Part shown: positions 1 through 64,000 of the stretch, piece by piece
Numbering within the stretch: position 1 is the stretch's first letter
Layout: every line of letters starts with the position of its first letter
DNA from: Haloferax sp. Atlit-12N
Lineage (GTDB): Archaea > Halobacteriota > Halobacteria > Halobacteriales > Haloferacaceae
Assembly: GCF_003383095.1 (NCBI RefSeq)
Contig: NZ_PSYW01000001.1
Span: 1,364,001-1,428,000 of the forward strand
Reading direction: 5' to 3'
Length of the DNA stretch: 64,000 bases
Translations under genes and position numbers: made by a program
The notes under the pieces: model-generated
Told to the model about the DNA's origin: nothing
Databases searched by the model: none
The model's input: the letters and a program-made list of their open reading frames with translations, nothing else

Positions 1-988
1 TGCCGTCGTACCGCTTCGTCGGCGTGCGACCCCGGACTTCCGCGGCGATTCGCTCCGCGACCGTGAACGCCTGGAAGTGCGCCGCGCTCCCGGCTTTCGG
101 GATTGGGAGCGCCGCCGTGTCGCCGATGGCGTACACGTCCTCGGCGGCGGTCGCGCGAAGAGTCCGCTGGTCGACGTCGACCCAACCGGCGTCGCCGAGG
201 CCCGAGTCGATGATGAGTTCGTCCCCGCGGTGCGGCGGGATGCCGACCAGTAGGTCGTAGTCCACTTCCGCGCCGTTCTTCGCCGAGACGACCCGTTCGT
301 CCGGGTCGACGGCGTCGACGACGAAGTCGGTCTCGACGCGGACGCCCCGTTCGGCCAGAATCGGGTCGGCCCACTCGGCGACCTCTGGCTTCCCGTGGCT
401 CCGCGCCATCGGGTACGTGTAGACGAGGTCGGTGTCTTCGCGCAGACCGCGGCTCCGGAGCCAGTCGTCCACGATGAGCGTGAATTCGAGCGGCGCGGCC
501 GGGCACATGTGGGGCGTCCCGACGACGCTCAATACGAGGCGACCGGCCTCGAACTCGGCGAGCGCGTCGCGGAGCCGTTCGGCCCCCTCGGCGCTGTAGA
601 AGTGGTGTGCGCCCTCCCGGAAGCCGGGAACCGCGTCGGGGTCGAGTTTCGCGCCGGTCGCAAGGACGAGCGTGTCGTAGTCGAGCACCTCGTCGCCGTC
701 CTGACAGTAGAGGCGCTTTTCGTCGGTGTCGACGCGACGGACGCGGTTGGTGACGATGTTCACCCGCTCGTCGACGAGGTCCCGCAGGTCGCGGACGCCG
801 TCCTCCGGCTCCGCGACTCCGAACGGAACGTACAAGAACACCGGCTTGTAGACGTGTTTCGTGTCGTCGGAGACCAGCGACACCTCCACGTCGCCGTCGT
901 CTATCTCCGACGCGAGTTCCTCGGCGAGACGGTTCGAAACCACCGTCCCACCCGTGCCACCGCCAACGACTACGATTCGGTTCGTCAT
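1..988 (-). CDS. NAD(P)/FAD-dependent oxidoreductase, SQR/Ndh2-like (3' end beyond window)
   Basis: Flavoprotein dehydrogenase of the sulfide:quinone oxidoreductase/type II NADH dehydrogenase superfamily. It probably feeds electrons to the quinone pool at the membrane. I translated it from the reverse strand: an N-terminal Rossmann motif VVVGGGTGGT follows the start ATG at 988-986, then the ATGAKLDPDAVPGF segment. Near the visible end is the FAD-binding signature AEDVYAIGDTAALP. One cysteine sits in MCPAAPLEF, in the region where SQRs carry a redox cysteine. About 329 codons are visible and the C-terminus lies outside. The substrate cannot be settled: SQR, Ndh2 or a related dehydrogenase all fit. 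Confidence 0.85.
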   Translation of the reverse strand, partial: MTNRIVVVGGGTGGTVVSNRLAEELASEIDDGDVEVSLVSDDTKHVYKPVFLYVPFGVAEPEDGVRDLRDLVDERVNIVTNRVRRVDTDEKRLYCQDGDEVLDYDTLVLATGAKLDPDAVPGFREGAHHFYSAEGAERLRDALAEFEAGRLVLSVVGTPHMCPAAPLEFTLIVDDWLRSRGLREDTDLVYTYPMARSHGKPEVAEWADPILAERGVRVETDFVVDAVDPDERVVSAKNGAEVDYDLLVGIPPHRGDELIIDSGLGDAGWVDVDQRTLRATAAEDVYAIGDTAALPIPKAGSAAHFQAFTVAERIAAEVRGRTPTKRYDG

Positions 989-1180
989 GGAGTTCACCTA
1001 CCTAAACGGTGGGTCGCCGGCGGGATAGTATTGCAAGCTATTTCCAACATTATGAGAACCAAGCGACGGCGCGGCCGCTCGGAGCGACGAGAGAAGGAGA
1101 GAATGTGGGGTGCGACGGAGGGGGTGGGGGAACGGGGATTGTGGAGTCGTGTGAAATCGGCCGAACGGCCGAACGTCGGC

Positions 1181-2212
1181 TTACTCGGGCTTGAGACCGG
1201 CGTCCTGCACGCGCATGATGGCCTCGCCGTCGGCGAGGTTCGGCGCGTCAACGAGGCGGACGATACGCTTGTCGCCCTTGGACTTGCGGAGGTAGATGCG
1301 GAACGTCGAGGTGTGGCCGAGGATGTTGCCACCGATGGGCTGGGTCGGGTCGCCGAAGTAGGAGTCGGGGTTCGACGCGACCTGGTTGGTGACGAGGATG
1401 CCCGTGTTGAACAGGTCGCCGATGCGCATCAGGTCGTGGAGGTGCTTGTTGAGCTTCTGCTGGCGCTCCGCGAGTTCACCGCGGCCGACGTACTCGGCGC
1501 GGAAGTGGGCGGTGAGCGAGTCCACACAAAGGAGGCGGACCGGCCACTCGGTGTCTTCGTGCTCGCCGGCGAGTTCCTTGGCCTTCTCGGCGAGGAGAAT
1601 CTGGTGGTTGGAGTTGAACGCCTTGGCGACGTGAATCTTGTCGAGGAAGTCGTCGACGAGCGCCTGCATGGTCTCCTCGTCGTCGATGGAGCCCTCCATC
1701 TCGCGGTCTTCGAGCGTCGCTTCGAGCGCCTCGTCTTCGAGCCCGCGGACCATGTCGTCGATACGCTCGGGGCGGAACGTGTCCTCGGAGTCGATGAAGA
1801 TACAGCCGCCGCCGAGGCCGCCGAGTTCCGGCGGGAGCTGAACGTTGACCGCGAGCTGGTGGGTGATCTGGGACTTCCCGGCACCGAACTCGCCGTACAC
1901 CTCGGTGATGGACTGCGTTTCGAGGCCGCCGCCGAGGAGTTCGTCCACTTCGTCAATCTGCCAGCTCAGCTTGCCGATCTGCTGGCGTCGTTCGAGGACC
2001 ATCGAGCCGGTCTCGAAGCCGCCCACGTCGGCCGCGTCGCGGGCCGCGTTGATGATGTCGGAGGCCGTGCTGGAGCCGATGTCGGCCTTGTTCGACAGTT
2101 CGCCGGGGCTGGCGACCGCGATGGACTGGTAGCTGTCGTAACCGCTCTCGACGAGTTTGTCGGCTGTCGCCGGGCCGACGCCGGGGAGACTTTCGAGGTC
2201 GTCTTCTGCCAT
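1181..2212 (-). CDS. radA: DNA repair and recombination protein RadA
   Basis: Archaeal RecA/Rad51 recombinase that forms filaments on single-stranded DNA and drives strand exchange. The 343 residues are the usual length. An N-terminal helix-hairpin-helix domain ([12 protein letters not shown], residues 9-20) is followed by the ATPase core. Walker A is GEFGAGKSQ (107-115), Walker B is RLLCVDSL, and an L2-like segment lies around [14 protein letters not shown]. There is no intein. The start ATG at 2212 has a TATA-like element about 30 bases upstream and no room for a Shine-Dalgarno, so translation is probably leaderless. It is transcribed alone, between the flavoprotein gene and the AT-rich island. 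Confidence 0.97.
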
Positions 2213-2236
2213 ACCCAGTCGTTCCGCCTATACCCT

Positions 2237-2242
2237 CATAAA
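2237..2242 (-). promoter_or_regulatory. TATA box for radA
   Basis: The minus strand reads TTTATG inside GAGGGTTTATGAGGG, about 30 bases before the radA ATG. This is the spacing expected for a leaderless haloarchaeal transcript. Confidence 0.5.
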
Positions 2243-2434
2243 CCCTCGTTAACAGTAAGGTGGAAGTGAAATCAGGAGACATCGGCGACCCGATGACGAG
2301 CGTCTGACGGAGGTTGAAGTTAGAAGTCGAGACGTTCGGTGGTGACGAAAGGAATCAAGTCAGGTCAGGTTAGGTTAGCCTGATTGGATATGTAGAATCT
2401 GACAGAATCAGCGCACAACATACAGAAGGTGTGT

Positions 2435-2650
2435 CTACCAGTAGAAGTAGCTCATAGATTGAAGCAGCCACACTACACCTAGAAACCGATAGAGCAAGCG
2501 TTGAGTCCCGTCAGTATGGCTCCACGGCCGAGAGAAGGGAAGAGATGACCAACATTTCTTATCGAAATTTACTGCCCAGATTGGAGTCAGTATCATAATC
2601 ACTCCGAGGAGCAGGAGAACCGAATTGAGGACAAAGGTGAGTTCTATCAT
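2435..2650 (-). CDS. small membrane protein, unknown
   Basis: A 71-residue protein I do not recognise. Two hydrophobic stretches (about residues 5-28, VLNSVLLLLGVIMILTPIWA, and about 52-70, LLYRFLGVVWLLQSMSYFYW) suggest two membrane spans with a short charged loop. It lies 59 bases downstream of the lipoprotein gene on the same strand and may be the last gene of a three-gene unit. Its codon use is AT-rich compared with the rest of the window, as for its two neighbours. It may be real or a chance ORF in AT-rich DNA. The clean two-helix pattern favours a real gene. Confidence 0.45.
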   Translation of the reverse strand: MIELTFVLNSVLLLLGVIMILTPIWAVNFDKKCWSSLPFSRPWSHTDGTQRLLYRFLGVVWLLQSMSYFYW

Positions 2651-2709
2651 TACTATCGAACGGAGGGTCTATTGAGTAACCCTTCAAGCAGATCCTCATC
2701 GGAACGCTA

Positions 2710-3165
2710 CTAATTTCGGCAGTTTTCCCGTGCAGCAGGTCGGAAGTCGATGAAGTCTGTATCAACCACAACGGTAACCTCGTAACAATCAAAGCCTTCA
2801 GTCCCACCTGCATACTCAAGAAAATCTCCCGTTGAAAATGATTCTTCGCCGACACTCTCTGCAGAAATCTCTATTTTGTACGATGTTTGTTCGCCTAACC
2901 AGTCTTCTTCGATAAGAACCTCTCCATATGAACCATTGGATTTACCATCAAGTGTGTGAGACTTCTCATAGATAATGTCCCCGTCTCGGCTGACAGTCAC
3001 CAACGTTTCTGTTTCCTGGGTACGTTGGTTCCGTACGTAGATGCTGTCAAGGCCTGGCGGTTTAGACTCGGTATCCCCACCGGTCATACCTAAGCACCCT
3101 CCGAAGGTCGAAATCCCGATTATTGCAAGTATCCGTCGTCGTGAAGTCGGATCAGGTTCAGTCAT
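2710..3165 (-). CDS. Tat-type lipoprotein, unknown function
   Basis: A 151-residue exported protein. The N-terminus has a twin-arginine stretch (TSRRRILAIIG) and a lipobox FGGC near residue 24, so the protein should be lipid-anchored on the cell surface after Tat export, the usual route in haloarchaea. The mature part has a DxxYVRNQRTQETETLV segment and looks like a single beta-rich domain resembling the small halophile lipoproteins with an Ig-like fold; that is inference. It lies 58 bases downstream of the larger Tat protein gene on the same strand and upstream of the small membrane protein. Lower GC than its flanks suggests acquisition by transfer. Confidence 0.7.
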   Translation of the reverse strand: MTEPDPTSRRRILAIIGISTFGGCLGMTGGDTESKPPGLDSIYVRNQRTQETETLVTVSRDGDIIYEKSHTLDGKSNGSYGEVLIEEDWLGEQTSYKIEISAESVGEESFSTGDFLEYAGGTEGFDCYEVTVVVDTDFIDFRPAARENCRN

Positions 3166-3223
3166 TTGAATAGATTAAATATTGTAAGACAAATAACAGT
3201 ACTGGTAGGCCTCCTAGTTGTGT

Positions 3224-4297
3224 TTATTCACTATATGGAGCAGGCTTATCGAGGCGGTCCCGAATTCGTTCACTACGTGCCTCATCCATCTCTGATTCTG
3301 CAACCTCAATGACTTCGGATTTCTTATCTGATAGTGGGCAATTCGTTGCTATGTAATCGAATGTCACTTCCTCACCACTGCTTTGTGTGGAGATCGATGC
3401 CTCCTGGTCACTTACCTCCTTGATTCCGTACTTGTCTTTAGCTTCTTGACTCATTTTGTCAGGATGGGGATCCGATTCACCCATCGGTGATATCTCCGGG
3501 TCTCCACTACTACCGAAGAACTCCAATTCGCCTTTGAATTCCTTCCATAAAGTAGACGCTGGACTACTATGGTGGCAGAAACCCATCTTGACATTGACTG
3601 TCGGACTATATTCATCGGTCTCAAGTTCAACACGGTGGAAAAATGTCGACTGCAACCACGGCAAAGGCGAGGTAAGGCTAGTTGCCATATCACCGTACTC
3701 GAATCCACCCGAGAAAATGTCGAAGCCGTCTGGCCTATGACCGAGTTTCGACCTAAGTGCTTCATCGACAGCAAGGAACCACGATAATCCGATGCTGACA
3801 GTTCCGATAGCAGCTTTCACCAATGGTTGTCCCCATCCTGGGATAAATTCATCATTGTCATCGCATGGGAATTGACCGTGTTTATCACCCTCCGTAGAGG
3901 GTTGTATGTCCCCGTCGGAGGTTTTCAATTTGTAATGCTGTCCGTATATGTGACCTCCCGCGACCCCGGACGTTTCTGAGGCGGCACCACCAGACACTGA
4001 GAAAATATGGTACCACTTACCTTTCGACGACGAGTATCCAGATTCTTTCCAGTGGATCGAAATACCACCCTCCAGTTTTTCAGATGATCCAGTAGGATCT
4101 GGGAGATCTAATGCTGTGGTTTTGACCTCTTTTTGCGGGCAGCCATTGTTACAGTCCCACTCGTCTTCGTCCGCAGTAGCCTCTTGTTTACTGGCAGTAG
4201 CCAGTCCGGAAAGACCTACTGAGCTTAGTGGAATTCCAACTGCACTAAGGTTCTTTATGAATCTTCGTCTATCGATATTGCTGAGCTTTCTTACCAC
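3224..4297 (-). CDS. Tat-exported protein of unknown function
   Basis: About 357 residues. I chose the GTG at 4297, which gives MVRKLSNIDRRRFIKN; a TTG four codons upstream is possible but would put cysteines before the signal. The N-terminus is a clear twin-arginine signal (DRRRFIKNLSAVGIPLSSVG) ending near ATASKQ. The mature protein has an early Cys pair (DCNNGC) and later cysteines in QFPCDD, MGFCHH and ATNCPLS that could form disulphides. A hydrophobic stretch AAIGTVSIGLSWFLAV sits mid-protein. No catalytic motif is recognised. Cysteine-bearing Tat preproteins include haloarchaeal halocin precursors, but I see no sequence link. It heads the three-gene AT-rich unit next to a transposase remnant. 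Confidence 0.7.
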   Translation of the reverse strand: MVRKLSNIDRRRFIKNLSAVGIPLSSVGLSGLATASKQEATADEDEWDCNNGCPQKEVKTTALDLPDPTGSSEKLEGGISIHWKESGYSSSKGKWYHIFSVSGGAASETSGVAGGHIYGQHYKLKTSDGDIQPSTEGDKHGQFPCDDNDEFIPGWGQPLVKAAIGTVSIGLSWFLAVDEALRSKLGHRPDGFDIFSGGFEYGDMATSLTSPLPWLQSTFFHRVELETDEYSPTVNVKMGFCHHSSPASTLWKEFKGELEFFGSSGDPEISPMGESDPHPDKMSQEAKDKYGIKEVSDQEASISTQSSGEEVTFDYIATNCPLSDKKSEVIEVAESEMDEARSERIRDRLDKPAPYSE

Positions 4298-4357
4298 ACA
4301 ACATAACAATACAGTAACATAATTAATTCATTCGTATTAGGTGACATTTTCTCCTTG

Positions 4358-4615
4358 TCAAACAACTCTCACCGGAGCGGAATTCAGCCGGAGCAACCGC
4401 GCGAGTTCTTTGGCGTCAACGCAGTCAGTTTTCTTGTCCGACTGAGCGGTGACCGTCAGCTTGCCTGGGTGAACGACGGTTACGTCCAAATACTCTGCGA
4501 GAGTATCGTAGACGGGGTAGTAATTGCTGGTCGCCTCAATCACCGCACGAGAGCCAGCGTCGTTCATTACCGCCTCCTGTGCGTACCGCTTGTGTAAATC
4601 GATTTTGAGGTACAT
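4358..4615 (-). pseudogene. IS110-family transposase remnant
   Basis: The 85 codons match the N-terminal DEDD domain of IS110-type transposases: MYLKIDLHKRYAQEAVM, then VIEATSNYYPVYDTLAEYLD, then KKTDCVDAKELARLLRLN. Family members normally have some 25-30 more residues between the first two blocks and a long C-terminal half with a serine-bearing Transposase_20 domain. Here the spacer is collapsed and the C-terminus is gone, so the element is dead. The first strand after the RNase H-like Asp is intact. It marks a past insertion at the edge of the AT-rich island. No clear terminal repeats or target duplication were found. Confidence 0.8.
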
Positions 4616-4890
4616 TGCTTGTTCCTCCGGGGGAGAACGCCGGTGCGTGAATCAGAAACTCACCCATGCAGGATTTCCCAGATGCCGCGCCACGTGGCAT
4701 CCGGGCTATGACGCCCATAAGTCGGCTTCTTTCACGCTCGGAGCAGTTAGCATCACACGCTCCGCGGCGCGGAATACAGCTCAGTCTCTTGCGTCCATGC
4801 TTGATTCACGCTCCGCTGGGATAGCAGAATTTCCACCGAGTCAGCACGGCCTCAACAAACCACCAGCAACAGAGCCGTCAGGTCAAACCC
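4616..4890. other. non-coding remnant between transposase fragment and pspAB
   Basis: About 275 bases without a convincing gene. Base use is neither AT-rich like the island nor like local coding frames. On the minus strand, short fragments such as TQETELYSAPRSV are flanked by stops. This looks like decayed mobile-element or displaced intergenic sequence upstream of the transposase start, but I cannot assign it to an IS family. Confidence 0.35.
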
Positions 4891-5496
4891 TCACTCCCAC
4901 GGGTGGCCGTTCCGCGTCGACGGCCACAGCGGGTACCAGTAGCTCTCGTCGTCCTCTATCGTCAGTTCCCCGTCGAGGACGGATTCGAGTTTGAACTCCA
5001 GACTCTGATTCCGCGAGGAGGTGCCCTGCGGAGCGAAGGGGTAGTACGCCCCGCGGCGGAACGAGTAAATCCAGTAGGCGCGGTCGCCGTCGCGCTCGAA
5101 GCCGAACAGGGCGGCGAGCAGGCGCGACCCGTAGCCGCGCTCGATGAACTCGTCGGCGGCGAAGTGGACGCTCGTCACGAGGTCCTCGGGGTCGTCGTCG
5201 GCGAGGACGACCCAGTTGTAGCCGTGGCCGTCGGTGTGCCGGCGGAACTCGGTGCCGGTCTCCTCGCCCCCGGCGGTGAGGATGTCCTCCACGGCGTCGA
5301 CGGTGTCCGCGAAGTCGGTGCTATCGACGGAGGAGAAACACAGCGCCGCCTCGTCGGCCGAGTCGAACCGGAGGTCGGCCTCCATCGTGAGATACGCCGT
5401 GCTCATCCCGAAGAGGTCCTCGGGGTCCGCTTTGGTGGTCGCGTCGGACTCGGCGCTGATGCCGAGCATGGCGCGGAATGAATCGAACAGCCCCAT
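4891..5496 (-). CDS. pspAB: PspA-associated protein PspAB
   Basis: A 201-residue soluble acidic protein matching the PspAB family, found next to HtpX or PspA genes in haloarchaea and actinobacteria. The start MGLFDSFRAMLGIS and the conserved YNWVVLADDDPEDLVTSVH and GAYYPFAPQG segments support the call. It is presumed to act with PspA-type membrane-remodelling proteins in envelope stress; the mechanism is unknown. It lies six bases downstream of htpX on the same strand, so the two are almost surely co-transcribed. The two genes follow the mobile-element scar. Confidence 0.85.
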   Translation of the reverse strand: MGLFDSFRAMLGISAESDATTKADPEDLFGMSTAYLTMEADLRFDSADEAALCFSSVDSTDFADTVDAVEDILTAGGEETGTEFRRHTDGHGYNWVVLADDDPEDLVTSVHFAADEFIERGYGSRLLAALFGFERDGDRAYWIYSFRRGAYYPFAPQGTSSRNQSLEFKLESVLDGELTIEDDESYWYPLWPSTRNGHPWE

Positions 5497-5502
5497 CGGC
5501 GC

Positions 5503-6384
5503 TTAGACGGTCTCCATCTCGCGCTCCATGTCGCGGAGGCGCTCGACGCGGTTCTCGGTGGAGGGGTGAGTGCTGAACAGGCGACCGATGAAGTCCGACT
5601 TGATGGGGATGATGAAGAACGCGTTCATCTCCGAGGTGTCGCGCATGTCGCGCTTCGGGACGTTGTCCATCCGGCCCGAAATCTTGAGCAGTGCGGAGGC
5701 GAGCGCAGACGGGCGGCCGGTGATGACCGCTGCACCGCGGTCCGCAGCGTACTCGCGGTAGCGCGACAGCGCCCGAATCAGCAGGTACGAGATAATCCAG
5801 ACGACGAGCGACGCGAGGATGGCGACGATGACCGGCGCGTTCTGACGGTTGTCGTCGCCGCCGAAGAACCAGCCCCAGCGGACGATGAGGAAGGCGATGC
5901 TGGAGAGGAACGACGCGATAGTCATGACCATCACGTCGCGGTTTTTCACGTGCGCGAGCTCGTGGGCGATGACGCCCTCTAACTCGTCGTCATCGAGGGT
6001 GTCCATCAGGCCGGTCGTGACGCAGACTGCCGAACTCTTCTGGGAGCGACCCGTCGCGAAGGCGTTCGGGACGCGCGTGTCGGCGATAGCGACCTTGGGC
6101 TTCGGGAGGTCAGCCTGCTGAGAGAGGCGACCGACCATCGCGTGGAGCTTCCGCGCCTGCGGGCCGTCGTCCTCGTCGACGACGCTCGCGCCCATGCTGT
6201 ACAGCGCGATTTTGTCGCTGAAGAAGAACTGCGCGAAGAGGAAGACGCCCATGAACCCGGCCATGACGGCGAGGTTCTGGAAGTAGGCGAACAACACCCC
6301 CGCGAAGACGATGTAGAGGGCGAACAGGAGGAACATCGTGAACGCCATCCGCCCACGAAGTCCCCAGTCCGGTTTCCAGTTCAT
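5503..6384 (-). CDS. htpX: zinc metalloprotease HtpX
   Basis: Membrane-bound M48 peptidase that degrades misfolded membrane proteins. The 293 residues match the family. Two N-terminal membrane spans (about 14-34 and 38-56) precede the catalytic domain with the zinc motif HELAH at 141-145. Two further hydrophobic segments (about 152-170 and 183-205) follow, then the third-ligand region SRYREYAADRGA. The start ATG at 6384 is preceded by an AT-rich stretch, with the divergent PRTase gene beyond. Pairing with pspAB suggests a joint envelope-quality-control role; that link is inference from gene order. Confidence 0.95.
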   Translation of the reverse strand: MNWKPDWGLRGRMAFTMFLLFALYIVFAGVLFAYFQNLAVMAGFMGVFLFAQFFFSDKIALYSMGASVVDEDDGPQARKLHAMVGRLSQQADLPKPKVAIADTRVPNAFATGRSQKSSAVCVTTGLMDTLDDDELEGVIAHELAHVKNRDVMVMTIASFLSSIAFLIVRWGWFFGGDDNRQNAPVIVAILASLVVWIISYLLIRALSRYREYAADRGAAVITGRPSALASALLKISGRMDNVPKRDMRDTSEMNAFFIIPIKSDFIGRLFSTHPSTENRVERLRDMEREMETV

Positions 6385-6506
6385 ACCACGTGATTAGTAA
6401 TCCGGCTAATAAACGCTGTTGGAGTGCGAAGGCGTCGCACGCCGGCCCCGGTCGTGAAGAATCGGGACATATCGTTTTGCCGCGGGAGCGCGTAGTTCCG
6501 GGTGAC

Positions 6507-7145
6507 ATGTTCGCCGATAGGGAAGACGCGGGCCGCTGGCTGGCGGACCTGCTCGACGAGCGAGAAGAGACGGCGGACCTCGTGTTGGCCATCCCGCGGG
6601 GCGGCCTCCCCGTCGGCAGAGAGGTCGCAGACCGCCTCAGAGCGCCGCTCGACGTGGTGGTCGCCTCCAAGGTCGGCGCGCCGGACAACCCCGAACTCGC
6701 CGTGGGGGCGGTCGCCGGCGACGGGAGCGCGTGGTGGAACGACGACCTGCTTTCGTATCTCGACGTGGGCGAGGACTACCTCGAGCGCGAGCGCGAGCGC
6801 GAGGCCGAAGCGGCGAGAGAGAAGGTGTCGCTGTACCGCGGCGGCGACCCACTTCCCGACGTGGCCGGAAAGCGCGTGGTCGTCGTCGACGACGGCGTCG
6901 CCACGGGCGCGACCGCCCGAGCGTGCCTGCGACAGGTCGTCACCGGCGACGCTGAGCGCGTCGTCCTCGCGGTCCCGGTCGGGCCACCGCACACGCTCTC
7001 GGACCTCGAAGCCGAGTGCGACGCGGTCGTCGCGGTCGAGTCGCCGGAGGCGTTCGGGGCCGTCGGCGCGTTCTACCGCGACTTCGCGCAGGTGTCCGAC
7101 GAGGAGGCCGCGACGTACCTGGGCGACGAGGCGAGCGGGGACTGA
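6507..7145 (+). CDS. phosphoribosyltransferase family protein
   Basis: A 212-residue type I PRTase fold protein. The PRPP-binding loop VVVVDDGVATGATARA is near residues 130-145, and the N-terminal IPRGGLPVGREVA loop is typical of the erythromycin-esterase-associated/ComF-like PRTase subgroup. The substrate base or amine is unknown. The ATG at 6507 (MFADREDAG) is preferred because the upstream extension of the frame has non-coding composition. An acidic and arginine-rich helical insert (YLEREREREAEAAREK) lies mid-protein. It is divergent from htpX and followed by the NMD3 gene on the same strand. Confidence 0.85.
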   Translation: MFADREDAGRWLADLLDEREETADLVLAIPRGGLPVGREVADRLRAPLDVVVASKVGAPDNPELAVGAVAGDGSAWWNDDLLSYLDVGEDYLEREREREAEAAREKVSLYRGGDPLPDVAGKRVVVVDDGVATGATARACLRQVVTGDAERVVLAVPVGPPHTLSDLEAECDAVVAVESPEAFGAVGAFYRDFAQVSDEEAATYLGDEASGD

Positions 7146-7222
7146 GGCGAGTCGCCGACGGCCGGTGCTCGCCGGCGAGCCGTGACGCCGAACTTAAGCG
7201 GTCGAACGGACTAGAGCCGCCA

Positions 7223-8353
7223 ATGAGCGAATCCCGCGACTTCTGCCCTCGGTGCGGCGACCCGGTTCCGGAGCGGCCGGAACCGCTCCCCGGGATGCCG
7301 CGCGAGCGCGACGACGTGCTCTGCGACTCGTGTTACTTCGAGGACTTCGACCTCGTGGACGCGCCCGACGAGGTGCAGGTCCGCGTCTGCGCGCAGTGCG
7401 GCGCGATTCACCGGGGCAACCGGTGGATCGACGTCGGCGCGCGCGACTACACCGACATCGCCATCGAGGAGGTATCGAACTCCCTCGGCGTCCACCTCAA
7501 CGCCGAGGAGGTCCGCTGGGGCGTCGAACCCGAACAGGTCGACGAGAACAACATCCGGATGCACTGCCACTTCTCGGGCGTCGTCCGCGGCACGCCGCTG
7601 GAGGAGTCCGTCGTCGTCCCGGTGAGCATCGCCCGCGAGACCTGCCAGCGCTGCGGCCGCATCGCAGGCGGCTACTTCGCCAGCCTCGTTCAGGTCCGCG
7701 CCGACGACCGGACGCCGACGACGGACGAGGCCGAGACGGCCATCGAAATCGCCGAGTCCTACATCGCGGAGCGCGAGGAGAAAGGCGACCGAGACGCGTT
7801 CATCTCGAGTGTCAAACGGACGCCCAACGGCCCGAACATCAAGATTTCGACCAACAAGATGGGAAGCGGTGTCGCCAAGCAGATTCGCGAACGCTTCGGC
7901 GGTACCATCGAGGAACACCCGACGCTCGTCACGGAGGACGGCGACGGCAACGAGGTCTACCGCGTCACGTTCGTCGCCCGCCTACCGCGGTTTACCGCCG
8001 GCGACGTCATCGACCCCGAAGACGGCGACGGGCCGGTCCTCGTGCGGAGCAACCGCGGTCGGCTCAAGGGGACGCGTCTCACCTCGGGCGACCCCTACGA
8101 GTCGGAGTTCGAGGAAGGCGAGCGGCCCGAAGCCGAGGACCTCGGCTCCGTCGAGGACGCGGCGGAGACCACCGTCGTCACCGTCGAGGACGAACACGCC
8201 GTGCAGGTGCTCGACCCCGAGACGTACGAGGCGAAGACCATCCCGCGGCCGGACTACTTCGACCCCGACGCGCCGATGGTGCCGGTCCTCAAGAGCCAGT
8301 CGGGACTGTACATCCTCCCCGAGGAAGTCGTCGAGAGCGAAGACGAGGAGTAA
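7223..8353 (+). CDS. NMD3-like ribosomal export/60S biogenesis homologue
   Basis: A 376-residue archaeal NMD3 homologue. In eukaryotes NMD3 is the export adaptor that binds the late large ribosomal subunit; the archaeal role is presumably in subunit maturation. The N-terminus carries four CxxC knuckles (FCPRC, LCDSC, VCAQC, TCQRC), as in the family zinc region, followed by OB- and SH3-like domains ending in PMVPVLKSQSGLYILPEEV. I chose the ATG at 7223 because MSESRDFCPRCG begins the family and the upstream frame is non-coding in composition. A TTAAG stretch about 30 bases before may be the TATA region. Confidence 0.93.
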   Translation: MSESRDFCPRCGDPVPERPEPLPGMPRERDDVLCDSCYFEDFDLVDAPDEVQVRVCAQCGAIHRGNRWIDVGARDYTDIAIEEVSNSLGVHLNAEEVRWGVEPEQVDENNIRMHCHFSGVVRGTPLEESVVVPVSIARETCQRCGRIAGGYFASLVQVRADDRTPTTDEAETAIEIAESYIAEREEKGDRDAFISSVKRTPNGPNIKISTNKMGSGVAKQIRERFGGTIEEHPTLVTEDGDGNEVYRVTFVARLPRFTAGDVIDPEDGDGPVLVRSNRGRLKGTRLTSGDPYESEFEEGERPEAEDLGSVEDAAETTVVTVEDEHAVQVLDPETYEAKTIPRPDYFDPDAPMVPVLKSQSGLYILPEEVVESEDEE

Positions 8354-8482
8354 GACCGCAGCGGGGAAAGACAGAACGCGGTGGCGACGACGTTTGCGTT
8401 TTTACGAATCGTGGGTCGACCGACAACTGAATACGAAAAGCGGTCGCTCAGGAACGGGAGATAATCGAACGACGGAGCAGAA

Positions 8483-8704
8483 TCAGTCGGCGCTGGCCGG
8501 CCGGTCCGTCGAGAGGGACGCGGCCGGAGCGTCGTCTTCGTGCACGGGCACACCGTGGCGCTGGAGGGCGAGGAGCAGGTCGTCTTCGGAGTAGCCGGAG
8601 CGAGCGGCCGCCTGCGAGAGTGTGAGTGTCCCACTACGATACAGTGTCATCGCCGTGGCGAGTGCGTTGGTGTGCATGGCCGATACTCCACCATTCAGGG
8701 GCAT
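8483..8704 (-). CDS. small helix-turn-helix-like protein (haloarchaeal, DUF7317-like)
   Basis: A 73-residue protein with a compact helical core ALATAMTLYRSGTLTLSQAA followed by RSGYSEDDLLLALQRHGV. This resembles the UPF0175/antitoxin-type HTH used by small halophile proteins. The start may be the ATG at 8704 or the internal ATG at 8677, which removes nine residues not needed for the fold. It stands alone, convergent with the NMD3 gene. A regulatory role is inference only. The family label is from memory and not verified. Confidence 0.6.
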   Translation of the reverse strand: MPLNGGVSAMHTNALATAMTLYRSGTLTLSQAAARSGYSEDDLLLALQRHGVPVHEDDAPAASLSTDRPASAD

Positions 8705-8995
8705 TGGTGTTAACTATTTCGTGAGAAAGCGTGTCAAAGACAAAATTAGGAGAACTATAGCTTTACAAACGACAGCCTATTTTCGCATCACGTTCGCCAA
8801 ACAGCTAAACACATTAACAATCATTGAGGAATTGTGTCGGAGGCGGCGACTCTCTTGGACACTATGGCGATTTTTGCCGCTCAAACGGTACGAGATGGCA
8901 TGACACCGAGAGGGCGGGCTCGTCCACCGGGCGTTGGTTATCACTCGTGGGAACCGGTTCAGAAACGTTAATTATCGGCCGTCCAACGCACGGCT
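8705..8995. other. AT-richer intergenic stretch
   Basis: No coding frame is convincing here; plus-strand frames continue only by chance. The sequence is AT-richer than its flanks. The element GTTAATTA at 8968-8975 sits about 28 bases before the small ORF at 8996 and is a plausible TATA box. The stretch also carries the upstream region of the divergent 8483-8704 gene. Confidence 0.4.
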
Positions 8996-9082
8996 ATGGA
9001 CCGACAGCAGGTTATCGCGCTAACGCTCGTCGCGCTCATGATTGGGTCGGCGCTGCTCTCTGGGGCCAGCCTCTTCCTGTAA
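8996..9082 (+). CDS. 28-residue single-span membrane peptide
   Basis: A tiny ORF: MDRQQVIALTLVALMIGSAL and eight further residues, almost all hydrophobic after residue 5, hence one membrane helix. A TATA-like GTTAATTA lies about 28 bases upstream, the spacing of a leaderless transcript. Its stop codon ends exactly where the convergent helicase gene's stop begins. It resembles small membrane proteins annotated in Haloferax. Function unknown. Confidence 0.5.
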   Translation: MDRQQVIALTLVALMIGSALLSGASLFL

Positions 9083-10981
9083 TCACTCGCCCCAGACGTC
9101 GGAAAGCGGGTGATTGCTCCGGCCGCTGTCGTCGGAGCCGCCGGACGAGCCGCTGCTTTTTCCACTACCGGAACCGCCGGACGACGTGCCGCCGGAACTA
9201 CCCGCGCGACTCCCCGAAGAGCCCGAGCCGCCCCGCGAGCCAGCGCTCCCACCCGACGCTCCGGACGACCGACTCGTCGAGCCGCCGAGGTTCGCGGTCC
9301 CACCAAGCGCGTTGTCCGCGTTCCCCCCGCGGCCGCCCGCCGCGACGGGGTCGAACTCGGGGAGGTCGGGTTTCGTCATGCGGTCGACCTGCGCCGCGAA
9401 CCAGTCGGGCATGTCGGTCCGCGTCTTGTCGAACAGTTGGAGCAGACTGCTGTCGGCGACGTAGGTGTCGCCGTAGTCGTCGGGCGCGCGAACGACCCGC
9501 CCGCACGCCTGAATCACGGTTCGGAGGGCGGCACGGCGGTACCACGCCCACTGGCCGTCTTCGAGGCGGCGGGCGACTCTGGAGTCGTTCGTGTTGAGGT
9601 AGGGCGCTTTGCAGAGCACCTGCCAGCGACAGAGGTCGCCTTTCAGGTCCAGCGCCTCCTCCATCTTCACGGAGAGGAACACCTCCGGGCGGTCGGTCGC
9701 CTTCCACGTCTCCAGTTCCACGTTTCGGTCGTCGCGGTCGTGGCCGCGGACGCGGTTGCCGAGGCCCATCTCGGCGAGGCGGCGGCGAAGTTCCGCCTGA
9801 ATCGCGTAGGAGTGGCAGTGAATCAGCCCCTTCTCGTCGGGGTGTTTCGCCATCAGGCGGACGGCGAGGCGGGCGATTTTGGGGAGCGTCTCGTCGCGGT
9901 GCTCGTAGGTCATCTTCCCCTGCGTCACGTCGTACAGCGGGCGGTTCTCGACGGGGAACGTGTGTTCGACGTCCACCAGCGCGACCTTCGAGGGGTCGAG
10001 GCCCACCGAGCGACAGAACGCCGCCTTGTTCAGGATGGTCGCCGACAGGAGCGCGAACTTGTTCCCGCGGTCCCAGACGGTGTGTTTGAGGTACTTCGCG
10101 GGGTCGAGCGGCTTGATGGCGATGGGCGACCCCTCGCCGTCGTGCTGGTCGACGACCCACGTCGTCGGGCTCTGGGGGTCGCGGTAGTCCTCGACGAACC
10201 ACTGCAGTTCGCCGATGAGTTCCTGCAGGCGGTCGCGGCGGGCGGCCTCCTCGGGCGTCAGTTCGGACTTCGTCAGCAACTCGTCTTTCTCGCGCTTACA
10301 GACGCCGACGAGCGTCTCCGCGAAGCGCGAGGCGCGTTCGACGGGGTCGCCCGCGGCCGCCACGTCGGGGACGCCGATGTCGTCCCACACCGGGACGGTT
10401 CGGGGCTTCAGGTCGATAGTCGCGTACATCTCGGCCCACTCGGCCAGTCCGTGGGCCTCGTCGACGACGACCACGTCGCGTTTTCTGAACACGTCGGAGC
10501 CGGCGGTCTGCATAAAGTACGCGAGCGTCATCGCCGCGATTTGGCGGTTCGAGGCGATGGCGCGGTCGGAGAAGTACGGACAGCGGTGCCGGACTGAGCA
10601 GTCGAAGCCGCGCTTGCGGGCGCAGGGCGCGCGGTCGACCGGGGTGTCTTCCTCGCCGCGGATGATGCAGTTGTAGTTGGACTTCCCGCGGATTATCTTG
10701 AGGTCCGAAAGCAGGTCGTCTTCGGCCACGTCGTCGAGTTGCGACACCTGCGGGGTCGTGTAGTAGGCGTCGGTCGCCTGCGCGGGCGAGGTCTCGTCTA
10801 CGGTCGCCGCCGACCCCGCGATGGCGCGGGCGAGAAGCGACTTGCCGCTCCCGGTCGGCGCGCGGACCAAGACCACGTCGTTGCCGTCGGCGAAGGCGTC
10901 GCGGATGTCGCGCAGGGCCTGCTCCTGCGCGCCGCGGAAACTGGGGGCCGGAAACGAGTCGATGATGCGCGACGGGTCCAC
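9083..10981 (-). CDS. XPD/DinG-type Fe-S ATP-dependent DNA helicase
   Basis: A 632-residue SF2 helicase. Walker A is APTGSGKS (41-48). Four cysteines at about 105, 120, 128 and 134 in the spacing of the XPD/Rad3/DinG iron-sulphur domain follow, then the DEAH box VVVDEAHG. C-terminal helicase motifs include LLSATIL and the QACGRVVRAPDD motif VI. Such helicases unwind 5' to 3' in repair or replication-fork processing. After about residue 565 the protein becomes a Gly/Ser-rich low-complexity tail of some 60 residues ending in SDVWGE, unusual for the family. The gene is monocistronic, convergent with the small membrane ORF. Confidence 0.92.
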   Translation of the reverse strand: MDPSRIIDSFPAPSFRGAQEQALRDIRDAFADGNDVVLVRAPTGSGKSLLARAIAGSAATVDETSPAQATDAYYTTPQVSQLDDVAEDDLLSDLKIIRGKSNYNCIIRGEEDTPVDRAPCARKRGFDCSVRHRCPYFSDRAIASNRQIAAMTLAYFMQTAGSDVFRKRDVVVVDEAHGLAEWAEMYATIDLKPRTVPVWDDIGVPDVAAAGDPVERASRFAETLVGVCKREKDELLTKSELTPEEAARRDRLQELIGELQWFVEDYRDPQSPTTWVVDQHDGEGSPIAIKPLDPAKYLKHTVWDRGNKFALLSATILNKAAFCRSVGLDPSKVALVDVEHTFPVENRPLYDVTQGKMTYEHRDETLPKIARLAVRLMAKHPDEKGLIHCHSYAIQAELRRRLAEMGLGNRVRGHDRDDRNVELETWKATDRPEVFLSVKMEEALDLKGDLCRWQVLCKAPYLNTNDSRVARRLEDGQWAWYRRAALRTVIQACGRVVRAPDDYGDTYVADSSLLQLFDKTRTDMPDWFAAQVDRMTKPDLPEFDPVAAGGRGGNADNALGGTANLGGSTSRSSGASGGSAGSRGGSGSSGSRAGSSGGTSSGGSGSGKSSGSSGGSDDSGRSNHPLSDVWGE

Positions 10982-11062
10982 GATCGATGGAGTCCTCGGA
11001 CGGGCCTAAATCCACCGCTCCGGGGTGAAGTCGTGTCCGAGACGGCTCGACGAAACGCGGCT

Positions 11063-11266
11063 CTAAAGCGCCGCCACGTCCTCAGCCGTTGGTTCGCGGT
11101 CGCCCGGCAGTCGCTCCATGCAGTCGAAACAGAGGAAGTGTTCGGAGCCGTCGACGAGTTCCAGCGTCATCCCGCCGGACGAGGAGGTGGGGAAGTTCCA
11201 GAGGTCGCCGATGCCGCCGGCGATACGGACGCCCTTCCCGCAGGCGTCGCACGGTTCGGAGGTCAT
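11063..11266 (-). CDS. small zinc-finger protein (haloarchaeal, DUF7561-like)
   Basis: A 67-residue protein starting MTSEPCDACGKGVRIAGG at the ATG at 11266. CDAC near the start and CFDC near residue 46-49 make a two-knuckle zinc ribbon. The middle (LWNFPTSSSGGMTLELVDGS) looks like a beta hairpin between them. The much longer reading of this frame upstream overlaps the YkgJ gene on the other strand and is not used. It is divergent from the YkgJ-type gene. The role is unknown; small zinc proteins of this kind are common and often growth-relevant in Haloferax, but that is general knowledge. Confidence 0.75.
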   Translation of the reverse strand: MTSEPCDACGKGVRIAGGIGDLWNFPTSSSGGMTLELVDGSEHFLCFDCMERLPGDREPTAEDVAAL

Positions 11267-11383
11267 GAGGGAACCGAGGACCCGAGGCGGCAAAAGCGCC
11301 CCGCCGCGTCGTCGAGAACGTAACCGGCCGGCGTCGGCGACCCGCCGGGAGATTCTTGTCGGCTGGCGTATAACTTTCGTGGC

Positions 11384-12268
11384 ATGCGCGTCGACTGCGA
11401 AGGCTGTGCGGGCTGCTGTATCGACTGGCGTCCGGTCGCGCCGGTCCCGCTCGACCACGAGCGCCGCGGACCGCGCGCGCCGCTCGACGACACCTACAAC
11501 CTCGTTCCGCTGACCCGCGACGAGGTTCGTGACTTCGTCGAGGCCGGACTGGGCGACGTTCTCACCCCGCGGCTGTGGGAAGCGCCGCCGGGCGAGGGCG
11601 TCGAAATCGACGGCGTCGAAGTCGCCGCAATCGCCGGGAAGCCGGCGTTCTTCGTCGGCATGCGCAAGCCGCCGAAGCCCGTCGCGCCGTTCGGTCTGGA
11701 GCGGACGTGGCTCCGCGCCTGCGCGTTTCTCGACCCCGATACCCTCCAGTGCCGCATCCACGACACGGAGTTCTATCCCGACGAGTGCGCCGAATATCCG
11801 GGTCACAACCTCGTCCTCGGAAAGGAGACCGAGTGCGAGCGCGTCGAGCGACACCACGGCGGCGAGCGCCTGCTCGGCGACGCGCCCCCGGACGACCTCC
11901 ACGGCCTGCTCCTCGGCCCCCACGCCCTCGGCGCGAAGGTGTTCGTCCACCCCGACCCCGAACGGCTGGCCGGGACCATCGAGCACCTCAAGACGCGGGA
12001 GCTGACCCCGGAAGACCGCGCGGAGTTCGTCGGCGTCGCGGTCGGGTCGCACCCGGGGTCGACCGAGGTCGATGACGACCGCGCTTCGCGGGCGCGTGCG
12101 AAGACGCTCGAAAGCGAGTCGTGGGCGGGCGAAGCCGTCGCCGCGTGGGACGCGGTCGCCGGTCGCCTCGGGAGCGCGGCCGACGACGCACCGGACCCCG
12201 ACGAGGTCGAAGTCGCTCGCGGCGCGCCCGAAACGCCCGGCTGGGACGTGGTGCGCGGCGACGACTGA
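11384..12268 (+). CDS. YkgJ family cysteine-cluster protein
   Basis: A 294-residue protein with the family N-terminal cluster CEGCAGCC (Cys 5, 8, 11, 12), followed by further cysteines in LRACAFLDPDTLQCRIHD and DECAEYPGH. These together would ligate a metal or Fe-S centre. YkgJ proteins are of uncertain function, possibly oxidoreductases or protein modifiers. The C-terminal third (about 200-294) is acidic and probably haloarchaeal specific. The ATG at 11384 follows a GTATAA element about 17-20 bases upstream. It is divergent from the small zinc protein gene. Confidence 0.85.
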   Translation: MRVDCEGCAGCCIDWRPVAPVPLDHERRGPRAPLDDTYNLVPLTRDEVRDFVEAGLGDVLTPRLWEAPPGEGVEIDGVEVAAIAGKPAFFVGMRKPPKPVAPFGLERTWLRACAFLDPDTLQCRIHDTEFYPDECAEYPGHNLVLGKETECERVERHHGGERLLGDAPPDDLHGLLLGPHALGAKVFVHPDPERLAGTIEHLKTRELTPEDRAEFVGVAVGSHPGSTEVDDDRASRARAKTLESESWAGEAVAAWDAVAGRLGSAADDAPDPDEVEVARGAPETPGWDVVRGDD

Positions 12269-12361
12269 GTCGCGGGTGGCGAGCGACGGGCGGGCCGCGG
12301 ACAGCCGATTGCCGGTCGGACGGGCGATACGTTAACATCGTGAGCGGCGCTACCTTACGGC

Positions 12362-13294
12362 ATGAAAGTGCTCGTGACCGGTGCGACCGGATTCGTCGGC
12401 CGGCACCTCGTGCCTCTCCTCCTCGACGCCGACCACGACGTGGTCGTCTTCGTCCGCGACGCGGCGCGCTACGACGGTCCGCCGGACGTGGACGTGGTCG
12501 AAGGCGACATCTTCGAACCGGCGACGGTCGCCCCCGCGATGGCGGGTATCGACGCGGCGTATTACCTCATCCACTCGATGCACTCCGGCGGTGATTTCGA
12601 GGCGCGCGACCGGCTCGCGGCCCGCAACTTCGTCGACGCCGCCGAGTCCGCCGGAGTCGGACGAATCGTCTACCTCGGCGGCCTCGGCGAGGACCGCGAC
12701 CAGCTCTCGCCGCACCTGCGGTCGCGCCGCGAGGTCGAACACATCCTCGCGTCGGGGTTACCCGACCTCACGACGCTCCGGGCGGCCATCATCGTCGGCG
12801 CAGGGAGCGCGAGCTTCGAGATGGTCCGGCAACTCGCCAAGCGTCTCCCGGTCATGGTGACGCCGCAGTGGGTCGAAACGCGGTGCCAACCCATCGCTAT
12901 CGCCGACGTGGTTGCTTACCTCGCGGGCGTCCTCGACCACCCCGAGACGACGGGCGAGACCTACGAAATCGGCGGCCCGGACGTGCTCACCTACCGAGAG
13001 ATGCTCCAGCGCGTCGGCGCGCAGTTGGGCCACGCGCCACGAATCGTCGCCGTGCCCGTGTTGACGCCGCGGCTCTCGTCGTACTGGATTGGTCTCGTGA
13101 CCGACGTGGACACGGGGGTCGCCCGTCCGCTCATCGAGGGGCTGAAAAACCCCGTCGTCGTCGGCGACGACCGCATCCGCGACATCGTCGAGGTGGACGA
13201 GACGCCGTTCGACGCCGCGGTCGAGCGGGCGCTCCGCGAGGAGCGCGAGATGCGGGAGCAAGCCGTCGAACCGGCGTCGACGACCCCGACGTGA
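12362..13294 (+). CDS. NAD(P)-binding NmrA/atypical SDR protein
   Basis: A 310-residue atypical short-chain dehydrogenase. The dinucleotide motif VTGATGFVG (residues 5-13) opens a Rossmann domain, and the conserved block AAYYLIHSM lies near residue 65. The family pattern, with a GRIVYLGGLGED segment and a QPIAIADVVAYLAGVLDHPE substrate-domain signature, matches NmrA/DUF2867-type proteins near cofactor or lipid metabolism. The substrate is unknown. It is transcribed with the membrane protein gene downstream, 76 bases away. Confidence 0.85.
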   Translation: MKVLVTGATGFVGRHLVPLLLDADHDVVVFVRDAARYDGPPDVDVVEGDIFEPATVAPAMAGIDAAYYLIHSMHSGGDFEARDRLAARNFVDAAESAGVGRIVYLGGLGEDRDQLSPHLRSRREVEHILASGLPDLTTLRAAIIVGAGSASFEMVRQLAKRLPVMVTPQWVETRCQPIAIADVVAYLAGVLDHPETTGETYEIGGPDVLTYREMLQRVGAQLGHAPRIVAVPVLTPRLSSYWIGLVTDVDTGVARPLIEGLKNPVVVGDDRIRDIVEVDETPFDAAVERALREEREMREQAVEPASTTPT

Positions 13295-13370
13295 GCGGGA
13301 CACGAACCGCCCGCCCGCGCGCCCCGAGCGCGGCGGCGATTGATATACCGCGGGGCCGTAGGGGTGGGAT

Positions 13371-14066
13371 ATGAACGACGCCCCGGAGTACGGCGAGACG
13401 TGGGTGTACGAGAGCATCGTCGGCGCGCTCCCGGGCGTGAACATCGGCGAGGCGGGGGCGATTGCCCTCCAAATCGCCGTCTTCGAGGTCGCGGTGCTCT
13501 TCTTCGCGTGGGTGTACGACCTGTGGACCGCGGCGGTCGCGGGCACCGCGGCCATCGTCGTCGCGGCCGCGGGGAGCGTCGTGATGCTCCGCATGGGCGA
13601 GTGGACCCGCGCCGCGAGGGTTCCAGCGCCCTATCGACGCCTGCTGTTCGGGTCGAGCATCGAGGTCGTCCTGGGCGTACTCGCGTTCGTCGCGCTCGTG
13701 ACGCATCTGTTCGTCTTCGACCCGCGACAGCCGGGGACGCCGCTCATGACGACGCTGTTCGGCCCCGAACCGCCGGTCGTGGTCGTCTACCTGACGCTGC
13801 TCGTCCTTTGGGACCTCTGTTACCGAATCGGCACGTCGTGGTGGGCGGCGGTCGTCGGCCTCTGGGGAGCGGTCCGCTATCGGTTCGACGGCCCGACCGC
13901 AAGGACGGTCAGGCGGGTGAACCTCCTGAACGTCGGCTTCGCGGTCGCGCAGGTGCTGTTGCTCCCGTTCGTCGCGGACCAGCCGGTGCTCCTCTTCGCG
14001 GTCGGCGGGCACGTCGTCGCCGTGACCGGCGTCTCGGTGACGGCGGCGGCGCTAACGAGGACGTGA
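13371..14066 (+). CDS. multi-span membrane protein, haloarchaeal (DUF7530-like)
   Basis: A 231-residue protein with about six hydrophobic segments (roughly 28-48, 52-73, 95-118, 135-152, 182-199 and 204-225). Short arginine-rich loops (RMGEWTRAARVPAPYRRLL) lie on one face. No transporter motif is recognised. It follows the NmrA-like gene on the same strand and may share its transcript. The family name is from memory. Function unknown. Confidence 0.75.
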   Translation: MNDAPEYGETWVYESIVGALPGVNIGEAGAIALQIAVFEVAVLFFAWVYDLWTAAVAGTAAIVVAAAGSVVMLRMGEWTRAARVPAPYRRLLFGSSIEVVLGVLAFVALVTHLFVFDPRQPGTPLMTTLFGPEPPVVVVYLTLLVLWDLCYRIGTSWWAAVVGLWGAVRYRFDGPTARTVRRVNLLNVGFAVAQVLLLPFVADQPVLLFAVGGHVVAVTGVSVTAAALTRT

Positions 14067-14094
14067 GGTACGCAGGAACAGGAGAAGTTACGGG

Positions 14095-14271
14095 TCAGTC
14101 GTCCGACTTCATCCGCTTGAACTGTTCGAGCAGCGCGTCGGTCGAGTCGCCGGAGTCGTACTCGATACTGCCGCGGTAGGTCTTCCGGTCGTCGTCGGTG
14201 CCGGGTTCGACCTGGCTCGTCATCCGCTCGCGGCGTTCGTGTTCGGCTTCGTCGTATGCCCCCATTGACAT
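14095..14271 (-). CDS. DUF5786 family small acidic protein
   Basis: Using the ATG at 14271 gives 58 residues beginning MSMGAYDEAEHERRER, the diagnostic start of this haloarchaeal family. An ATG ten codons upstream (MPHSHMVSRT) would add an unrelated tail. The C-terminal half, YDSGDSTDALLEQFKRMKSDD, is the conserved helix. The family has no known function; it is highly charged and presumably cytoplasmic. Convergent with the membrane-protein gene. Confidence 0.8.
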   Translation of the reverse strand: MSMGAYDEAEHERRERMTSQVEPGTDDDRKTYRGSIEYDSGDSTDALLEQFKRMKSDD

Positions 14272-14427
14272 GGTTCGACTTACCATGTGGGAGTGTGGCA
14301 CATATAGCTATCGGAGAAGTTCACAATCGTGATACTCAGCCGGGCGGGGGTCAGAAGGGGTAGGGAACAGCCGAAAACGGGCCCCGAGGCAGGAAAGGGT
14401 AAAAACAATCGCCGAACTACACCGTGT

Positions 14428-15435
14428 GTGGCACGCCCGCTTCGCTTTCGTTACGCCCCCGGACGCTGGGACGACTCGCGCATAGCCCGCGATATCCTCC
14501 AGCCGCTCGACGCCAACCTCGGCGCCGAGATGGGTGCACCGTGGTACGCACCGCCCGAGGGGTACGAGGCCCGTCGGTTCGATATGGACAACGGCGACAC
14601 CGCCCTCTTCGCGTGGACCGACGACCACGCCTACTGGATAGGCAACACCGAGACGCCGAGTTCGCTGTGGCGGACCGACAAGGAGGGCTTCGACGAGGCT
14701 CCCTTCGAGGTCTCCCGGTGGGCCCAGCGCGAACTCATCGCCGAGCTGTTCGACCAGTCACCGTGGCTGAAGCCCTATCCGCACCTCTCGTGGTTCTTTC
14801 TCCCGGTGTTCCTCTCGAAGGACGGCCGCGAGACGACCCGCGAGTTCTTCCACGACCACGCCGCGGGCTTCCCCGACGCGACCCGCGAGGAGGCCCTTGA
14901 GTTCTACGAGTCGTTCTTCGCCACGGGCGTCCTCGACGAGTACCGCGAGGTCATGGCCGGAAAGCTCGGCACCTCGGAGTACTTCGACCCGATACGGATG
15001 GCCGCCGCGATGGGCGAGTTCGACGTGGCGTACCTCCTCGACGATGCGGGGTACGACATCACGCCCGAAATCGCCGTGACGACCGGCCACTCCATCGACT
15101 TCCGCGCGGAGAACACCCCCGCGGGCGGCGCGCTCATCGAGGTGACGCGCCCCCTCCCGCCGAACCGACGCTCCGTGAGCAACCCCATCGCCGCCATCCG
15201 CGACACGGCGCAGACCAAGACCAACGGCGAGGGGCAGCTCGCCGAACACGGCGGCGGCGTGACCCTGTTCGTCGACTGCTCGTCGTTCCCCGACGACGAC
15301 TGGTCCGCCATCATGGGCGAGAAACCCGACGTGCGGCACCGGCCGGCCGTCGTGTTCCGCCTCCGCCCGTCTGGGCACGTCGAAGGCTACTCGAAGGGGT
15401 CGGTCCCGGTGGACCTGCCGTGGCTCGCTGACTGA
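14428..15435 (+). CDS. DUF5784 family protein
   Basis: 335 residues from the GTG at 14428 (MARPLRFRYAPGRW). I prefer this start because the upstream in-frame ATG adds 33 residues of non-coding composition, and the family begins with an ARPLRFR-type sequence. A conserved tryptophan- and proline-rich centre (SPWLKPYPHLSWFFLPVFLS) and an NPIAAIRDTAQTKTNGEG block are visible. It is a soluble, haloarchaea-specific protein with no known activity. The short AAAAACAA tract before the start may mark the promoter region. Confidence 0.8.
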   Translation: MARPLRFRYAPGRWDDSRIARDILQPLDANLGAEMGAPWYAPPEGYEARRFDMDNGDTALFAWTDDHAYWIGNTETPSSLWRTDKEGFDEAPFEVSRWAQRELIAELFDQSPWLKPYPHLSWFFLPVFLSKDGRETTREFFHDHAAGFPDATREEALEFYESFFATGVLDEYREVMAGKLGTSEYFDPIRMAAAMGEFDVAYLLDDAGYDITPEIAVTTGHSIDFRAENTPAGGALIEVTRPLPPNRRSVSNPIAAIRDTAQTKTNGEGQLAEHGGGVTLFVDCSSFPDDDWSAIMGEKPDVRHRPAVVFRLRPSGHVEGYSKGSVPVDLPWLAD

Positions 15436-15566
15436 CGTTCGTTCTGACCGGTTGTGGACCGGCCACATCGCGGGCACGCGGTCGAGGACGCCGAATCCGA
15501 CCCTGAGCCGGTGGCTCGCGGGTCGCAGTCAGAAAGGAAAAAATCGAGACGAGACGAGAGCCGGCC

Positions 15567-15851
15567 TCAGAACGAGACCATCTCGGGGCCGTTCTCACCG
15601 AGCGGGGACGGGTCGCGGTCGCTGTAGTATCGACGACCAATTGCCTCGTGGCCGACGCCGGTGAAGAGGGCGTCCCGCACGTCCTGCGGGCACGTGTACG
15701 TCTCGTCGCCGAGACGGGCCAGGATCTGTGCGACAGTCTCCTGACCGTTCTGGAGCTCGATTACTTCGTCGCCGTATCGTTGGGCGAAGTCGGTCGAGCT
15801 AATCGGGTATTCGTGGCGATCGATGGCGTCGCCGAGTCCGTTCAGGCGCAT
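15567..15851 (-). CDS. DUF5789 family protein
   Basis: 94 residues from the ATG at 15851 (MRLNGLGDAIDRHEYPISS). The core DFAQRYGDEVIELQNGQETV followed by YTCPQDVRDALFTGVG is typical of this small haloarchaeal family, often present in several paralogues. The three residues before the chosen start add nothing. Upstream lies an AT-rich stretch (about 15870-15950) shared with the divergent PHP gene that must hold both promoters. Function unknown. Confidence 0.8.
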   Translation of the reverse strand: MRLNGLGDAIDRHEYPISSTDFAQRYGDEVIELQNGQETVAQILARLGDETYTCPQDVRDALFTGVGHEAIGRRYYSDRDPSPLGENGPEMVSF

Positions 15852-15983
15852 TACACCCACAGCTGTGTCGTCACTATTCTTAATGATTTTCCATGTATTT
15901 GTTTAGTGCCTTTGTAGTCCTTAATCGTCCTTAATGATATACTGGGCGCAACGTTTGTCTCCCCCTCGCCCCGACCACGTGGC

Positions 15984-16778
15984 ATGGACGACAGCCCGCC
16001 GGTCGCGGACCTCCATCTCCACACGACCGCCTCGGACGGCCGGCTCACTATCGATGCGCTCCCCGACGCGGCCCGCGCGGGCGGGGTCGACGTGGTGGCC
16101 GTGACGGATCACGACCGCTACCACCCGGACCTCGACGCCCCGGTAGTCGAACGCGACGGCGTGACCATCGTCCGGGGCATCGAACTGCGCGTCGACGCGG
16201 GCGACCGCCGGGTCGACCTCCTCGGCTACGGTCTCAGAGAGCGGCCCGCCCTCGTCGAGACGGTCGAACGCCTCCAGCGGAACCGCGTGGAGCGCGCCCG
16301 CGAAATCGTCGCGGCGGTCGAAGCGGAGACCGGGGCCGACCTCGACATCGACATCCACGACGGCGTCGGTCGCCCGCACGTCGCCCGCGCCGTCGACGCC
16401 AGCGACGCACCCTACGACTACCAAGGGGCGTTCGACGAACTCATCGGCGCGGACGGCCCCTGCTACGTCGCGCGCGAACTCCCGACGTTCGACGACGGCG
16501 TTGCGGCCCTGCGAGACGCCTGCGACGTGGTCGGCCTCGCGCACCCGTTTCGCTACCGCGACCCCGCCGGCGCGCTCGACCTCTGTGCCGACCTCGACGC
16601 CGTCGAACGCTACTACCCCTACGGCTTCGCGGTCGACCGCGACCTCGTTGACGAGGCCATCGAACGCTACGACCTGCTCGCCACGGGCGGGAGCGACGCC
16701 CACGACGAGACGCTCGGCCGCGCCGGGCCGCCGGCGGCCGACTTCGCTCGGTTCGCCGCGGCGGTAGACGGTCTCTAA
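15984..16778 (+). CDS. PHP domain-containing phosphoesterase-like protein
   Basis: A 264-residue PHP protein. Motif 1 DLHLHTTASDG (residues 9-19) and motif 2 VTDHDRY (about 41-47) provide metal-binding His and Asp residues. Later GLAHPFRYRD and GGSDAHDE supply further ligands. The family includes RNase AM/3',5'-nucleoside bisphosphate phosphatase and related hydrolases; which activity applies is not visible. It is divergent from the DUF5789 gene and followed by the small DUF6757 gene. Confidence 0.88.
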   Translation: MDDSPPVADLHLHTTASDGRLTIDALPDAARAGGVDVVAVTDHDRYHPDLDAPVVERDGVTIVRGIELRVDAGDRRVDLLGYGLRERPALVETVERLQRNRVERAREIVAAVEAETGADLDIDIHDGVGRPHVARAVDASDAPYDYQGAFDELIGADGPCYVARELPTFDDGVAALRDACDVVGLAHPFRYRDPAGALDLCADLDAVERYYPYGFAVDRDLVDEAIERYDLLATGGSDAHDETLGRAGPPAADFARFAAAVDGL

Positions 16779-16853
16779 CCGTGTTAGTCCGTGAATAACT
16801 CCGAATGTGCCGTGGGGCGTAGAGTTAAATCCTATCGGAACTGAAGGGGGGGT

Positions 16854-17018
16854 ATGCAGTGTCACTACTGCGACCGTGAGGCCGCATACGCCGCAGAGAA
16901 GGACCACATTAAGGTCGGTCTCTGCGAGCGACACTTCCGCAAGCGGGTCGAGGAACTCGCCGAATCCGAGGAACTCGCCGCCCTGAAGGAAAAACTCGAC
17001 ATTAATCGAACAAAGTAG
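16854..17018 (+). CDS. small zinc-finger protein, DUF6757-like
   Basis: A 54-residue ORF: MQCHYCDREAAYAAEKDHIK, then VGLCERHFRKRVEELAES and a charged tail. The pattern CxxC...CxxH makes one treble-clef-like zinc site followed by a helix. The ATG at 16854 comes after a G-rich tract (GGGGGGG) and an AGTTAAAT stretch about 30 bases upstream that could be the TATA box. Family assignment is from memory. Confidence 0.75.
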   Translation: MQCHYCDREAAYAAEKDHIKVGLCERHFRKRVEELAESEELAALKEKLDINRTK

Positions 17019-17096
17019 CGGCCGGTCAGCAGGTGTCCCTCCACTAACGCCTTCCTACCCCGCGACGCCGAGCGTTCTCCGCGACGGAGCAGTCGG

Positions 17097-17609
17097 TCAC
17101 GCGAGCACCTGGCCGCCGAACACGTATAGCGCCGCGAGCACACTCTCGAACACGATGGTTCCGGCCGCCGAGAGGGCGACGAACCGCTTCGCCGACATAC
17201 CCGAGAGGCCGGCCGGGACGGTGAGCATCCCGCGCGTGAACAGCATCGCGTTACTCAGCGGGACGACGACCGGCCCCCAACGGTCGAACCAGCCGTCGAA
17301 CCGGTCGAGGGAGTCCTCGCTGACGCGAAACCACGACCGCGAGAGGAGGTACTCGCGACCGCCCCGCTTGGCGACGAAGAACAGCGCGACCTGACCGACC
17401 GTCGCGCCGAGGACGGCGACGCCGAGAATCGGAAGCAGCAGCCGCTCGCCGACCAGCACCAGCGCCCCGGGCACGAGTAGTTCGCTCGGCGCGACGTAGA
17501 GGAGCATCGCGCCCTCCAGCACGAACACGAAAAAGAGGGCGACGAGAGCGAGGTCCGACGCGAGAAGGTCCCGGAGGAACGCGGGGAGTTGGGCGGTGAA
17601 GGCGCTCAT
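17097..17609 (-). CDS. DedA family membrane protein (SNARE-associated/VTT domain)
   Basis: 170 residues from the ATG at 17609 (MSAFTAQLPAFL). The upstream part of the frame is the shadow of hemB. The protein has the DedA layout: a hydrophobic segment LALVALFFVFVLEGAMLLYV, a re-entrant PSELLVPGALVLVGER loop, the conserved amphipathic region with FRVSEDSLDRFDGWFDRWGP, then SNAMLFTRGMLTVPAGLSGM and a final span. DedA proteins act as lipid scramblases or in proton-dependent transport. Divergent from hemB. Confidence 0.88.
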   Translation of the reverse strand: MSAFTAQLPAFLRDLLASDLALVALFFVFVLEGAMLLYVAPSELLVPGALVLVGERLLLPILGVAVLGATVGQVALFFVAKRGGREYLLSRSWFRVSEDSLDRFDGWFDRWGPVVVPLSNAMLFTRGMLTVPAGLSGMSAKRFVALSAAGTIVFESVLAALYVFGGQVLA

Positions 17610-17712
17610 GTCCTGTGTGCTTTGAGCGGCATCGTGTTCATTATGGTTTGGATAACGCGGCGCGAAGCGACGGGAGCGACGGCATTTTGCCGCCGCCAAC
17701 CGAACTCCGCGT

Positions 17713-18696
17713 ATGGAGTTCACCGACCGTCCCCGCAGGCTTCGAACCGACGGGATTCGCCCGCTCGTCTCGGAGACGACCCTCGACGCGACGGACCTCG
17801 TCGCGCCAGTCTTCGTGGACGCGACGACCGAGGAACGCGTCCCCATCGAGTCCATGCCGGGTCATGAGCGCGTGCCGGTCGCTGAGGCCGCCGACCGCGT
17901 CGCCGAGGTCCGCGAGGCGGGCGTCGAGGCCGTCATCGTCTTCGGCATCCCCGAGTCGAAAGACTCCGAAGGCACTCTCGCGTACGCGCGAGACGGAGTC
18001 GTACAGGAGGCCGTCCGCGCCATCACCACCGAGACGGACGCCTACGTCATCACGGACGTGTGTCTGTGCGAGTACACCGACCACGGTCACTGCGGAGTGC
18101 TGGAGGACCACGCCGAGGACGACCCGACCCTGACGGTCGAAAACGAGCCGACCCTCGACCTGCTCGCGGAGACGGCCGTCTCTCACGCCGAGGCGGGCGC
18201 GGACATGGTCGCCCCCTCGGCCTCGATGGACGGGATGGTTGGCGCGATTCGCGCCGCCCTTGACGACGCCGGCCGCGACGAGGTTCCCATCATGTCCTAC
18301 GCCGCGAAGTACGAGAGCGCCTTCTACGGTCCCTTCCGCGACGCGGCCGACGGCGCACCCGCCTTCGGCGACCGGCGGCACTACCAGATGGACCCGGCGA
18401 ACGCCCGCGAGGCGCTACGCGAGGTCGCGCTCGACGTGGAACAGGGCGCGGACGTGCTGATGGTCAAACCGGGCCTGCCGTATCTCGACATCATCCGCGC
18501 CATCCGCGAGGGGTACGACCACCCGGTCGCCGCCTACAACGTCTCCGGCGAGTACGCGATGCTCCACGCCGCCGCCGAGAAGGGCTGGCTCGACCTCGAC
18601 GAGGTCGCCCGCGAGTCGCTGTTGTCGATGAAGCGGGCGGGTGCGGACCTCATCATCACGTACTTCGCGGAGCGCGTGGCGGAGCAGCTCGACTGA
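17713..18696 (+). CDS. hemB: delta-aminolevulinic acid dehydratase (porphobilinogen synthase)
   Basis: Condenses two 5-aminolevulinate molecules to porphobilinogen in tetrapyrrole synthesis. The 327 residues match the family. Schiff-base lysines lie in SYAAKYESAFYG (Lys 199) and LMVKPGLPYLD (Lys 252). Cysteines 117, 119 and 127 in DVCLCEYTDHGHC form the zinc site. The start MEFTDRPRRLRTDGIRPLV is typical. It is separated from the other hem genes by the two ammonium modules, an unusual interruption of the pathway cluster. Probably transcribed alone. Confidence 0.96.
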   Translation: MEFTDRPRRLRTDGIRPLVSETTLDATDLVAPVFVDATTEERVPIESMPGHERVPVAEAADRVAEVREAGVEAVIVFGIPESKDSEGTLAYARDGVVQEAVRAITTETDAYVITDVCLCEYTDHGHCGVLEDHAEDDPTLTVENEPTLDLLAETAVSHAEAGADMVAPSASMDGMVGAIRAALDDAGRDEVPIMSYAAKYESAFYGPFRDAADGAPAFGDRRHYQMDPANAREALREVALDVEQGADVLMVKPGLPYLDIIRAIREGYDHPVAAYNVSGEYAMLHAAAEKGWLDLDEVARESLLSMKRAGADLIITYFAERVAEQLD

Positions 18697-19040
18697 GGTG
18701 ACGACCGGGCGAGTCGAACGCCCCGAACCCGTCAGTTCGAACGCCGAACTACGTGACACGATACCGCGGTGCGCACGGCCAAAACACACTTGTCAGGCAA
18801 CATTTTCCTGAACGTTCGTCCACAGAACGTCTGAGAATCTCAAAATCCTTGGACGATATACAACCTTATATGCGTAATATTCTAGCCTATTTTGTGCAGT
18901 TGTGGTATTACGCCCCACTAAATTTGACAAAATCAACCCCACACTTTATGTACTAACTCACCATGAAGCCGAACCGTGATGAAGCACCAGAATCCACACG
19001 GATACGGAGCAAAAGTAGCTGAACGGTCACTCGTGACCGC
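18697..19040 (+). promoter_or_regulatory. regulatory region upstream of amt-1
   Basis: About 340 bases with no gene. The second half is AT-rich with two possible TATA boxes (CCTTATATG near 18863 and CTTTATG near 18942). At 18811-18820 and 18825-18833 lie AACGTTCGTC and GAACGTCTG. The latter nine bases recur exactly in the amt-2 promoter at 21082-21090, so this is a candidate site for a nitrogen-responsive regulator. Confidence 0.5.
19024..19039 (+). promoter_or_regulatory. 16-base palindrome touching the amt-1 start
   Basis: CGGTCACTCGTGACCG is an inverted repeat with 7-base arms and a 2-base spacer. It ends one base before the ATG at 19041. It could be an operator, or an RNA hairpin that hides the first start codon and favours the GTG at 19056. 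Confidence 0.4.
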
Positions 19041-20459
19041 ATGGGGTGGGCAGTCGTGATTCCACTACAGGTCGACCCGAGCGTTATCGCGCAGGGGGTC
19101 AACTACGTCTGGATCCTCGTCGTCTCGTTCCTCATCTTCTTCATGCAGCCGGGCTTCGCGCTCTTAGAGGCAGGGCAGGTACGCGCGAAGAACGTGGGCA
19201 ACGTACTGATGAAGAACATGACCGACTGGGCGCTCGGCGTGCTCGTCTACTTCCTCGTCGGCGCGGGGGTCGCGACAATCGTCGGCGGCCTCACGTCGCC
19301 CGGCGGCTTCGACGTCGCCGCCGCGTTCTCGTACATCGGCGACTCCGGCGCGTGGATTGACTGGCTCTTCGGAGCCGTCTTCGCCATGACCGCCGCCACC
19401 ATCGTCTCCGGCGCGGTCGCAGAACGCATGGACTTCCGCGCGTACATCGTCTTCGCGGCCACCATCACGGGGTTCATCTACCCCGTCGTGCAGGGCATGA
19501 CGTGGTCCGGTGGCCTCCTCTCGGGGAGCGGTTACATCGGTGCGGCACTCGGTGTCGGCTACCTCGACTTCGCCGGTGCGACCGTCGTCCACATGTGCGG
19601 CGGCATCGCCGGCCTCGTCGGCGCGAAGATGGTCGGCCCGCGTAAGGGCCGCTTCGACGCCAACGGCGACAGCCAGCCCATCCCGGGCCACTCGATGCTG
19701 CTCGCCGTCCTCGGCACGCTCATCCTCGCGTTCGGCTGGTACGGCTTCAACGTCGGTACGCAGGCGACGGTCCTCGCGACCACCGAAAGCGGCGGTCTGG
19801 AGTTCATGGGTGCCGCGCTCGGTCGCGTCGCTCTCGTGACGACCCTCGGCATGGGCGCCGGCGCGGTCGCCGCGATGATCGTCTCGACGAGCTACCAGGG
19901 CAAGCCTGACCCCCTCTGGATGGCGAACGGCCTGCTCGCCGGTCTCGTCGCAGTCACCGGCGCCGTCCCCCACGTCACGTGGTGGGGCGGCCTCATCCTC
20001 GGCGCGCTCGGCGGCGCAATCGTCCTGCCGGCGTACCGCTGGACTGTCGACTCGCTCAAAATCGACGACGTGTGTGGCGTCTTCGCCGTCCACGGCGTCG
20101 CGGGCGCGGTCGGCACGGCACTCATCCCGGTCTTCGCAGTTAGCGGCTTCTCCGGCACGCAACTCGTGATGCAGGTCATCGGCGTGGTCGTCATCGCCGC
20201 GTGGACCATCCTCGCCTCGGCGGTCGTCTTCGCCATCGCGGACGCCGCCTTCGGCCTCCGCGTCTCGGAAGAAGAGGAAGTCGAAGGCCTTGACGTCGGC
20301 GAACACGGCGTCTCGGTCTACCCCGAATTCGTCGGCGACGCGGGTCCCGACGGCGCGCTCGGCTCGCCCACGGCGACCGACGGCGGCAGCAACGTGCGCA
20401 CCGACGGTGGCGTCGCGGAAGACGAAGCTGTCGAAGCCAACGGAGGTGACAGCCAATGA
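19041..20459 (+). CDS. amt: ammonium transporter (first copy)
   Basis: Amt/MEP/Rh channel for ammonium uptake. The 472 residues show about eleven membrane spans. Conserved features are [20 protein letters not shown], the signature [30 protein letters not shown], and the second pore histidine region [18 protein letters not shown] cytosolic tail of about 60 residues rich in Gly, Asp and Thr follows. The start may be the ATG at 19041 or the GTG at 19056; the GTG version ([10 protein letters not shown]) aligns better with the second Amt (MLTPLQADLA). It overlaps glnK by four bases (ATGA), so the two are translationally coupled. Confidence 0.95.
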
Positions 20460-20815
20460 GCGACGAAGAACAGGGCATCAAGATGGTGATGGCCATCATC
20501 CGCCCCGACAAGCTCTCGGACGTGAAGACCGCGCTCGCTGAGGCGGGCGCGCCGTCGCTCACCGTCACCAACGTCTCCGGCCGCGGCTCCCAACCCGCGA
20601 AGAAAGGTCAGTGGCGCGGCGAGGAGTACACCGTCGACCTCCACCAGAAGGTCAAAGTCGAGTGCGTCGTCGCCGACATTCCCGTCGACGACGTGGTCGA
20701 AGCCATCGCCGAGTCCGCCCACACGGGCGAGAAAGGCGACGGAAAGGTGTTCGTCCTCCCCGTCGAGAGCGCCGTCCAAGTCCGCACCGGTAAGGAGGGC
20801 AACCCGGCAGTCTGA
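20456..20815 (+). CDS. glnK: PII signal protein GlnK (first copy)
   Basis: PII trimer that blocks the Amt channel when nitrogen is plentiful and senses ATP/ADP and 2-oxoglutarate. 119 residues. The T-loop region is [21 protein letters not shown], with the tyrosine at the usual uridylylation position. The B-loop [19 protein letters not shown] and the nucleotide-contact C-terminus are present. A strong Shine-Dalgarno GGAGGTGA lies inside the end of amt, about 9 bases before the ATG. It is nearly identical to the second GlnK except at the termini. Confidence 0.96.
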
Positions 20816-20930
20816 GCGCGCACTAACGACCGAAACCGACTCGAAGTCTCTGTTTGCCACTCCCGCCGCGGCCCGCGTGAGTGCGCACCCGACTGGGGTT
20901 TGACGAACGACCCGAACTATTCCTATTACT

Positions 20931-20955
20931 AATCCTACACTACATTCGTAGGATT
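20931..20955. repeat. inverted repeat AATCCTAC-N9-GTAGGATT
   Basis: Perfect 8-base arms around a 9-base spacer, about 115 bases after the first glnK stop. There is no following T-run, so a regulator site is at least as likely as a terminator. Confidence 0.5.
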
Positions 20956-21053
20956 GCGTGGCAACATTTGTTTACTGAGTGCTAGCCTTACGTCCTTATA
21001 CAACACATACATCATCCTATATCGGACATACGTCTCTCAGAACGCCCTTTTGT

Positions 21054-21089
21054 AGACGTTTGTCAACGCGAACCGTTATATGAACGTCT
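21054..21089. promoter_or_regulatory. inverted repeat flanking the amt-2 TATA region
   Basis: AGACGTT (21054-21060) and AACGTCT (21083-21089) are perfect complements and enclose the TTATATG element. A protein bound here would cover the basal promoter. The right arm is part of the GAACGTCTG motif shared with amt-1. Confidence 0.5.
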
Positions 21090-21194
21090 GTAGATAGCAT
21101 CTCTCATGGTTCGCGAGACATTCGGTCGCGAATCGAGCACCAATATGAACGACTGTCCAACTTCACAGCACGAACTGTTCGTCGGAGGCATCGT

Positions 21195-22565
21195 ATGTTG
21201 ACACCCCTGCAGGCCGACCTCGCTTCGGTGGTCGAGGCCGTGAACCTCGTGTGGGTCCTCACGGTCACGTTCCTCATCTTCTTCATGCACGCCGGCTTCG
21301 CCATGCTCGAAGCCGGGCAGGTCCGCGCGAAGAACGTCGCCAACCAACTGACCAAGAACCTGCTGACGTGGAGTATCGGCGTCATCGTGTTCTTCCTACT
21401 CGGCGCGGCCGTGTCGTCAATCGTCGCCGCCTTCACCGGCGGCCCCGCGACGACGATTTCCGGGGCGTTCATGAGCCTCTACGCGCCCGACGCCTCGGCG
21501 ACGACGGCGTGGGTCGACTGGCTCTTCGGCGCCGTCTTCGCCATGACCGCCGCCACCATCGTCTCCGGTGCCGTGGCGGGCCGCGCCCGGCTCCGCGCGT
21601 ACCTCACGTACACCATCCTCATCGCGGGCGTCATCTACCCCGTCGTCGTCGGCTTCACCTGGGGCGGTGGCTTCCTCGACGCCCTCGGCTTCCACGACTT
21701 CGCGGGCGGCATGATCGTCCACGGCATGGGCGGTATCGCCGGTCTCACCGCGGCGTGGATTATCGGCCCGCGCATGAACCGCTTCAAGCCCGACGGCACG
21801 GCGAACGTCATCCCCGGTCACTCCATCACGTTCGCCGTCCTCGGCACGCTCATCCTCGCGTTCGGCTGGTACGGCTTCAACGTCGGCACCGCCGCCGCGC
21901 CCCTCGCGTACGCCGACGGCGCGGTCACGCTCGGCTCGTTCGCCTTCGTGGGCCGCGTCGCCCTCGTGACGACCCTCGGCATGGCCGCCGGCGCAATCGG
22001 CGCTGGCGGGGTCGCCATGTACAAGACCGGCAAGGTCGACACGCTCTACGTCGCAAACGGCCTCCTCGCCGGGCTCGTCGGCGTCACCGCCATCGCGGAC
22101 GACATCGTCTGGCCGGGCGCGCTTGTCGTCGGCCTCCTCGCCGGCGCGCAGCTCCCGGTCGTCTTCGAGTTCGTCGAAAAGCGCCTCCACATCGACGACG
22201 TGTGCGCGGTCTTCCCCGTTCACGGTTCCGCGGGCATCCTCGGCGCGCTCCTCTACCCCGTGTTCGCCGTCCCGCTGTGGCACGACGGCGCGTCCTTCGT
22301 CTCGCTCGCCGTCCCGCAGGTCATCGGCGTCGGCGTCATCGCTATCTGGACGTTCGCCGCGACCGCGGTCGTCTTCGGCGGCTTCCGGGCCATCGGTCAG
22401 GTCCGCGTCTCTTCGGACCACGAGCGCGAGGGCCTCGACACCGCCGAGCACGGCGTCGACACCTACCCCGAGTTCGGGTCGCCCGATGCCGACACCGGCA
22501 TCCGCACCGACGGCTCCGGCGTCCCGAGCGGGGATGGATTCATGACGACGGGCCGGGAGGACTAA
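21195..22565 (+). CDS. amt: ammonium transporter (second copy)
   Basis: 456 residues, the same eleven-span Amt architecture as the first copy: MLTPLQADLASVVEAVNLVW start, [36 protein letters not shown], and DDVCAVFPVHGSAGILGA. Compared with copy one, the pore-2 loop reads HDFAGGMIVH and the C-terminal tail is shorter (EHGVDTYPEFGSPDADTG). The start ATG follows GGAGG. It ends three bases before the second glnK. Divergence of the transporters beside near-identity of the PII proteins suggests different affinities under similar regulation. Confidence 0.95.
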   Translation: MLTPLQADLASVVEAVNLVWVLTVTFLIFFMHAGFAMLEAGQVRAKNVANQLTKNLLTWSIGVIVFFLLGAAVSSIVAAFTGGPATTISGAFMSLYAPDASATTAWVDWLFGAVFAMTAATIVSGAVAGRARLRAYLTYTILIAGVIYPVVVGFTWGGGFLDALGFHDFAGGMIVHGMGGIAGLTAAWIIGPRMNRFKPDGTANVIPGHSITFAVLGTLILAFGWYGFNVGTAAAPLAYADGAVTLGSFAFVGRVALVTTLGMAAGAIGAGGVAMYKTGKVDTLYVANGLLAGLVGVTAIADDIVWPGALVVGLLAGAQLPVVFEFVEKRLHIDDVCAVFPVHGSAGILGALLYPVFAVPLWHDGASFVSLAVPQVIGVGVIAIWTFAATAVVFGGFRAIGQVRVSSDHEREGLDTAEHGVDTYPEFGSPDADTGIRTDGSGVPSGDGFMTTGRED

Positions 22566-22568
22566 CTC

Positions 22569-22940
22569 ATGAGTGATTCCGACCTTCCGAACGACGGCGA
22601 CATCAAACTCGTCATGGCCGTCATCCGCCCCGACAAGCTCTCGGACGTGAAAACCGCGCTCGCCGAAATCGGCGCGCCGTCGCTCACCGTCACCAACGTC
22701 TCCGGCCGCGGCTCTCAGCCCGCGAAGAAGAGCCAGTGGCGCGGCGAGGAGTACACCGTCGACCTCCACCAGAAGGTCAAAGTCGAATGCGTCGTCGCCG
22801 ACATCCCGGCCGACGACGTGGTCGACGCCATCGCCGACGCCGCCCACACGGGCGAGAAAGGCGACGGGAAGGTGTTCACCTTCCCCGTCGAGAGCGCCGT
22901 CCAAGTCCGTACCGGCAAGACCGGACGCGACGCGGTCTGA
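22569..22940 (+). CDS. glnK: PII signal protein GlnK (second copy)
   Basis: 123 residues. From the [15 protein letters not shown] segment to [11 protein letters not shown] it differs from the first GlnK at only a few positions, and the DNA is also almost the same there. The N-terminus has a short insert (SDLPNDGD). T-loop [12 protein letters not shown] with the conserved Tyr is intact. It is expected to gate the second Amt, though mixed trimers of the two PII proteins are plausible given their similarity. Confidence 0.96.
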
Positions 22941-23120
22941 GCCGCTCATTCTCTGTCGGCGGTTCTCGTACCGTCTCCGCGTCCGTCGCTCCGACCGGCG
23001 ACGAGGTTATATCGGTTCGGTCGAACGTACCGGTGGCCCCTCGCGGGGCGAGAGCCGAACCCACGCGAAACCGTTTTTCCGCTCCGCACCGAGCGTCGTG
23101 ACGATGAGCGGTGGCTCCAC

Positions 23121-23825
23121 GTGGTGACTGTCGCGGTCCTCGGCGGACTCGCCGTCGCGCTGTTCGGAATGGCAGTCGCCGGACTGCTCGCCGACCGGTA
23201 TCTCTCCGAACCCGACGACCTCCGCGCCGACCTCCTCGTCAGCGACGCGAACAAGTGGGCCGTCTTCGCCCTCCTGTGCGGCTACGTCCTCGTCGTCGAG
23301 GGGCGACCGCTGTCCTCGATGACCGGCCGCTCGCTGGACCCCCTCGCGTTCGTCGCGGTGGTCGGCGGCGGCGTCTTCGTCCTGTTCGCCGCGAACGCGG
23401 TGACGACGCCCGTCTTCGACCGACTCGGCGTGGGGGGTCTCGACGAGGGAATGACCGGACTGGCCTCGCTGTCGGTCAGACACCGACTCTTCGTGGCCGG
23501 GACCGCCGGCGTCACGGAGCAGGTGCTGTTCCACGGCTACGCCGTCGAGCGACTCCTCGAACTCACCGGAAGCCCGCTTCTCGCGGGCGGCGTCTCGTTC
23601 GCCGCGTTCACCGCGAGCCACGCCGTCGGCTGGGAGCGCGGCGCGGTCGCCAGAATCGCCGTCCCCGCGCTCCTGACGACGGTCATGTACCTTCTCGTGC
23701 GCGACGTGGTCGCGCTCGCCTGCATCCACGCGCTCAACGACGCGGTCGGGTTGCTCGTGGCCGGGTCGGTGGAGAAGGCCGACGACGACGGCGCTGAGGC
23801 CGCCGCGGACGGGACGGCGCGGTAG
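23121..23825 (+). CDS. CPBP family intramembrane metalloprotease
   Basis: 234 residues from GTG at 23121; GTG at 23124 is equally possible, and the ATG at 23104 is out of frame. About six membrane spans. The Abi/CPBP motifs are visible: EQVLFHGYAVERLLE (motif 1, with Glu and a His replacing the usual second Glu/Arg context), FTASHAVGW (motif 2), and ACIHALNDAVG (motif 4). Such proteases resemble Rce1 prenyl proteases and bacteriocin-immunity proteins. An acidic tail ends the protein. It lies between glnK-2 and hemL on the same strand. Confidence 0.8.
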   Translation: MVTVAVLGGLAVALFGMAVAGLLADRYLSEPDDLRADLLVSDANKWAVFALLCGYVLVVEGRPLSSMTGRSLDPLAFVAVVGGGVFVLFAANAVTTPVFDRLGVGGLDEGMTGLASLSVRHRLFVAGTAGVTEQVLFHGYAVERLLELTGSPLLAGGVSFAAFTASHAVGWERGAVARIAVPALLTTVMYLLVRDVVALACIHALNDAVGLLVAGSVEKADDDGAEAAADGTAR

Positions 23826-23942
23826 GTCCGCCGCAGTCCCGACGCCCGACAGTTCACGCCGGCCGTGTCGTCTACTGGTTCGCCGGTGGCAGGTGCGGCC
23901 GACCCAGTAAGGTCTTTCCCGCGAGCGGTCGAACCGGCGCGC

Positions 23943-25280
23943 ATGAACCACGACGAGTCAAGGGCGCTGTACGACCGCGCGCTGTCCGTGCTCGCCGGCG
24001 GCGTGAACTCCTCCGTCCGGGCGACGCAACCGTACCCGTTCTTCGTCGAGCGCGGCGACGGCGCGCACGTCATCGACGCCGACGGGAACCGCTACGTCGA
24101 CTACGTGCTGGGCTACGGGCCGCTGCTCTACGGCCACGACGCCCCCGAACCCGTCCAGTCGGCGGTCCAGAAGCACGCCGCGGCCGGGCCGATGTACGGC
24201 GCGCCGACCGAAATCGAGGTCGAACACGCCGAGTTCGTCGCGCGACACGTCCCCTCCGTCGAGATGCTTCGGTTCGTCAACTCCGGCACGGAGGCGACCG
24301 TCTCGGCGGTCCGCCTCGCCCGCGGCGTCACCGGCCGCGACAAAATCGTCGTCATGCAGGGCGGCTACCACGGCGCACAGGAGTCCACGCTCGTCGAGGG
24401 CGGCCCCGGCGGCGCGAAGCCCTCGACGCCCGGCATCCCCTCGTCGTTCGCCGACCACACCATTCCCGTCCCGTTCAACGACGAGGAGACGGTCCGCGAG
24501 GTGTTCGAGGAACACGGCGAGGACATCGCGGCGGTACTGACCGAGCCGATTCTGGCGAACACGGGCATCGTCCACCCGGTCGACGGCTACCTCGAAGCCC
24601 TCCGCGACGTGACCGAAGAACACGGCGCGCTCCTCATCTTCGACGAGGTCATCACCGGCTTCCGCGTCGGCGGCCTCCAGTGCGCGCAGGGCAAGTTCGG
24701 CGTCACGCCCGACCTCACGACGTTCGGGAAGATTATCGGCGGCGGCTTCCCCGTCGGCGCGGTCGGCGGCAAGGCCGAACTCGTCGAGCAGTTCACCCCC
24801 GGCGGCGACGTGTTCCAGTCGGGCACCTTCTCGGGTCACCCGGTCACGATGGCCGCGGGCCACGAGTACCTGAAGTACGCCGCCGAAAACGACGTGTACG
24901 GACACGTCAACCGCCTCGGCGAGAAGCTTCGGTCGGGCATCACGGACATCCTCGAAGACCAGGCCCCCGAGTACACCGTCGTCGGCACGGACTCGATGTT
25001 CAAGACGGTGTTCACGCGCCACGGGACGGCCGAGCGCGCCGACGCCTGCGCCGACGGCTGTGCGCAGGTCGAGTCGTGTCCCAACTACGACGCCTGCCCG
25101 AAGACTGGCGCGGACGTGTCGAAGGCGGAGACCGACCGCTGGGAGCGCGTCTTCTGGCAGGAGATGAAAGACCAAGGTGTGTTCCTCACGGCGAACCAGT
25201 TCGAATCGCAGTTCGTCTCCTACGCCCACACCGACGAGGATATCGAGGAGACGCTGGAAGCGTACAAGCAAGCGCTGTAG
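23943..25280 (+). CDS. hemL: glutamate-1-semialdehyde 2,1-aminomutase
   Basis: PLP enzyme making 5-aminolevulinate from glutamate-1-semialdehyde, the C5 route into tetrapyrroles. 445 residues from the ATG at 23943 ([20 protein letters not shown]). The PLP lysine is in [13 protein letters not shown] (Lys 263), with [11 protein letters not shown] before it. A haloarchaeal-looking insert near residues 366-390 holds four cysteines ([17 protein letters not shown]), absent from the bacterial enzymes I recall and suggestive of a metal site. It precedes the other hem genes, with two small opposite-strand genes between. Confidence 0.96.
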
Positions 25281-25316
25281 GCGCGTCCCGACCGGCGACC
25301 CGCCGAAGAAACTTTT

Positions 25317-25496
25317 TTACGACGCTATCGCCCGAGAGAGCCCGAGGTACGCCGGAAGTCCGAGGACGGCGGCCAGTCCGACGGTGAGGAAAAGCGGGAC
25401 GACCCCCGTCGGGTCCGGCGCGAAGATGAATCCGAGCGGGAGCGCGACGACGAACGCGACGCCGAAGGTGAGCGCGAGACGGAGGGGCCTGTTCAC
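25317..25496 (-). CDS. 59-residue two-span membrane protein
   Basis: GTG start at 25496. The sequence MNRPLRLALTFGVAFVVALP and onwards has one span near residues 7-26, a polar FAPDPTG turn, and a second span near 33-55. Coding composition is good. It is convergent with hemL and upstream of nothing obvious. It matches a type of small haloarchaeal membrane protein (DUF7534-like, from memory). Function unknown. Confidence 0.5.
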   Translation of the reverse strand: MNRPLRLALTFGVAFVVALPLGFIFAPDPTGVVPLFLTVGLAAVLGLPAYLGLSRAIAS

Positions 25497-25607
25497 GTCG
25501 GAGGCGTCGCCGCGAAGGCGGATAACTGTTCGGCACTGCGATACGAACGCGGTTCGGCCGTGCGAGCGACGGTCGCTCGCGCGACTGCGACCCGGCGCGA
25601 ACGCGAC

Positions 25608-25997
25608 TCACTCGGCCCGCAGTCGCGCCTCGGCCGCCCGCCACAGCGGCGGGTAGGTCAGGGCGACGCCGGCGCCGAGACAGACCGCCCACGAGACGAG
25701 GATACCGACTGGGTTTCCTTGGAGTTCGAGGAGGACTAACAGCGGAATCCAGACGGCGGTCACGACGAGGCCGATACCCCAGACGCGGGCGACGAGACGG
25801 AGGCGAAGGGGGCGCGCGAGGAGGAGCGCGAGCGCGATGAGCGCGGCCGCGACGAGGCCGGCGAACCACGGCGGTTCGACGCCGACCGACGAGAGAAACA
25901 GGTCGAGGGGCGCGACGACCGAGGTCAGGCCGAACAGGAGGAGCGCGACGACGACGAAGTCGCCGACCTGCCGGACGACCGAATCGAGGGCGGACAT
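25608..25997 (-). CDS. membrane protein, unknown (DUF7536-like)
   Basis: 129 residues from the ATG at 25997 (MSALDSVVRQVGDF). Longer readings of this frame overlap the hemC promoter with poor composition. Four hydrophobic segments: about 13-33, 44-60, 68-88 and 95-112. No motif is recognised. It is divergent from hemC, sharing about 100 bases of upstream DNA. The family label is tentative. Confidence 0.7.
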   Translation of the reverse strand: MSALDSVVRQVGDFVVVALLLFGLTSVVAPLDLFLSSVGVEPPWFAGLVAAALIALALLLARPLRLRLVARVWGIGLVVTAVWIPLLVLLELQGNPVGILVSWAVCLGAGVALTYPPLWRAAEARLRAE

Positions 25998-26103
25998 CGT
26001 CCGGGTCGTCGCGCGGGGACTGTATCGGTCTTCCGTTCGGGTTCGACCCGACGCGCGGGAGCGAACTGGAGGGCTTTTCAACGCGGGGACCGGACTGACG
26101 CGT

Positions 26104-27195
26104 ATGACTACAACACTTCGCTTGGCGACGCGAGGGTCGGCGCTCGCTCGCGCGCAGGCCGCGAGCGTGCAGGGGGCGCTCGCGGGCCGCCGACTCGACG
26201 TCGAACTCGTCGAAGTCGAGACCACGGGCGACCGGATTCAGGACGAACTCATCCACCGACTGGGCAAGACCGGCGCGTTCGTCCGCGCGCTCGACGAGCG
26301 CGTCCTCGACGGCGAGGTCGACGCCGCGGTCCACTCGATGAAAGACATGCCGACCGAGAAGCCCGCCGACCTCGTCGTCGCGGGTGTTCCCGAGCGCGCG
26401 CCGGCGGGCGACGTGCTCGTCACGGCCGAGGGCCACGACATCGACGACCTACCGGAGGGAGCCGTCGTCGGCACGTCGTCGCTCCGCCGGCAGGCCCAAC
26501 TGCTGAACTACCGCGAGGACCTCGAAGTCGAGCCCCTCCGGGGCAACGTCGACACCCGCATCGAGAAACTGCTGGCGACGCACCTCCAGCGCGAACACGA
26601 GGCCCGCGTCGAAAACGACAAAGAGCGGCAAGAAAAGAAGGGAAAGACCGACCACGAAGAGGCGTTCGACGAGACCGCAGACGAGTGGTTCGAGGGACTC
26701 ACCGAACTCGAACGGCAGGCGCTCGGCCGGAAGGTCGAAACCGAGTACGACGCCATCGTCCTCGCCGAGGCGGGACTCAAGCGCAGCGGCCTCACCGAGA
26801 AGGTGAACTACGAGCGCCTGCCGCGGACGACGTTCGTCCCCGCGCCCGGACAGGGAGCCATCGCCGTGACCGCCGCGGACTCGGAGGTCATCGACCTCAT
26901 CCACGACAAACTCGACCACCCGCGGACCCGCGTCGAGACGACCGTCGAACGGACCATCCTCGCCGAACTCGGCGGCGGCTGTATCGCCCCGGTCGGCGTC
27001 CACGCCCTCCTGCAGGGCGAACACGTCCACGTCGACGTGCAGGTGCTGGCGACCGACGGCTCGGAGTCAATCAAGACCTCTCGGGACCTCCCCGTCGGCA
27101 ACCACGCCAACGCCGCCCGCGAGTTCGCGGCGGCCCTGCGCGACCGCGGTGCCGGCCAGTTAGTCGATGCCGCCCGCGAGGAGGCCGAGGAGTGA
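26104..27195 (+). CDS. hemC: hydroxymethylbilane synthase (porphobilinogen deaminase)
   Basis: Polymerises four porphobilinogens to hydroxymethylbilane. 363 residues from the ATG at 26104 (MTTTLRLATRGSALARAQA). Conserved arginines in SSLRRQAQLL and the RGNVDTRIEKL block are present. The dipyrromethane-attachment cysteine is in LGGGCIAPVG. A charged insert of about 50 residues (ENDKERQEKKGKTDHEEAF onward) lies between the two halves and is not found in bacterial HemC as I remember it. First gene of a tight hemC-SUMT-hemD run. Confidence 0.95.
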   Translation: MTTTLRLATRGSALARAQAASVQGALAGRRLDVELVEVETTGDRIQDELIHRLGKTGAFVRALDERVLDGEVDAAVHSMKDMPTEKPADLVVAGVPERAPAGDVLVTAEGHDIDDLPEGAVVGTSSLRRQAQLLNYREDLEVEPLRGNVDTRIEKLLATHLQREHEARVENDKERQEKKGKTDHEEAFDETADEWFEGLTELERQALGRKVETEYDAIVLAEAGLKRSGLTEKVNYERLPRTTFVPAPGQGAIAVTAADSEVIDLIHDKLDHPRTRVETTVERTILAELGGGCIAPVGVHALLQGEHVHVDVQVLATDGSESIKTSRDLPVGNHANAAREFAAALRDRGAGQLVDAAREEAEE

Positions 27196-27196
27196 G

Positions 27197-28087
27197 ATGA
27201 CGGCCGACGACGCGGAATCCGAAACGGCGGACGAGCGGTCGACCGGCGCGCAGTCGAACGGCGACGCGACCGACGGCGACGGCGTCGGCACGGTCCACCT
27301 CGTCGGCAGCGGCCCGGGCGACCCGGAACTGCTGACGATGAAGGCCGCCCGCCTCATCGACGAGTCCGACGTGGTGCTCCACGACAAGCTCCCCGGCCCG
27401 GAGATTCTCGGGATGATTCCGGCCGAGAAGCGCGAGGACGTGGGCAAGCGCGCCGGCGGTGAGTGGACCCCACAGGAGTACACGAACAACCGACTGGTCG
27501 AACTCGCCCGCGAGGGCAAGGACGTGGTCCGCCTGAAGGGTGGCGACCCGTTCGTCTTCGGCCGCGGCGGCGAGGAGATGGAACACCTCGCCGACAACGG
27601 GATTCCCTTCGAAGTCGTGCCGGGCATCACCTCGGCGGTCGCCGGGGCCGGCGCGGCGGGCATCCCCGTCACCCACCGCGACCACGTCTCGTCGGTGTCG
27701 TTCGTCACCGGCCACGAGGACCCGACGAAAGACGAGTCCGCGGTCGACTGGGACGCGCTCGCCGCGACCGGCGGGACGCTCGTCGTCCTCATGGGCGTCG
27801 GCAAACTCCCGCTGTACACCGCCGAACTCCGTGAGGCGGGGATGGACGGCGACACGCCCGTCGCCCTCATCGAGCGAGCGACGTGGCCCGACATGCGCGT
27901 CGCCACCGGCACGCTCGACACCATCGTCGACGTGCGCGACGAGGCCGACATCGAACCGCCCGCGATTACCGTCATCGGCGAGGTCGCGGCGACCCGCGAC
28001 CGCGTCAAGCAGTTCCTGCAGGGCGGCGGCGCGGACGCCATCGCTGAAGCCGACACGAGCGCGGGAGGTGCCGGAGGAGACGAATGA
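27197..28087 (+). CDS. cobA: uroporphyrinogen-III C-methyltransferase
   Basis: SUMT converts uroporphyrinogen III to precorrin-2 using two S-adenosylmethionines, the branch to sirohaem, cobamide and archaeal haem. 296 residues from the ATG at 27197, one base after the hemC stop codon. The catalytic core starts VHLVGSGPGDPELLTMKAA, with VRLKGGDPFVFGRGGEE and VPGITSAVAGAGAAGIPVTH typical of CobA. An N-terminal acidic extension of about 32 residues and a Gly-rich tail are haloarchaeal features. The start of hemD overlaps its end by four bases. Confidence 0.95.
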   Translation: MTADDAESETADERSTGAQSNGDATDGDGVGTVHLVGSGPGDPELLTMKAARLIDESDVVLHDKLPGPEILGMIPAEKREDVGKRAGGEWTPQEYTNNRLVELAREGKDVVRLKGGDPFVFGRGGEEMEHLADNGIPFEVVPGITSAVAGAGAAGIPVTHRDHVSSVSFVTGHEDPTKDESAVDWDALAATGGTLVVLMGVGKLPLYTAELREAGMDGDTPVALIERATWPDMRVATGTLDTIVDVRDEADIEPPAITVIGEVAATRDRVKQFLQGGGADAIAEADTSAGGAGGDE

Positions 28088-28827
28088 GCCAGCAGGTCCG
28101 CGCGGCCGTCTTCCGCCCCGACGACGACCGCATCGAGCGCGCCGTCGAACTCCTCGACTCGCTCGGCGCGACCCCGGTCCCCGACCCGATGCTCGCAATC
28201 GAGCCGACCGGCGCGACGCCCGAGACCGGCGAGTTCGTCGTCCTGACGAGCAAGACCGGCGTCGAACTCCTCGACGAGGCCGGCTGGAACCCCGGCGACG
28301 CGGTGCTGTGCTGTATCGGCCCCGCGACCGCCGACGCCGCCCGCGAAGTGGGTTGGACAGTCGACCGCGTCCCCGACGAGTACACCTCGGCCGGACTGGT
28401 CGAACACCTCGCGCCCGACGTGGACGGCGCGACGGTCGAAGTCGCCCGGAGCGACCACGGCAGCGCCGTCCTCACGGACGGCCTGCGCGACGCGGGCGCG
28501 GACGTTCACGAGACGGTACTCTACCGACTCGTCCGCCCCGAGGGTGCCGGAAAGTCGGTCGAACTGGCCGCCGCCGGCGACCTCGAAGCCGCCCTCTTTA
28601 CCTCGTCGCTCACGGTCGAACACTTCCTCGACGCCGCCGCGGAGCGCGGTGTCCGCGAGGAGGCCATCGCCGGCCTGAACGACGCCGTCGTCGGCGCAAT
28701 CGGACCGCCGACCCGCGACACCGCGGCGTCCCACGGCATCGACGTGACCGTCGTCCCCGACGAGGCGACGTTCGAAGCGCTCGCGGTCGCCGCGGTCGAG
28801 ACCGCCGCGCCGACGTACCACGAGTGA
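28084..28827 (+). CDS. hemD: uroporphyrinogen-III synthase
   Basis: Cyclises and inverts ring D of hydroxymethylbilane to uroporphyrinogen III. 247 residues, two-lobed fold with weak conservation as usual. FVVLTSKTGVELLDEAGW, CCIGPATADAAREVGW and the C-terminal GAIGPPTRDTAASHGI carry the family signature. Its GTGCCGGAGGAGACG upstream sequence provides a GGAGGAG Shine-Dalgarno. It overlaps the SUMT gene and ends one base before the MFS start. Confidence 0.93.
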   Translation: MSQQVRAAVFRPDDDRIERAVELLDSLGATPVPDPMLAIEPTGATPETGEFVVLTSKTGVELLDEAGWNPGDAVLCCIGPATADAAREVGWTVDRVPDEYTSAGLVEHLAPDVDGATVEVARSDHGSAVLTDGLRDAGADVHETVLYRLVRPEGAGKSVELAAAGDLEAALFTSSLTVEHFLDAAAERGVREEAIAGLNDAVVGAIGPPTRDTAASHGIDVTVVPDEATFEALAVAAVETAAPTYHE

Positions 28828-28828
28828 C

Positions 28829-30022
28829 GTGACGGGAGCCGAGGCGGAAGCCGAGACGAGAGACGGCTCGTGGCGCGACGTCGGCTCGGTCGCCGGCTGG
28901 CAGACCGCCGCGAGCCTCTGTTACTACGCCATCTTCGCGGCGACCGGCTTCGTCCGCGACGCGTTTTCGGTCTCGGAGTCGCTGGTCGGACTGTTCCTGA
29001 CCGCCGGGCTGCTCGGCTACACGGTGTTTCTCTTCCCCAGCGGCGCGGCCGTCGACGGCTACGGCGAAAAGCCCGTCATGGTCGTCGGCCTGCTGGCGCT
29101 GTCGGTCGCGCTCGTCGGCGTCACGTTCGCGCCGCCGTCGTACCTCCTGTTGTTGGTGACGGTGGCGCTCCTCGGGGCGGCCTACTCGACCGCGATGCCG
29201 GCGTCGAACCGCGGCATCGTCGCGGCCGCGCCCGCCGGGAGCAAGAACCTCGCCATGGGGCTGAAACAGGTCGGCGTCACCGTCGGCAGCGGAGCGTCGT
29301 CGCTCATCGTCACCGGCGTCGCCGTCGTCGCCGCGTGGCAGGTCGGCTTCTGGGTCATCGGCGTCTTCGCCGCCGGCTACGCGCTCGTCTTCGCGACGCG
29401 CTACCGCGGAAATCCGGGGACTGGCCGGCTCGAACGCCCCCGACTCGCCGGGCTCGGCGACAACCGCGCCTACGTCGCGCTCGTCGCCGCCGGGCTGTTC
29501 ATCGGCGCGTCCATCTTCTCGATGCTCGGCTACACCGTCCTCTACGTGCAGGACGTGGTCGGGACCGGCCCCGCCCTTGCCGGGGGCGTCCTCGCCGCGA
29601 CGCAGGTGACCGGAAGCGTCGGACGCATCGGCGCAGGGAGCCTCGCGGACCGCCTCGGCGGGGCCCGCGGCGCGGCCACCGTCGCACTCGTCCAACTGGC
29701 CGGCGCGGTCGCGCTCTTTTCGCTCCTCGTCGGAACCGGCGGCTCGTTCGCGCTCACCATCGCCGTCTTCGTCGCGCTCGGCCTCACCATCCACGGCTCG
29801 ACCGGCGTCTTCTACTCCTGTCTGAGCGGCGTCGTCGACGACGGTGACATCGGCGCGGCGACCGCCGGCGGCCAGACCGCGCTCAACGTCGGCGGCCTCG
29901 TCGCCCCGCCGCTTTTCGGCTTCGTCGTGGAGTCGACGGGCTACGGGGCCGGTTGGGCGCTCGTCGCCGGTTCGACGGTGCTGGCGACCGTCCTCCTGTT
30001 CGTTGTCAGACGGCGAATCTGA
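28829..30022 (+). CDS. MFS transporter
   Basis: 397 residues from a GTG at 28829 directly after the hemD stop. Twelve hydrophobic segments. The loop 2-3 region (DGYGEKPVMVVGLLALSV) and loop 8-9 (SLADRLGGARGAATVALVQL) have the MFS A-motif shape. Substrate unknown. The tight linkage to hemD suggests a tetrapyrrole-related cargo, but that is only context. An N-terminal acidic segment of about 30 residues precedes the first span. Confidence 0.88.
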   Translation: MTGAEAEAETRDGSWRDVGSVAGWQTAASLCYYAIFAATGFVRDAFSVSESLVGLFLTAGLLGYTVFLFPSGAAVDGYGEKPVMVVGLLALSVALVGVTFAPPSYLLLLVTVALLGAAYSTAMPASNRGIVAAAPAGSKNLAMGLKQVGVTVGSGASSLIVTGVAVVAAWQVGFWVIGVFAAGYALVFATRYRGNPGTGRLERPRLAGLGDNRAYVALVAAGLFIGASIFSMLGYTVLYVQDVVGTGPALAGGVLAATQVTGSVGRIGAGSLADRLGGARGAATVALVQLAGAVALFSLLVGTGGSFALTIAVFVALGLTIHGSTGVFYSCLSGVVDDGDIGAATAGGQTALNVGGLVAPPLFGFVVESTGYGAGWALVAGSTVLATVLLFVVRRRI

Positions 30023-30158
30023 GGGCCGGGAGACGAGCCTTTATCGCCGAAGCCGCGGCAAGAGCGCGTATGTTTGCCGTCGAACTGGAGTGGAAACGAA
30101 GGGGTTCCGTGCCCGAACTGCCAGCGTTTATGCCGGAGAGGGCGTGAGTACCACACCA

Positions 30159-31634
30159 ATGGACGGACCCGTCCCCGAACTCACAGAGCACGCGGCGGCC
30201 TGCGCGGCCCGCCTCCGCGACGCCGACCGGGTGCTCCTCGCCTCGCACATCGACGCCGACGGGTTGACGAGCGCCGGCATCGCCTCGACCGCGCTCGAAC
30301 GCGCCGGTATCCCCTTCGAGACGGTGTTCTGCCGCCAACTCGACGAGGCCGCCGTGGCCGACATCGCGGCGACCGACTACGACACCGTGCTGTTCACGGA
30401 CTTCGGAAGCGGCCAACTCGACATCATCGCCGAGTACGAGGCGGCGGGCGACTTCCACCCAGTCATCGCCGACCACCACCAGCCAGCCGAGGGCGTCGAG
30501 ACCGACCACCACCTCAACCCACTTCGGTTCGGTCTCAACGGCGCGAGCGAACTCTCTGGGGCGGGTGCGAGCTACGTCCTCGCGCGGGCGCTCGAACCCG
30601 AGAGCGCTGACGGGCACAGCCCGTCCGCTCGTGAGACGGGGTCTCACGCTGGCGACAACCGCGACCTCGCCGCGCTCGCCGTCGTCGGCGCTGTCGGCGA
30701 CATGCAGGACACGAACGGCGAACTCCGCGGGGCCAACGCGGGCATCGTCGACGAGGGCGTCGAAGCCGGCGTCGTCGAGGAGGGCACCGACCTCCGAATC
30801 TACGGCCGCCAGACCCGCGCGCTCCCGAAACTGCTCCAGTACGCGACCGACGTTCGAATCCCCGGCATCTCGAACAACGAGGCCGGAGCCATCGAGTTCC
30901 TGACCGAACTCGACGTTCCCTGCCGCGACGACGACGGCGAGTGGAAGCGGTGGGTCGACCTGACCGGCGACGAGCGCCAGACGCTCGCCAGCGCCCTGAT
31001 TCGCCGCGCCATCGCCAGCGGCGTGCCCGCCTCCCGCATCGACGACCTCGTGGGGACGACCTACGTGCTCTCTCGGGAGCAGGAGGGGACCGAACTCCGC
31101 GACGTGAGCGAGTTCTCGACGCTCCTGAACGCGACCGCGCGCTACGACCGCGCCGACGTGGGCCTCGCGGTCTGTCTCGGCGAGCGCGACGCGGCGCTCG
31201 ACCGGGCGCGCAGGCTCCTTCGGAACCACCGCAAGAACCTCTCGAACGGCCTCCAGTGGGTGAAGGAACACGGCGTCCGCGTCGAAGACAACCTCCAGTG
31301 GTTCGACGCGGGCGACGAAATACGCGAGACCATCGTCGGCATCGTCGCCGGAATGGCCGTCGGCACCAACGCGACCCGAAGCGGGATTCCCGTCCTCGCG
31401 TTCGCCGACACGGAAGAGGGCGAGGTGAAGGTCTCCTCGCGCGGGTCGTACGTGATGGTCCGAGACGGACTGGACCTCTCGGCAGTCATGCGTGAGGCGT
31501 CGCGGTCGGTCGGCGGCGACGGTGGCGGCCACGACGTGGCCGCGGGCGCGACGATTCCGAAGGGCGAAGTCGAGGCGTTCATCGCCGAGGCCGACCGCAT
31601 CGTCGGCGAGCAGTTGGCTGAGGACTCGGACTAA
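30159..31634 (+). CDS. RecJ-like DHH-family nuclease
   Basis: 491 residues from the ATG at 30159 (MDGPVPELTEHAAAC). A TTTATG box about 30 bases upstream fits a leaderless start; a GTG five codons earlier is possible. The DHH domain shows SHIDADGLTSAG, LFTDFGSGQLD and IADHHQPAEG; the DHHA1 domain ends with GGDGGGHDVAAGATIP. Archaeal RecJ/GAN proteins act with the replisome or in repair as 5' exonucleases. About 12 residues near 150 (DGHSPSARETGSHAGD) form a polar insert. Its stop overlaps the convergent ppk2 stop by four bases. Confidence 0.9.
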   Translation: MDGPVPELTEHAAACAARLRDADRVLLASHIDADGLTSAGIASTALERAGIPFETVFCRQLDEAAVADIAATDYDTVLFTDFGSGQLDIIAEYEAAGDFHPVIADHHQPAEGVETDHHLNPLRFGLNGASELSGAGASYVLARALEPESADGHSPSARETGSHAGDNRDLAALAVVGAVGDMQDTNGELRGANAGIVDEGVEAGVVEEGTDLRIYGRQTRALPKLLQYATDVRIPGISNNEAGAIEFLTELDVPCRDDDGEWKRWVDLTGDERQTLASALIRRAIASGVPASRIDDLVGTTYVLSREQEGTELRDVSEFSTLLNATARYDRADVGLAVCLGERDAALDRARRLLRNHRKNLSNGLQWVKEHGVRVEDNLQWFDAGDEIRETIVGIVAGMAVGTNATRSGIPVLAFADTEEGEVKVSSRGSYVMVRDGLDLSAVMREASRSVGGDGGGHDVAAGATIPKGEVEAFIAEADRIVGEQLAEDSD

Positions 31635-32461
31635 TCGTCGACCGGATTCTCACCGAACCTCGCCGGCACCCAGTTTTGGCTGTCTATCGGCGGCCGCTCG
31701 TACCCGGTGTCGTCCTGTCGGGACGGGAGTTCGATAGGGTCGGGCGTCAGGTCCTCGTAGTCGATTTGGTCCAGTAAGTGCGAGATACAGTTGAGTCGCG
31801 CGTGGCGCTTCACGTCGGCGTTGACGACGTGCCAAGGCGCGTCCTCGACGTCGGTGTGTTCGAACATCCGGTCTTTGGCCTCGGAGTAGTCTGCCCACCG
31901 AGAGCGCGCTTCGAGATCCATCGGGCTGAGTTTCCAGCGGCGCTTCGGGTCCTCGTTTCGCTTCTGGAACCGCCGTTCCTGCTCCTCGTCGCTGATGGAG
32001 AACCAGTATTTGACGAGGATGATGCCCGACCGCACGAGCATCCGCTCGAACTCGGGGCAGGTCCGCAGGAACTCCTCGTACTCCTCGTCGGTACAGAAGC
32101 CCATCACCCGCTCGACGCCCGCGCGGTTGTACCAACTCCGGTCGAAAAGCACCATCTCGCCCTCCGTCGGAAGCTGTTCGACGTATCGCTGGAAGTACCA
32201 CTGACCGCGCTCTCGCTCCGTGGGCTTGCCGAGTGCGACGACCCGCGCCACCCGCGGGTTGAGCCGGCGGGTGATGCGCTTGATGACGCCGCCTTTGCCC
32301 GCGGCGTCGCGGCCCTCGAAAACGACGCAGACCCGGAGGTCGTGTTCTTTTATCCAGTACTGGAGTTTCACCAGTTCCTCTTGGAGGCGGTTCAACTCGC
32401 GTTTGTAGTCTTTCTTCTTCAGGACGCCCTCGTCGTTGTAGCGAGGTTTGTCAGTGGGCAT
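31631..32461 (-). CDS. ppk2: polyphosphate kinase 2 family protein
   Basis: 276 residues. Walker A FEGRDAAGKGG near 48-58, the lid module with RRLNPRVARVVALGKPTERE, and Walker B DRSWYNRAGVERVMGF fit class I PPK2, which uses polyphosphate to phosphorylate nucleoside diphosphates. Conserved EQERRFQKRNEDPKRRWKLS is also seen. The start MPTDKPRYNDEG has an adjacent TTTGTTCACAGCG stretch upstream. It is convergent with the RecJ-like gene. Confidence 0.95.
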   Translation of the reverse strand: MPTDKPRYNDEGVLKKKDYKRELNRLQEELVKLQYWIKEHDLRVCVVFEGRDAAGKGGVIKRITRRLNPRVARVVALGKPTERERGQWYFQRYVEQLPTEGEMVLFDRSWYNRAGVERVMGFCTDEEYEEFLRTCPEFERMLVRSGIILVKYWFSISDEEQERRFQKRNEDPKRRWKLSPMDLEARSRWADYSEAKDRMFEHTDVEDAPWHVVNADVKRHARLNCISHLLDQIDYEDLTPDPIELPSRQDDTGYERPPIDSQNWVPARFGENPVDD

Positions 32462-32521
32462 AGGCGAACTGCGTGCGCTGTGAACAAATAGCAGGCGGGA
32501 AGACGGAGTCGGCGCGGCGGC

Positions 32522-33280
32522 TCAGAGCTCCGAACAGACCTGCTCGCCGCTCACGATTTCCGGGACGACTACCTCGTCGGCACCGGCGCGGCGCGCGAGC
32601 GCCTCGTCCATCTGGTCGCCCGCGCGGACGACGAGTTTGGCGTCGGGGGACAGCCGACTCGCCGCGATGGCGATTTGGATGTTCACCTTGGAGTCGTCAA
32701 TCGCGCCGACGACCGTCACGGCGCGTTCGACGCCCGCGTCGGTGAGTCTGTCCTCGCGGCGGGCGTCGCCTTCGACCGCGAGCAGGTCCGCGTCGAGCGC
32801 ACGCTGGTACTGCGTCTCCTTGCTCTCGACGACGACCACGTCGCGGCCCATCTCGCGGAGCCGCGCCGCCACCGTCTTCCCGAAAGTTCCGTAGCCGCAG
32901 ACGATTACGTGCGATTCGAGTTCCGCTATCTCTCGTTGGAGTTTCATCTGGTCGAGTTCCTCGCGTATCTGTCCGCCGAAGGCCGCGGAGACGAACGTCT
33001 CGCCGGCCCACAGTCCGGTTCCGATGAGGCCGGTGAGAATCACGATGGCGTACGCCTTGACGAGCGTCGCCGGCCCCTCGTGTGTCTGGTAGTGGAGTTC
33101 GATGCTGGTCGGGTCGAGCAGCCAGAACGCCGCGTCGACGAGGGACGCGCCGGCGAGGGCGCTGAACCCGCCGACGCCGGCGACGACGAACGCCGCGACT
33201 GCGACGAGTGGCCGGACCATCCGCCGGAGCAACGGTCTGTGCGCCAGCGCGTCGATGAGAATGCGGCGGTCGTACGTCAC
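32522..33280 (-). CDS. potassium-channel-like NAD-binding (TrkA-N) membrane protein
   Basis: 252 residues from the GTG at 33280 (MTYDRRILIDALAHRPL). Two membrane spans (about 22-45 and 76-95) flank a short polar loop, then a Rossmann RCK/TrkA-N domain with HVIVCGYGTFGKTVAARL. The topology is that of a two-span ligand-gated K+ channel, but the loop between spans (DPTSIELHYQTHEGP) has no TVGYG-type selectivity filter. It may be a sensor or a channel with another ion. Upstream is a long AT-rich regulatory stretch. Confidence 0.8.
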   Translation of the reverse strand: MTYDRRILIDALAHRPLLRRMVRPLVAVAAFVVAGVGGFSALAGASLVDAAFWLLDPTSIELHYQTHEGPATLVKAYAIVILTGLIGTGLWAGETFVSAAFGGQIREELDQMKLQREIAELESHVIVCGYGTFGKTVAARLREMGRDVVVVESKETQYQRALDADLLAVEGDARREDRLTDAGVERAVTVVGAIDDSKVNIQIAIAASRLSPDAKLVVRAGDQMDEALARRAGADEVVVPEIVSGEQVCSEL

Positions 33281-33685
33281 GGGGGCGCGGACACCTCGTG
33301 GGAGCGCGACCGGTCTGGCTCGTGCGGCCCGCAATCGCGGCGAACCGGGTGGCCTGACGATTCTCGGTTGCTAGTCTGTCCACATTCAGAGATATTTGAC
33401 TCGCGTTTGAATGTATATTCGAACATCTTGCCAATGTTCGACAACCTTCCGAGTATAAAATCGTTTGTCCTTAAACAACCCAATATTCTGGCTATGACTC
33501 CCTGATTCGGATTCGAGAACAATTCGATATAGCAGAATACGATTTATTGTAGCCAGAGATGGGGGAGGGAACGTCCGAGTGTAGACTGCGCTCGCGTTCG
33601 GTTCAGGGTCGAAATCCGCGAAATCCTCATATCGGATGGTTGTGTATGTCATGGCACCGGCACGCATGCCGGAGTGGGGTGAACG
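33281..33685. other. AT-rich intergenic region with promoters
   Basis: About 400 bases between the divergent channel-like gene and the small DUF7557-like gene. No convincing gene: a long minus-strand frame here has poor codon composition and overlaps the next gene. It contains an inverted repeat (listed separately) and several TATA-like ATATT/TATAAAAT stretches (for example GTATAAAAT near 33453). Confidence 0.4.
33419..33441. promoter_or_regulatory. inverted repeat TCGAACAT-N7-ATGTTCGA
   Basis: Perfect 8-base arms around a 7-base spacer, about 140 bases upstream of the channel-like gene and beside TATATTCGAA sequences. A repressor or activator operator is the simplest reading. No T-run follows. 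Confidence 0.45.
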
Positions 33686-33907
33686 ATGGCGACTGCCAAC
33701 TCGAACGAGGCCGAATACGACTACCCGGTCGGTTACGAACCGGAGGTACAAACAGAGACGGTCGAACTGGACCGTCGAACCGTCGAGCGACTCGACGCGC
33801 TGCGCGAGGACGACGAGTCGTACGACGAACTGATAACCGAGCTTGCGTCCATCTTCGCGGCGAGCGAACTCTCCGCCGCGCGGGTGGACAGCCCGCTCAT
33901 CGAGTGA
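33686..33907 (+). CDS. small antitoxin-like/DUF7557-type protein
   Basis: 73 residues. The C-terminal core ETVELDRRTVERLDALREDD followed by SYDELITELASIFA matches the halophile DUF7557/VapB-like pattern: a strand followed by two helices, as in ribbon-helix-helix proteins. No partner toxin gene lies next to it, so a toxin-antitoxin role is not supported here. Good coding composition. Family label from memory. Confidence 0.7.
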   Translation: MATANSNEAEYDYPVGYEPEVQTETVELDRRTVERLDALREDDESYDELITELASIFAASELSAARVDSPLIE

Positions 33908-34084
33908 CGCCCCGCGTCACTCAAATTTCTGTATCTGAGTCGCTCTCCTCGTAGAATCGTGATTCTGCCGAGCGTCTGCAATAAATCAGTGGTTGCTATA
34001 CAGAATCGGAGGTGGCGAGCGTGACCAACCGAGTCAACGTCCACGTCGGCAGGGAGTACCAGAAAAATCGGGTGCGTCTTTGGT

Positions 34085-34561
34085 TTAGTCCGCCTGTGTC
34101 GCCGGGTTCGCACCGTCTGTGAGCAGTTCGCCGTCGAACAGCGCGCGTTCGAGCGAGAACGAGCCCGGTCCGCTCAGGGCGACTGCGACCGCGACCAGCG
34201 CCAGCGAGAGGGTCAGTTCGACGCCGCCGCTGGAAGCCGGGTAGCCGTTCGGGAGGTGGACGAGGACCGTCGCAACGGTCATGTTGACGGCGACGAGAGC
34301 GCCGACAACGCGAACGAGCAGACCGATGAGCAAGAACAGTCCGCCGACGAGTTCGAGGAGGCCGACGCCCCACGCTGCGACTGTCGGCAGCGGGACGCCG
34401 AGACTCGCTAAGAAACCCGAAAAGCCGGGGATTCCCATCGATTTCGGCCCGACCGCGAGGACCTTACCGAAACCGGAGACGACCATCGGGATACCCAGCG
34501 CGAGTCGGATAAATATCGGGCTCCACCGGGTCGCCGACGTGGCAGCAGATTTCCGATCCAT
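34085..34561 (-). CDS. DoxX family membrane protein
   Basis: 158 residues with four spans. The DoxX pattern is seen in RLALGIPMVVSGFGKVLAVG at the start, GVGLLELVGGLFLLIGLLVR in the middle, and a VLVHLPNGYPASSGGVELTL segment. DoxX proteins are linked to respiratory or redox stress; the exact role is unknown. The start ATG at 34561 faces an AT-rich stretch (34590-34660) that also serves the divergent DUF5783 gene. Confidence 0.88.
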   Translation of the reverse strand: MDRKSAATSATRWSPIFIRLALGIPMVVSGFGKVLAVGPKSMGIPGFSGFLASLGVPLPTVAAWGVGLLELVGGLFLLIGLLVRVVGALVAVNMTVATVLVHLPNGYPASSGGVELTLSLALVAVAVALSGPGSFSLERALFDGELLTDGANPATQAD

Positions 34562-34743
34562 CGACTACCACACACCGAGGTCTGCACGGGGGATTGTTTT
34601 GTACGTTAGATTGTATGTTAATTCCATACATTATCATATTTATCTAACAGACAGAAAAGTCTCAGGTAACATCGACGTGACCGGCCTCAGAAGCGCGTCG
34701 ACCAATCGTCCGATTTTTTGCTCAGAGCGCGAAAGCTCCGAGT

Positions 34744-35061
34744 ATGACCGACTTCGACCCCGAGAAGTTCGAGGATAAGTACGCCAACTACTTCCCCGAA
34801 CTCCAGCGCGCGTACAAGAACGCCTTCGAGACGATGAACGACGAGTTCGACTCGTCGCTCATCCACGGGGTCGACCAGCAGATTCTCAACGAGTCCGAGC
34901 CGTTCTACGAGGACGGCGACTTCTCCGTACAGCTCCCCGAGAACCCCGCCGAACGACTGACTGCGGTCGAAATCGACGATGACGAGCTCGACGCCGTCCT
35001 CGACCGCTACGTCGACGAAATCGAAGGCGAGCTTCGGCGGGTCTTCGGCGTCGAGGCGTAA
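34744..35061 (+). CDS. DUF5783 family protein
   Basis: 105 residues, MTDFDPEKFEDKYANYFPEL start, all-helical and acidic, with the conserved YKNAFETMNDEFDSSLIHGV block. A haloarchaeal family of unknown function. It lies 44 bases before the NifU-like gene on the same strand. Confidence 0.82.
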   Translation: MTDFDPEKFEDKYANYFPELQRAYKNAFETMNDEFDSSLIHGVDQQILNESEPFYEDGDFSVQLPENPAERLTAVEIDDDELDAVLDRYVDEIEGELRRVFGVEA

Positions 35062-35105
35062 CCCCGAACCAAAGGCCTAAGCACGTTCACCTCGAAGCCG
35101 CGTGC

Positions 35106-35483
35106 ATGAGCACGGAGACGCAGGACGGCGAGGACGACCTCAAAGAGCGTGTCGTGAACTTCCTCCGTCGGAACTTCCCGCAGATCCAGATGCACGGCGG
35201 CAGCGCGGCCATCCGCGACCTCAACCGCGAGACCGGCGAGGTCACCGTTCTCCTCGGTGGCGCTTGCTCCGGGTGCGGTATCTCCCCGATGACCATCCAG
35301 GCCATCAAGACCCGCATGGTCAAGGAGATTCCCGAGATCAACGAAGTCCACGCCGACACCGGCATGGGCGGCGACGACGGGATGGGCGGCGACAGCCGCG
35401 GCGGCAGTCCGTCGTTCCCCGGCGACACCAGCGACGACACGACCGACATCGAAGACGACCAGGGCCCGCAGGCCCCGTTCTAA
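35106..35483 (+). CDS. NifU C-terminal domain Fe-S scaffold-like protein
   Basis: 125 residues. The NifU_C domain (about 12-80) has the CSGCGISPMT motif with the two conserved cysteines used to build and pass on an Fe-S cluster. A Gly/Ser/Asp-rich tail of about 40 residues (MGGDDGMGGDSRGGSPSF) follows. Expected to supply clusters, for example to Fe-S helicases; that link is inference. It follows the DUF5783 gene on the same strand. Confidence 0.92.
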   Translation: MSTETQDGEDDLKERVVNFLRRNFPQIQMHGGSAAIRDLNRETGEVTVLLGGACSGCGISPMTIQAIKTRMVKEIPEINEVHADTGMGGDDGMGGDSRGGSPSFPGDTSDDTTDIEDDQGPQAPF

Positions 35484-35561
35484 GTCGGCGTTTCGGACGG
35501 TTTCGTCCCGTCGTCGACCGAGAACAGGAGTTTTATCGGCGACTACTCCCCACCCTCGGGT

Positions 35562-37103
35562 ATGACTGCCGAGTCGCCCGAGAACGTCCTCTTCGTCGTC
35601 ATGGACACGGTCCGGAAGGACCACCTCACGCCGTACGGCTACGACCGCCCGACGACGCCGGGGCTCGACCGATTCGCCGACGAGGCGACCGTCTTCGAGC
35701 AGGCCGTCGCGCCCGCGCCGTGGACGCTCCCGGTCCACGCCTCGCTTTTCACCGGGATGTACCCGAGCCAACACGGGGCCGACCAGGAGAACCCCTACCT
35801 CGAAGGCGCGACGACCCTCGCCGAGACGCTCTCGGCGGCCGGCTACGACACCGCCTGTTACTCCTCGAATGCGTGGATAACGCCCTACACGCACCTGACC
35901 GACGGCTTCGCCGAGCAGGACAACTTCTTCGAGGTCATGCCCGGCGAGTTCCTGTCTGGCCCGCTGGCGAAGGCGTGGAAGACGATGAACGACAGCGACG
36001 CGCTCCGGACGCTCGCGGATAAGCTCGTCAGCCTCGGCAACACCGCCCACGAGTATCTCGCCGGCGGCGAGGGCGCGGACTCGAAGACACCCGCGGTTAT
36101 CGACCAGACCATCGACTTCGTCGACGACTCCGAGGAGTTCTTCGCGTTCGTCAACCTCATGGACGCGCACCTGCCGTACCACCCGCCCGAGGAGTACAAA
36201 GAGCGCTTCGCGCCCGGCGTCGATTCGACCGAGGTCTGCCAGAACTCCAAGGAGTACAACGCCGGAGCCTACGAGATTGGCGACGACGAGTGGGAGGACA
36301 TCCGCGGGCTCTACGACGCCGAAATCGCCCACATCGACGACCAACTCACCCGGCTGTTCGACCACCTGAAAGAGACCGGCCGCTGGGACGACACCATGGT
36401 CGTCGTCTGCGCCGACCACGGCGAACTCCACGGCGAACACGGCCTCTACGGCCACGAGTTCTGCCTGTACGACCCGCTCATCAACGTCCCACTCATGGTC
36501 AAACACCCCGACCTCGGCGCGGACCGCCGCGACGACCAGGTCGAACTGGTCGACCTCTACCACACGGTCCTCGACTCGCTCGGCGTCGAGGGCGGCGAGC
36601 CCGCGAGCCCCGGCGACGACGCGGTCGCCCTCGACCGCACGCGCTCGCTCCTGTCGGCCGACTACCGGGAGTTCGCGCGCGCGGCGAACGACGACCCCGG
36701 TCAGCGCCGAAACGGCGAGTACGCCTTCGTCGAGTACTCTCGTCCGGTGGTCGAACTCAAGCAGTTGGAGGAGAAGGCCGCGAGCGCCGGCATCGAACTC
36801 CCCGAGGACTCGCGGTTCTACTCCCGGATGCGGGCGGCGCGACGGGTCGACGCCAAGTACGTCCGAATCGACCGCGTCCCTGACGAGGCCTACCGCATCG
36901 ACGCCGACCCCGACGAGACCGAGAACGTCGCCGACTCAGACGATGAGGCGGTCGCCGAGACGGAGGCCGCCCTCGCGGAGTTCGAAGACGCCATCGGCGG
37001 CGCGTGGACCGACGCGCTCGACACCGACGTGTCGGACGACTCCGTAGACCAGATGGACGACGAGACACAGGACCGACTGCGCGACCTCGGCTACCTCGAA
37101 TAG
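35562..37103 (+). CDS. sulfatase/alkaline phosphatase superfamily protein
   Basis: 513 residues. Metal site residues lie in NVLFVVMDTVRKDHLTPYGY and VVCADHGELHGEHGLYGHE. In the position of the catalytic Cys/Ser of true sulfatases the sequence reads PWTLPVHASLFTG, so threonine replaces the formylglycine residue; this is common in haloarchaeal paralogues, which may act as phosphoesterases or phosphoglycerol transferases. A TTTTATCG box about 28 bases before the ATG suggests a leaderless promoter. C-terminus MDDETQDRLRDLGYLE is typical. Confidence 0.88.
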   Translation: MTAESPENVLFVVMDTVRKDHLTPYGYDRPTTPGLDRFADEATVFEQAVAPAPWTLPVHASLFTGMYPSQHGADQENPYLEGATTLAETLSAAGYDTACYSSNAWITPYTHLTDGFAEQDNFFEVMPGEFLSGPLAKAWKTMNDSDALRTLADKLVSLGNTAHEYLAGGEGADSKTPAVIDQTIDFVDDSEEFFAFVNLMDAHLPYHPPEEYKERFAPGVDSTEVCQNSKEYNAGAYEIGDDEWEDIRGLYDAEIAHIDDQLTRLFDHLKETGRWDDTMVVVCADHGELHGEHGLYGHEFCLYDPLINVPLMVKHPDLGADRRDDQVELVDLYHTVLDSLGVEGGEPASPGDDAVALDRTRSLLSADYREFARAANDDPGQRRNGEYAFVEYSRPVVELKQLEEKAASAGIELPEDSRFYSRMRAARRVDAKYVRIDRVPDEAYRIDADPDETENVADSDDEAVAETEAALAEFEDAIGGAWTDALDTDVSDDSVDQMDDETQDRLRDLGYLE

Positions 37104-37126
37104 CGACCGAAGCCGGGGCTACTCGC

Positions 37127-38023
37127 TTAGCGTATCCCTGCTCCTCGCTCCCACGCCCGAAGGAGCGCCGCGAGCGTCCGGTTCGTCGGCACCTCGAAGC
37201 CGTGTTCGGCGGCGATATCGACCACCGCGCCGTTGATAGCGTCGACCTCGGTCCGCTTTTCGGCCGCGACGTCCTGCAACATCGACGAGCGGTTCGCGGC
37301 GGTCTTTTCGACCACCCGGCCGACCGCCTCGCGGGCGACGCGATTCGGGAGCGACACGCGCTCTAATCGGGCGACTCGGGCCGTCTCGCGGGCCGCCCGG
37401 TGTGCGAGTTCACCGGCGTCGTCGCCCGCGAGCGCGCCGTTTTCGACCCGTGAGAGCGCGGTGACCGCGTTGATTCCGGCGTTGACCGCGAGTTTCTCCC
37501 AGCGCCGCCTCGGCATGTCGGTGGCGACGAGCGTGTTGAGCCCCGCGTCTCGGAACGCCTTGCCGACGCGCTCCGCGAGTGCATCAGGCCCGCCGTCGAG
37601 CGCTCCCAAGACGACCCGACCGACGCCGGTACACTCGACGCGACCCGGTTCGACGAGCCGCGCCCCGTAGGTCGCCGTCCCCGCGAGAACCGGCGCATCG
37701 AGGCGAGAAACGAGCGTCTCCTCGGTGAGCCCATTTTGAAGCGACAGCACCGCGCCCACGTCGCAGTCGGCGAGCGCGTCGGCCGCCGCTGCGGTGTCGA
37801 ACGATTTGACGGTAACGAGTGCGAGGTCCGCCGAGTGGCCCGTCTCGGTCGTCGTCGCGGCCGGTGAGACGTGTGCCGACTCGGCACCGACGATATCGAG
37901 CCCGGCCGCCGACACCCGCGCCGCGTGCGGGTCGCGGGCGACGAGCGTCACGTCGTGGACCGACGCGAGGAGGCCGCCGACGAGCGTGCCCAGACTGCCC
38001 GCGCCGAAGACGAGAATTCGCAT
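37127..38023 (-). CDS. panE: 2-dehydropantoate 2-reductase-like protein
   Basis: 298 residues from the ATG at 38023 (MRILVFGAGSLGTLVGGLL). The N-terminal Rossmann motif FGAGSLGTLVG and the ApbA/PanE C-terminal domain (RRRWEKLAVNAGINAVTALS with the conserved lysine and Asn) are present. It reduces ketopantoate to pantoate with NADPH in coenzyme A synthesis, or is a paralogue of that enzyme. It is 24 bases from the convergent sulfatase stop. Confidence 0.88.
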   Translation of the reverse strand: MRILVFGAGSLGTLVGGLLASVHDVTLVARDPHAARVSAAGLDIVGAESAHVSPAATTTETGHSADLALVTVKSFDTAAAADALADCDVGAVLSLQNGLTEETLVSRLDAPVLAGTATYGARLVEPGRVECTGVGRVVLGALDGGPDALAERVGKAFRDAGLNTLVATDMPRRRWEKLAVNAGINAVTALSRVENGALAGDDAGELAHRAARETARVARLERVSLPNRVAREAVGRVVEKTAANRSSMLQDVAAEKRTEVDAINGAVVDIAAEHGFEVPTNRTLAALLRAWERGAGIR

Positions 38024-38093
38024 GGCTATCCGTACTCGGCGGACGACAAAAATAACGAGTTTCGCGGCGCGGCGGTCGAATCGAGGACGTCTC

Positions 38094-38381
38094 TCAGTCC
38101 TCGGTCCAGTAGTAGAGTTTCTCGCGCTCGGCACCGCAGTTCGGGCACGTGTCGGGGAGCCCGTCGAGGTCACCCATCTCGCCACAGTCGCTGCACCGCC
38201 ACATCAACTCGGCCTCGCCGAACTCGTGGCCGGCGCGCTCGTGTTCGACGGACATCCCGGCGAGTCCGTCGCGAGTCGTCACGAAGAAGCCGTCGTCGTC
38301 GAAACCGCGGATGCTCCCGAGTTTGGTTCCGTCCTCCGCGTACACCGTCATTCCCACCGTCGGCTGTGTCTCGTCAGCCAT
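38094..38381 (-). CDS. rubredoxin-like zinc-ribbon protein (DUF7130-like)
   Basis: 95 residues. An N-terminal PRC-barrel-like half (VGMTVYAEDGTKLGSIRGFD) is joined to a C-terminal rubredoxin/zinc-ribbon knuckle pair CSDCGEM...CPNCGAER. The mix of a PRC-like strand pattern and a rubredoxin-type ribbon is typical of this haloarchaeal family; redox or adaptor function is unknown. It lies 71 bases upstream of the PanE-like gene on the same strand. Confidence 0.8.
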   Translation of the reverse strand: MADETQPTVGMTVYAEDGTKLGSIRGFDDDGFFVTTRDGLAGMSVEHERAGHEFGEAELMWRCSDCGEMGDLDGLPDTCPNCGAEREKLYYWTED

Positions 38382-38726
38382 ATGTGACTATTCGTCGCGC
38401 AAGCGGATAAAAAGGAACGGCCGAACCGGTGACGAGAGCTTGCAGAAGGTTCGGCCACTCACGGGGCGAGTATAAATAATAAACCAGATACCGCGATATA
38501 GAATTGAATCTATGCCGCTCGTGGCTCAGTATCCTCGCTACGAGTGCTGGGTCGGCGGTAACGGAGACGAGGTAGTTTGGGGTCTCGCGCGCGCATGAGA
38601 AACACTAGAAGGGACACTAGTGAGCAGAGTCAGCGAGTGACGTACGATACTGAGAGAGATTAACAGGAATAGCTCATTAGAGACCAATTGTGCGGGTCGA
38701 AGGCCAGGTTTCGCGAGCGGCTACAC
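38382..38726. other. non-coding stretch between polC repeats and rubredoxin-like gene
   Basis: About 340 bases with no convincing gene. A plus-strand TATA-like GTATAAATAATAAACC (about 38469-38485) precedes a short frame at 38512-38598 (MPLVAQYPRYECWVGGNG, then 10 more residues), which I do not trust as a gene. The sequence is neither coding-like nor AT-rich throughout. It could hold an untranslated RNA. Confidence 0.3.
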
Positions 38727-38748
38727 CGCTCGACTCGCAAAACCTGGA
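38704..38748. repeat. long imperfect hairpin beside the polC 3' repeats
   Basis: CCAGGTTT and CGAGCGG on the left pair with CCGCTCG and AAACCTGG on the right, with a short loop CTACA and one small bulge. The right arm is the first part of the 97-base repeat. On the polC strand it would fold after all copies of the repeat and may stop transcription or protect the mRNA end. Confidence 0.5.
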
Positions 38749-38990
38749 GGAAAAAACCGACCTAGACTACATGAAGTCCGCGATGCCCGACTGTTCGTTC
38801 TCCACTTTTTCCGAGTCTCGCTCCGCTCGACTCGCAAAACCTGGAGGAAAAACCGACCGCTAGACTACATGAAGTCCGCGATACCCGACTGCTCGTTCTC
38901 CACTTTTTCCGAGTCTCGCTCCGCTCGACTCGCAAAACCTGGAGGAAAAAACCGACCTAGACTACATGAAGTCCGCGATGCCCGACTGTT
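38727..38990 (-). repeat. tandem repeat of the polC 3' end and terminator (about 97-98 bp unit, 2 full copies plus the gene's own)
   Basis: Three copies of the block CGACTCGCAAAACCTGGAGG (starting 38731, 38828, 38926), each followed by an A-run and then CTACATGAAGTCCGCGAT. The third block joins the authentic polC 3' end. On the polC strand each unit encodes the end of polC (QSGIADFM-stop, or a close variant), then T-runs of 5-6 bases and a CGAGTC/GACTCG hairpin. Copies one and two differ from the gene upstream of the last 9 codons (VENEQSGIADFM instead of NDKNKQSGIADFM). Confidence 0.85.
38946..38951 (-). terminator. oligo-T tract after polC
   Basis: Six T residues on the minus strand, 11 bases past the polC stop. 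Archaeal transcription often ends in such tracts. The same tract is repeated in the two upstream copies of the 97-base unit (38751-38756, six; 38848-38852, five), giving three stop signals in a row. Confidence 0.55.
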
Positions 38991-41900
38991 TGTTCTTGTC
39001 GTTCTCGAAGACTGATTCGAGGCTCTTTTCGAGCACTTCGAGGCGCTGTTTCGTGTAGTCGCGGCAGTCGAACTCCTCTGCCACCTGAATCGCGGTGTCC
39101 ATGTACTTGTTCACGGAGCCCTGGTGAACCGTGAGGTTCACCCGGCCGCCGCACTCGCGGCAGTCGCCCGAAAGCGGCATCCGTCGGTACTTCTCGCCGC
39201 AGTCGAGACACCGCGTCTCCTGTCGCGAGAAGGCGCGGAGGTTCCCGATGAGGTCCGGCAGGAAGTGGTACTCGATGACGCGCTCGGCCACGTCAGTCTC
39301 GTCGACCGCCCGGAGTTTCCGCGCGAGGAACAACTGGGCGTCCATCTTGTCCATCATCGACCCGAGGGTCTTGTACGCAGAGAGGTCGGGTCCGGCGGCG
39401 ATATCTGTGGTGTCGTGGGTGTGGTCGAACCCGGTGTACTCGCGGTCGGTTCCGAGGTACTCCTCGGCGATGGTGACCTCGTCTTCCCAGTCGTCGGGGT
39501 CTTCCATCCGGAGGGTCGCCTCGTAGAACTCGCGGGGGTACTGCCGCACGATGTCCATGTTGTGCGCCTCGTCGTCGATTTCCGAGGGGTCGATGCGCGA
39601 GGACATGACGAGCGGCGCGTCCATCTGCCCGCCGCGCTTGTCGGGGAGGTATTCTTTCGAGAAGTTGAGAAGACCGTCCATGAGGAGCATGACACAGTCT
39701 TCGTCACCGTCGCACTGTGCGACGTGGAGGTCGTTGGCGACCAGCGAGTTGGTGTCTTCGACGGTCAACGAGTAAGTGTGGTCGATATCGCTTTCGAGGT
39801 ATTCGACCGAGACGACTTCGTCGAGCCACGTGTCCCCGCCGTCCGAGAAGAGACGCTGGCTTCGGATGTCCGTGTCGTCGAGAGCGTTCGCCAGCGCCTC
39901 GCTCTTTCGAGGGAGGTGGAAACCGACTTCCTCGGCGAATCGAACCGCGTTCTCCGACGTGAGTTTGAGGACCCACGAGTCGAACGTCGGGACCCCGTCT
40001 CCGTCGTAGAACTCCGCCACCGCACCTGTTTGTGGTGTTCGGCGCTCAGAATAGGTCTTCGAGGCGATGCCGAAGCGTTTGAGCGCGGCAACGAGGTCGC
40101 GTTTGAGGTCGTCGCTCACGGTGTGTGCGCGAACTTCCACACGGTCCGAAGACGCGCTTCCGTCGCCGGAGAAGTACGCCGACAGGAAGGACCGAAGAAC
40201 TGGCTTGGGACCGGTGAGTATCGAGCCCGGGATGCGTTTGTCCTCGGCGCGCGACCCGCATCCGATGACGTCCGCAAACAGCGACTGCACGAGTCGGCTC
40301 GAAACCGTGACTTTCCACTCGTTTTCCTCGAACGCGTCGACGCCGAGAGCTTCGTTAACTGTATTGAGGATGCGTTCGCGGGCGAGTTCGTCCGGAATAC
40401 AGATAGTCGTCTGGTAGCAGTTTCCAGGCGACGTTCTCGTGAATCCTTCTGCGGCGTAGTATCCCAGTACAGTTCCGAACGCCTCGTCGATATCGAGCAC
40501 TCTCGGAACGGTCGCGGTATCGCGACGAACGCCGAGAGATATCTCACGCGGAAGCGCGTCGACGACCGTTTCGGTGTCTCCGAGAACCTCCACGAACACC
40601 GATGCCGGAACGCTGTCGCGAGAGACCCAGTTGTAAACCGTCGAATCGCTCCGTCCGAGCAGTTCAGCGACCGGTTTTAGGTAGCCGTTCGATTCCGTAT
40701 GCTCGTCGAATAGCGACCGGATTCGGTCCGCACCGAGCCCCCGAATCATCAGGTCTTCGGCCGGTATCGACTCGCCGTTCAGGAACTCATCGAGCAAGTC
40801 GAACTGGGCCGGGTCCGCGTCGATGTCGACGCGCTTGGGCGACGGAAGCACGTCGCCTTCGTCAAGGTCGTGCGCGGGAATCCGCGTGAATCCGCTGTCG
40901 TCGGCTCGAATCACCGTGTGGTCCGGGGTGAGCGTTAGTTCTCTCCCGCCACGGGTCTCGATGCGGACGAGGTGGTCCTGTGCGACATGCTTAGAGACTG
41001 CTTCGACCGGTTTGACCGTCTCTCGGCCGTCTCTAGTTAGAGACGGAACGTACACGTCTCCGTCCAGCTCCTGAACGAGCGTCCCGAAGTCGTCGGTCTC
41101 CGGGTCATCGAGCCGCTTCTCGACGAGCGTTCGAACCTCGTCGTATCGCCACTGGTCGGTCTCGTCTCGGTACCAGACCTTCGTCTCCGGATGGAAGCAG
41201 TTCCGACGTTTCGCGGCGTGAAAGTACGGATGGGCGTATCCGACCGCGGCGGTCGTGAATCCGACAACTCTGCCGACGACCGCGGCGGAGGTGTGGGGAG
41301 CCATCCCGAAGACGAGTTCGCCGATGAGGTCGTCCCGCTCTTCGATTTCGTAGAAGCGGTTGACGCCGTAGAACTGTTCGAGGAGGTCGTCGACGAAGTC
41401 GGCGGTCTGCATCATGTGCTGCGCCGCGCCGTTCGAGAGGACGATGTCCTGTACTTTGAGTTCGACCAGTTGGTCGTCGAACCGGAGGGGTTCGCCGTCG
41501 ATGTCGGTCTCGTAGCCGAGTTCGCGGAAGTGGTCGGCGGTCACGTCGAGTTCCTCGGGGCGGACCGCGGTGACGGGCAGGTCGGTCATGTCGTAGCGGA
41601 CGGTGCCGTCTTTGAACGACGACACGTCGTGTTTCGCCCGCAGGACGCCCTTCTCGATTGGTTCGGGCGTCTTATTCGCCGAGGTGAGCCCCTTCACGCC
41701 CTTGAGAATCTGGAACGACGACTCGCGCTCGCCGACGCGTTCGAGGGCGTCGCGGTACTCGGTGTTCAGGTCGATGTCCTGCCACTCGGCGCTCTCGACG
41801 TCCCACTCACAGCGCTCGCAGTAGACGCGGCCGGACTCGTCGGGTTCGATGACGGACCCGCAGTCGTCGCACTCGTAGTGGGGTTCGGTGTGGCCGCCGC

Positions 41901-44058
41901 AGTCGGGGCACTTCGACTTGAACCCGAACGCGCCGCAGTCGGGGCACTTACGCTGGCCGAGGCGGACCGAAATCTGGCCGCGCTTGCCGGACTCGCCGCG
42001 GTGTCTGGCGGCGTCGCCCACGTCGCGCTGGCTCCCGCCGGCCTCGCCGATGGGAAACAGCGTGTGGACGGCCGGCGAGAGGTCGCGGCGCTCGGACTTC
42101 TCCGGGCGTCCCATGCGGTTGCCGATACGGGTGGGTGCGCGCTCGCGGATGGTGAACGGTGCGACCTCGTTGACAGCCTCGACGGCGTTGTCGCCGTCGT
42201 CCCACTCGCGGGCGTGCTCGGAGAGGTCATCGAGTTCCCACGTCCGCTCGCGGTCGTCAGTGAGGCCGAGGCTCCGGGCGAGCGGTCGCCAAACGGGAAC
42301 CCGGAGCGTCTCGTCGGTCTGTCGGTGGGCGACGAGCAGGTGTTCGAGCGCCTCCCGAATCTCGGGCGTGTTGTCGAGGACGAGCGTGCCCTGCAGTCCG
42401 CGCTCGGGTTCGTTGTCGTGTTCGAGCGCGGCGGCCGTGCCGCCGTCGGCTTCGGCGGCGACGACCTCGCCGGCCGCGACGACGTCGGCGAGCGTGTCGA
42501 ACCGCTCGACCGAGATGTCGTGCCAGAGGTAAGTGTAGGTGGGATGGAGCGGGGCGTCGAACTCGGTCGCCCACGAGAGGGCCTGTTCGACCGACGGCTC
42601 TTCGAGGTCGACCGCGGGGTCGTCGCGGAGCGCCTGCACGTTGGCCTCGGTCGTCTCGAAGTCCTGAATCCACCACTCGAAGACGTACGAGGCGGGCGCG
42701 AGCGAGTGGTTGTTCTCGACGAACTCGCCGAAGTTGACGAGGTACTCGCCGAGGTCGAGAATCTTCTCGACGCCGTTCTGGAGTTCCTCGGCCTCCTCGG
42801 GGTCGTCGATGCGGCGCACGTCGCCGTTGGCGAGTCTGACCGTCGGCCCCTCGATGGAGTCGACGGGGACGACGCCACCGGCCTTCCCGGGGCGTTCGGT
42901 CTTGATTTGCGTGCCGGTGGCGATGAAGTCGTCTACGATGTGCATCGTCGCGGGGTGGACGCCTGCGGTCGCGAAGCCGTGGTTGCGAGCGCGGCCGTAC
43001 CGGAGGCGGAAGCCGCCGGGCGCGGAGGGGTGGCCGAACACCGGGCGGCCCGCGATGAGGTCGCGGAGGAACTTGGTCGCGGGTTCGACGCGGGTCGGTC
43101 CGTCGGGCGCGTCGCCCTCGGCGTCGCCGGCGTCTGCGTCCGGGTCACCCTCGGCGTCGTCGGCTTCGTCGCCGTCGTCTCCCGCGTCGTCGGCCTTCGC
43201 GGCCTTGCCGTCGTCTTTGCCGATGGTGCCGTCGATGAGGTCCTGAAGCCACGGCCAGTCGACCTCGTCGAGTTGGCGGGTGTAGCGCTGAATCTTCGGG
43301 GCCTTGAGGGCGATACCCTCGGCCATGACGAGACACATGCCGCCGCGGGCGGAGTTGGTATCGACGCGTTCGAGGTCGCGGTAGCCCGAGACCTCCTCGT
43401 CGCCCGTGGCCTCGCCGTCGAGCATGATGGGCATGTTCTGGGCGATGAAGCGCGACTCCTTGTCCTTCGGCGAGTACTGAAGACCGGTCTCCTTGTCGTA
43501 GAGATTAATCTCCTCGACGTAGCGCTCGACCTCGTCGGTTCGGGCCTTGTACTCGTCGATGTCGAGAAGCGACCGGGCGTAGTCGGCGACGAGCACGGAG
43601 AGCGCTTGTGCGGTGCCGCCCGCCGAGCGAATCGGGCCGGCGTAGTAGACGTTGACGAACTCCGTGCCGTCGTCGTTTTCGAGGATTTCGACACGGTCGA
43701 TGCCCTCGATGGGCGCGGCGACGACCCCCTCGGTGAGGAGGGCGACGGCGGTGCGGACCGCGCCCTCGACTTTGCCCTCGCGGGAGTCGTAGTCCCCGAC
43801 GTTGCCGTCGACGAAGTCGGTCACGAGTTCGAGCGCGGCTTCCTCGCGGGACATCTCGCCTTCGAGTTCGCGAACGCGCTCGGCGACGCCGTCGATGCCG
43901 AGGATGTTCTCCACGCGGTCGGCCATGTCCTTGGCGACCGGAATCTCGACTTCGGTCTTCGGGTCGTACCCCGTCGCCTTCGCGGCCTCCGCGAGGTCGA
44001 ACGCCTCGTCGAGGCGGGCTTCGATGCGACGGAAGTACCGGGAGTCCTCCTCGCGCAC
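38962..44058 (-). CDS. polC: DNA polymerase D large subunit (DP2) with intein
   Basis: Catalytic subunit of the euryarchaeal replicative polymerase. The 1698-residue precursor is 1203 residues of DP2 plus an intein at 954-1448. DP2 features: a glycine-rich APGGFRLRYGRARNHG block, zinc ribbons CPDC/CPDCGG/CDDCGS/CERC near 680-740, and CLDCG/CRECGG near 1620. The catalytic acidic motif CDGDED directly follows the intein. A haloarchaeal acidic insert (DDAGDDGDEADDAEGDPDAD and more) lies near residue 300. The C-terminus QSGIADFM is a PCNA-interacting (PIP) box. It starts two bases after the PPC-gene stop, so the two are likely one operon. Confidence 0.97.
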   Translation of the reverse strand: MREEDSRYFRRIEARLDEAFDLAEAAKATGYDPKTEVEIPVAKDMADRVENILGIDGVAERVRELEGEMSREEAALELVTDFVDGNVGDYDSREGKVEGAVRTAVALLTEGVVAAPIEGIDRVEILENDDGTEFVNVYYAGPIRSAGGTAQALSVLVADYARSLLDIDEYKARTDEVERYVEEINLYDKETGLQYSPKDKESRFIAQNMPIMLDGEATGDEEVSGYRDLERVDTNSARGGMCLVMAEGIALKAPKIQRYTRQLDEVDWPWLQDLIDGTIGKDDGKAAKADDAGDDGDEADDAEGDPDADAGDAEGDAPDGPTRVEPATKFLRDLIAGRPVFGHPSAPGGFRLRYGRARNHGFATAGVHPATMHIVDDFIATGTQIKTERPGKAGGVVPVDSIEGPTVRLANGDVRRIDDPEEAEELQNGVEKILDLGEYLVNFGEFVENNHSLAPASYVFEWWIQDFETTEANVQALRDDPAVDLEEPSVEQALSWATEFDAPLHPTYTYLWHDISVERFDTLADVVAAGEVVAAEADGGTAAALEHDNEPERGLQGTLVLDNTPEIREALEHLLVAHRQTDETLRVPVWRPLARSLGLTDDRERTWELDDLSEHAREWDDGDNAVEAVNEVAPFTIRERAPTRIGNRMGRPEKSERRDLSPAVHTLFPIGEAGGSQRDVGDAARHRGESGKRGQISVRLGQRKCPDCGAFGFKSKCPDCGGHTEPHYECDDCGSVIEPDESGRVYCERCEWDVESAEWQDIDLNTEYRDALERVGERESSFQILKGVKGLTSANKTPEPIEKGVLRAKHDVSSFKDGTVRYDMTDLPVTAVRPEELDVTADHFRELGYETDIDGEPLRFDDQLVELKVQDIVLSNGAAQHMMQTADFVDDLLEQFYGVNRFYEIEERDDLIGELVFGMAPHTSAAVVGRVVGFTTAAVGYAHPYFHAAKRRNCFHPETKVWYRDETDQWRYDEVRTLVEKRLDDPETDDFGTLVQELDGDVYVPSLTRDGRETVKPVEAVSKHVAQDHLVRIETRGGRELTLTPDHTVIRADDSGFTRIPAHDLDEGDVLPSPKRVDIDADPAQFDLLDEFLNGESIPAEDLMIRGLGADRIRSLFDEHTESNGYLKPVAELLGRSDSTVYNWVSRDSVPASVFVEVLGDTETVVDALPREISLGVRRDTATVPRVLDIDEAFGTVLGYYAAEGFTRTSPGNCYQTTICIPDELARERILNTVNEALGVDAFEENEWKVTVSSRLVQSLFADVIGCGSRAEDKRIPGSILTGPKPVLRSFLSAYFSGDGSASSDRVEVRAHTVSDDLKRDLVAALKRFGIASKTYSERRTPQTGAVAEFYDGDGVPTFDSWVLKLTSENAVRFAEEVGFHLPRKSEALANALDDTDIRSQRLFSDGGDTWLDEVVSVEYLESDIDHTYSLTVEDTNSLVANDLHVAQCDGDEDCVMLLMDGLLNFSKEYLPDKRGGQMDAPLVMSSRIDPSEIDDEAHNMDIVRQYPREFYEATLRMEDPDDWEDEVTIAEEYLGTDREYTGFDHTHDTTDIAAGPDLSAYKTLGSMMDKMDAQLFLARKLRAVDETDVAERVIEYHFLPDLIGNLRAFSRQETRCLDCGEKYRRMPLSGDCRECGGRVNLTVHQGSVNKYMDTAIQVAEEFDCRDYTKQRLEVLEKSLESVFENDKNKQSGIADFM
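39715..41199 (-). mobile_element. intein in DP2 with LAGLIDADG homing endonuclease
   Basis: 495 codons between HAAKRRN and CDGDED of the host motif. Block A is CFHPETKVWY with Cys1. Block B is LTPDHTVIR. Endonuclease motifs are LGYYAAEG and LSAYFSGDG, both retaining the acidic residue. A DNA-binding HTH-like stretch (AELLGRSDSTVYNWVS) precedes the first. Block F/G ends YSLTVEDTNSLVANDLHVAQ, so the last intein residue is Gln instead of the usual Asn, as known for Pol-II inteins of Pyrococcus. The +1 residue is Cys. Codon use is somewhat less GC-rich than the extein, as expected for a mobile element. Confidence 0.95.
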
Positions 44059-44060
44059 GG

Positions 44061-44480
44061 TTACAACCAGAGGTCGAGGTCGGTCACCGCGTCGTGGTCG
44101 CGTTCGAGCGGTTCCTCGAAGGCGCGGAGGTTCACTTCGCCGGCGAAGACGGTCGCAGAGTCGAGGTGTCCGGCGAGCGACTGCCCACTACGCCGAGAAA
44201 GGATTGCGTGCGTGTGTGCGAAGGGTTCGCCGTCGAGGAGCGCGACGTTACCCACGCAGGCGGCGACTTCGAGCGGCTCGTCGAACGTCACGGACTGGTA
44301 CTCCTGGTCCGTCTGGTCGTAGAACCAGAGTTCGGCGTCCTGGACGGCACCCATGGCGTTGAACCACGCGGACTCGATGTCCTTGCGCGCGCAGAACTCC
44401 TCGATCTCCTCGCGCCAGTCCGCACCGTGTTCGAGGCGGGCGAGGTACTCCTCGCTCACCGTCACCGCTCGAGCGTTCAT
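44061..44480 (-). CDS. PPC domain (DUF296) DNA-binding-type protein
   Basis: 139 residues from the ATG at 44480 (MNARAVTVSEEYLARLEHG). Single PPC domain: WREEIEEFCARKDIESAWFN, GAVQDAELWFYD, and the conserved HTHAILSRRSGQSLAGHL block with histidines that bind a metal in homologues. PPC proteins of archaea form trimers and may bind DNA. It lies immediately before polC with only two bases between, which suggests co-expression with the replicative polymerase. Confidence 0.9.
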   Translation of the reverse strand: MNARAVTVSEEYLARLEHGADWREEIEEFCARKDIESAWFNAMGAVQDAELWFYDQTDQEYQSVTFDEPLEVAACVGNVALLDGEPFAHTHAILSRRSGQSLAGHLDSATVFAGEVNLRAFEEPLERDHDAVTDLDLWL

Positions 44481-44564
44481 GCAACGTACCACGAGCGAGT
44501 CGGACTAAAATGTGAATGGTCTGGCCGCCGGGCGTCCGGCGGCGGGGTTACGGGGCCGGAGCGA

Positions 44565-44732
44565 TTATCGCCACTCGTCGAGTGCGAGTGCGTCGGCTAC
44601 GTCAGCAGCGAGCCACGCGTCATCGCGGGAGATGTCCGCGATAATAAGACGCTGGCCCGTCTGAGAGCGATCCACCGAGGCCATGACCTCGGCGCCCGAG
44701 TCGTCGACGGAAGCCGTCGCATCCGGCGTCAT
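44565..44732 (-). CDS. small acidic protein (DUF7556-like)
   Basis: 55 residues: MTPDATASVDDSGAEVMASV, then DRSQTGQRLIIADISRDDAW and a helix. One strand-strand-helix unit with conserved RLIIADISRDDAWL is the family core as I remember it. The start ATG at 44732 lies near TATATAA-type sequence (44752-44760), fitting a promoter about 25 bases away. Function unknown. Confidence 0.65.
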   Translation of the reverse strand: MTPDATASVDDSGAEVMASVDRSQTGQRLIIADISRDDAWLAADVADALALDEWR

Positions 44733-44936
44733 GTATGATACATAGTGACACCCCTATATAAGTGGACCGAAACGGCGGGCCGAGAGGGACCCCCCGTTAC
44801 CCGATTCTGTCGTCCCGAAAAGTGGTTTAAAATGTAAAACGAGTTCTCTGGGGATTCTCGTGGCAGTTTTCGCCTCTTAGGTATGGAACTACATCCCTTC
44901 CACGCTACACTATATCAAACAAATCGAATACGGTAA

Positions 44937-44944
44937 GTTTATCC
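44937..44944 (+). promoter_or_regulatory. TATA box for dppA
   Basis: GTTTATCC about 30 bases before the ATG at 44970; preceded by a purine-rich ACGGTAA stretch as a possible BRE. Leaderless start is likely because no Shine-Dalgarno is seen. Confidence 0.5.
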
Positions 44945-44969
44945 ACGCGGCCCGGAAAGATTGGTTCGA

Positions 44970-46808
44970 ATGCCAGACACTAACAAACTCTCGCGTCGCC
45001 GTTTCCTGAAGGCAACGGGTGGGGCCGCTACGGCCGCCGCCCTCGCCGGTTGTACCGGCGGTGACGGTGAAGAGACGACGACGACCGAATCCGGTGGCGA
45101 TGAGACCACCACCGCGACGACGACCGAAGAGGACACGGGCACGGAACTGTCCGGGTCGGTCTTCAACCGCATCCTCTCGGGCACCATCACGACGATGGAC
45201 CCCGTCGCCGCGACTGACACGTCGTCGGGCATCATCATCCAGCAGGTCTTCGACTGCTTGATGTCGTACCCGAACGCCCTGCCGACGGTCGAAAACGAGC
45301 TCGCTGCGGACTACACGGTCTCCGACGACTTCACGACCTACACGTTCCAGCTCGCCGACGCGACCTACCACAACGGCGAGACGGTCACCGCGTCCGACTT
45401 CATCTACGCGTGGGAGCGCCTCGCGGCCTCCGAGAACAGCCGCCGCGCCTACTTCATCCTCGACTCCGTCGGCGTGGAACACGAGACGGACGACGAAGAC
45501 AGCTACGTCCCCGGTTCGCTCGGCGTCGAAGTCGGCGAGACCGAGACCGAACTCGTCGTCAACCTCTCCGAGCCGTTCCACGACACCCTCGAGATGTTCG
45601 CCTACACCTCGTTCGCCGCCCTCCCCGAGGGCGTCCTCGGCGACGTCGAGGGCTACGACGGCGAGATGGAGTACACCGAGTTCGCCTCGAACAACCCCAT
45701 CGGCGCGGGTCCGTTCGAGTTCGCCTTCTGGGAGCAGGGTACCGCCGCGGCCGTCTCCAAGTACGACGACTACTACGGACAGGTCGCACAGGTCGACAAC
45801 GTCCGCTGGCAGGTCATCGAGGACGACACGGCCCGCTACAACTACGCGATGAACGAGAACGCGGACTACTTCGGACTGCCCACCGCGCAGTACGACCCCG
45901 GTCTCGTTCAGGTCGAGTCGACCGACGAGTACGGTCGTGAAATCGGTAAGTACGGTCCCGTCCGCAACGGGAAGACCCTCAACTACGTCGGCGTCCCGAC
46001 GCTGTCGATCTTCTACGTCGGCTTCAACATGGAGAAGGTCCCGAAGCCGGTCCGTCAGGCGTTCGCGTACGTCCTGAACCAGGGTCAGATGGTCTCGGAG
46101 GTCTTCAAGGGCCGCGGTTCCCCCGCACAGCTCTTCACGCCGCCGACTATCTTCCCCGGTGGCGCGCAGGCCGCGAACGAACTCATCGACTCCGAATACC
46201 CGTACAACGCGGACGAGACGGACATCCAGGCCGCCCGCGAAGTCATGGAGGAAGCCGGCTACGGTGAGGACAACAAGTTCGAGGTCCAGTGGACCCAGTA
46301 CAACTCCAACACGTGGGAGGAGATGGCGAGCATCCTCCGCGACCAGCTCGCGTCCGCCCACATCAACATGCAGATTCAGAAGGCCGACTTCTCGACGCTC
46401 CTCGAGCGCGGCCGCAACGGTCAGCTCGAAGCGTACACCCTCGGCTGGATCGCCGACTGGCCGGCCCCGGACAACTTCCTGCAGCTCCTGAACCCGCCGC
46501 AGACGGACACGTCCAAGCAGGGCCCCATCTCGTACGTCAACTGGACGGCCGAAAACGGCGACGCCTACCAGCAGGCGACCGACGCCTACCAGCAGGTCGT
46601 CAACAACCCGGCCCCGACCGACGAGGCCCAGCAGATCCGCGACGAGGCCTACGTCGACATCGAGACGGCCAACTGGGAAGACGTCGCGATGCTGCCCATC
46701 TACAACCGCAAGGACGAGACGTTCTGGTACGACACCGTGAACATCGAGCCGTTCGGTGGCATGGGTCCGAGCCGCCAGAAGCTCAACAACGTCACCCTCA
46801 ACCGGTAA
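44970..46808 (+). CDS. dppA: dipeptide/oligopeptide ABC transporter substrate-binding lipoprotein
   Basis: 612 residues from the ATG at 44970. Tat lipoprotein signal: LSRRRFLKATGGAATAAALA then the lipobox LAGC, so it is anchored outside the membrane. An acidic Thr/Glu linker (GGDGEETTTTESGGDETTT) precedes the SBP_bac_5 domain with RILSGTITTMDPV and YTFQLADATYHNGETVTASD motifs. It delivers peptides to the DppBCDF pump encoded downstream. The 212-base gap to dppB holds a possible terminator and a new promoter, so dppA may also be made in excess. Confidence 0.94.
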   Translation: MPDTNKLSRRRFLKATGGAATAAALAGCTGGDGEETTTTESGGDETTTATTTEEDTGTELSGSVFNRILSGTITTMDPVAATDTSSGIIIQQVFDCLMSYPNALPTVENELAADYTVSDDFTTYTFQLADATYHNGETVTASDFIYAWERLAASENSRRAYFILDSVGVEHETDDEDSYVPGSLGVEVGETETELVVNLSEPFHDTLEMFAYTSFAALPEGVLGDVEGYDGEMEYTEFASNNPIGAGPFEFAFWEQGTAAAVSKYDDYYGQVAQVDNVRWQVIEDDTARYNYAMNENADYFGLPTAQYDPGLVQVESTDEYGREIGKYGPVRNGKTLNYVGVPTLSIFYVGFNMEKVPKPVRQAFAYVLNQGQMVSEVFKGRGSPAQLFTPPTIFPGGAQAANELIDSEYPYNADETDIQAAREVMEEAGYGEDNKFEVQWTQYNSNTWEEMASILRDQLASAHINMQIQKADFSTLLERGRNGQLEAYTLGWIADWPAPDNFLQLLNPPQTDTSKQGPISYVNWTAENGDAYQQATDAYQQVVNNPAPTDEAQQIRDEAYVDIETANWEDVAMLPIYNRKDETFWYDTVNIEPFGGMGPSRQKLNNVTLNR

Positions 46809-46859
46809 GACCGGGTAGTACGGACGCGCCCTCGCGTCCCGTCTCAATCGAAACGTCCG

Positions 46860-46868
46860 GTTATTTTT
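46860..46868 (+). terminator. possible partial terminator after dppA
   Basis: GTTATTTTT follows a short GC-rich region (GACGCGCCCTCGCGTCCCGTC) about 50 bases after the dppA stop. Readthrough would link it to dppBCDF. Confidence 0.35.
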
Positions 46869-46891
46869 GACAAGCGTACAATTAGTTCCAA

Positions 46892-46902
46892 CTATATACT
46901 AT
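46892..46902 (+). promoter_or_regulatory. possible TATA-rich promoter for dppBCDF
   Basis: ACTATATACTATAATC spans this site about 120 bases before the dppB start. It is the strongest TATA-like cluster in the gap; it would give a leadered transcript carrying the small ORF at 46989. Confidence 0.35.
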
Positions 46903-46988
46903 AATCTGGCAGTAGAGTTGCTGAAACTGCGACATTAGGACTTCGAAGCGCAAGACATATCCATACCACTCATTAAACCAGTACAATA

Positions 46989-47024
46989 ATGTCCGCTCGA
47001 ACGGTCTGCGAGGTGATGCCATGA
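46989..47024 (+). CDS. possible 11-codon coupling ORF before dppB
   Basis: MSARTVCEVMP followed by TGA. The stop overlaps the dppB ATG in the sequence ATGA, the arrangement of translational coupling. Too short to prove coding. It may be a leader that controls dppB translation, or chance. Confidence 0.3.
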   Translation: MSARTVCEVMP

Positions 47025-48070
47025 GTCGATGGCAGTACTTCCTCCGCAGGGTACTGATGTCGATTCCTGTCGTCATCTTCGGGACGACAATTACGTTTGC
47101 CCTCATCCGCCTGGGGCCACTCGACCCCGTTTCGGCGATTCTGGGGACGCAATACAACCCACAGGCGGCAGAACAGATTCGAACGAACCTCGGGTTGAAC
47201 CAGCCGCTTTGGAGTCAGTACCTCGACTTCATGTACGACCTGTTCACCTTCCAACTCGGCCAGTCGTGGGTCATCGCGCCCGGGACGACCGCGTACGAAC
47301 TCATCGAGATCTACGCGCCCCGGACGATTTGGCTCGGCTTCTGGTCGGTCGTCATCGCGCTGTTCGTCGGGATTCCGCTCGGCTTCTACGCCGGGCTGAA
47401 CCCGAACACGCCCTCGGACTACGCCGCCTCCTTCGGCGGAATCGTCTGGCGCGCGATGCCGAACTTCTGGCTGGCCATCATGCTCGTCACGGCCCTCTCG
47501 CAGCTCGGGACGTGGACGAACGGCCTGTTCACGTGGCAGACGTGGATCGTCAGGACGAACGTCGTCACGCCGCCGGCGCTCGGCTTCTTCCAGTCACCGG
47601 TCGAGCAGTTCCTCGCCGACCCCGGCGGGTGGACCGAGTCGTTCATCCGAGCGACGAAGCAGATCGCTCCGGCCGCGCTGGTCCTCGGGTCGGCGTCGAT
47701 GGGGAACGAGATGCGTATCGGCCGCACCGCCGTCCTCGAGACCATCAACTCGAACTACGTCGAGACCGCCCGCGCGAAGGGCGTCTCCGGGCGCTCGCTC
47801 GTCTGGAAGCACATCTTCCGGAACGCGCTCATCCCGCTCGTGCCCATCATCACGGGCGAGGCGTTCCTGCTTCTCGGCGGGTCAGTGTTCGTCGAGACGG
47901 TCTTCGCCATCAACGGCCTCGGCTGGCTGTTCTTCAACGCAGCCATCAACGGGGACCTGCCGCTCATCGGGACGCTGATGTTCATCTTCATCCTCATCCT
48001 GGTCGGCACGAACATCCTACAGGACTTCCTGTACACGATTATCGACCCGCGCGTCGGGTACGACGGGTGA
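47021..48070 (+). CDS. dppB: dipeptide/oligopeptide ABC transporter permease DppB
   Basis: 349 residues with six membrane spans. The first span RRVLMSIPVVIFGTTITFAL and the BPD-type EAA loop ETARAKGVSGRSLVWKHIF are typical. The inserted extracellular section before span three is moderate. No Shine-Dalgarno is obvious immediately upstream, which fits start by coupling to the small ORF ending at 47024. Followed by dppC with a 6-base gap. Confidence 0.95.
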   Translation: MSRWQYFLRRVLMSIPVVIFGTTITFALIRLGPLDPVSAILGTQYNPQAAEQIRTNLGLNQPLWSQYLDFMYDLFTFQLGQSWVIAPGTTAYELIEIYAPRTIWLGFWSVVIALFVGIPLGFYAGLNPNTPSDYAASFGGIVWRAMPNFWLAIMLVTALSQLGTWTNGLFTWQTWIVRTNVVTPPALGFFQSPVEQFLADPGGWTESFIRATKQIAPAALVLGSASMGNEMRIGRTAVLETINSNYVETARAKGVSGRSLVWKHIFRNALIPLVPIITGEAFLLLGGSVFVETVFAINGLGWLFFNAAINGDLPLIGTLMFIFILILVGTNILQDFLYTIIDPRVGYDG

Positions 48071-48076
48071 ATCACA

Positions 48077-49516
48077 GTGAGCACGACAACCGAAACCGAA
48101 ATTCCGCTCCGACAACGAGTCGCTGAGAACCCCCAGCCCGCGCTGATTTGGGCCGCCGTCGGTGCAGTCCTCATCGGCGTCGAACTGGGCGCTATCCTCC
48201 AAGTCGTCGGCGCCGTCGCCGGCGTGGTCGTCAACCTCATCCCCGGTGACCCCGGCGCGTCCGCCGTCCAGTCGCTGCAGGCGGCGTTCGACGCGATTCC
48301 GACGCTCGTCTCCCGCGACGTGATTCCGAACCAGGGCTACTGGAACGGCACGGGCTACGAGAACACGTTCCTCGGGCTCTCGCCCGCGGTCGCGTGGGCC
48401 ATCCGCGTCGCGTTCGTCTACGCGTACGCCTTCGCGGTGCTGGCGTGGGCGTGGAACGGCTACAAGCGGTTCCGCCGTCACTACCGCCGCGTCGACTGGA
48501 CGCCGCGGGACGACGTGGTCAACCGCTTCCGGGGTCACTCCTGGGGCAAGTTCGGGCTCATTATCGTCATCACGTTTGTGGTCATGGCGGTATTCGCGCC
48601 CGCGCTCGGTCCGACCACGATGGAGCAGAACATCCTCCAGCCGTACGACTACGAGGTCAGCTACTGGAGCGAAGACACCCAGAGCGTCGAGACCGTCCTC
48701 GTCGGCGAGGCCAACCTCGGCTCCGGGTCGCAGGGAGCGGGCGACGAGAACGTCGCGCCGATGACGTACGACGACTTCGGCAGATTCCATCCGTTCGGCA
48801 CGGCGACAAACGGGAAGGACTTATTCACACAGGTGGTGTTCGGGGCCAGGATATCCCTGACCATCGCCGTCGTCGCCATGGGAATCGCCGGCCTCATCGG
48901 CCTCGGCTTGGCCATGATAACGGCGTACTACAAGGGACTGGCTGATTTGGCGACGGTGTTAGTCTCAGACTCGATACAGGCGTTGCCGGTCATCATGGTC
49001 CTCATCTTGATGCTCGTCATCTTCCAGAACACCTGGGTGAGGGAGTTGTACGACGGCGCGGTGCTCATCATCCTCATCTTCAGTATCGTCTACTGGCCGT
49101 TCATCTGGCGGTCGATACGTGGGCCAGCGCTCCAGGTGTCCGAGCAGGACTGGATTGACGCCGCGAAGTCGTTCGGTCAGACGCCGACGCAGGTCATGCG
49201 CAAGCACATGGCCCCCTACGTGTTCAGCTACATGCTCATCTACGCCTCGCTCAGTCTCGGTGGTATCATCATCAGCGTCGCCGGGCTCTCCTACCTCGGG
49301 CTCGGCATCACCGCGCCGACCCCCGAGTGGGGCCGGCTCATCGCGAACGGCCAGCAGTACGTCGCGAGCCCCTCGTGGCACATCTCGCTGGTTCCCGGCC
49401 TCCTCATCACGCTCGTCGTGACCGGCCTGAACGCCTTCGGCGACGGCATCCGCGACGCCATCGACCCGCAGGCAGACACCGGTGACGAGGCCGCGGCCAC
49501 GGGAGGTGGCGCATGA
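48077..49516 (+). CDS. dppC: dipeptide/oligopeptide ABC transporter permease DppC, long form
   Basis: 479 residues from a GTG at 48077, longer than the usual 300. An extra N-terminal unit with two hydrophobic segments (about 18-55 and 104-128) precedes the normal OppC N-terminal span (GKFGLIIVITFVVMAVFAPA). An extracellular insert of about 60 residues (NILQPYDYEVSYWSEDTQ onward) separates span one from the rest. The EAA loop IDAAKSFGQTPTQVMRKHM is intact. The extension is a haloarchaeal feature as I know it. Overlaps dppD by four bases. Confidence 0.93.
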   Translation: MSTTTETEIPLRQRVAENPQPALIWAAVGAVLIGVELGAILQVVGAVAGVVVNLIPGDPGASAVQSLQAAFDAIPTLVSRDVIPNQGYWNGTGYENTFLGLSPAVAWAIRVAFVYAYAFAVLAWAWNGYKRFRRHYRRVDWTPRDDVVNRFRGHSWGKFGLIIVITFVVMAVFAPALGPTTMEQNILQPYDYEVSYWSEDTQSVETVLVGEANLGSGSQGAGDENVAPMTYDDFGRFHPFGTATNGKDLFTQVVFGARISLTIAVVAMGIAGLIGLGLAMITAYYKGLADLATVLVSDSIQALPVIMVLILMLVIFQNTWVRELYDGAVLIILIFSIVYWPFIWRSIRGPALQVSEQDWIDAAKSFGQTPTQVMRKHMAPYVFSYMLIYASLSLGGIIISVAGLSYLGLGITAPTPEWGRLIANGQQYVASPSWHISLVPGLLITLVVTGLNAFGDGIRDAIDPQADTGDEAAATGGGA

Positions 49517-50588
49517 GCACCGACCAGGCGAGTTCGACCCGCACCGAGGGCGAACCGCTGCTCTCCGTCGAGAACCTCCGAACGTCGTTCTATACGGACA
49601 AGGAGGTCATCCGCGCGGTCGACGGCATCTCGTTCGACATCTTCCGCGGCGAGACCGTGGGTATCGTCGGCGAGTCCGGCTCCGGCAAGTCCGTCACGGC
49701 CCGCTCTATCATGCGGCTGGTCGAAAAGCCCGGCCGCATCGAGAACGGCCGTATCATGTACGACGGCCAGGATCTCCTCGACAAATCGCCGAAGCAGATG
49801 CGCTCCATCCGCGGCGGCAGCATCGCGATGGTGTTCCAAGACCCGCTGACGAGTCTGAACCCCGTCTACACGGTCGGCAACCAGATCAAGGAGGCGCTTC
49901 GCCTCCACCGCGGACTGAGCGGGTCGAAGGCGACGAAAGAGGCCATCGAACTGCTCGAAGCGGTCGGGATTCCGGACGCGCACCGTCGCGTCCGCGAGTA
50001 TCCTCACCAGTTCTCCGGCGGGATGCGCCAGCGCGCCGTCATCGCGATGGCGCTCGCGTGCGACCCCGAACTGCTCATCTGCGACGAGCCGACGACGGCG
50101 CTCGACGTGACCATCCAGGCGCAGATTCTGGAACTCCTCGAAGAGCTTCAGGAGGAACGCGACCTCGGTATCATGTTCATCACTCACGACATGGGCGTTA
50201 TCGCCGAAATCGCGGACCGCGTCAACGTGATGTACGCGGGCGAAATCGTCGAGAGCGCACCCGTCGTCGAACTGTTCGAGTCGCCGAAACATCCCTACAC
50301 GCAGGGGCTTCTCAACTCCATCCCCGGACAGGGGCTCGACGAGGACGAGCGCCTCGCGACCATCGAGGGCGACGTGCCGACGCCGAACGAGGACCCGACC
50401 TACTGCCGGTTCGCCCCCCGGTGTCCGAAGGCGTTCGCCGAGTGCGACACGGTACACCCCGTCCCCGTCGACGTGGGCGACAACGCGGACGACCACCGAG
50501 CGTCGTGTCTGCTGTACCCCGAAGACCTCCCGACTGAGGAGGCGGTCGCCGTCCACCGCGAGGGCGGACAGCGCGGAGGTGACACGCG

Positions 50589-50592
<4 letters not shown>
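49513..50592 (+). CDS. dppD: dipeptide ABC transporter ATP-binding protein DppD
   Basis: 359 residues. Walker [10 protein letters not shown]-loop [11 protein letters not shown], signature [12 protein letters not shown], Walker [13 protein letters not shown], and the oligo_HPY C-terminal region with [15 protein letters not shown] carrying the family cysteines. A strong Shine-Dalgarno GGAGGTG precedes the ATG. Couples ATP hydrolysis to DppBC. Overlaps dppF by four bases. Confidence 0.95.
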
Positions 50593-51923
<1,331 letters not shown>

Positions 51924-51925
51924 CC

Positions 51926-52369
51926 ATGGAGTTCGACCCACGCCGCTTCGGCGTCAAGACCATCGACGCCGTGGTCTACGCCGTCTCACTCACCGGCGTG
52001 GTGTTCGTCGTGACCGCCCTCGTGAGCACGCTCGCCGGCAACGGACTGCCCGGCGCGAAGTGGCTCATGTTCTTTCTCGGGTTCGCCATGTTCGGCTACG
52101 CGTCGCTGAAAGTCCGCCCGAAGGCGGCTTGGAAGAGCGGAAACGAGAACGGAAACGGCGGCAGCGACGGCGGCCTGTTCTCGGGGAGTGACGAACCGGT
52201 CGGCGTCGAGAAGCTCGTCGGGAACGCGCTCGACGCGGTACTCCCACCGCGACTGCGACCCGCGAACAGCGACGAGCGGCCGTCGAGCGGGGTGAAGCTC
52301 CTCCTCGCGTCGGTCTGTATCCTCGCGACTTCGTACGCGATGGAAGTCGTCTTCGGCATCAACTACTGA
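51926..52369 (+). CDS. membrane protein, unknown (DUF7555-like), at end of dpp operon
   Basis: 147 residues, two bases after dppF, so co-transcribed. Three hydrophobic segments: about 17-36, 44-59 and 123-142. A Gly/Asn/Ser-rich loop (SGNENGNGGSDGGLFSG) connects the second and third. It may be an accessory subunit of the transporter or merely share the transcript. Family label from memory. Confidence 0.75.
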   Translation: MEFDPRRFGVKTIDAVVYAVSLTGVVFVVTALVSTLAGNGLPGAKWLMFFLGFAMFGYASLKVRPKAAWKSGNENGNGGSDGGLFSGSDEPVGVEKLVGNALDAVLPPRLRPANSDERPSSGVKLLLASVCILATSYAMEVVFGINY

Positions 52370-52430
52370 CCGCCTCGGGGTCCCCCGTGGCCTTCGATGC
52401 CTTTTACCATATACGTCGTCCAGAACTGGT

Positions 52431-53009
52431 ATGGCCGAACTCGGAGACGACGAGACGCCCGATGTCGAACGAATCGCCGGTGAGGCGGACCGCCGCCGCG
52501 AGGCGTGGGGCGCGACGCTCGACGACATGACAGCGATGGCCGACGAGTTCGAAGCGGACGGATGGGAGACGGTCCGCATCCCGGCGGGCGACAGCGGTCC
52601 GTTCGGTCCCTCCAGCGGCAAGGGCGACGAGGGGGCGTTCGGCCTCGCGTACGTCATCCCCGGCGACAAGGCCGAGACCGTCGCCGACCTGTTCGAAGCG
52701 ACGTCGTTCCCCGAGTACGAGGTGTACCGCGCGGAGAACGACGGCCGCGTCTACATGGTGACGGCGCTGTTCTCGCCGGACGCCGAGACCGCAATCTTTC
52801 TCGCGGGCGCGTGGGACCTCCGCGAGGCGCTGGAGTGTGCGACCGTCGCCGTCGAGGAGGGACAGATGTACACCTACCTCCAGAAACTCGACGGCACGGT
52901 CGTGGGCGTCGTCGAACACGACGACCCCGAGAAGTTCTTCCCCAATCTCGACGCGATTCGGCGGTACGCGCCGAACAGCGACGACGAGGACGAAGGCGAC
53001 GAGAACTGA
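52431..53009 (+). CDS. DUF7529 family protein
   Basis: 192 residues, soluble and acidic. An N-terminal helical part (RREAWGATLDDMTAMADEFE) is followed by a mixed fold with VYMVTALFSPDAETAIFLAG and VAVEEGQMYTYLQKLDGTVV. The C-terminus is a string of Asp/Glu. A TTTTACCATATACG box lies about 32 bases upstream. No catalytic residues recognised. Haloarchaeal family of unknown function. Confidence 0.78.
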   Translation: MAELGDDETPDVERIAGEADRRREAWGATLDDMTAMADEFEADGWETVRIPAGDSGPFGPSSGKGDEGAFGLAYVIPGDKAETVADLFEATSFPEYEVYRAENDGRVYMVTALFSPDAETAIFLAGAWDLREALECATVAVEEGQMYTYLQKLDGTVVGVVEHDDPEKFFPNLDAIRRYAPNSDDEDEGDEN

Positions 53010-53141
53010 GTCGAGAGCCGTTCTACTTCTGCGCCGTGTGCGCATCGACTGTCACCCGACCCCCGCGAGCGGCGGCGGACGCCTGTCAACGAGGCGAAAG
53101 CGTTCGCAGAGTACATTAGGCGGGGGGAAGAAAGCGGGTGT

Positions 53142-53996
53142 ATGAAAGTAGCCGACGCGATGACCCGCGGTGAGGAGGTCGTGACGGTGTCCCTGCCGGG
53201 CACGCGCGACGACGTTCTGGAATACCTCCAAGAGCGTGGGTTCTCTTCTGTTCCTGTGGTGAAAGAGACCGACGAGGGGACGAAGTACCGAGGCCTCATC
53301 TCTCGGGAGGACCTCATCGAACACCCCGACGAGGACCAGCTGGCGGTGCTCGTCCGCGAGGTTCCGACCGCGGGCGCCGACGACGACCTCGAAGCGGCGG
53401 CCGCGACGATGGTCTCGGAGGGCGCGCGCCGACTCCCCGTCGTCGACGGCGACGCCATCGAGGGCATCCTCACCGTCACCGACGTGGTCCGGGCCATCGC
53501 CCGCGGCGACATCGACGGCGAGACCGAGGTTGGCGACCTCGCCGCCCGCGACGTGAACACGACGTACGTCGACGTCCCCCTACACATCGTCGAGCGCGAG
53601 ATATTCTACGCGAACGTGCCCTACGCGATTGTCCTCGACGACGAGGCCTCGCTGGCCGGCATCGTGACCGAAGTCGACATCATCGAGGTCGCCCGCGTCG
53701 TCGAAGGCGAGGCCGGCACCGGTGACTCGGTCGCAAACCAGGACGACGAGTGGATGTGGGAGGGCATCAAGGCGGTCGGCAACCGCTACATCCCGACCCG
53801 GAACGTCGAGATTCCGGCCGAACCGGTCTCGAAGTTCATGACCGACGACCTCGTGAGCGTCCCGACGCGCGCCACCGCCAAGGACGCCGCCCAGACGATG
53901 ATTCGCGAGGACATCGAGCAGATTCCGCTCGTCTCCGGCGACGAACTCATCGGCATCGTCCGCGACATCAACCTGCTGGAGGCGCTGTATGAGTGA
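53142..53996 (+). CDS. CBS domain protein with four CBS motifs
   Basis: 284 residues. Repeated CBS units are visible at about 7-60 (MTRGEEVVTVSLPGT), 70-130 (VLVREVPTAGADDDLEAAA), 140-195 (RDVNTTYVDVPLHIVER) and 225-280 (MTDDLVSVPTRATAKDAAQT). They usually bind adenosine nucleotides and act as energy sensors. The glyS start lies inside its last codons (8-base overlap), so the two are tightly coupled; why is unknown. Confidence 0.9.
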   Translation: MKVADAMTRGEEVVTVSLPGTRDDVLEYLQERGFSSVPVVKETDEGTKYRGLISREDLIEHPDEDQLAVLVREVPTAGADDDLEAAAATMVSEGARRLPVVDGDAIEGILTVTDVVRAIARGDIDGETEVGDLAARDVNTTYVDVPLHIVEREIFYANVPYAIVLDDEASLAGIVTEVDIIEVARVVEGEAGTGDSVANQDDEWMWEGIKAVGNRYIPTRNVEIPAEPVSKFMTDDLVSVPTRATAKDAAQTMIREDIEQIPLVSGDELIGIVRDINLLEALYE

Positions 53997-55773
53997 GGGC
54001 GACGAGTCCGCCGCACTCACCGAACTCGCGAAGCGCCGAGGCTTCTTCTTCGGTTCCTCGGAGGCCTACGGCGGCGTCGGCGGGTTCTACACCTACGGCC
54101 CGCAGGGCGCGGCCCTGAAGTCCAACGTCGAGGAGGCGTGGCGCGAGCGCTTCGCCGTCCAGGAGGGCAACCTCGAAATCGAAGCGCCGACCATCATGCC
54201 CGAACCCGTCTTCGAGGCGTCGGGCCACCTCGACGGCTTCGACGACATGCTCGTCGAGTGCGCCGAGTGCGGCGAGTCCCACCGTGCGGACCACCTCATC
54301 GAGGACAACTCCGACCTCGAGGACGCTGAGACGCTCTCGCCCGAGGAGGCGGCCGAGAAAATCGCCGACCTCGGCCTCGTCTGTCCGACCTGCGGCGCGG
54401 ACCTCGCGGGCCAGTCGGTCGAGGACTTCAACCTCATGTTCGAGACGAACATCGGCCCCGGCTCCTCGACGCCCGGCTACCTCCGCCCCGAGACGGCGCA
54501 GGGTATCTTCGTGGAGTTCCCGCGCATCAAGGAGTACGCGCGCAACAGCCTCCCGTTCGGCGTGACGCAGGTCGGTCGCGCCTACCGCAACGAGATTTCG
54601 CCGCGGAAGAGCATCGTCCGTACCCGCGAGTTCACGCAGGCCGAACTGGAGCACTTCATCGACCCCGAGCGCGACGAGGCCGACCTCTCAGCGGTCGAGG
54701 ACGTAGAGGTGCTTCTGTACCCCGCGACCGAGCAGGAGGCCGACGACGGCGACTACGTCGAGACGACCATCGGCGAGGCCGTCGAGGACGGCGTCATCGG
54801 CAACGCGTGGCTCGGCTACTTCCTCGGCATCGCCCAGGAGTGGTACGAGACGGTCGGCGTCGACATGGACCGCTTCCGCTTCCGCCAGCACCTCGCGGGC
54901 GAGCGCGCCCACTACTCCTCGGACTGCTGGGACGCCGAGAGCGAGGTCGACGGCGACTGGATAGAAATCGCGGGCTTCTCGTACCGGAGCGACTACGACC
55001 TCTCGAAGCACGGCGAGTACGGCGACGACGACTTCACCGTCTTCCAGCAGTACGACGAGCCGAAGACGGTCGAGCGCGCCGTCGTCGACCCCGACATGGC
55101 GACGCTCGGCCCCGAGTTCGGCGCGCAGGCCGCCGACGTGGCCGAGGCGCTGGAGACGCTCGCTGAGCGCGACCCCGACGCCTTCGACGCCGACGAGGTC
55201 ACCCTCGACATCGACGGCGAGGAGATCACCGTCGACACCGACGTGGCCAACTTCTCGGTCGAGACGCAGACCGAGGCGGGCGAACACATCACGCCGCACG
55301 TGGTCGAGCCCTCGTTCGGTATCGACCGCACGGTGTACACGCTCCTCGCGCACGCGTACGAGACCGACGAGGTCGACGGCGAGGCGCGGAGCTACCTCTC
55401 GCTTTCGCCCTCGGTCGCGCCGACGAACGTCGGCGTCTTCCCGCTCGTGAGCAACGTCGACGAACTGGTCGACCTCGCCGACGACGTGGCCGCCGAACTC
55501 CGCGCGGCCGGTTTCGCGGTCGTCTACGACGACTCGGGTAGCATCGGTCGGCGCTACCGCCGACAGGACGAGGTCGGCACCCCGTTCTGCATCACCATCG
55601 ACCGCGACGGGCTCGAAGGCGACGGCGCGAACACCGTCACCATCCGCGAGCGCGACAGCGGCAAGCAGGTCCGACTGCCCGTCGACGACCTCGTCGGAAC
55701 GCTCGTCGGCCTGCGCGCCGGCACCGCCTCGTTCGACGACGTGCTCGACGAGAACGAGGTCGTCGAGGCGTAA
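53989..55773 (+). CDS. glyS: glycine--tRNA ligase
   Basis: Class II aminoacyl-tRNA synthetase, 594 residues. Motif 1 region SSEAYGGVGGFYTYGPQGAA, motif 2 GRAYRNEISPRKSIVRTREF, motif 3 VEPSFGIDRTVYTLL, and a zinc-binding insert CAECGE...CPTCGAD are seen. The anticodon-binding domain is at the C-terminus (VGVFPLVSNVDELVDLADDV). It starts within the end of the CBS gene, an unusual but clear overlap. A full-length haloarchaeal enzyme. Confidence 0.97.
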   Translation: MSEGDESAALTELAKRRGFFFGSSEAYGGVGGFYTYGPQGAALKSNVEEAWRERFAVQEGNLEIEAPTIMPEPVFEASGHLDGFDDMLVECAECGESHRADHLIEDNSDLEDAETLSPEEAAEKIADLGLVCPTCGADLAGQSVEDFNLMFETNIGPGSSTPGYLRPETAQGIFVEFPRIKEYARNSLPFGVTQVGRAYRNEISPRKSIVRTREFTQAELEHFIDPERDEADLSAVEDVEVLLYPATEQEADDGDYVETTIGEAVEDGVIGNAWLGYFLGIAQEWYETVGVDMDRFRFRQHLAGERAHYSSDCWDAESEVDGDWIEIAGFSYRSDYDLSKHGEYGDDDFTVFQQYDEPKTVERAVVDPDMATLGPEFGAQAADVAEALETLAERDPDAFDADEVTLDIDGEEITVDTDVANFSVETQTEAGEHITPHVVEPSFGIDRTVYTLLAHAYETDEVDGEARSYLSLSPSVAPTNVGVFPLVSNVDELVDLADDVAAELRAAGFAVVYDDSGSIGRRYRRQDEVGTPFCITIDRDGLEGDGANTVTIRERDSGKQVRLPVDDLVGTLVGLRAGTASFDDVLDENEVVEA

Positions 55774-55779
55774 TCCGCC

Positions 55780-56388
55780 GTGGGGCGACCGAACACCGCC
55801 GAGGTGAAGCGGCGACTGGTCCACGCGAGCGGCTCGGGGATGCCGCTTTTGTACCTCCTCGGGCTGGTCGAGTGGCGTACCCTCGGGTATCTGTTCGTCT
55901 TCCTCACGGCGGTCGTCAGCGTCCTCGAACTGCTCCGACTGTTCGGCGGCCTCGAGTGGGCCGTCTACGACGAACTCACCCGCGAGTACGAACAGGACAA
56001 CGTCGCCGGCTACGCGCTGTACGTCTACAGCCAGACCGCCGTCGCGCTGGTGTTCGACCCGCACGTCGCCATTCCGGGGATGCTCATGCTCACCATCGGC
56101 GACCCGATAAGCGGCCTCATGGGCTCCGCGCCGGTCGGCGAACTGAAATCGGTGCGGACGCTCGCGGTGATGTTCGCCGTCTGTTTCGTCCTCGCCGCGC
56201 CGTTCGTGATTCCCGTTTCGGGGGTCGTCGCGGGCGGCCTCGCCGCGGCCGCCGGGGCCGCCGGGGCGACGCTGGCCGACGGGGTAAAGCCGGTCGTCGC
56301 CGGCTACGTCATCGACGACAACGTCTCGATTCCGCCGGTCGCCTGCGTCGCCATCGCGGGGACGCTCTGGCTGGTCGGCGTCGCGTAA
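55780..56388 (+). CDS. dolichol kinase-like/polyprenol kinase membrane protein
   Basis: 202 residues from a GTG at 55780, seven bases after glyS. Membrane protein of about six spans. The N-terminal EVKRRLVHASGSGMPLLYLL and LMLTIGDPISGLMG segments match the dolichol kinase/phosphatidate cytidylyltransferase-like family; the former carries the conserved Arg-Lys-His region and the latter the Gly-Asp motif. It likely makes polyprenyl phosphate carrier lipids for glycosylation. Confidence 0.85.
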   Translation: MGRPNTAEVKRRLVHASGSGMPLLYLLGLVEWRTLGYLFVFLTAVVSVLELLRLFGGLEWAVYDELTREYEQDNVAGYALYVYSQTAVALVFDPHVAIPGMLMLTIGDPISGLMGSAPVGELKSVRTLAVMFAVCFVLAAPFVIPVSGVVAGGLAAAAGAAGATLADGVKPVVAGYVIDDNVSIPPVACVAIAGTLWLVGVA

Positions 56389-56454
56389 GCGGTCGGCGTT
56401 CGGGCGTCGGTCCGTGATGCGATTTTATTTCGGTCGGCCACGAATCGGACAGTC

Positions 56455-56940
56455 ATGACTATCTACGAGAGTGACCTTCCGGGCGTCGGGAAGAAACACG
56501 AGGTGGAACTCGGCGACGGCTCCCGGCTCGTCATCGTGACGCACAACAGCGGCAAGCGGGAGGTGTTCCGGCGCGCGAGCGCCGACAGCGACTCCGAAAA
56601 GCTGTTCGAACTCACCGACAAGCTGGCCCGACAGGTGGGGACGCTCCTCGAAGGCGCGTACTTCCAGCCGGTCCAGACGGAGGACATCGAGACGCTCCTC
56701 GGCGACAACACGCTCATCGAGTGGGTCGAGGTCGGCGCGGACTCCGACATCGCGGGCAAGACGCTCGGCGAGTCTGACCTCCGGCAGGCGACCGGCGCGT
56801 CGGTTATCGCCATCGAACGCGACGACGAGGTCGTCGCCTCGCCCGGCGGCGACGCGATGGTCGAAGCCGGTGACACGCTCGTCGTCATCGGTCCAAAAGC
56901 GGCCTGCCGCGACTTCACGGCGCTCGTCAAAGGGACCTGA
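56455..56940 (+). CDS. cation:proton antiporter regulatory subunit (TrkA-C domain)
   Basis: 161 residues. The N-terminal domain (IYESDLPGVGKKHEVELGDG) and the RCK_C/TrkA-C domain with ADSDIAGKTLGESDLRQATG and VVIGPKAACRDF fit the KhtT-type regulatory subunit that senses a nucleotide or ion. Its stop overlaps the ATG of the antiporter gene by one base, so the two proteins are made together. Confidence 0.92.
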   Translation: MTIYESDLPGVGKKHEVELGDGSRLVIVTHNSGKREVFRRASADSDSEKLFELTDKLARQVGTLLEGAYFQPVQTEDIETLLGDNTLIEWVEVGADSDIAGKTLGESDLRQATGASVIAIERDDEVVASPGGDAMVEAGDTLVVIGPKAACRDFTALVKGT

Positions 56941-58154
56941 TGGCGGCGGCGCTCCTCGAATTCGGCTACCTGTTCGTCGTCCTCGCGGTCGTGGGAGCGG
57001 TCGCGCTCCGCCTCGGCCTGTCGGTGATTCCCCTGTACGTCGTCGGCGGTGTCGTCGCCGGACCGTACGTCGCCGGGCGGGTCGGGCTCCCCTACGTCCC
57101 GAACGGCGAGGTCGTGACGGTTCTCGCGGAACTCGGTATTGTCCTCCTCCTGTTTTTCCTCGGGTTGGAGTTCAGCCTCGACCGACTCCGGTCGTCGGGG
57201 GCGAAAATCGGCCGCGCGGGCGTCATCGACCTCGCGGTGAACCTCCCCATTGGCGTCGCCATCGGTCTCGTCCTCGGGTGGTCACCGGTCGAGTCGCTCC
57301 TACTCGGCGGCATCGTCTACATCTCGTCGTCGGCAATCGTGACGAAGACGCTCATCGACCTCGGGTGGATTGCGGACCCCGAGTCGGAGCCGATTCTGGG
57401 GACGCTCGTCTTCGAGGACCTCGCTATCGCGGTCTACCTCGCGGTCGTCACCTCGCTCGTACTCGGCGGCGACGGCGGCGTCGCGGCCATCGGTCGGTCG
57501 CTCGCCATCGCCTTCGGCTTCCTCGGACTCCTGTTCGTGGCCGTCCAATACGGGACGGCGCTTTTCGCCCGCGTCCTCGACGTGGAGAACGAAGAGGCGT
57601 TCGTCCTGCGGGCGCTCGCGGTCGTCGTTCCCATCTCGGGTGCGGCGCTCGCGCTCGGGGTGAGCGAGGCCGTCGCGGCGTTCTTCGTCGGCATGGGCTT
57701 TTCCACGAGCGGCCACCGGGAGCGACTCGAACACCTGCTCGTCTCGGTCCGCGACGTGTTCGCCGCGGTGTTCTTCTTCTGGATCGGCCTCGGCACCGAC
57801 CCGACGCTGTTGGCGGCGGCCGCCGTCCCGCTCGTCATCGCGGTCGTCCTCTCGACGCCGTCGAAGGTCGTCTCGGGCTACCTCGGCGGCCGGGCGTACG
57901 ACCTCTCTGCGCACCGGTCGCTCCGGGTCGGCGTCGGACTGGTCCCCCGCGGCGAGTTCTCGCTCGTCATCGCGGCGCTGGCCGCCGCGGGCACGACGCC
58001 GGTGATGCGCGAAATCATCCCGGCGTTCGCCGTCGGCTACGTCTTCGTCATGAGCGCGCTCGGGACGGTGCTGATGCAGCGGTCGGACCTCGTGGAGCGA
58101 CTCGTCTTCCGCGGCGGCGCGGCGGACAGCGAAACCTCGGCTGAGAGCACCTAA
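56940..58154 (+). CDS. CPA2-type cation:proton antiporter (KhtU/KefB-like)
   Basis: 404 residues with about twelve spans. The first segment FGYLFVVLAVVGAVALRLGL, LGLEFSLDRL, the FEDLAIAVYLAVV transport motif with adjacent Asp, and a PRGEFSLVIAALAA segment are typical of CPA2. No C-terminal RCK domain is fused, in keeping with the separate regulatory gene upstream. It probably exchanges K+ or Na+ for H+. Confidence 0.93.
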   Translation: MAAALLEFGYLFVVLAVVGAVALRLGLSVIPLYVVGGVVAGPYVAGRVGLPYVPNGEVVTVLAELGIVLLLFFLGLEFSLDRLRSSGAKIGRAGVIDLAVNLPIGVAIGLVLGWSPVESLLLGGIVYISSSAIVTKTLIDLGWIADPESEPILGTLVFEDLAIAVYLAVVTSLVLGGDGGVAAIGRSLAIAFGFLGLLFVAVQYGTALFARVLDVENEEAFVLRALAVVVPISGAALALGVSEAVAAFFVGMGFSTSGHRERLEHLLVSVRDVFAAVFFFWIGLGTDPTLLAAAAVPLVIAVVLSTPSKVVSGYLGGRAYDLSAHRSLRVGVGLVPRGEFSLVIAALAAAGTTPVMREIIPAFAVGYVFVMSALGTVLMQRSDLVERLVFRGGAADSETSAEST

Positions 58155-58247
58155 TTCGTCCCGGCGCGGCGTTTTCGGCCCACCGACGACGACCAACCCG
58201 ACCGGCCACAGAACACTTACCCGAGGAGTCGTCACGTTGCGGGTGCT

Positions 58248-58364
58248 ATGACCCTTATCGAGTGGCTCATCATCGCAGTCGTCGCGCTCGCGATTATCGC
58301 GCTCGTGGTCGCGCTCGTCGACAACGAACTGCTGGTCGAACTCGCCGGGGAGTTGCTCGACTGA
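58248..58364 (+). CDS. 38-residue membrane peptide
   Basis: MTLIEWLIIAVVALAIIALV followed by a short acidic tail ENDELLVELAG-type segment. One strongly hydrophobic helix from residue 3 to 24. The ATG at 58248 has no obvious Shine-Dalgarno. It sits between the antiporter and the arg genes. Function unknown. Confidence 0.5.
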   Translation: MTLIEWLIIAVVALAIIALVVALVDNELLVELAGELLD

Positions 58365-58390
58365 GGAAAGGTTTGCGCCGCCGGAAGCGT

Positions 58391-58396
58391 TTAATA
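58391..58396 (+). promoter_or_regulatory. TATA box for argG leader region
   Basis: TTAATA within GCGTTTAATAGGG, about 29-33 bases before the small ORF at 58424; spacing fits a leaderless transcript starting at that ORF. Confidence 0.45.
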
Positions 58397-58423
58397 GGGA
58401 CGACATCGTAGCGTCTCACAACC

Positions 58424-58501
58424 ATGGCGACTCGCAGCACTTTCGCCACTTTTGCCCCGCTGCGAGCCGCGGCTGTCCGACCCCGACGACGGGCCCTTTA
58501 G
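58424..58501 (+). CDS. possible arginine-rich leader peptide of the arg operon
   Basis: 25 codons: MATRSTFATFAPLRAAAV, then RPRRRAL and TAG. Five of the last twelve codons are Arg, in the run CGA CCC CGA CGA CGG, and four of the six Arg codons in the peptide are CGA. It lies just upstream of argG, an arginine biosynthesis gene, as attenuator peptides do in bacteria. The stop codon lies in the loop of the hairpin at 58492-58505. The TATA spacing supports translation of the peptide. No archaeal arg leader of this kind is known to me. Confidence 0.4.
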   Translation: MATRSTFATFAPLRAAAVRPRRRAL

Positions 58502-58505
58502 GGCC
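58492..58505 (+). promoter_or_regulatory. small hairpin GGCCC-TTTA-GGGCC
   Basis: Perfect 5-base stem and TTTA loop containing the leader ORF stop TAG. A candidate attenuator or terminator hairpin. No U-run follows, so a classical terminator is not supported; ribosome position could instead change its folding. Confidence 0.35.
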
Positions 58506-58606
58506 ACAATCATCATCTCCTTCGGGACACGTCGAAATCTCTAATCTTCCATTTTCGTGCCTATAGGCATCTCTACCACTTAATTTCACAGATTGAATGC
58601 AAAGAA

Positions 58607-58613
58607 TTTATCT
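58607..58613 (+). promoter_or_regulatory. TATA box for argG
   Basis: TTTATCT about 29 bases before the argG ATG at 58639, suggesting a second, leaderless transcript independent of the leader ORF. Confidence 0.5.
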
Positions 58614-58638
58614 GTATGTCCCCGCCACAGACGAGTAC

Positions 58639-59856
58639 ATGAAGAAAGTCGCACTCGCGTTCTCGGGCGGACTCGACACAACAGTCTGCGTCCCGATTCT
58701 CGAAGAGGAGTACGGATACGACGAAGTCGTCGGCGTCACCGTCGACGTCGGCCAGCCGGAAGAGGAGTTCGAGGAGGCCTACGAGACGGCCGAGGCCCTC
58801 GGGCTGGAACACTACGTCGTCGACGCGAAACAGGAGTTCGCACAGCTCTGTCTCGACTCGGTGTGCGCCAACGCGGACTATCAGGGCTATCCGCTCGGCA
58901 CCGCGCTCGCGCGTCCGGTCATCGCCAAGGCAATCCTCGAACTCGCAGAGGAGCAGGACTGCGACGGCATCGCCCACGGCTGTACGGGCAAGGGTAACGA
59001 CCAACTCCGCTTCGAGGCGGTCTGGCGCGCCTCCGACCTCGAAGTCATCGCGCCCGTCCGCGAGATGGGCATGACCCGCGAGTGGGAAATCGAGTACGCC
59101 GCCGAGAAGGACCTCCCGGTACAGGGCGGCAACGAGGGCGTCTGGTCCATCGACACGAACCTCTGGAGCCGTTCCATCGAGGGCGGCAACCTCGAAGACC
59201 CCGGCTACGTCCCGCCGGAGGACATCTACGAGTGGACCGACCAGCCGTCCGACGAGACGGAACTCATCGAAATCACGTTCGAAGACGGCTACCCGGTCGC
59301 CGTCGACGACGAGGAACTCGAACCCCTCGAACTCATCTCGCTTCTCAACGAGAAGGCCGGCAAGCACGGCGTCGGCCGCACGGACATGATGGAAGACCGC
59401 ATGCTCGGCCTCAAGGTGCGCGAGAACTACGAGCACCCGGCCGCGACGACGCTCCTGAACGCCCACGAGGCGCTCGAAGGGCTCGTCCTCACGAAAGAAG
59501 AGCGTGACTTCAAGGCCACCGTGGACAACGAGTGGTCCCAGAAGGCCTACGAGGGCCTCATCGACGCCCCGCTCGTGGGCGCGCTGAACGCCTTCCTCGA
59601 AAAGACCCAAGAGCGCGTCACGGGCACCGTGACCATCAAGTTCGAGGGCGGACAGGCCCGCCCGGTCGGCCGCGAGTCCGAGTACGCCGCCTACTCCGAG
59701 TCCGCCGCCTCCTTCAACACGGAGACGGTCGACGGCATCGAGCAGGCCGACGCGACGGGCGTCGCCAAGTATCACGGCTTCCAGGCGCGTCTCGCCAACC
59801 AGAGCGCGAAGAAGCAGAAGCCCGAACTCGCCGCAGACGGCGGTAGCGACGAGTAA
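58639..59856 (+). CDS. argG: argininosuccinate synthase
   Basis: Joins citrulline and aspartate with ATP to give argininosuccinate. 405 residues from the ATG at 58639 (MKKVALAFSGGLDTTVCVPI); the upstream in-frame ATG adds 14 residues of no family value. The PP-loop SGGLDTTV (9-16) and ACTGKGNDQLRFE-type segment HGCTGKGNDQLRFEAVW are present. Followed one base later by argH. Confidence 0.97.
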   Translation: MKKVALAFSGGLDTTVCVPILEEEYGYDEVVGVTVDVGQPEEEFEEAYETAEALGLEHYVVDAKQEFAQLCLDSVCANADYQGYPLGTALARPVIAKAILELAEEQDCDGIAHGCTGKGNDQLRFEAVWRASDLEVIAPVREMGMTREWEIEYAAEKDLPVQGGNEGVWSIDTNLWSRSIEGGNLEDPGYVPPEDIYEWTDQPSDETELIEITFEDGYPVAVDDEELEPLELISLLNEKAGKHGVGRTDMMEDRMLGLKVRENYEHPAATTLLNAHEALEGLVLTKEERDFKATVDNEWSQKAYEGLIDAPLVGALNAFLEKTQERVTGTVTIKFEGGQARPVGRESEYAAYSESAASFNTETVDGIEQADATGVAKYHGFQARLANQSAKKQKPELAADGGSDE

Positions 59857-59857
59857 G

Positions 59858-61324
59858 ATGGCAGGCGAGGACGGCGACTCCGAGGGCGTCATCCGCCGGG
59901 ACCGCTTCAGCGGCGGCCCCGCCCGCGGGTTCATGTCGAGCCTCGCGGCCGACGAACGCATCTTCGAGGCCGACCTCGCCGTCGACCGGGCGCACGTCGT
60001 GATGCTCGCGTCGCAGGACATCATCGAGTCCGAGGTCGCGAGCGAGATTCTCGCCGCGCTGGACGAAGTCGAGGCCGCGGGCCACGACTCGCTTTCGGGC
60101 GGCGAAGACGTCCACGAGGCCATCGAGGCCGCCGTCATCGACATCGTCGGCCCCGACGGCGGGAAGATGCACACCGCCCGCTCGCGCAACGACGAGGTGG
60201 CGACTTGCATCCGCTACCGCCTACGCGAGGACGTGCTTTCGGCCCTCGACGCGGCGCTCGCCCTGCGCGAGTCGCTGGTCGAGACGGCCGCCGAACACAC
60301 CGAGACGGTGATGCCCGGCTACACGCACCTCCAGCCCGCGCAACCGACGACGGTCGCGCACTTCCTGTGCTCGTACGAACGGGCGGTCGCCCGCGACTGC
60401 GCCCGCCTCATGTGCGCGTACGAGCGCATCAACCAGTCGCCGCTCGGGTCGGCGGCGTTCGCGGGCACGCCCTTCGACGTGAACCGCGAACTCGTGTCCG
60501 ACCTGCTCGGCTTCGACCGCGTGATGGAGAACTCGATGGACGCCTCCGCGACCCGCGACTTCCTCGCGGAGACGCTGTCGGCGCTCACGACCCACGCGGT
60601 CACGCTCTCCGGCCTCGCCGAGGACCTCGTGATATTCTCGAACAAGGGGCTCGTCGAGCTGTCGGACGACTACTCGTCGACCTCCTCTATCATGCCGCAG
60701 AAGAAGAACCCCGACACGATGGAACTCGTCCGCGCCGTCGCGGGCGACGCCGTCGGGGAACTCACCGGCCTCCTGACGACGCTGAAGGGACTGCCGCGCG
60801 CGTACAACCGCGACCTCCAGCGCGCCCACAAACACGCGTTCCGCACCGTCGACGACGTTGCCGAGGCGGCCGCGGTGGCCGCCGGCGCAGTCGGGTCGGC
60901 GACGTGGCCCGAGGAGGAACTCGCCGCGGCCGCGGGCGACGGTTTCTCGACCGCGACCGGCGTGGCTGACCTGCTGGCGATGGCCGGCCTCCCGTTCCGC
61001 ACGGCCCACGAGGTCGTCGCGGAGGCGGCCGCCCGCTCCGAGGGAACGCCCGACGTGGCAACACTTGACGCCGTCGCTACGGACGTATTAGGTGAGTCAC
61101 TCTTTACACACGTGACAGCCGAGGCCGTCGAAGCCGCGCTCGACCCGACCGAGAGCGTGGCGAGTCGCGATTCGGTCGGCGGGCCCGCGCCCGCCGCCGT
61201 GGAGGCGACGCTCTCGACGGCCCGCGACGAGCTCTCGGACGACACCGCCGCCGTCGCCGACGCGCGCGACTCGCTCGCGGCGGCCGCCGAGGGTCTCGAC
61301 GAGGAGGTTTCGAGCTATGTCTGA
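59858..61324 (+). CDS. argH: argininosuccinate lyase
   Basis: Cleaves argininosuccinate to arginine and fumarate. 488 residues. The catalytic signature SSIMPQKKNPDTMEL is intact, with THLQPAQPTTVAHF and the SRNDEVAT segment before it. The C-terminus is slightly extended and acidic. The start ATG follows argG by one base (TAAG ATGG), so the two form one operon. Confidence 0.97.
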   Translation: MAGEDGDSEGVIRRDRFSGGPARGFMSSLAADERIFEADLAVDRAHVVMLASQDIIESEVASEILAALDEVEAAGHDSLSGGEDVHEAIEAAVIDIVGPDGGKMHTARSRNDEVATCIRYRLREDVLSALDAALALRESLVETAAEHTETVMPGYTHLQPAQPTTVAHFLCSYERAVARDCARLMCAYERINQSPLGSAAFAGTPFDVNRELVSDLLGFDRVMENSMDASATRDFLAETLSALTTHAVTLSGLAEDLVIFSNKGLVELSDDYSSTSSIMPQKKNPDTMELVRAVAGDAVGELTGLLTTLKGLPRAYNRDLQRAHKHAFRTVDDVAEAAAVAAGAVGSATWPEEELAAAAGDGFSTATGVADLLAMAGLPFRTAHEVVAEAAARSEGTPDVATLDAVATDVLGESLFTHVTAEAVEAALDPTESVASRDSVGGPAPAAVEATLSTARDELSDDTAAVADARDSLAAAAEGLDEEVSSYV

Positions 61325-61566
61325 GTCCACAGGCGCGACGCCCGCGGGCCTGCTCCGACGACCGCGAGCAGCCGCGCCGCGACTCCCGGCCGCGGGCCTC
61401 CGACGACCCCGACCGGAACCGCGGCGACGACGACGACCGCGCCCGACGCGGGGGACGGGCCGACCGGTCCGACGACCGGTCCCGTCTCCGGCGTCGAGTG
61501 AGCGTGGCACCCAAGCTCGACGCGTCGTTCGGTCGACCCGTACTGTCGGCCGATTCGACAGATAAC
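61317..61566 (+). pseudogene. possible frameshifted disordered protein downstream of argH
   Basis: The region after argH starts with ATG TCT GAG overlapping the argH stop (MSESTGATPAGLL). That frame turns non-coding, but the next frame becomes Asp/Arg-rich with strong GC3 bias (SDDREQPRRDSRPRASDDPD and onward) and ends at a TAG about 61574. One frameshift near 61340 would join them. It may be a broken gene for an acidic disordered protein, or a compositional accident. Confidence 0.25.
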
Positions 61567-61650
61567 ACCCGCTAGAGACTTCTTTACATTAATTTTTGGC
61601 GCGTAATTTTCGACGGCTTTAATACTATCCGTCGACCAGCCACGGATGTA
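61325..61650. other. spacer between argH and lysW
   Basis: About 325 bases. The first two thirds hold the doubtful frame described above. The last 80 bases are AT-rich (TTAATTTTTGGCG, TAATTTT) and could end argGH transcription and start lysW transcription. Confidence 0.35.
61618..61624 (+). promoter_or_regulatory. TATA box for lysW operon
   Basis: TTTAATA about 30 bases before the lysW ATG at 61651, consistent with a leaderless transcript for lysW-argX-argC-argB. Confidence 0.5.
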
Positions 61651-61830
61651 ATGAGCGACACCATCACCGCGGAAGACCCGCTGAGCGGAGAGGAAATCGA
61701 GCTGCCGGCCGACGTCGAAGTCGGCGAAATCATCGACAGCCCCGCCACGGGCGCAGAGCTGGAAGTCGTCTCCCTCGACCCCGTGACACTCGAAGAAGCG
61801 CCCGAACTCGAAGAGGACTGGGGAGAGTAA
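61651..61830 (+). CDS. lysW: amino-group carrier protein LysW
   Basis: 59 residues. The C-terminus EELEDWGE-type motif (ELEEDWGE) carries the terminal glutamate that binds the glutamate or aminoadipate amino group. The body AEDPLSGEEIELPADVEVGE then IIDSPATGAELEVVSLDP aligns with LysW, but the four zinc-binding cysteines of Thermus-type LysW (CPECG...CPVCG) are all replaced (LSGE, SPATG). It still should carry intermediates for ArgX, ArgB and ArgC. First gene of the downstream arg operon, one base before argX. Confidence 0.9.
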   Translation: MSDTITAEDPLSGEEIELPADVEVGEIIDSPATGAELEVVSLDPVTLEEAPELEEDWGE

Positions 61831-61831
61831 A

Positions 61832-62707
61832 TTGCACGTTGGACTGCTCTATTCCCGGATTCGCCGCGACGAGAAGCTCCTGCTCAACGAGCTTCGCGAC
61901 CGCGGCCACGAGGTGACGAAGATAGACGTTCGGAAAGAGCAGTTCGACCTCACGGAGCCGCCGGAATCGTTCGACGGACTCGACGTGGTGGTCGACCGCT
62001 GTCTGGCGACGAGCAGGAGCATCTACATCACGCGCTTCCTGCAGTCGTACGGAATCCCGGTCGTCAACTCCCACGAGACCGCCGACATCTGCGCCGACAA
62101 GGCGAAAAACAGCCTCGCGCTCGTGGACGCGGGCGTACCCACGCCGAACACGAAGGTGGCCTTCACAGTCGAGTCGGCGATGGAAATCGTCGAGGAGTTC
62201 GGCTACCCCTGCGTCCTCAAGCCGGTCGTCGGCTCGTGGGGTCGCCTGATGGCGAAAATCGACTCCGAGGCGGCCGCCGAGGCCATCCTCGAACACAAGT
62301 CGACGCTCGGCAACTACGAGCACAAGGTGTTCTACATCCAGGAGTTCGTCGAGAAGCCGGGCCGCGACATCCGCGTGCTCGCCACCGACGGCGAGCCCGT
62401 GGCCGCGATGGTCCGCTCGTCGGACCACTGGCTCACGAACGCCGCGAAGGGCGCGAGCGTCGACGAGTTCGAACTCGACGACCGCGCGAAGGAACTCGTG
62501 AAGCAGGCGTCCGACGCGGTCGGCGGCGGCCTGCTCGGCGTCGATCTCATGGAGACGGGAGATGACTACACCGTCCACGAGGTCAACCACACCGTCGAGT
62601 TCAAGGCGCTCAACGACGCCGTCGAGACGGACGTTCCCGCGACAGTCGTCGACTGGCTCGAAGCCAAGGTCGACGGCGAGCAGTCGCTGGCGGAGGTCTC
62701 GGCGTGA
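61832..62707 (+). CDS. argX: glutamate--LysW ligase (ATP-grasp)
   Basis: Attaches glutamate (or aminoadipate) to the C-terminal Glu of LysW. 291 residues from a TTG at 61832, one base after lysW. RimK-like ATP-grasp: NSHETADICADKAKNSLALV, CVLKPVVGSWGRLMAKIDSE and LGVDLMETGD with the metal-binding acids. Distinction between ArgX and LysX cannot be made safely by eye; context with argGH favours ArgX. Overlaps argC by four bases. Confidence 0.93.
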   Translation: MHVGLLYSRIRRDEKLLLNELRDRGHEVTKIDVRKEQFDLTEPPESFDGLDVVVDRCLATSRSIYITRFLQSYGIPVVNSHETADICADKAKNSLALVDAGVPTPNTKVAFTVESAMEIVEEFGYPCVLKPVVGSWGRLMAKIDSEAAAEAILEHKSTLGNYEHKVFYIQEFVEKPGRDIRVLATDGEPVAAMVRSSDHWLTNAAKGASVDEFELDDRAKELVKQASDAVGGGLLGVDLMETGDDYTVHEVNHTVEFKALNDAVETDVPATVVDWLEAKVDGEQSLAEVSA

Positions 62708-63747
62708 GCGACCAACTCACTGCGGGCGTCGTCGGCGGCTCCGGCTTCACCGGCGGCGAACTGCTCCGCCTGCTCGACGGCCACCCGAACTTCGACGTCG
62801 AACAGGCGACGAGCCGCTCCTACGAGCGCAAGACCGTCGGCCATGTCCACCCGAACCTTCGTCACCTCGACCTCCGTTTCACCTCGCCGGAGGACCTCGA
62901 ATCAGTCGACGTGCTGTTCACGGCGACGCCCCACGGCGTCTCGATGGAGCACATCGACGCCTTTCAGGACGCGGCGGACACCGTCGTCGACCTCTCTGCG
63001 GACTTCCGTCTCTCCGAGGCGGCGCAGTACGACGAGTGGTACGACGGCCACGTCTGCCCGGAATACCTCGAACAGTCGGAGTACGCGCTCCCCGAACTGA
63101 ACCGCGAGAACCTCCCCGGCGCGGACCTCATCGCCGCGGGCGGCTGTAACGCGACCGCGACGATTCTCGGCCTCAAGCCGCTTTTCGACGCCGGCATCCT
63201 CTCCGGCGACGAGCAGGTCGTCGTGGACGTGAAAGTCGGCTCGTCGGAGGGCGGCGCGGGCGCGAGCAAGGCGTCGTCGCACGCCGAGCGCTCGGGCATC
63301 GTCCGCCCCTACGCGCCGACCGGCCACCGCCACGAGGCCGAAATCGAGGAGTACCTCGGCCTCTCGGTCTCGTTTACCGTCCACGCGGTCGACATGGTTC
63401 GCGGCGCGGCGGCGACCTGTCACGTCTTCCCCGACGGCCCCGTCTCGAAGGGCGACATGTGGAAAGCGTTCCGCGGGTCCTACGGCGACGAACCGTTCAT
63501 GCGAACCGTCGCCGGCGGCGGCGGCGTCTACCGCTACCCGGAACCGAAGTCGGTCGCCGGGACGAACTTCGGCGAGGTCGGCTTCGAAATCGACCCCGGA
63601 AACCGACGACTCGTCGTCTTCTCGGCCATCGACAACATGATGAAAGGCTCCGCGGGGCAGGCGGTCCACGCCGCCAACATCGCGCTCGGGCTGGATGAGA
63701 CCGCCGGACTCGACTTCACCGGCTTCCACCCCATCGGCTCGCCCTGA
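62704..63747 (+). CDS. argC: N-acetyl-/LysW-gamma-glutamyl-phosphate reductase
   Basis: Reduces the LysW-bound glutamyl phosphate to the semialdehyde with NADPH. 347 residues from a GTG at 62704. Rossmann motif VVGGSGFTGGELLRLL and the catalytic cysteine in GGCNATATIL (Cys 148) are present. The conserved SGAGA-type segment reads SSEGGAGASKAS. Followed by argB 54 bases later. Confidence 0.95.
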   Translation: MSDQLTAGVVGGSGFTGGELLRLLDGHPNFDVEQATSRSYERKTVGHVHPNLRHLDLRFTSPEDLESVDVLFTATPHGVSMEHIDAFQDAADTVVDLSADFRLSEAAQYDEWYDGHVCPEYLEQSEYALPELNRENLPGADLIAAGGCNATATILGLKPLFDAGILSGDEQVVVDVKVGSSEGGAGASKASSHAERSGIVRPYAPTGHRHEAEIEEYLGLSVSFTVHAVDMVRGAAATCHVFPDGPVSKGDMWKAFRGSYGDEPFMRTVAGGGGVYRYPEPKSVAGTNFGEVGFEIDPGNRRLVVFSAIDNMMKGSAGQAVHAANIALGLDETAGLDFTGFHPIGSP

Positions 63748-63801
63748 CCGCACCGCCCCCGAACGCTCGCCCCGACCCACGATTTACGCACCATTTCGAC
63801 T

Positions 63802-64000
63802 ATGACAGGATACACACGCGAGGAACTGCTCGCGGCACACGAACAGCTCGTCGATAACGAAGACAACCTCATCGCTGACGGTGGCAAGGAGCCGCCGGTC
63901 GTCGTCAAAATCGGCGGCGCGAAGGCCGTCGACCCGAAGGGAGCCGTCTCCGACGTGGCCCACCTCGTCGCTAACGGCACCGACGTGGTCGTCGTCCACG
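63802..64000 (+). CDS. argB: LysW-glutamate/acetylglutamate kinase (5' part)
   Basis: The start ATG at 63802 and about 66 codons are visible. PPVVVKIGGAKAVDPKGAVS matches the amino-acid kinase N-terminus (ATP-binding Lys-Ile-Gly-Gly). The typical family start would be just before VVVKIGG; here about 30 extra residues (MTGYTREELLAAHEQLVDNE onward) precede it. Third kinase step of the LysW arginine route. The rest is beyond the window. Confidence 0.9.
   Translation, partial: MTGYTREELLAAHEQLVDNEDNLIADGGKEPPVVVKIGGAKAVDPKGAVSDVAHLVANGTDVVVVH

Follow-up and report, generated by a model that had tools for sequence, protein, structure and literature searches.

In bacteria, amino-acid operons are controlled by leader peptides, and the textbook mechanism is that of the attenuators of trp, his, leu, ilvGMEDA and ilvBN, in which a short ORF with a run of cognate codons, together with hairpins, lies 5' of the operon. 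In pyrBI of E. coli, a ribosome close behind RNA polymerase directly blocks the downstream hairpin, a terminator with a U-run, and no alternative antiterminator takes part; here UTP is sensed, via polymerase pausing. In the Rho-dependent tnaC system, translation of the leader decides whether the factor gains access to exposed G-poor RNA past the stop codon, and free tryptophan is sensed by peptide arrest, not by tRNA charging. In fungi, a uORF of roughly 25 codons before an arginine gene (arg-2/CPA1) encodes the arginine attenuator peptide, a conserved peptide that stalls at the stop codon in response to arginine. For archaea, a 2021 study describes the recruitment of polymerase and initiation factors as the only known target of transcription control (PMC8448881), and PMC8116511 and PMC11616081 leave unsettled whether transcription and translation are functionally coupled. 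The literature that we searched, which missed most subscription papers, yielded no leader-peptide attenuator in archaea; novelty is therefore unproven.

The locus analyzed here lies in a stretch of 64,000 nucleotides from Haloferax sp. Atlit-12N (the window, to which all coordinates refer; all features of the locus are on the plus strand). A leader ORF of 25 codons (58424..58501), encoding MATRSTFATFAPLRAAAVRPRRRAL and probably leaderless or nearly so, is preceded by promoter P1 (58383..58396), in which a purine-rich, BRE-like GGAAGCG stands before a TATA box, TTTAATA, at 58390-58396, -34 nt from the leader ATG. The arginine codons of the ORF are, in order, CGC, CGA, CGA, CGA, CGA and CGG. Putative control codons, CGA CCC CGA CGA CGG (58478..58492), abut the 5' side of a short hairpin, GGCCC-TTTA-GGGCC (hairpin 2, 58492..58505), that holds the leader stop TAG (58499-58501); T and A of the stop are in the loop and G opens the 3' arm. 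Inside the ORF, RNAfold predicts a further hairpin (hairpin 1, 58427..58470), in which GCG.CTCGCAGC pairs with GCTGCGAG.CGC. Past hairpin 2 comes a G-free tail, ACAATCATCATCTCCTTC (58506..58523); the next G is at 58524, 25 nt from the T of the stop. The first-pass annotation of this DNA had described a 25-codon ORF with a TATA box at leaderless spacing, CGA in four of six arginine codons, a stop within a 5-bp hairpin and a position ahead of argG, and all of this is present as it was described.

The gene that follows, argG (58639..59856, with its ATG at 58639; NCBIfam NF010392, E=2.8e-201, and TIGR00032), encodes argininosuccinate synthase and is the first gene of the arginine operon. It is 100% identical to argG of H. 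marisrubri, to which this genome is close. Next come argH (59858-61324; TIGR00838), lysW/argW (61651-61830; TIGR01206), lysX/argX (61832-62707; TIGR02144) and argC (62704-63747; TIGR01850), all NCBIfam assignments; thus the leader heads arginine genes. A second TATA element nearer argG, proposed earlier as the source of another transcript, is real as well: promoter P2, with the core TTTAT at 58607..58611, lies 32 nt 5' of the argG ATG and is predicted to give a leader-free argG transcript. P2 is present in most loci and absent in about 20 (Halobacterium, Halorussus, Halomarina, Halocatena, Haloglomus and others), where the leader-bearing transcript therefore appears to be the sole argG message.

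Absence of the ORF or of its arginine run from relatives had been named in advance as grounds for abandoning the proposal. We compared the regions upstream of argG in 110 loci from about 30 genera, plus 28 further genomes; the counts given here come from nonredundant sets of 65-74 leaders, whose members nonetheless share ancestry. Nearly all haloarchaeal genera sampled have an ORF, in most cases 21-57 codons long, with an arginine-rich end and a stop inside a GC hairpin; it was not seen in five genomes (G035, G051, G042, G057 and G044) of three deep families. A TATA-like element starts -36 to -28 of the in-frame ATG in 65 of 70 leaders, as against 121 of 4245 background ATGs (2.9%). When promoter and first following ATG were picked blind to frame, 63 of 65 loci had this ATG in frame, with no stop before that of the hairpin (P=8e-28, a value that is indicative only, since the leaders are related by descent); outside these 65 loci, five lack a stop in the loop, and in five the rule finds no clear promoter or ATG. 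Comparison thus indicates that ORF, arginine run, hairpin and promoter spacing are not chance, as all recur across haloarchaea. Minority variants occur: the stop lies just past the hairpin in part of Haloferax, Halomarina and Natronocalculus, and some leaders start with GTG.

The control codons are strongly biased. In 74 distinct leaders, CGA accounts for 72% of the 350 arginine codons found among the final 13 codons, versus 1.9% of the 1149 arginine codons of argG; in the window's genes near the locus it accounts for 7%. In 66 of 70 leaders, the last CGA begins 4-5 nt ahead of the stem of hairpin 2, so that a ribosome waiting there would, judging from typical footprints, cover the 5' arm. In the body of the leader, 149 synonymous changes are observed where 112 are expected, a modest excess from pairs that are not independent. 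Outside the cognate run, the peptides show only weak conservation, which is usual in known attenuator leaders.

The same layout is found before two other genes. Leaders of ilvB (acetolactate synthase) occur in most haloarchaea tested, with hairpin, stop position and tail as in the arginine leader; their peptides end in ..RIVGAL, ..IIVGV or ..LIIVGA, with the control codons ATT ATT GTA (Ile-Ile-Val), and one lies in the window's own genome (G000:C5:229319). They were found with a relaxed TATA filter, a stricter one having hidden many. Among their codons, ATT makes up 30 of 39 for isoleucine and GTA 24 of 35 for valine, compared with 10.8% and 1.4% in the ilvB genes themselves; in the long-stemmed ilv leaders GTA falls within the stem, so pairing also constrains the choice of codon. 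In some genomes, leaders of valS (valyl-tRNA synthetase) end in ..FVGA, ..VRVGA or ..VVVGA, and GTA makes up 22 of their 32 valine codons. No such leader was found upstream of trpC or hisG. Scans of up to 89 genomes with patterns that combine GGGG, GGGC or GGCC stems, a stop in the loop and 13 non-G positions returned argG, ilvB and valS leaders, the remaining matches being apparently due to chance; with the GGGG/TAG pattern there were about 58 rows, some of them overlapping, and with the pattern reversed as a control there were 16 matches. In the window's genome, four stem/stop patterns gave two matches in total, namely the ilvB leader and the arginine leader. The scans were confined to few stem/stop types, and therefore further leaders of the class may exist. 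A covariance model of the arginine hairpin, searched in 59 genomes, gave strong matches at argG; the second-tier matches that were fetched sit inside genes and were set aside.

That the amino acid of the leader matches the downstream gene in three families is the strongest argument for amino-acid sensing, and with the conservation and the codon bias it supports the amino-acid leader peptide that had been proposed for argG. The same data bear on what would be sensed, tRNA charging or the amino acid itself. A short arginine-rich uORF before an arginine gene, its run ending near the stop, brings to mind the fungal peptide, and the nascent chain might sense free arginine within the ribosome. Yet the haloarchaeal leaders conserve codon choice, not peptide sequence: synonymous codons are under selection (CGA, ATT, GTA), the peptides are hardly conserved past the cognate run, and the layout recurs with Ile/Val and with Val. 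These observations argue for decoding by tRNA, not recognition of the peptide, and we regard peptide arrest as very improbable. The choice of CGA, ATT and GTA hints at the tRNAs that would act as sensors.

Most leaders are predicted to fold as two hairpins, a strong one in the ORF and a short one with the stop, with the control codons between them; with RNAfold the strong 5' hairpin also appears in most of the other arg and ilv leaders that were folded. In 66 of 70 loci the stem of hairpin 2 has 5 bp without mismatch despite varied sequence, its types including GGGCC/GGCCC, GGCCC/GGGCC, CGGGC/GCCCG, GGGTC/GACCC and others. When arms are re-paired between loci, 13.4 perfect stems are expected and the maximum in 2000 shuffles is 24: the stem covaries. 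An inverted repeat that in many loci sits between two promoters could also be a DNA operator or, with its flanks, a protein-binding site in RNA, the ORF being incidental. However, the stem sequence differs between genera while pairing is kept, the feature is strand-asymmetric, being G-free on one strand only, and the hairpin goes together with ATG, frame, stop and control codons; we find such a site scarcely credible.

Over the 15 nt past hairpin 2, G amounts to about 1% in 72 leaders. From the first base of the stop to the first G the distance is 24-28 nt in 58 of 67 arginine leaders and 22-29 nt in 46 of 50 ilv leaders, although the stems of the latter are often longer; the span from stop to first G is thus near-fixed, and the length of the tail seems to be set from the stop and not from where the stem ends. 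This suggests that it reflects the geometry of ribosome and polymerase. No terminator-like site of hairpin and U-run was seen in this region of the window, the arg, ilvB and valS leader sets have almost no TTT in the 20 nt that follow the stop, and Rfam gave no family above the gathering score in the window or in the ilvB, valS and argG loci. Folding of the leaders gives two separate hairpins and no consistent alternative pairing of the antiterminator kind.

Taken together, we think it likely that the arginine-operon element is a ribosome-mediated attenuator and one of a haloarchaeal class with further members at ilvB and, in some genomes, at valS. A short leader ORF lies 5' of the operon, with ORF, promoter and frame conserved and translation predicted; it carries a run of rare cognate codons, Arg for argG, Ile-Val for ilvB and Val for valS; and the hairpin is placed where a stalled ribosome would act on it. 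Comparison of sequences shows the ORF, its frame and promoter, the codon choice, the spacing from codons to stem, the stem, the tail and the cognate pairing of leader and gene; from these we infer that the leader is translated, that ribosomes stall on it, and in which direction and at which level control would act. RNA polymerase would start at P1 and the (almost) leaderless ORF would be translated. When charged arginyl-tRNA is scarce, the ribosome would stall on the rare CGA codons with its leading edge over the 5' arm, so that hairpin 2 could not form and the operon would be expressed. When arginine is plentiful, the ribosome would reach the stop inside hairpin 2 and leave; hairpin 2 would then fold, the G-free tail would trail the polymerase as accessible single-stranded RNA, and transcription would end early, most likely by a factor-dependent route (FttA with Spt4/5) and not at an intrinsic U-tract terminator. 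The sensing logic is well supported by the comparison. The off-step, which we infer, is probably factor-dependent termination, and FttA as the terminating factor is a guess.

By function, then, the element is likely a ribosome-mediated attenuator, and its anatomy, as read from the leaders, departs from that of the bacterial ones: it is archaeal, the ORF is leaderless or nearly so, the stop lies inside the second hairpin, there is neither an evident antiterminator pairing nor a U-tract terminator, and a G-free tail has a near-fixed length from the stop. With pyrBI it would share a ribosome near the polymerase that directly prevents a hairpin, with no evident antiterminator; in contrast to pyrBI, sensing would be by charged tRNA at rare cognate codons, and no hairpin with a U-run serves as terminator. 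With tnaC it would share the control of factor access by leader translation. Archaea lack Rho, however, and FttA/aCPSF1 with Spt4/5 would have to act in its place. FttA acts with Spt5, for which competition by the ribosome has been hypothesized, and is reported to prefer U-rich RNA (PMC11616081).

Several observations count against the attenuator reading. The tail is without the U-rich tract that FttA reportedly prefers, a stalled ribosome might also leave downstream RNA exposed, P2 bypasses the leader in most loci, in a few leaders the stop comes shortly after the hairpin or is missing, and the synonymous excess in the leader body is modest. Termination may also play no part. Haloarchaeal mRNAs without Shine-Dalgarno sequences are translated, and the leader could be a uORF at which a stalled ribosome alters argG translation, through unmasking or by letting ribosomes re-initiate, or shields the 5' end of the mRNA; an unstructured, G-free tail could serve post-termination ribosomes, and the absence of an intrinsic terminator fits as well. 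Against this, in 21 loci without P2 the argG start region is unpaired to 0.70 with the leader folded and 0.69 with a stalled ribosome. Sequestration of the start codon, for which no consistent change in accessibility is seen, is thus unlikely, and control of transcription is favored. Moreover, the distance from leader stop to argG varies widely (78-153 nt in the loci without P2) whereas that from stop to first G is near-fixed, and in P2 loci the leader sits 5' of a separate promoter. We therefore hold control of translation or stability, rather than attenuation, to be rather unlikely.

Attenuation in archaea would require a functional coupling of transcription and translation, for which the leaders are ready reporters in Haloferax volcanii, a laboratory species that is genetically tractable. 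The haloarchaeal leaders suggest that archaea, as bacteria do, read a test peptide to judge amino-acid shortage. The wider proposal, that transcription attenuators under the control of translation form a general class in haloarchaea, with ribosome release letting FttA with Spt5 act on the G-free tail, we consider evenly balanced between right and wrong; if true, it would bring amino-acid attenuation to archaea and provide a natural test bed for transcription-translation coupling.

Some loci depart from the common form. In Salinadaptatus (L071) the hairpin stop is lost and the ORF runs more than 20 codons on, with promoter and arginine run kept. In the Halonotius/Halohasta group (L063, L074, L078, L087 and L108) the arginine run is kept (RQRRLRRLPRAG), but the hairpin seems to be longer and is followed by the stop; the element has a derived form here. 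The arginine leader regions of L024, L060 and L076 are stretched by repeated palindromic units, which in L060 and L076 appear to preserve the reading frame (RRQ-like repeats). The sole tRNA gene of the window is a tRNA-Ile (gat) of 87 nt at 28684-28770 on the minus strand. Just 5' of the leader promoter, on the plus strand, is an ORF of 38 amino acids, MTLIEWLIIAVVALAIIALVVALVDNELLVELAGELLD (58248-58364), with one probable transmembrane helix; it has no family match and a close counterpart in another Haloferax (L010). Finally, a conserved AT-rich block, TTAATTTCACAGATTGAATGCAAAGAATTTA (about 58580-58611, plus strand), which may be an operator, lies 5' of P2 and has counterparts in other P2-bearing loci.
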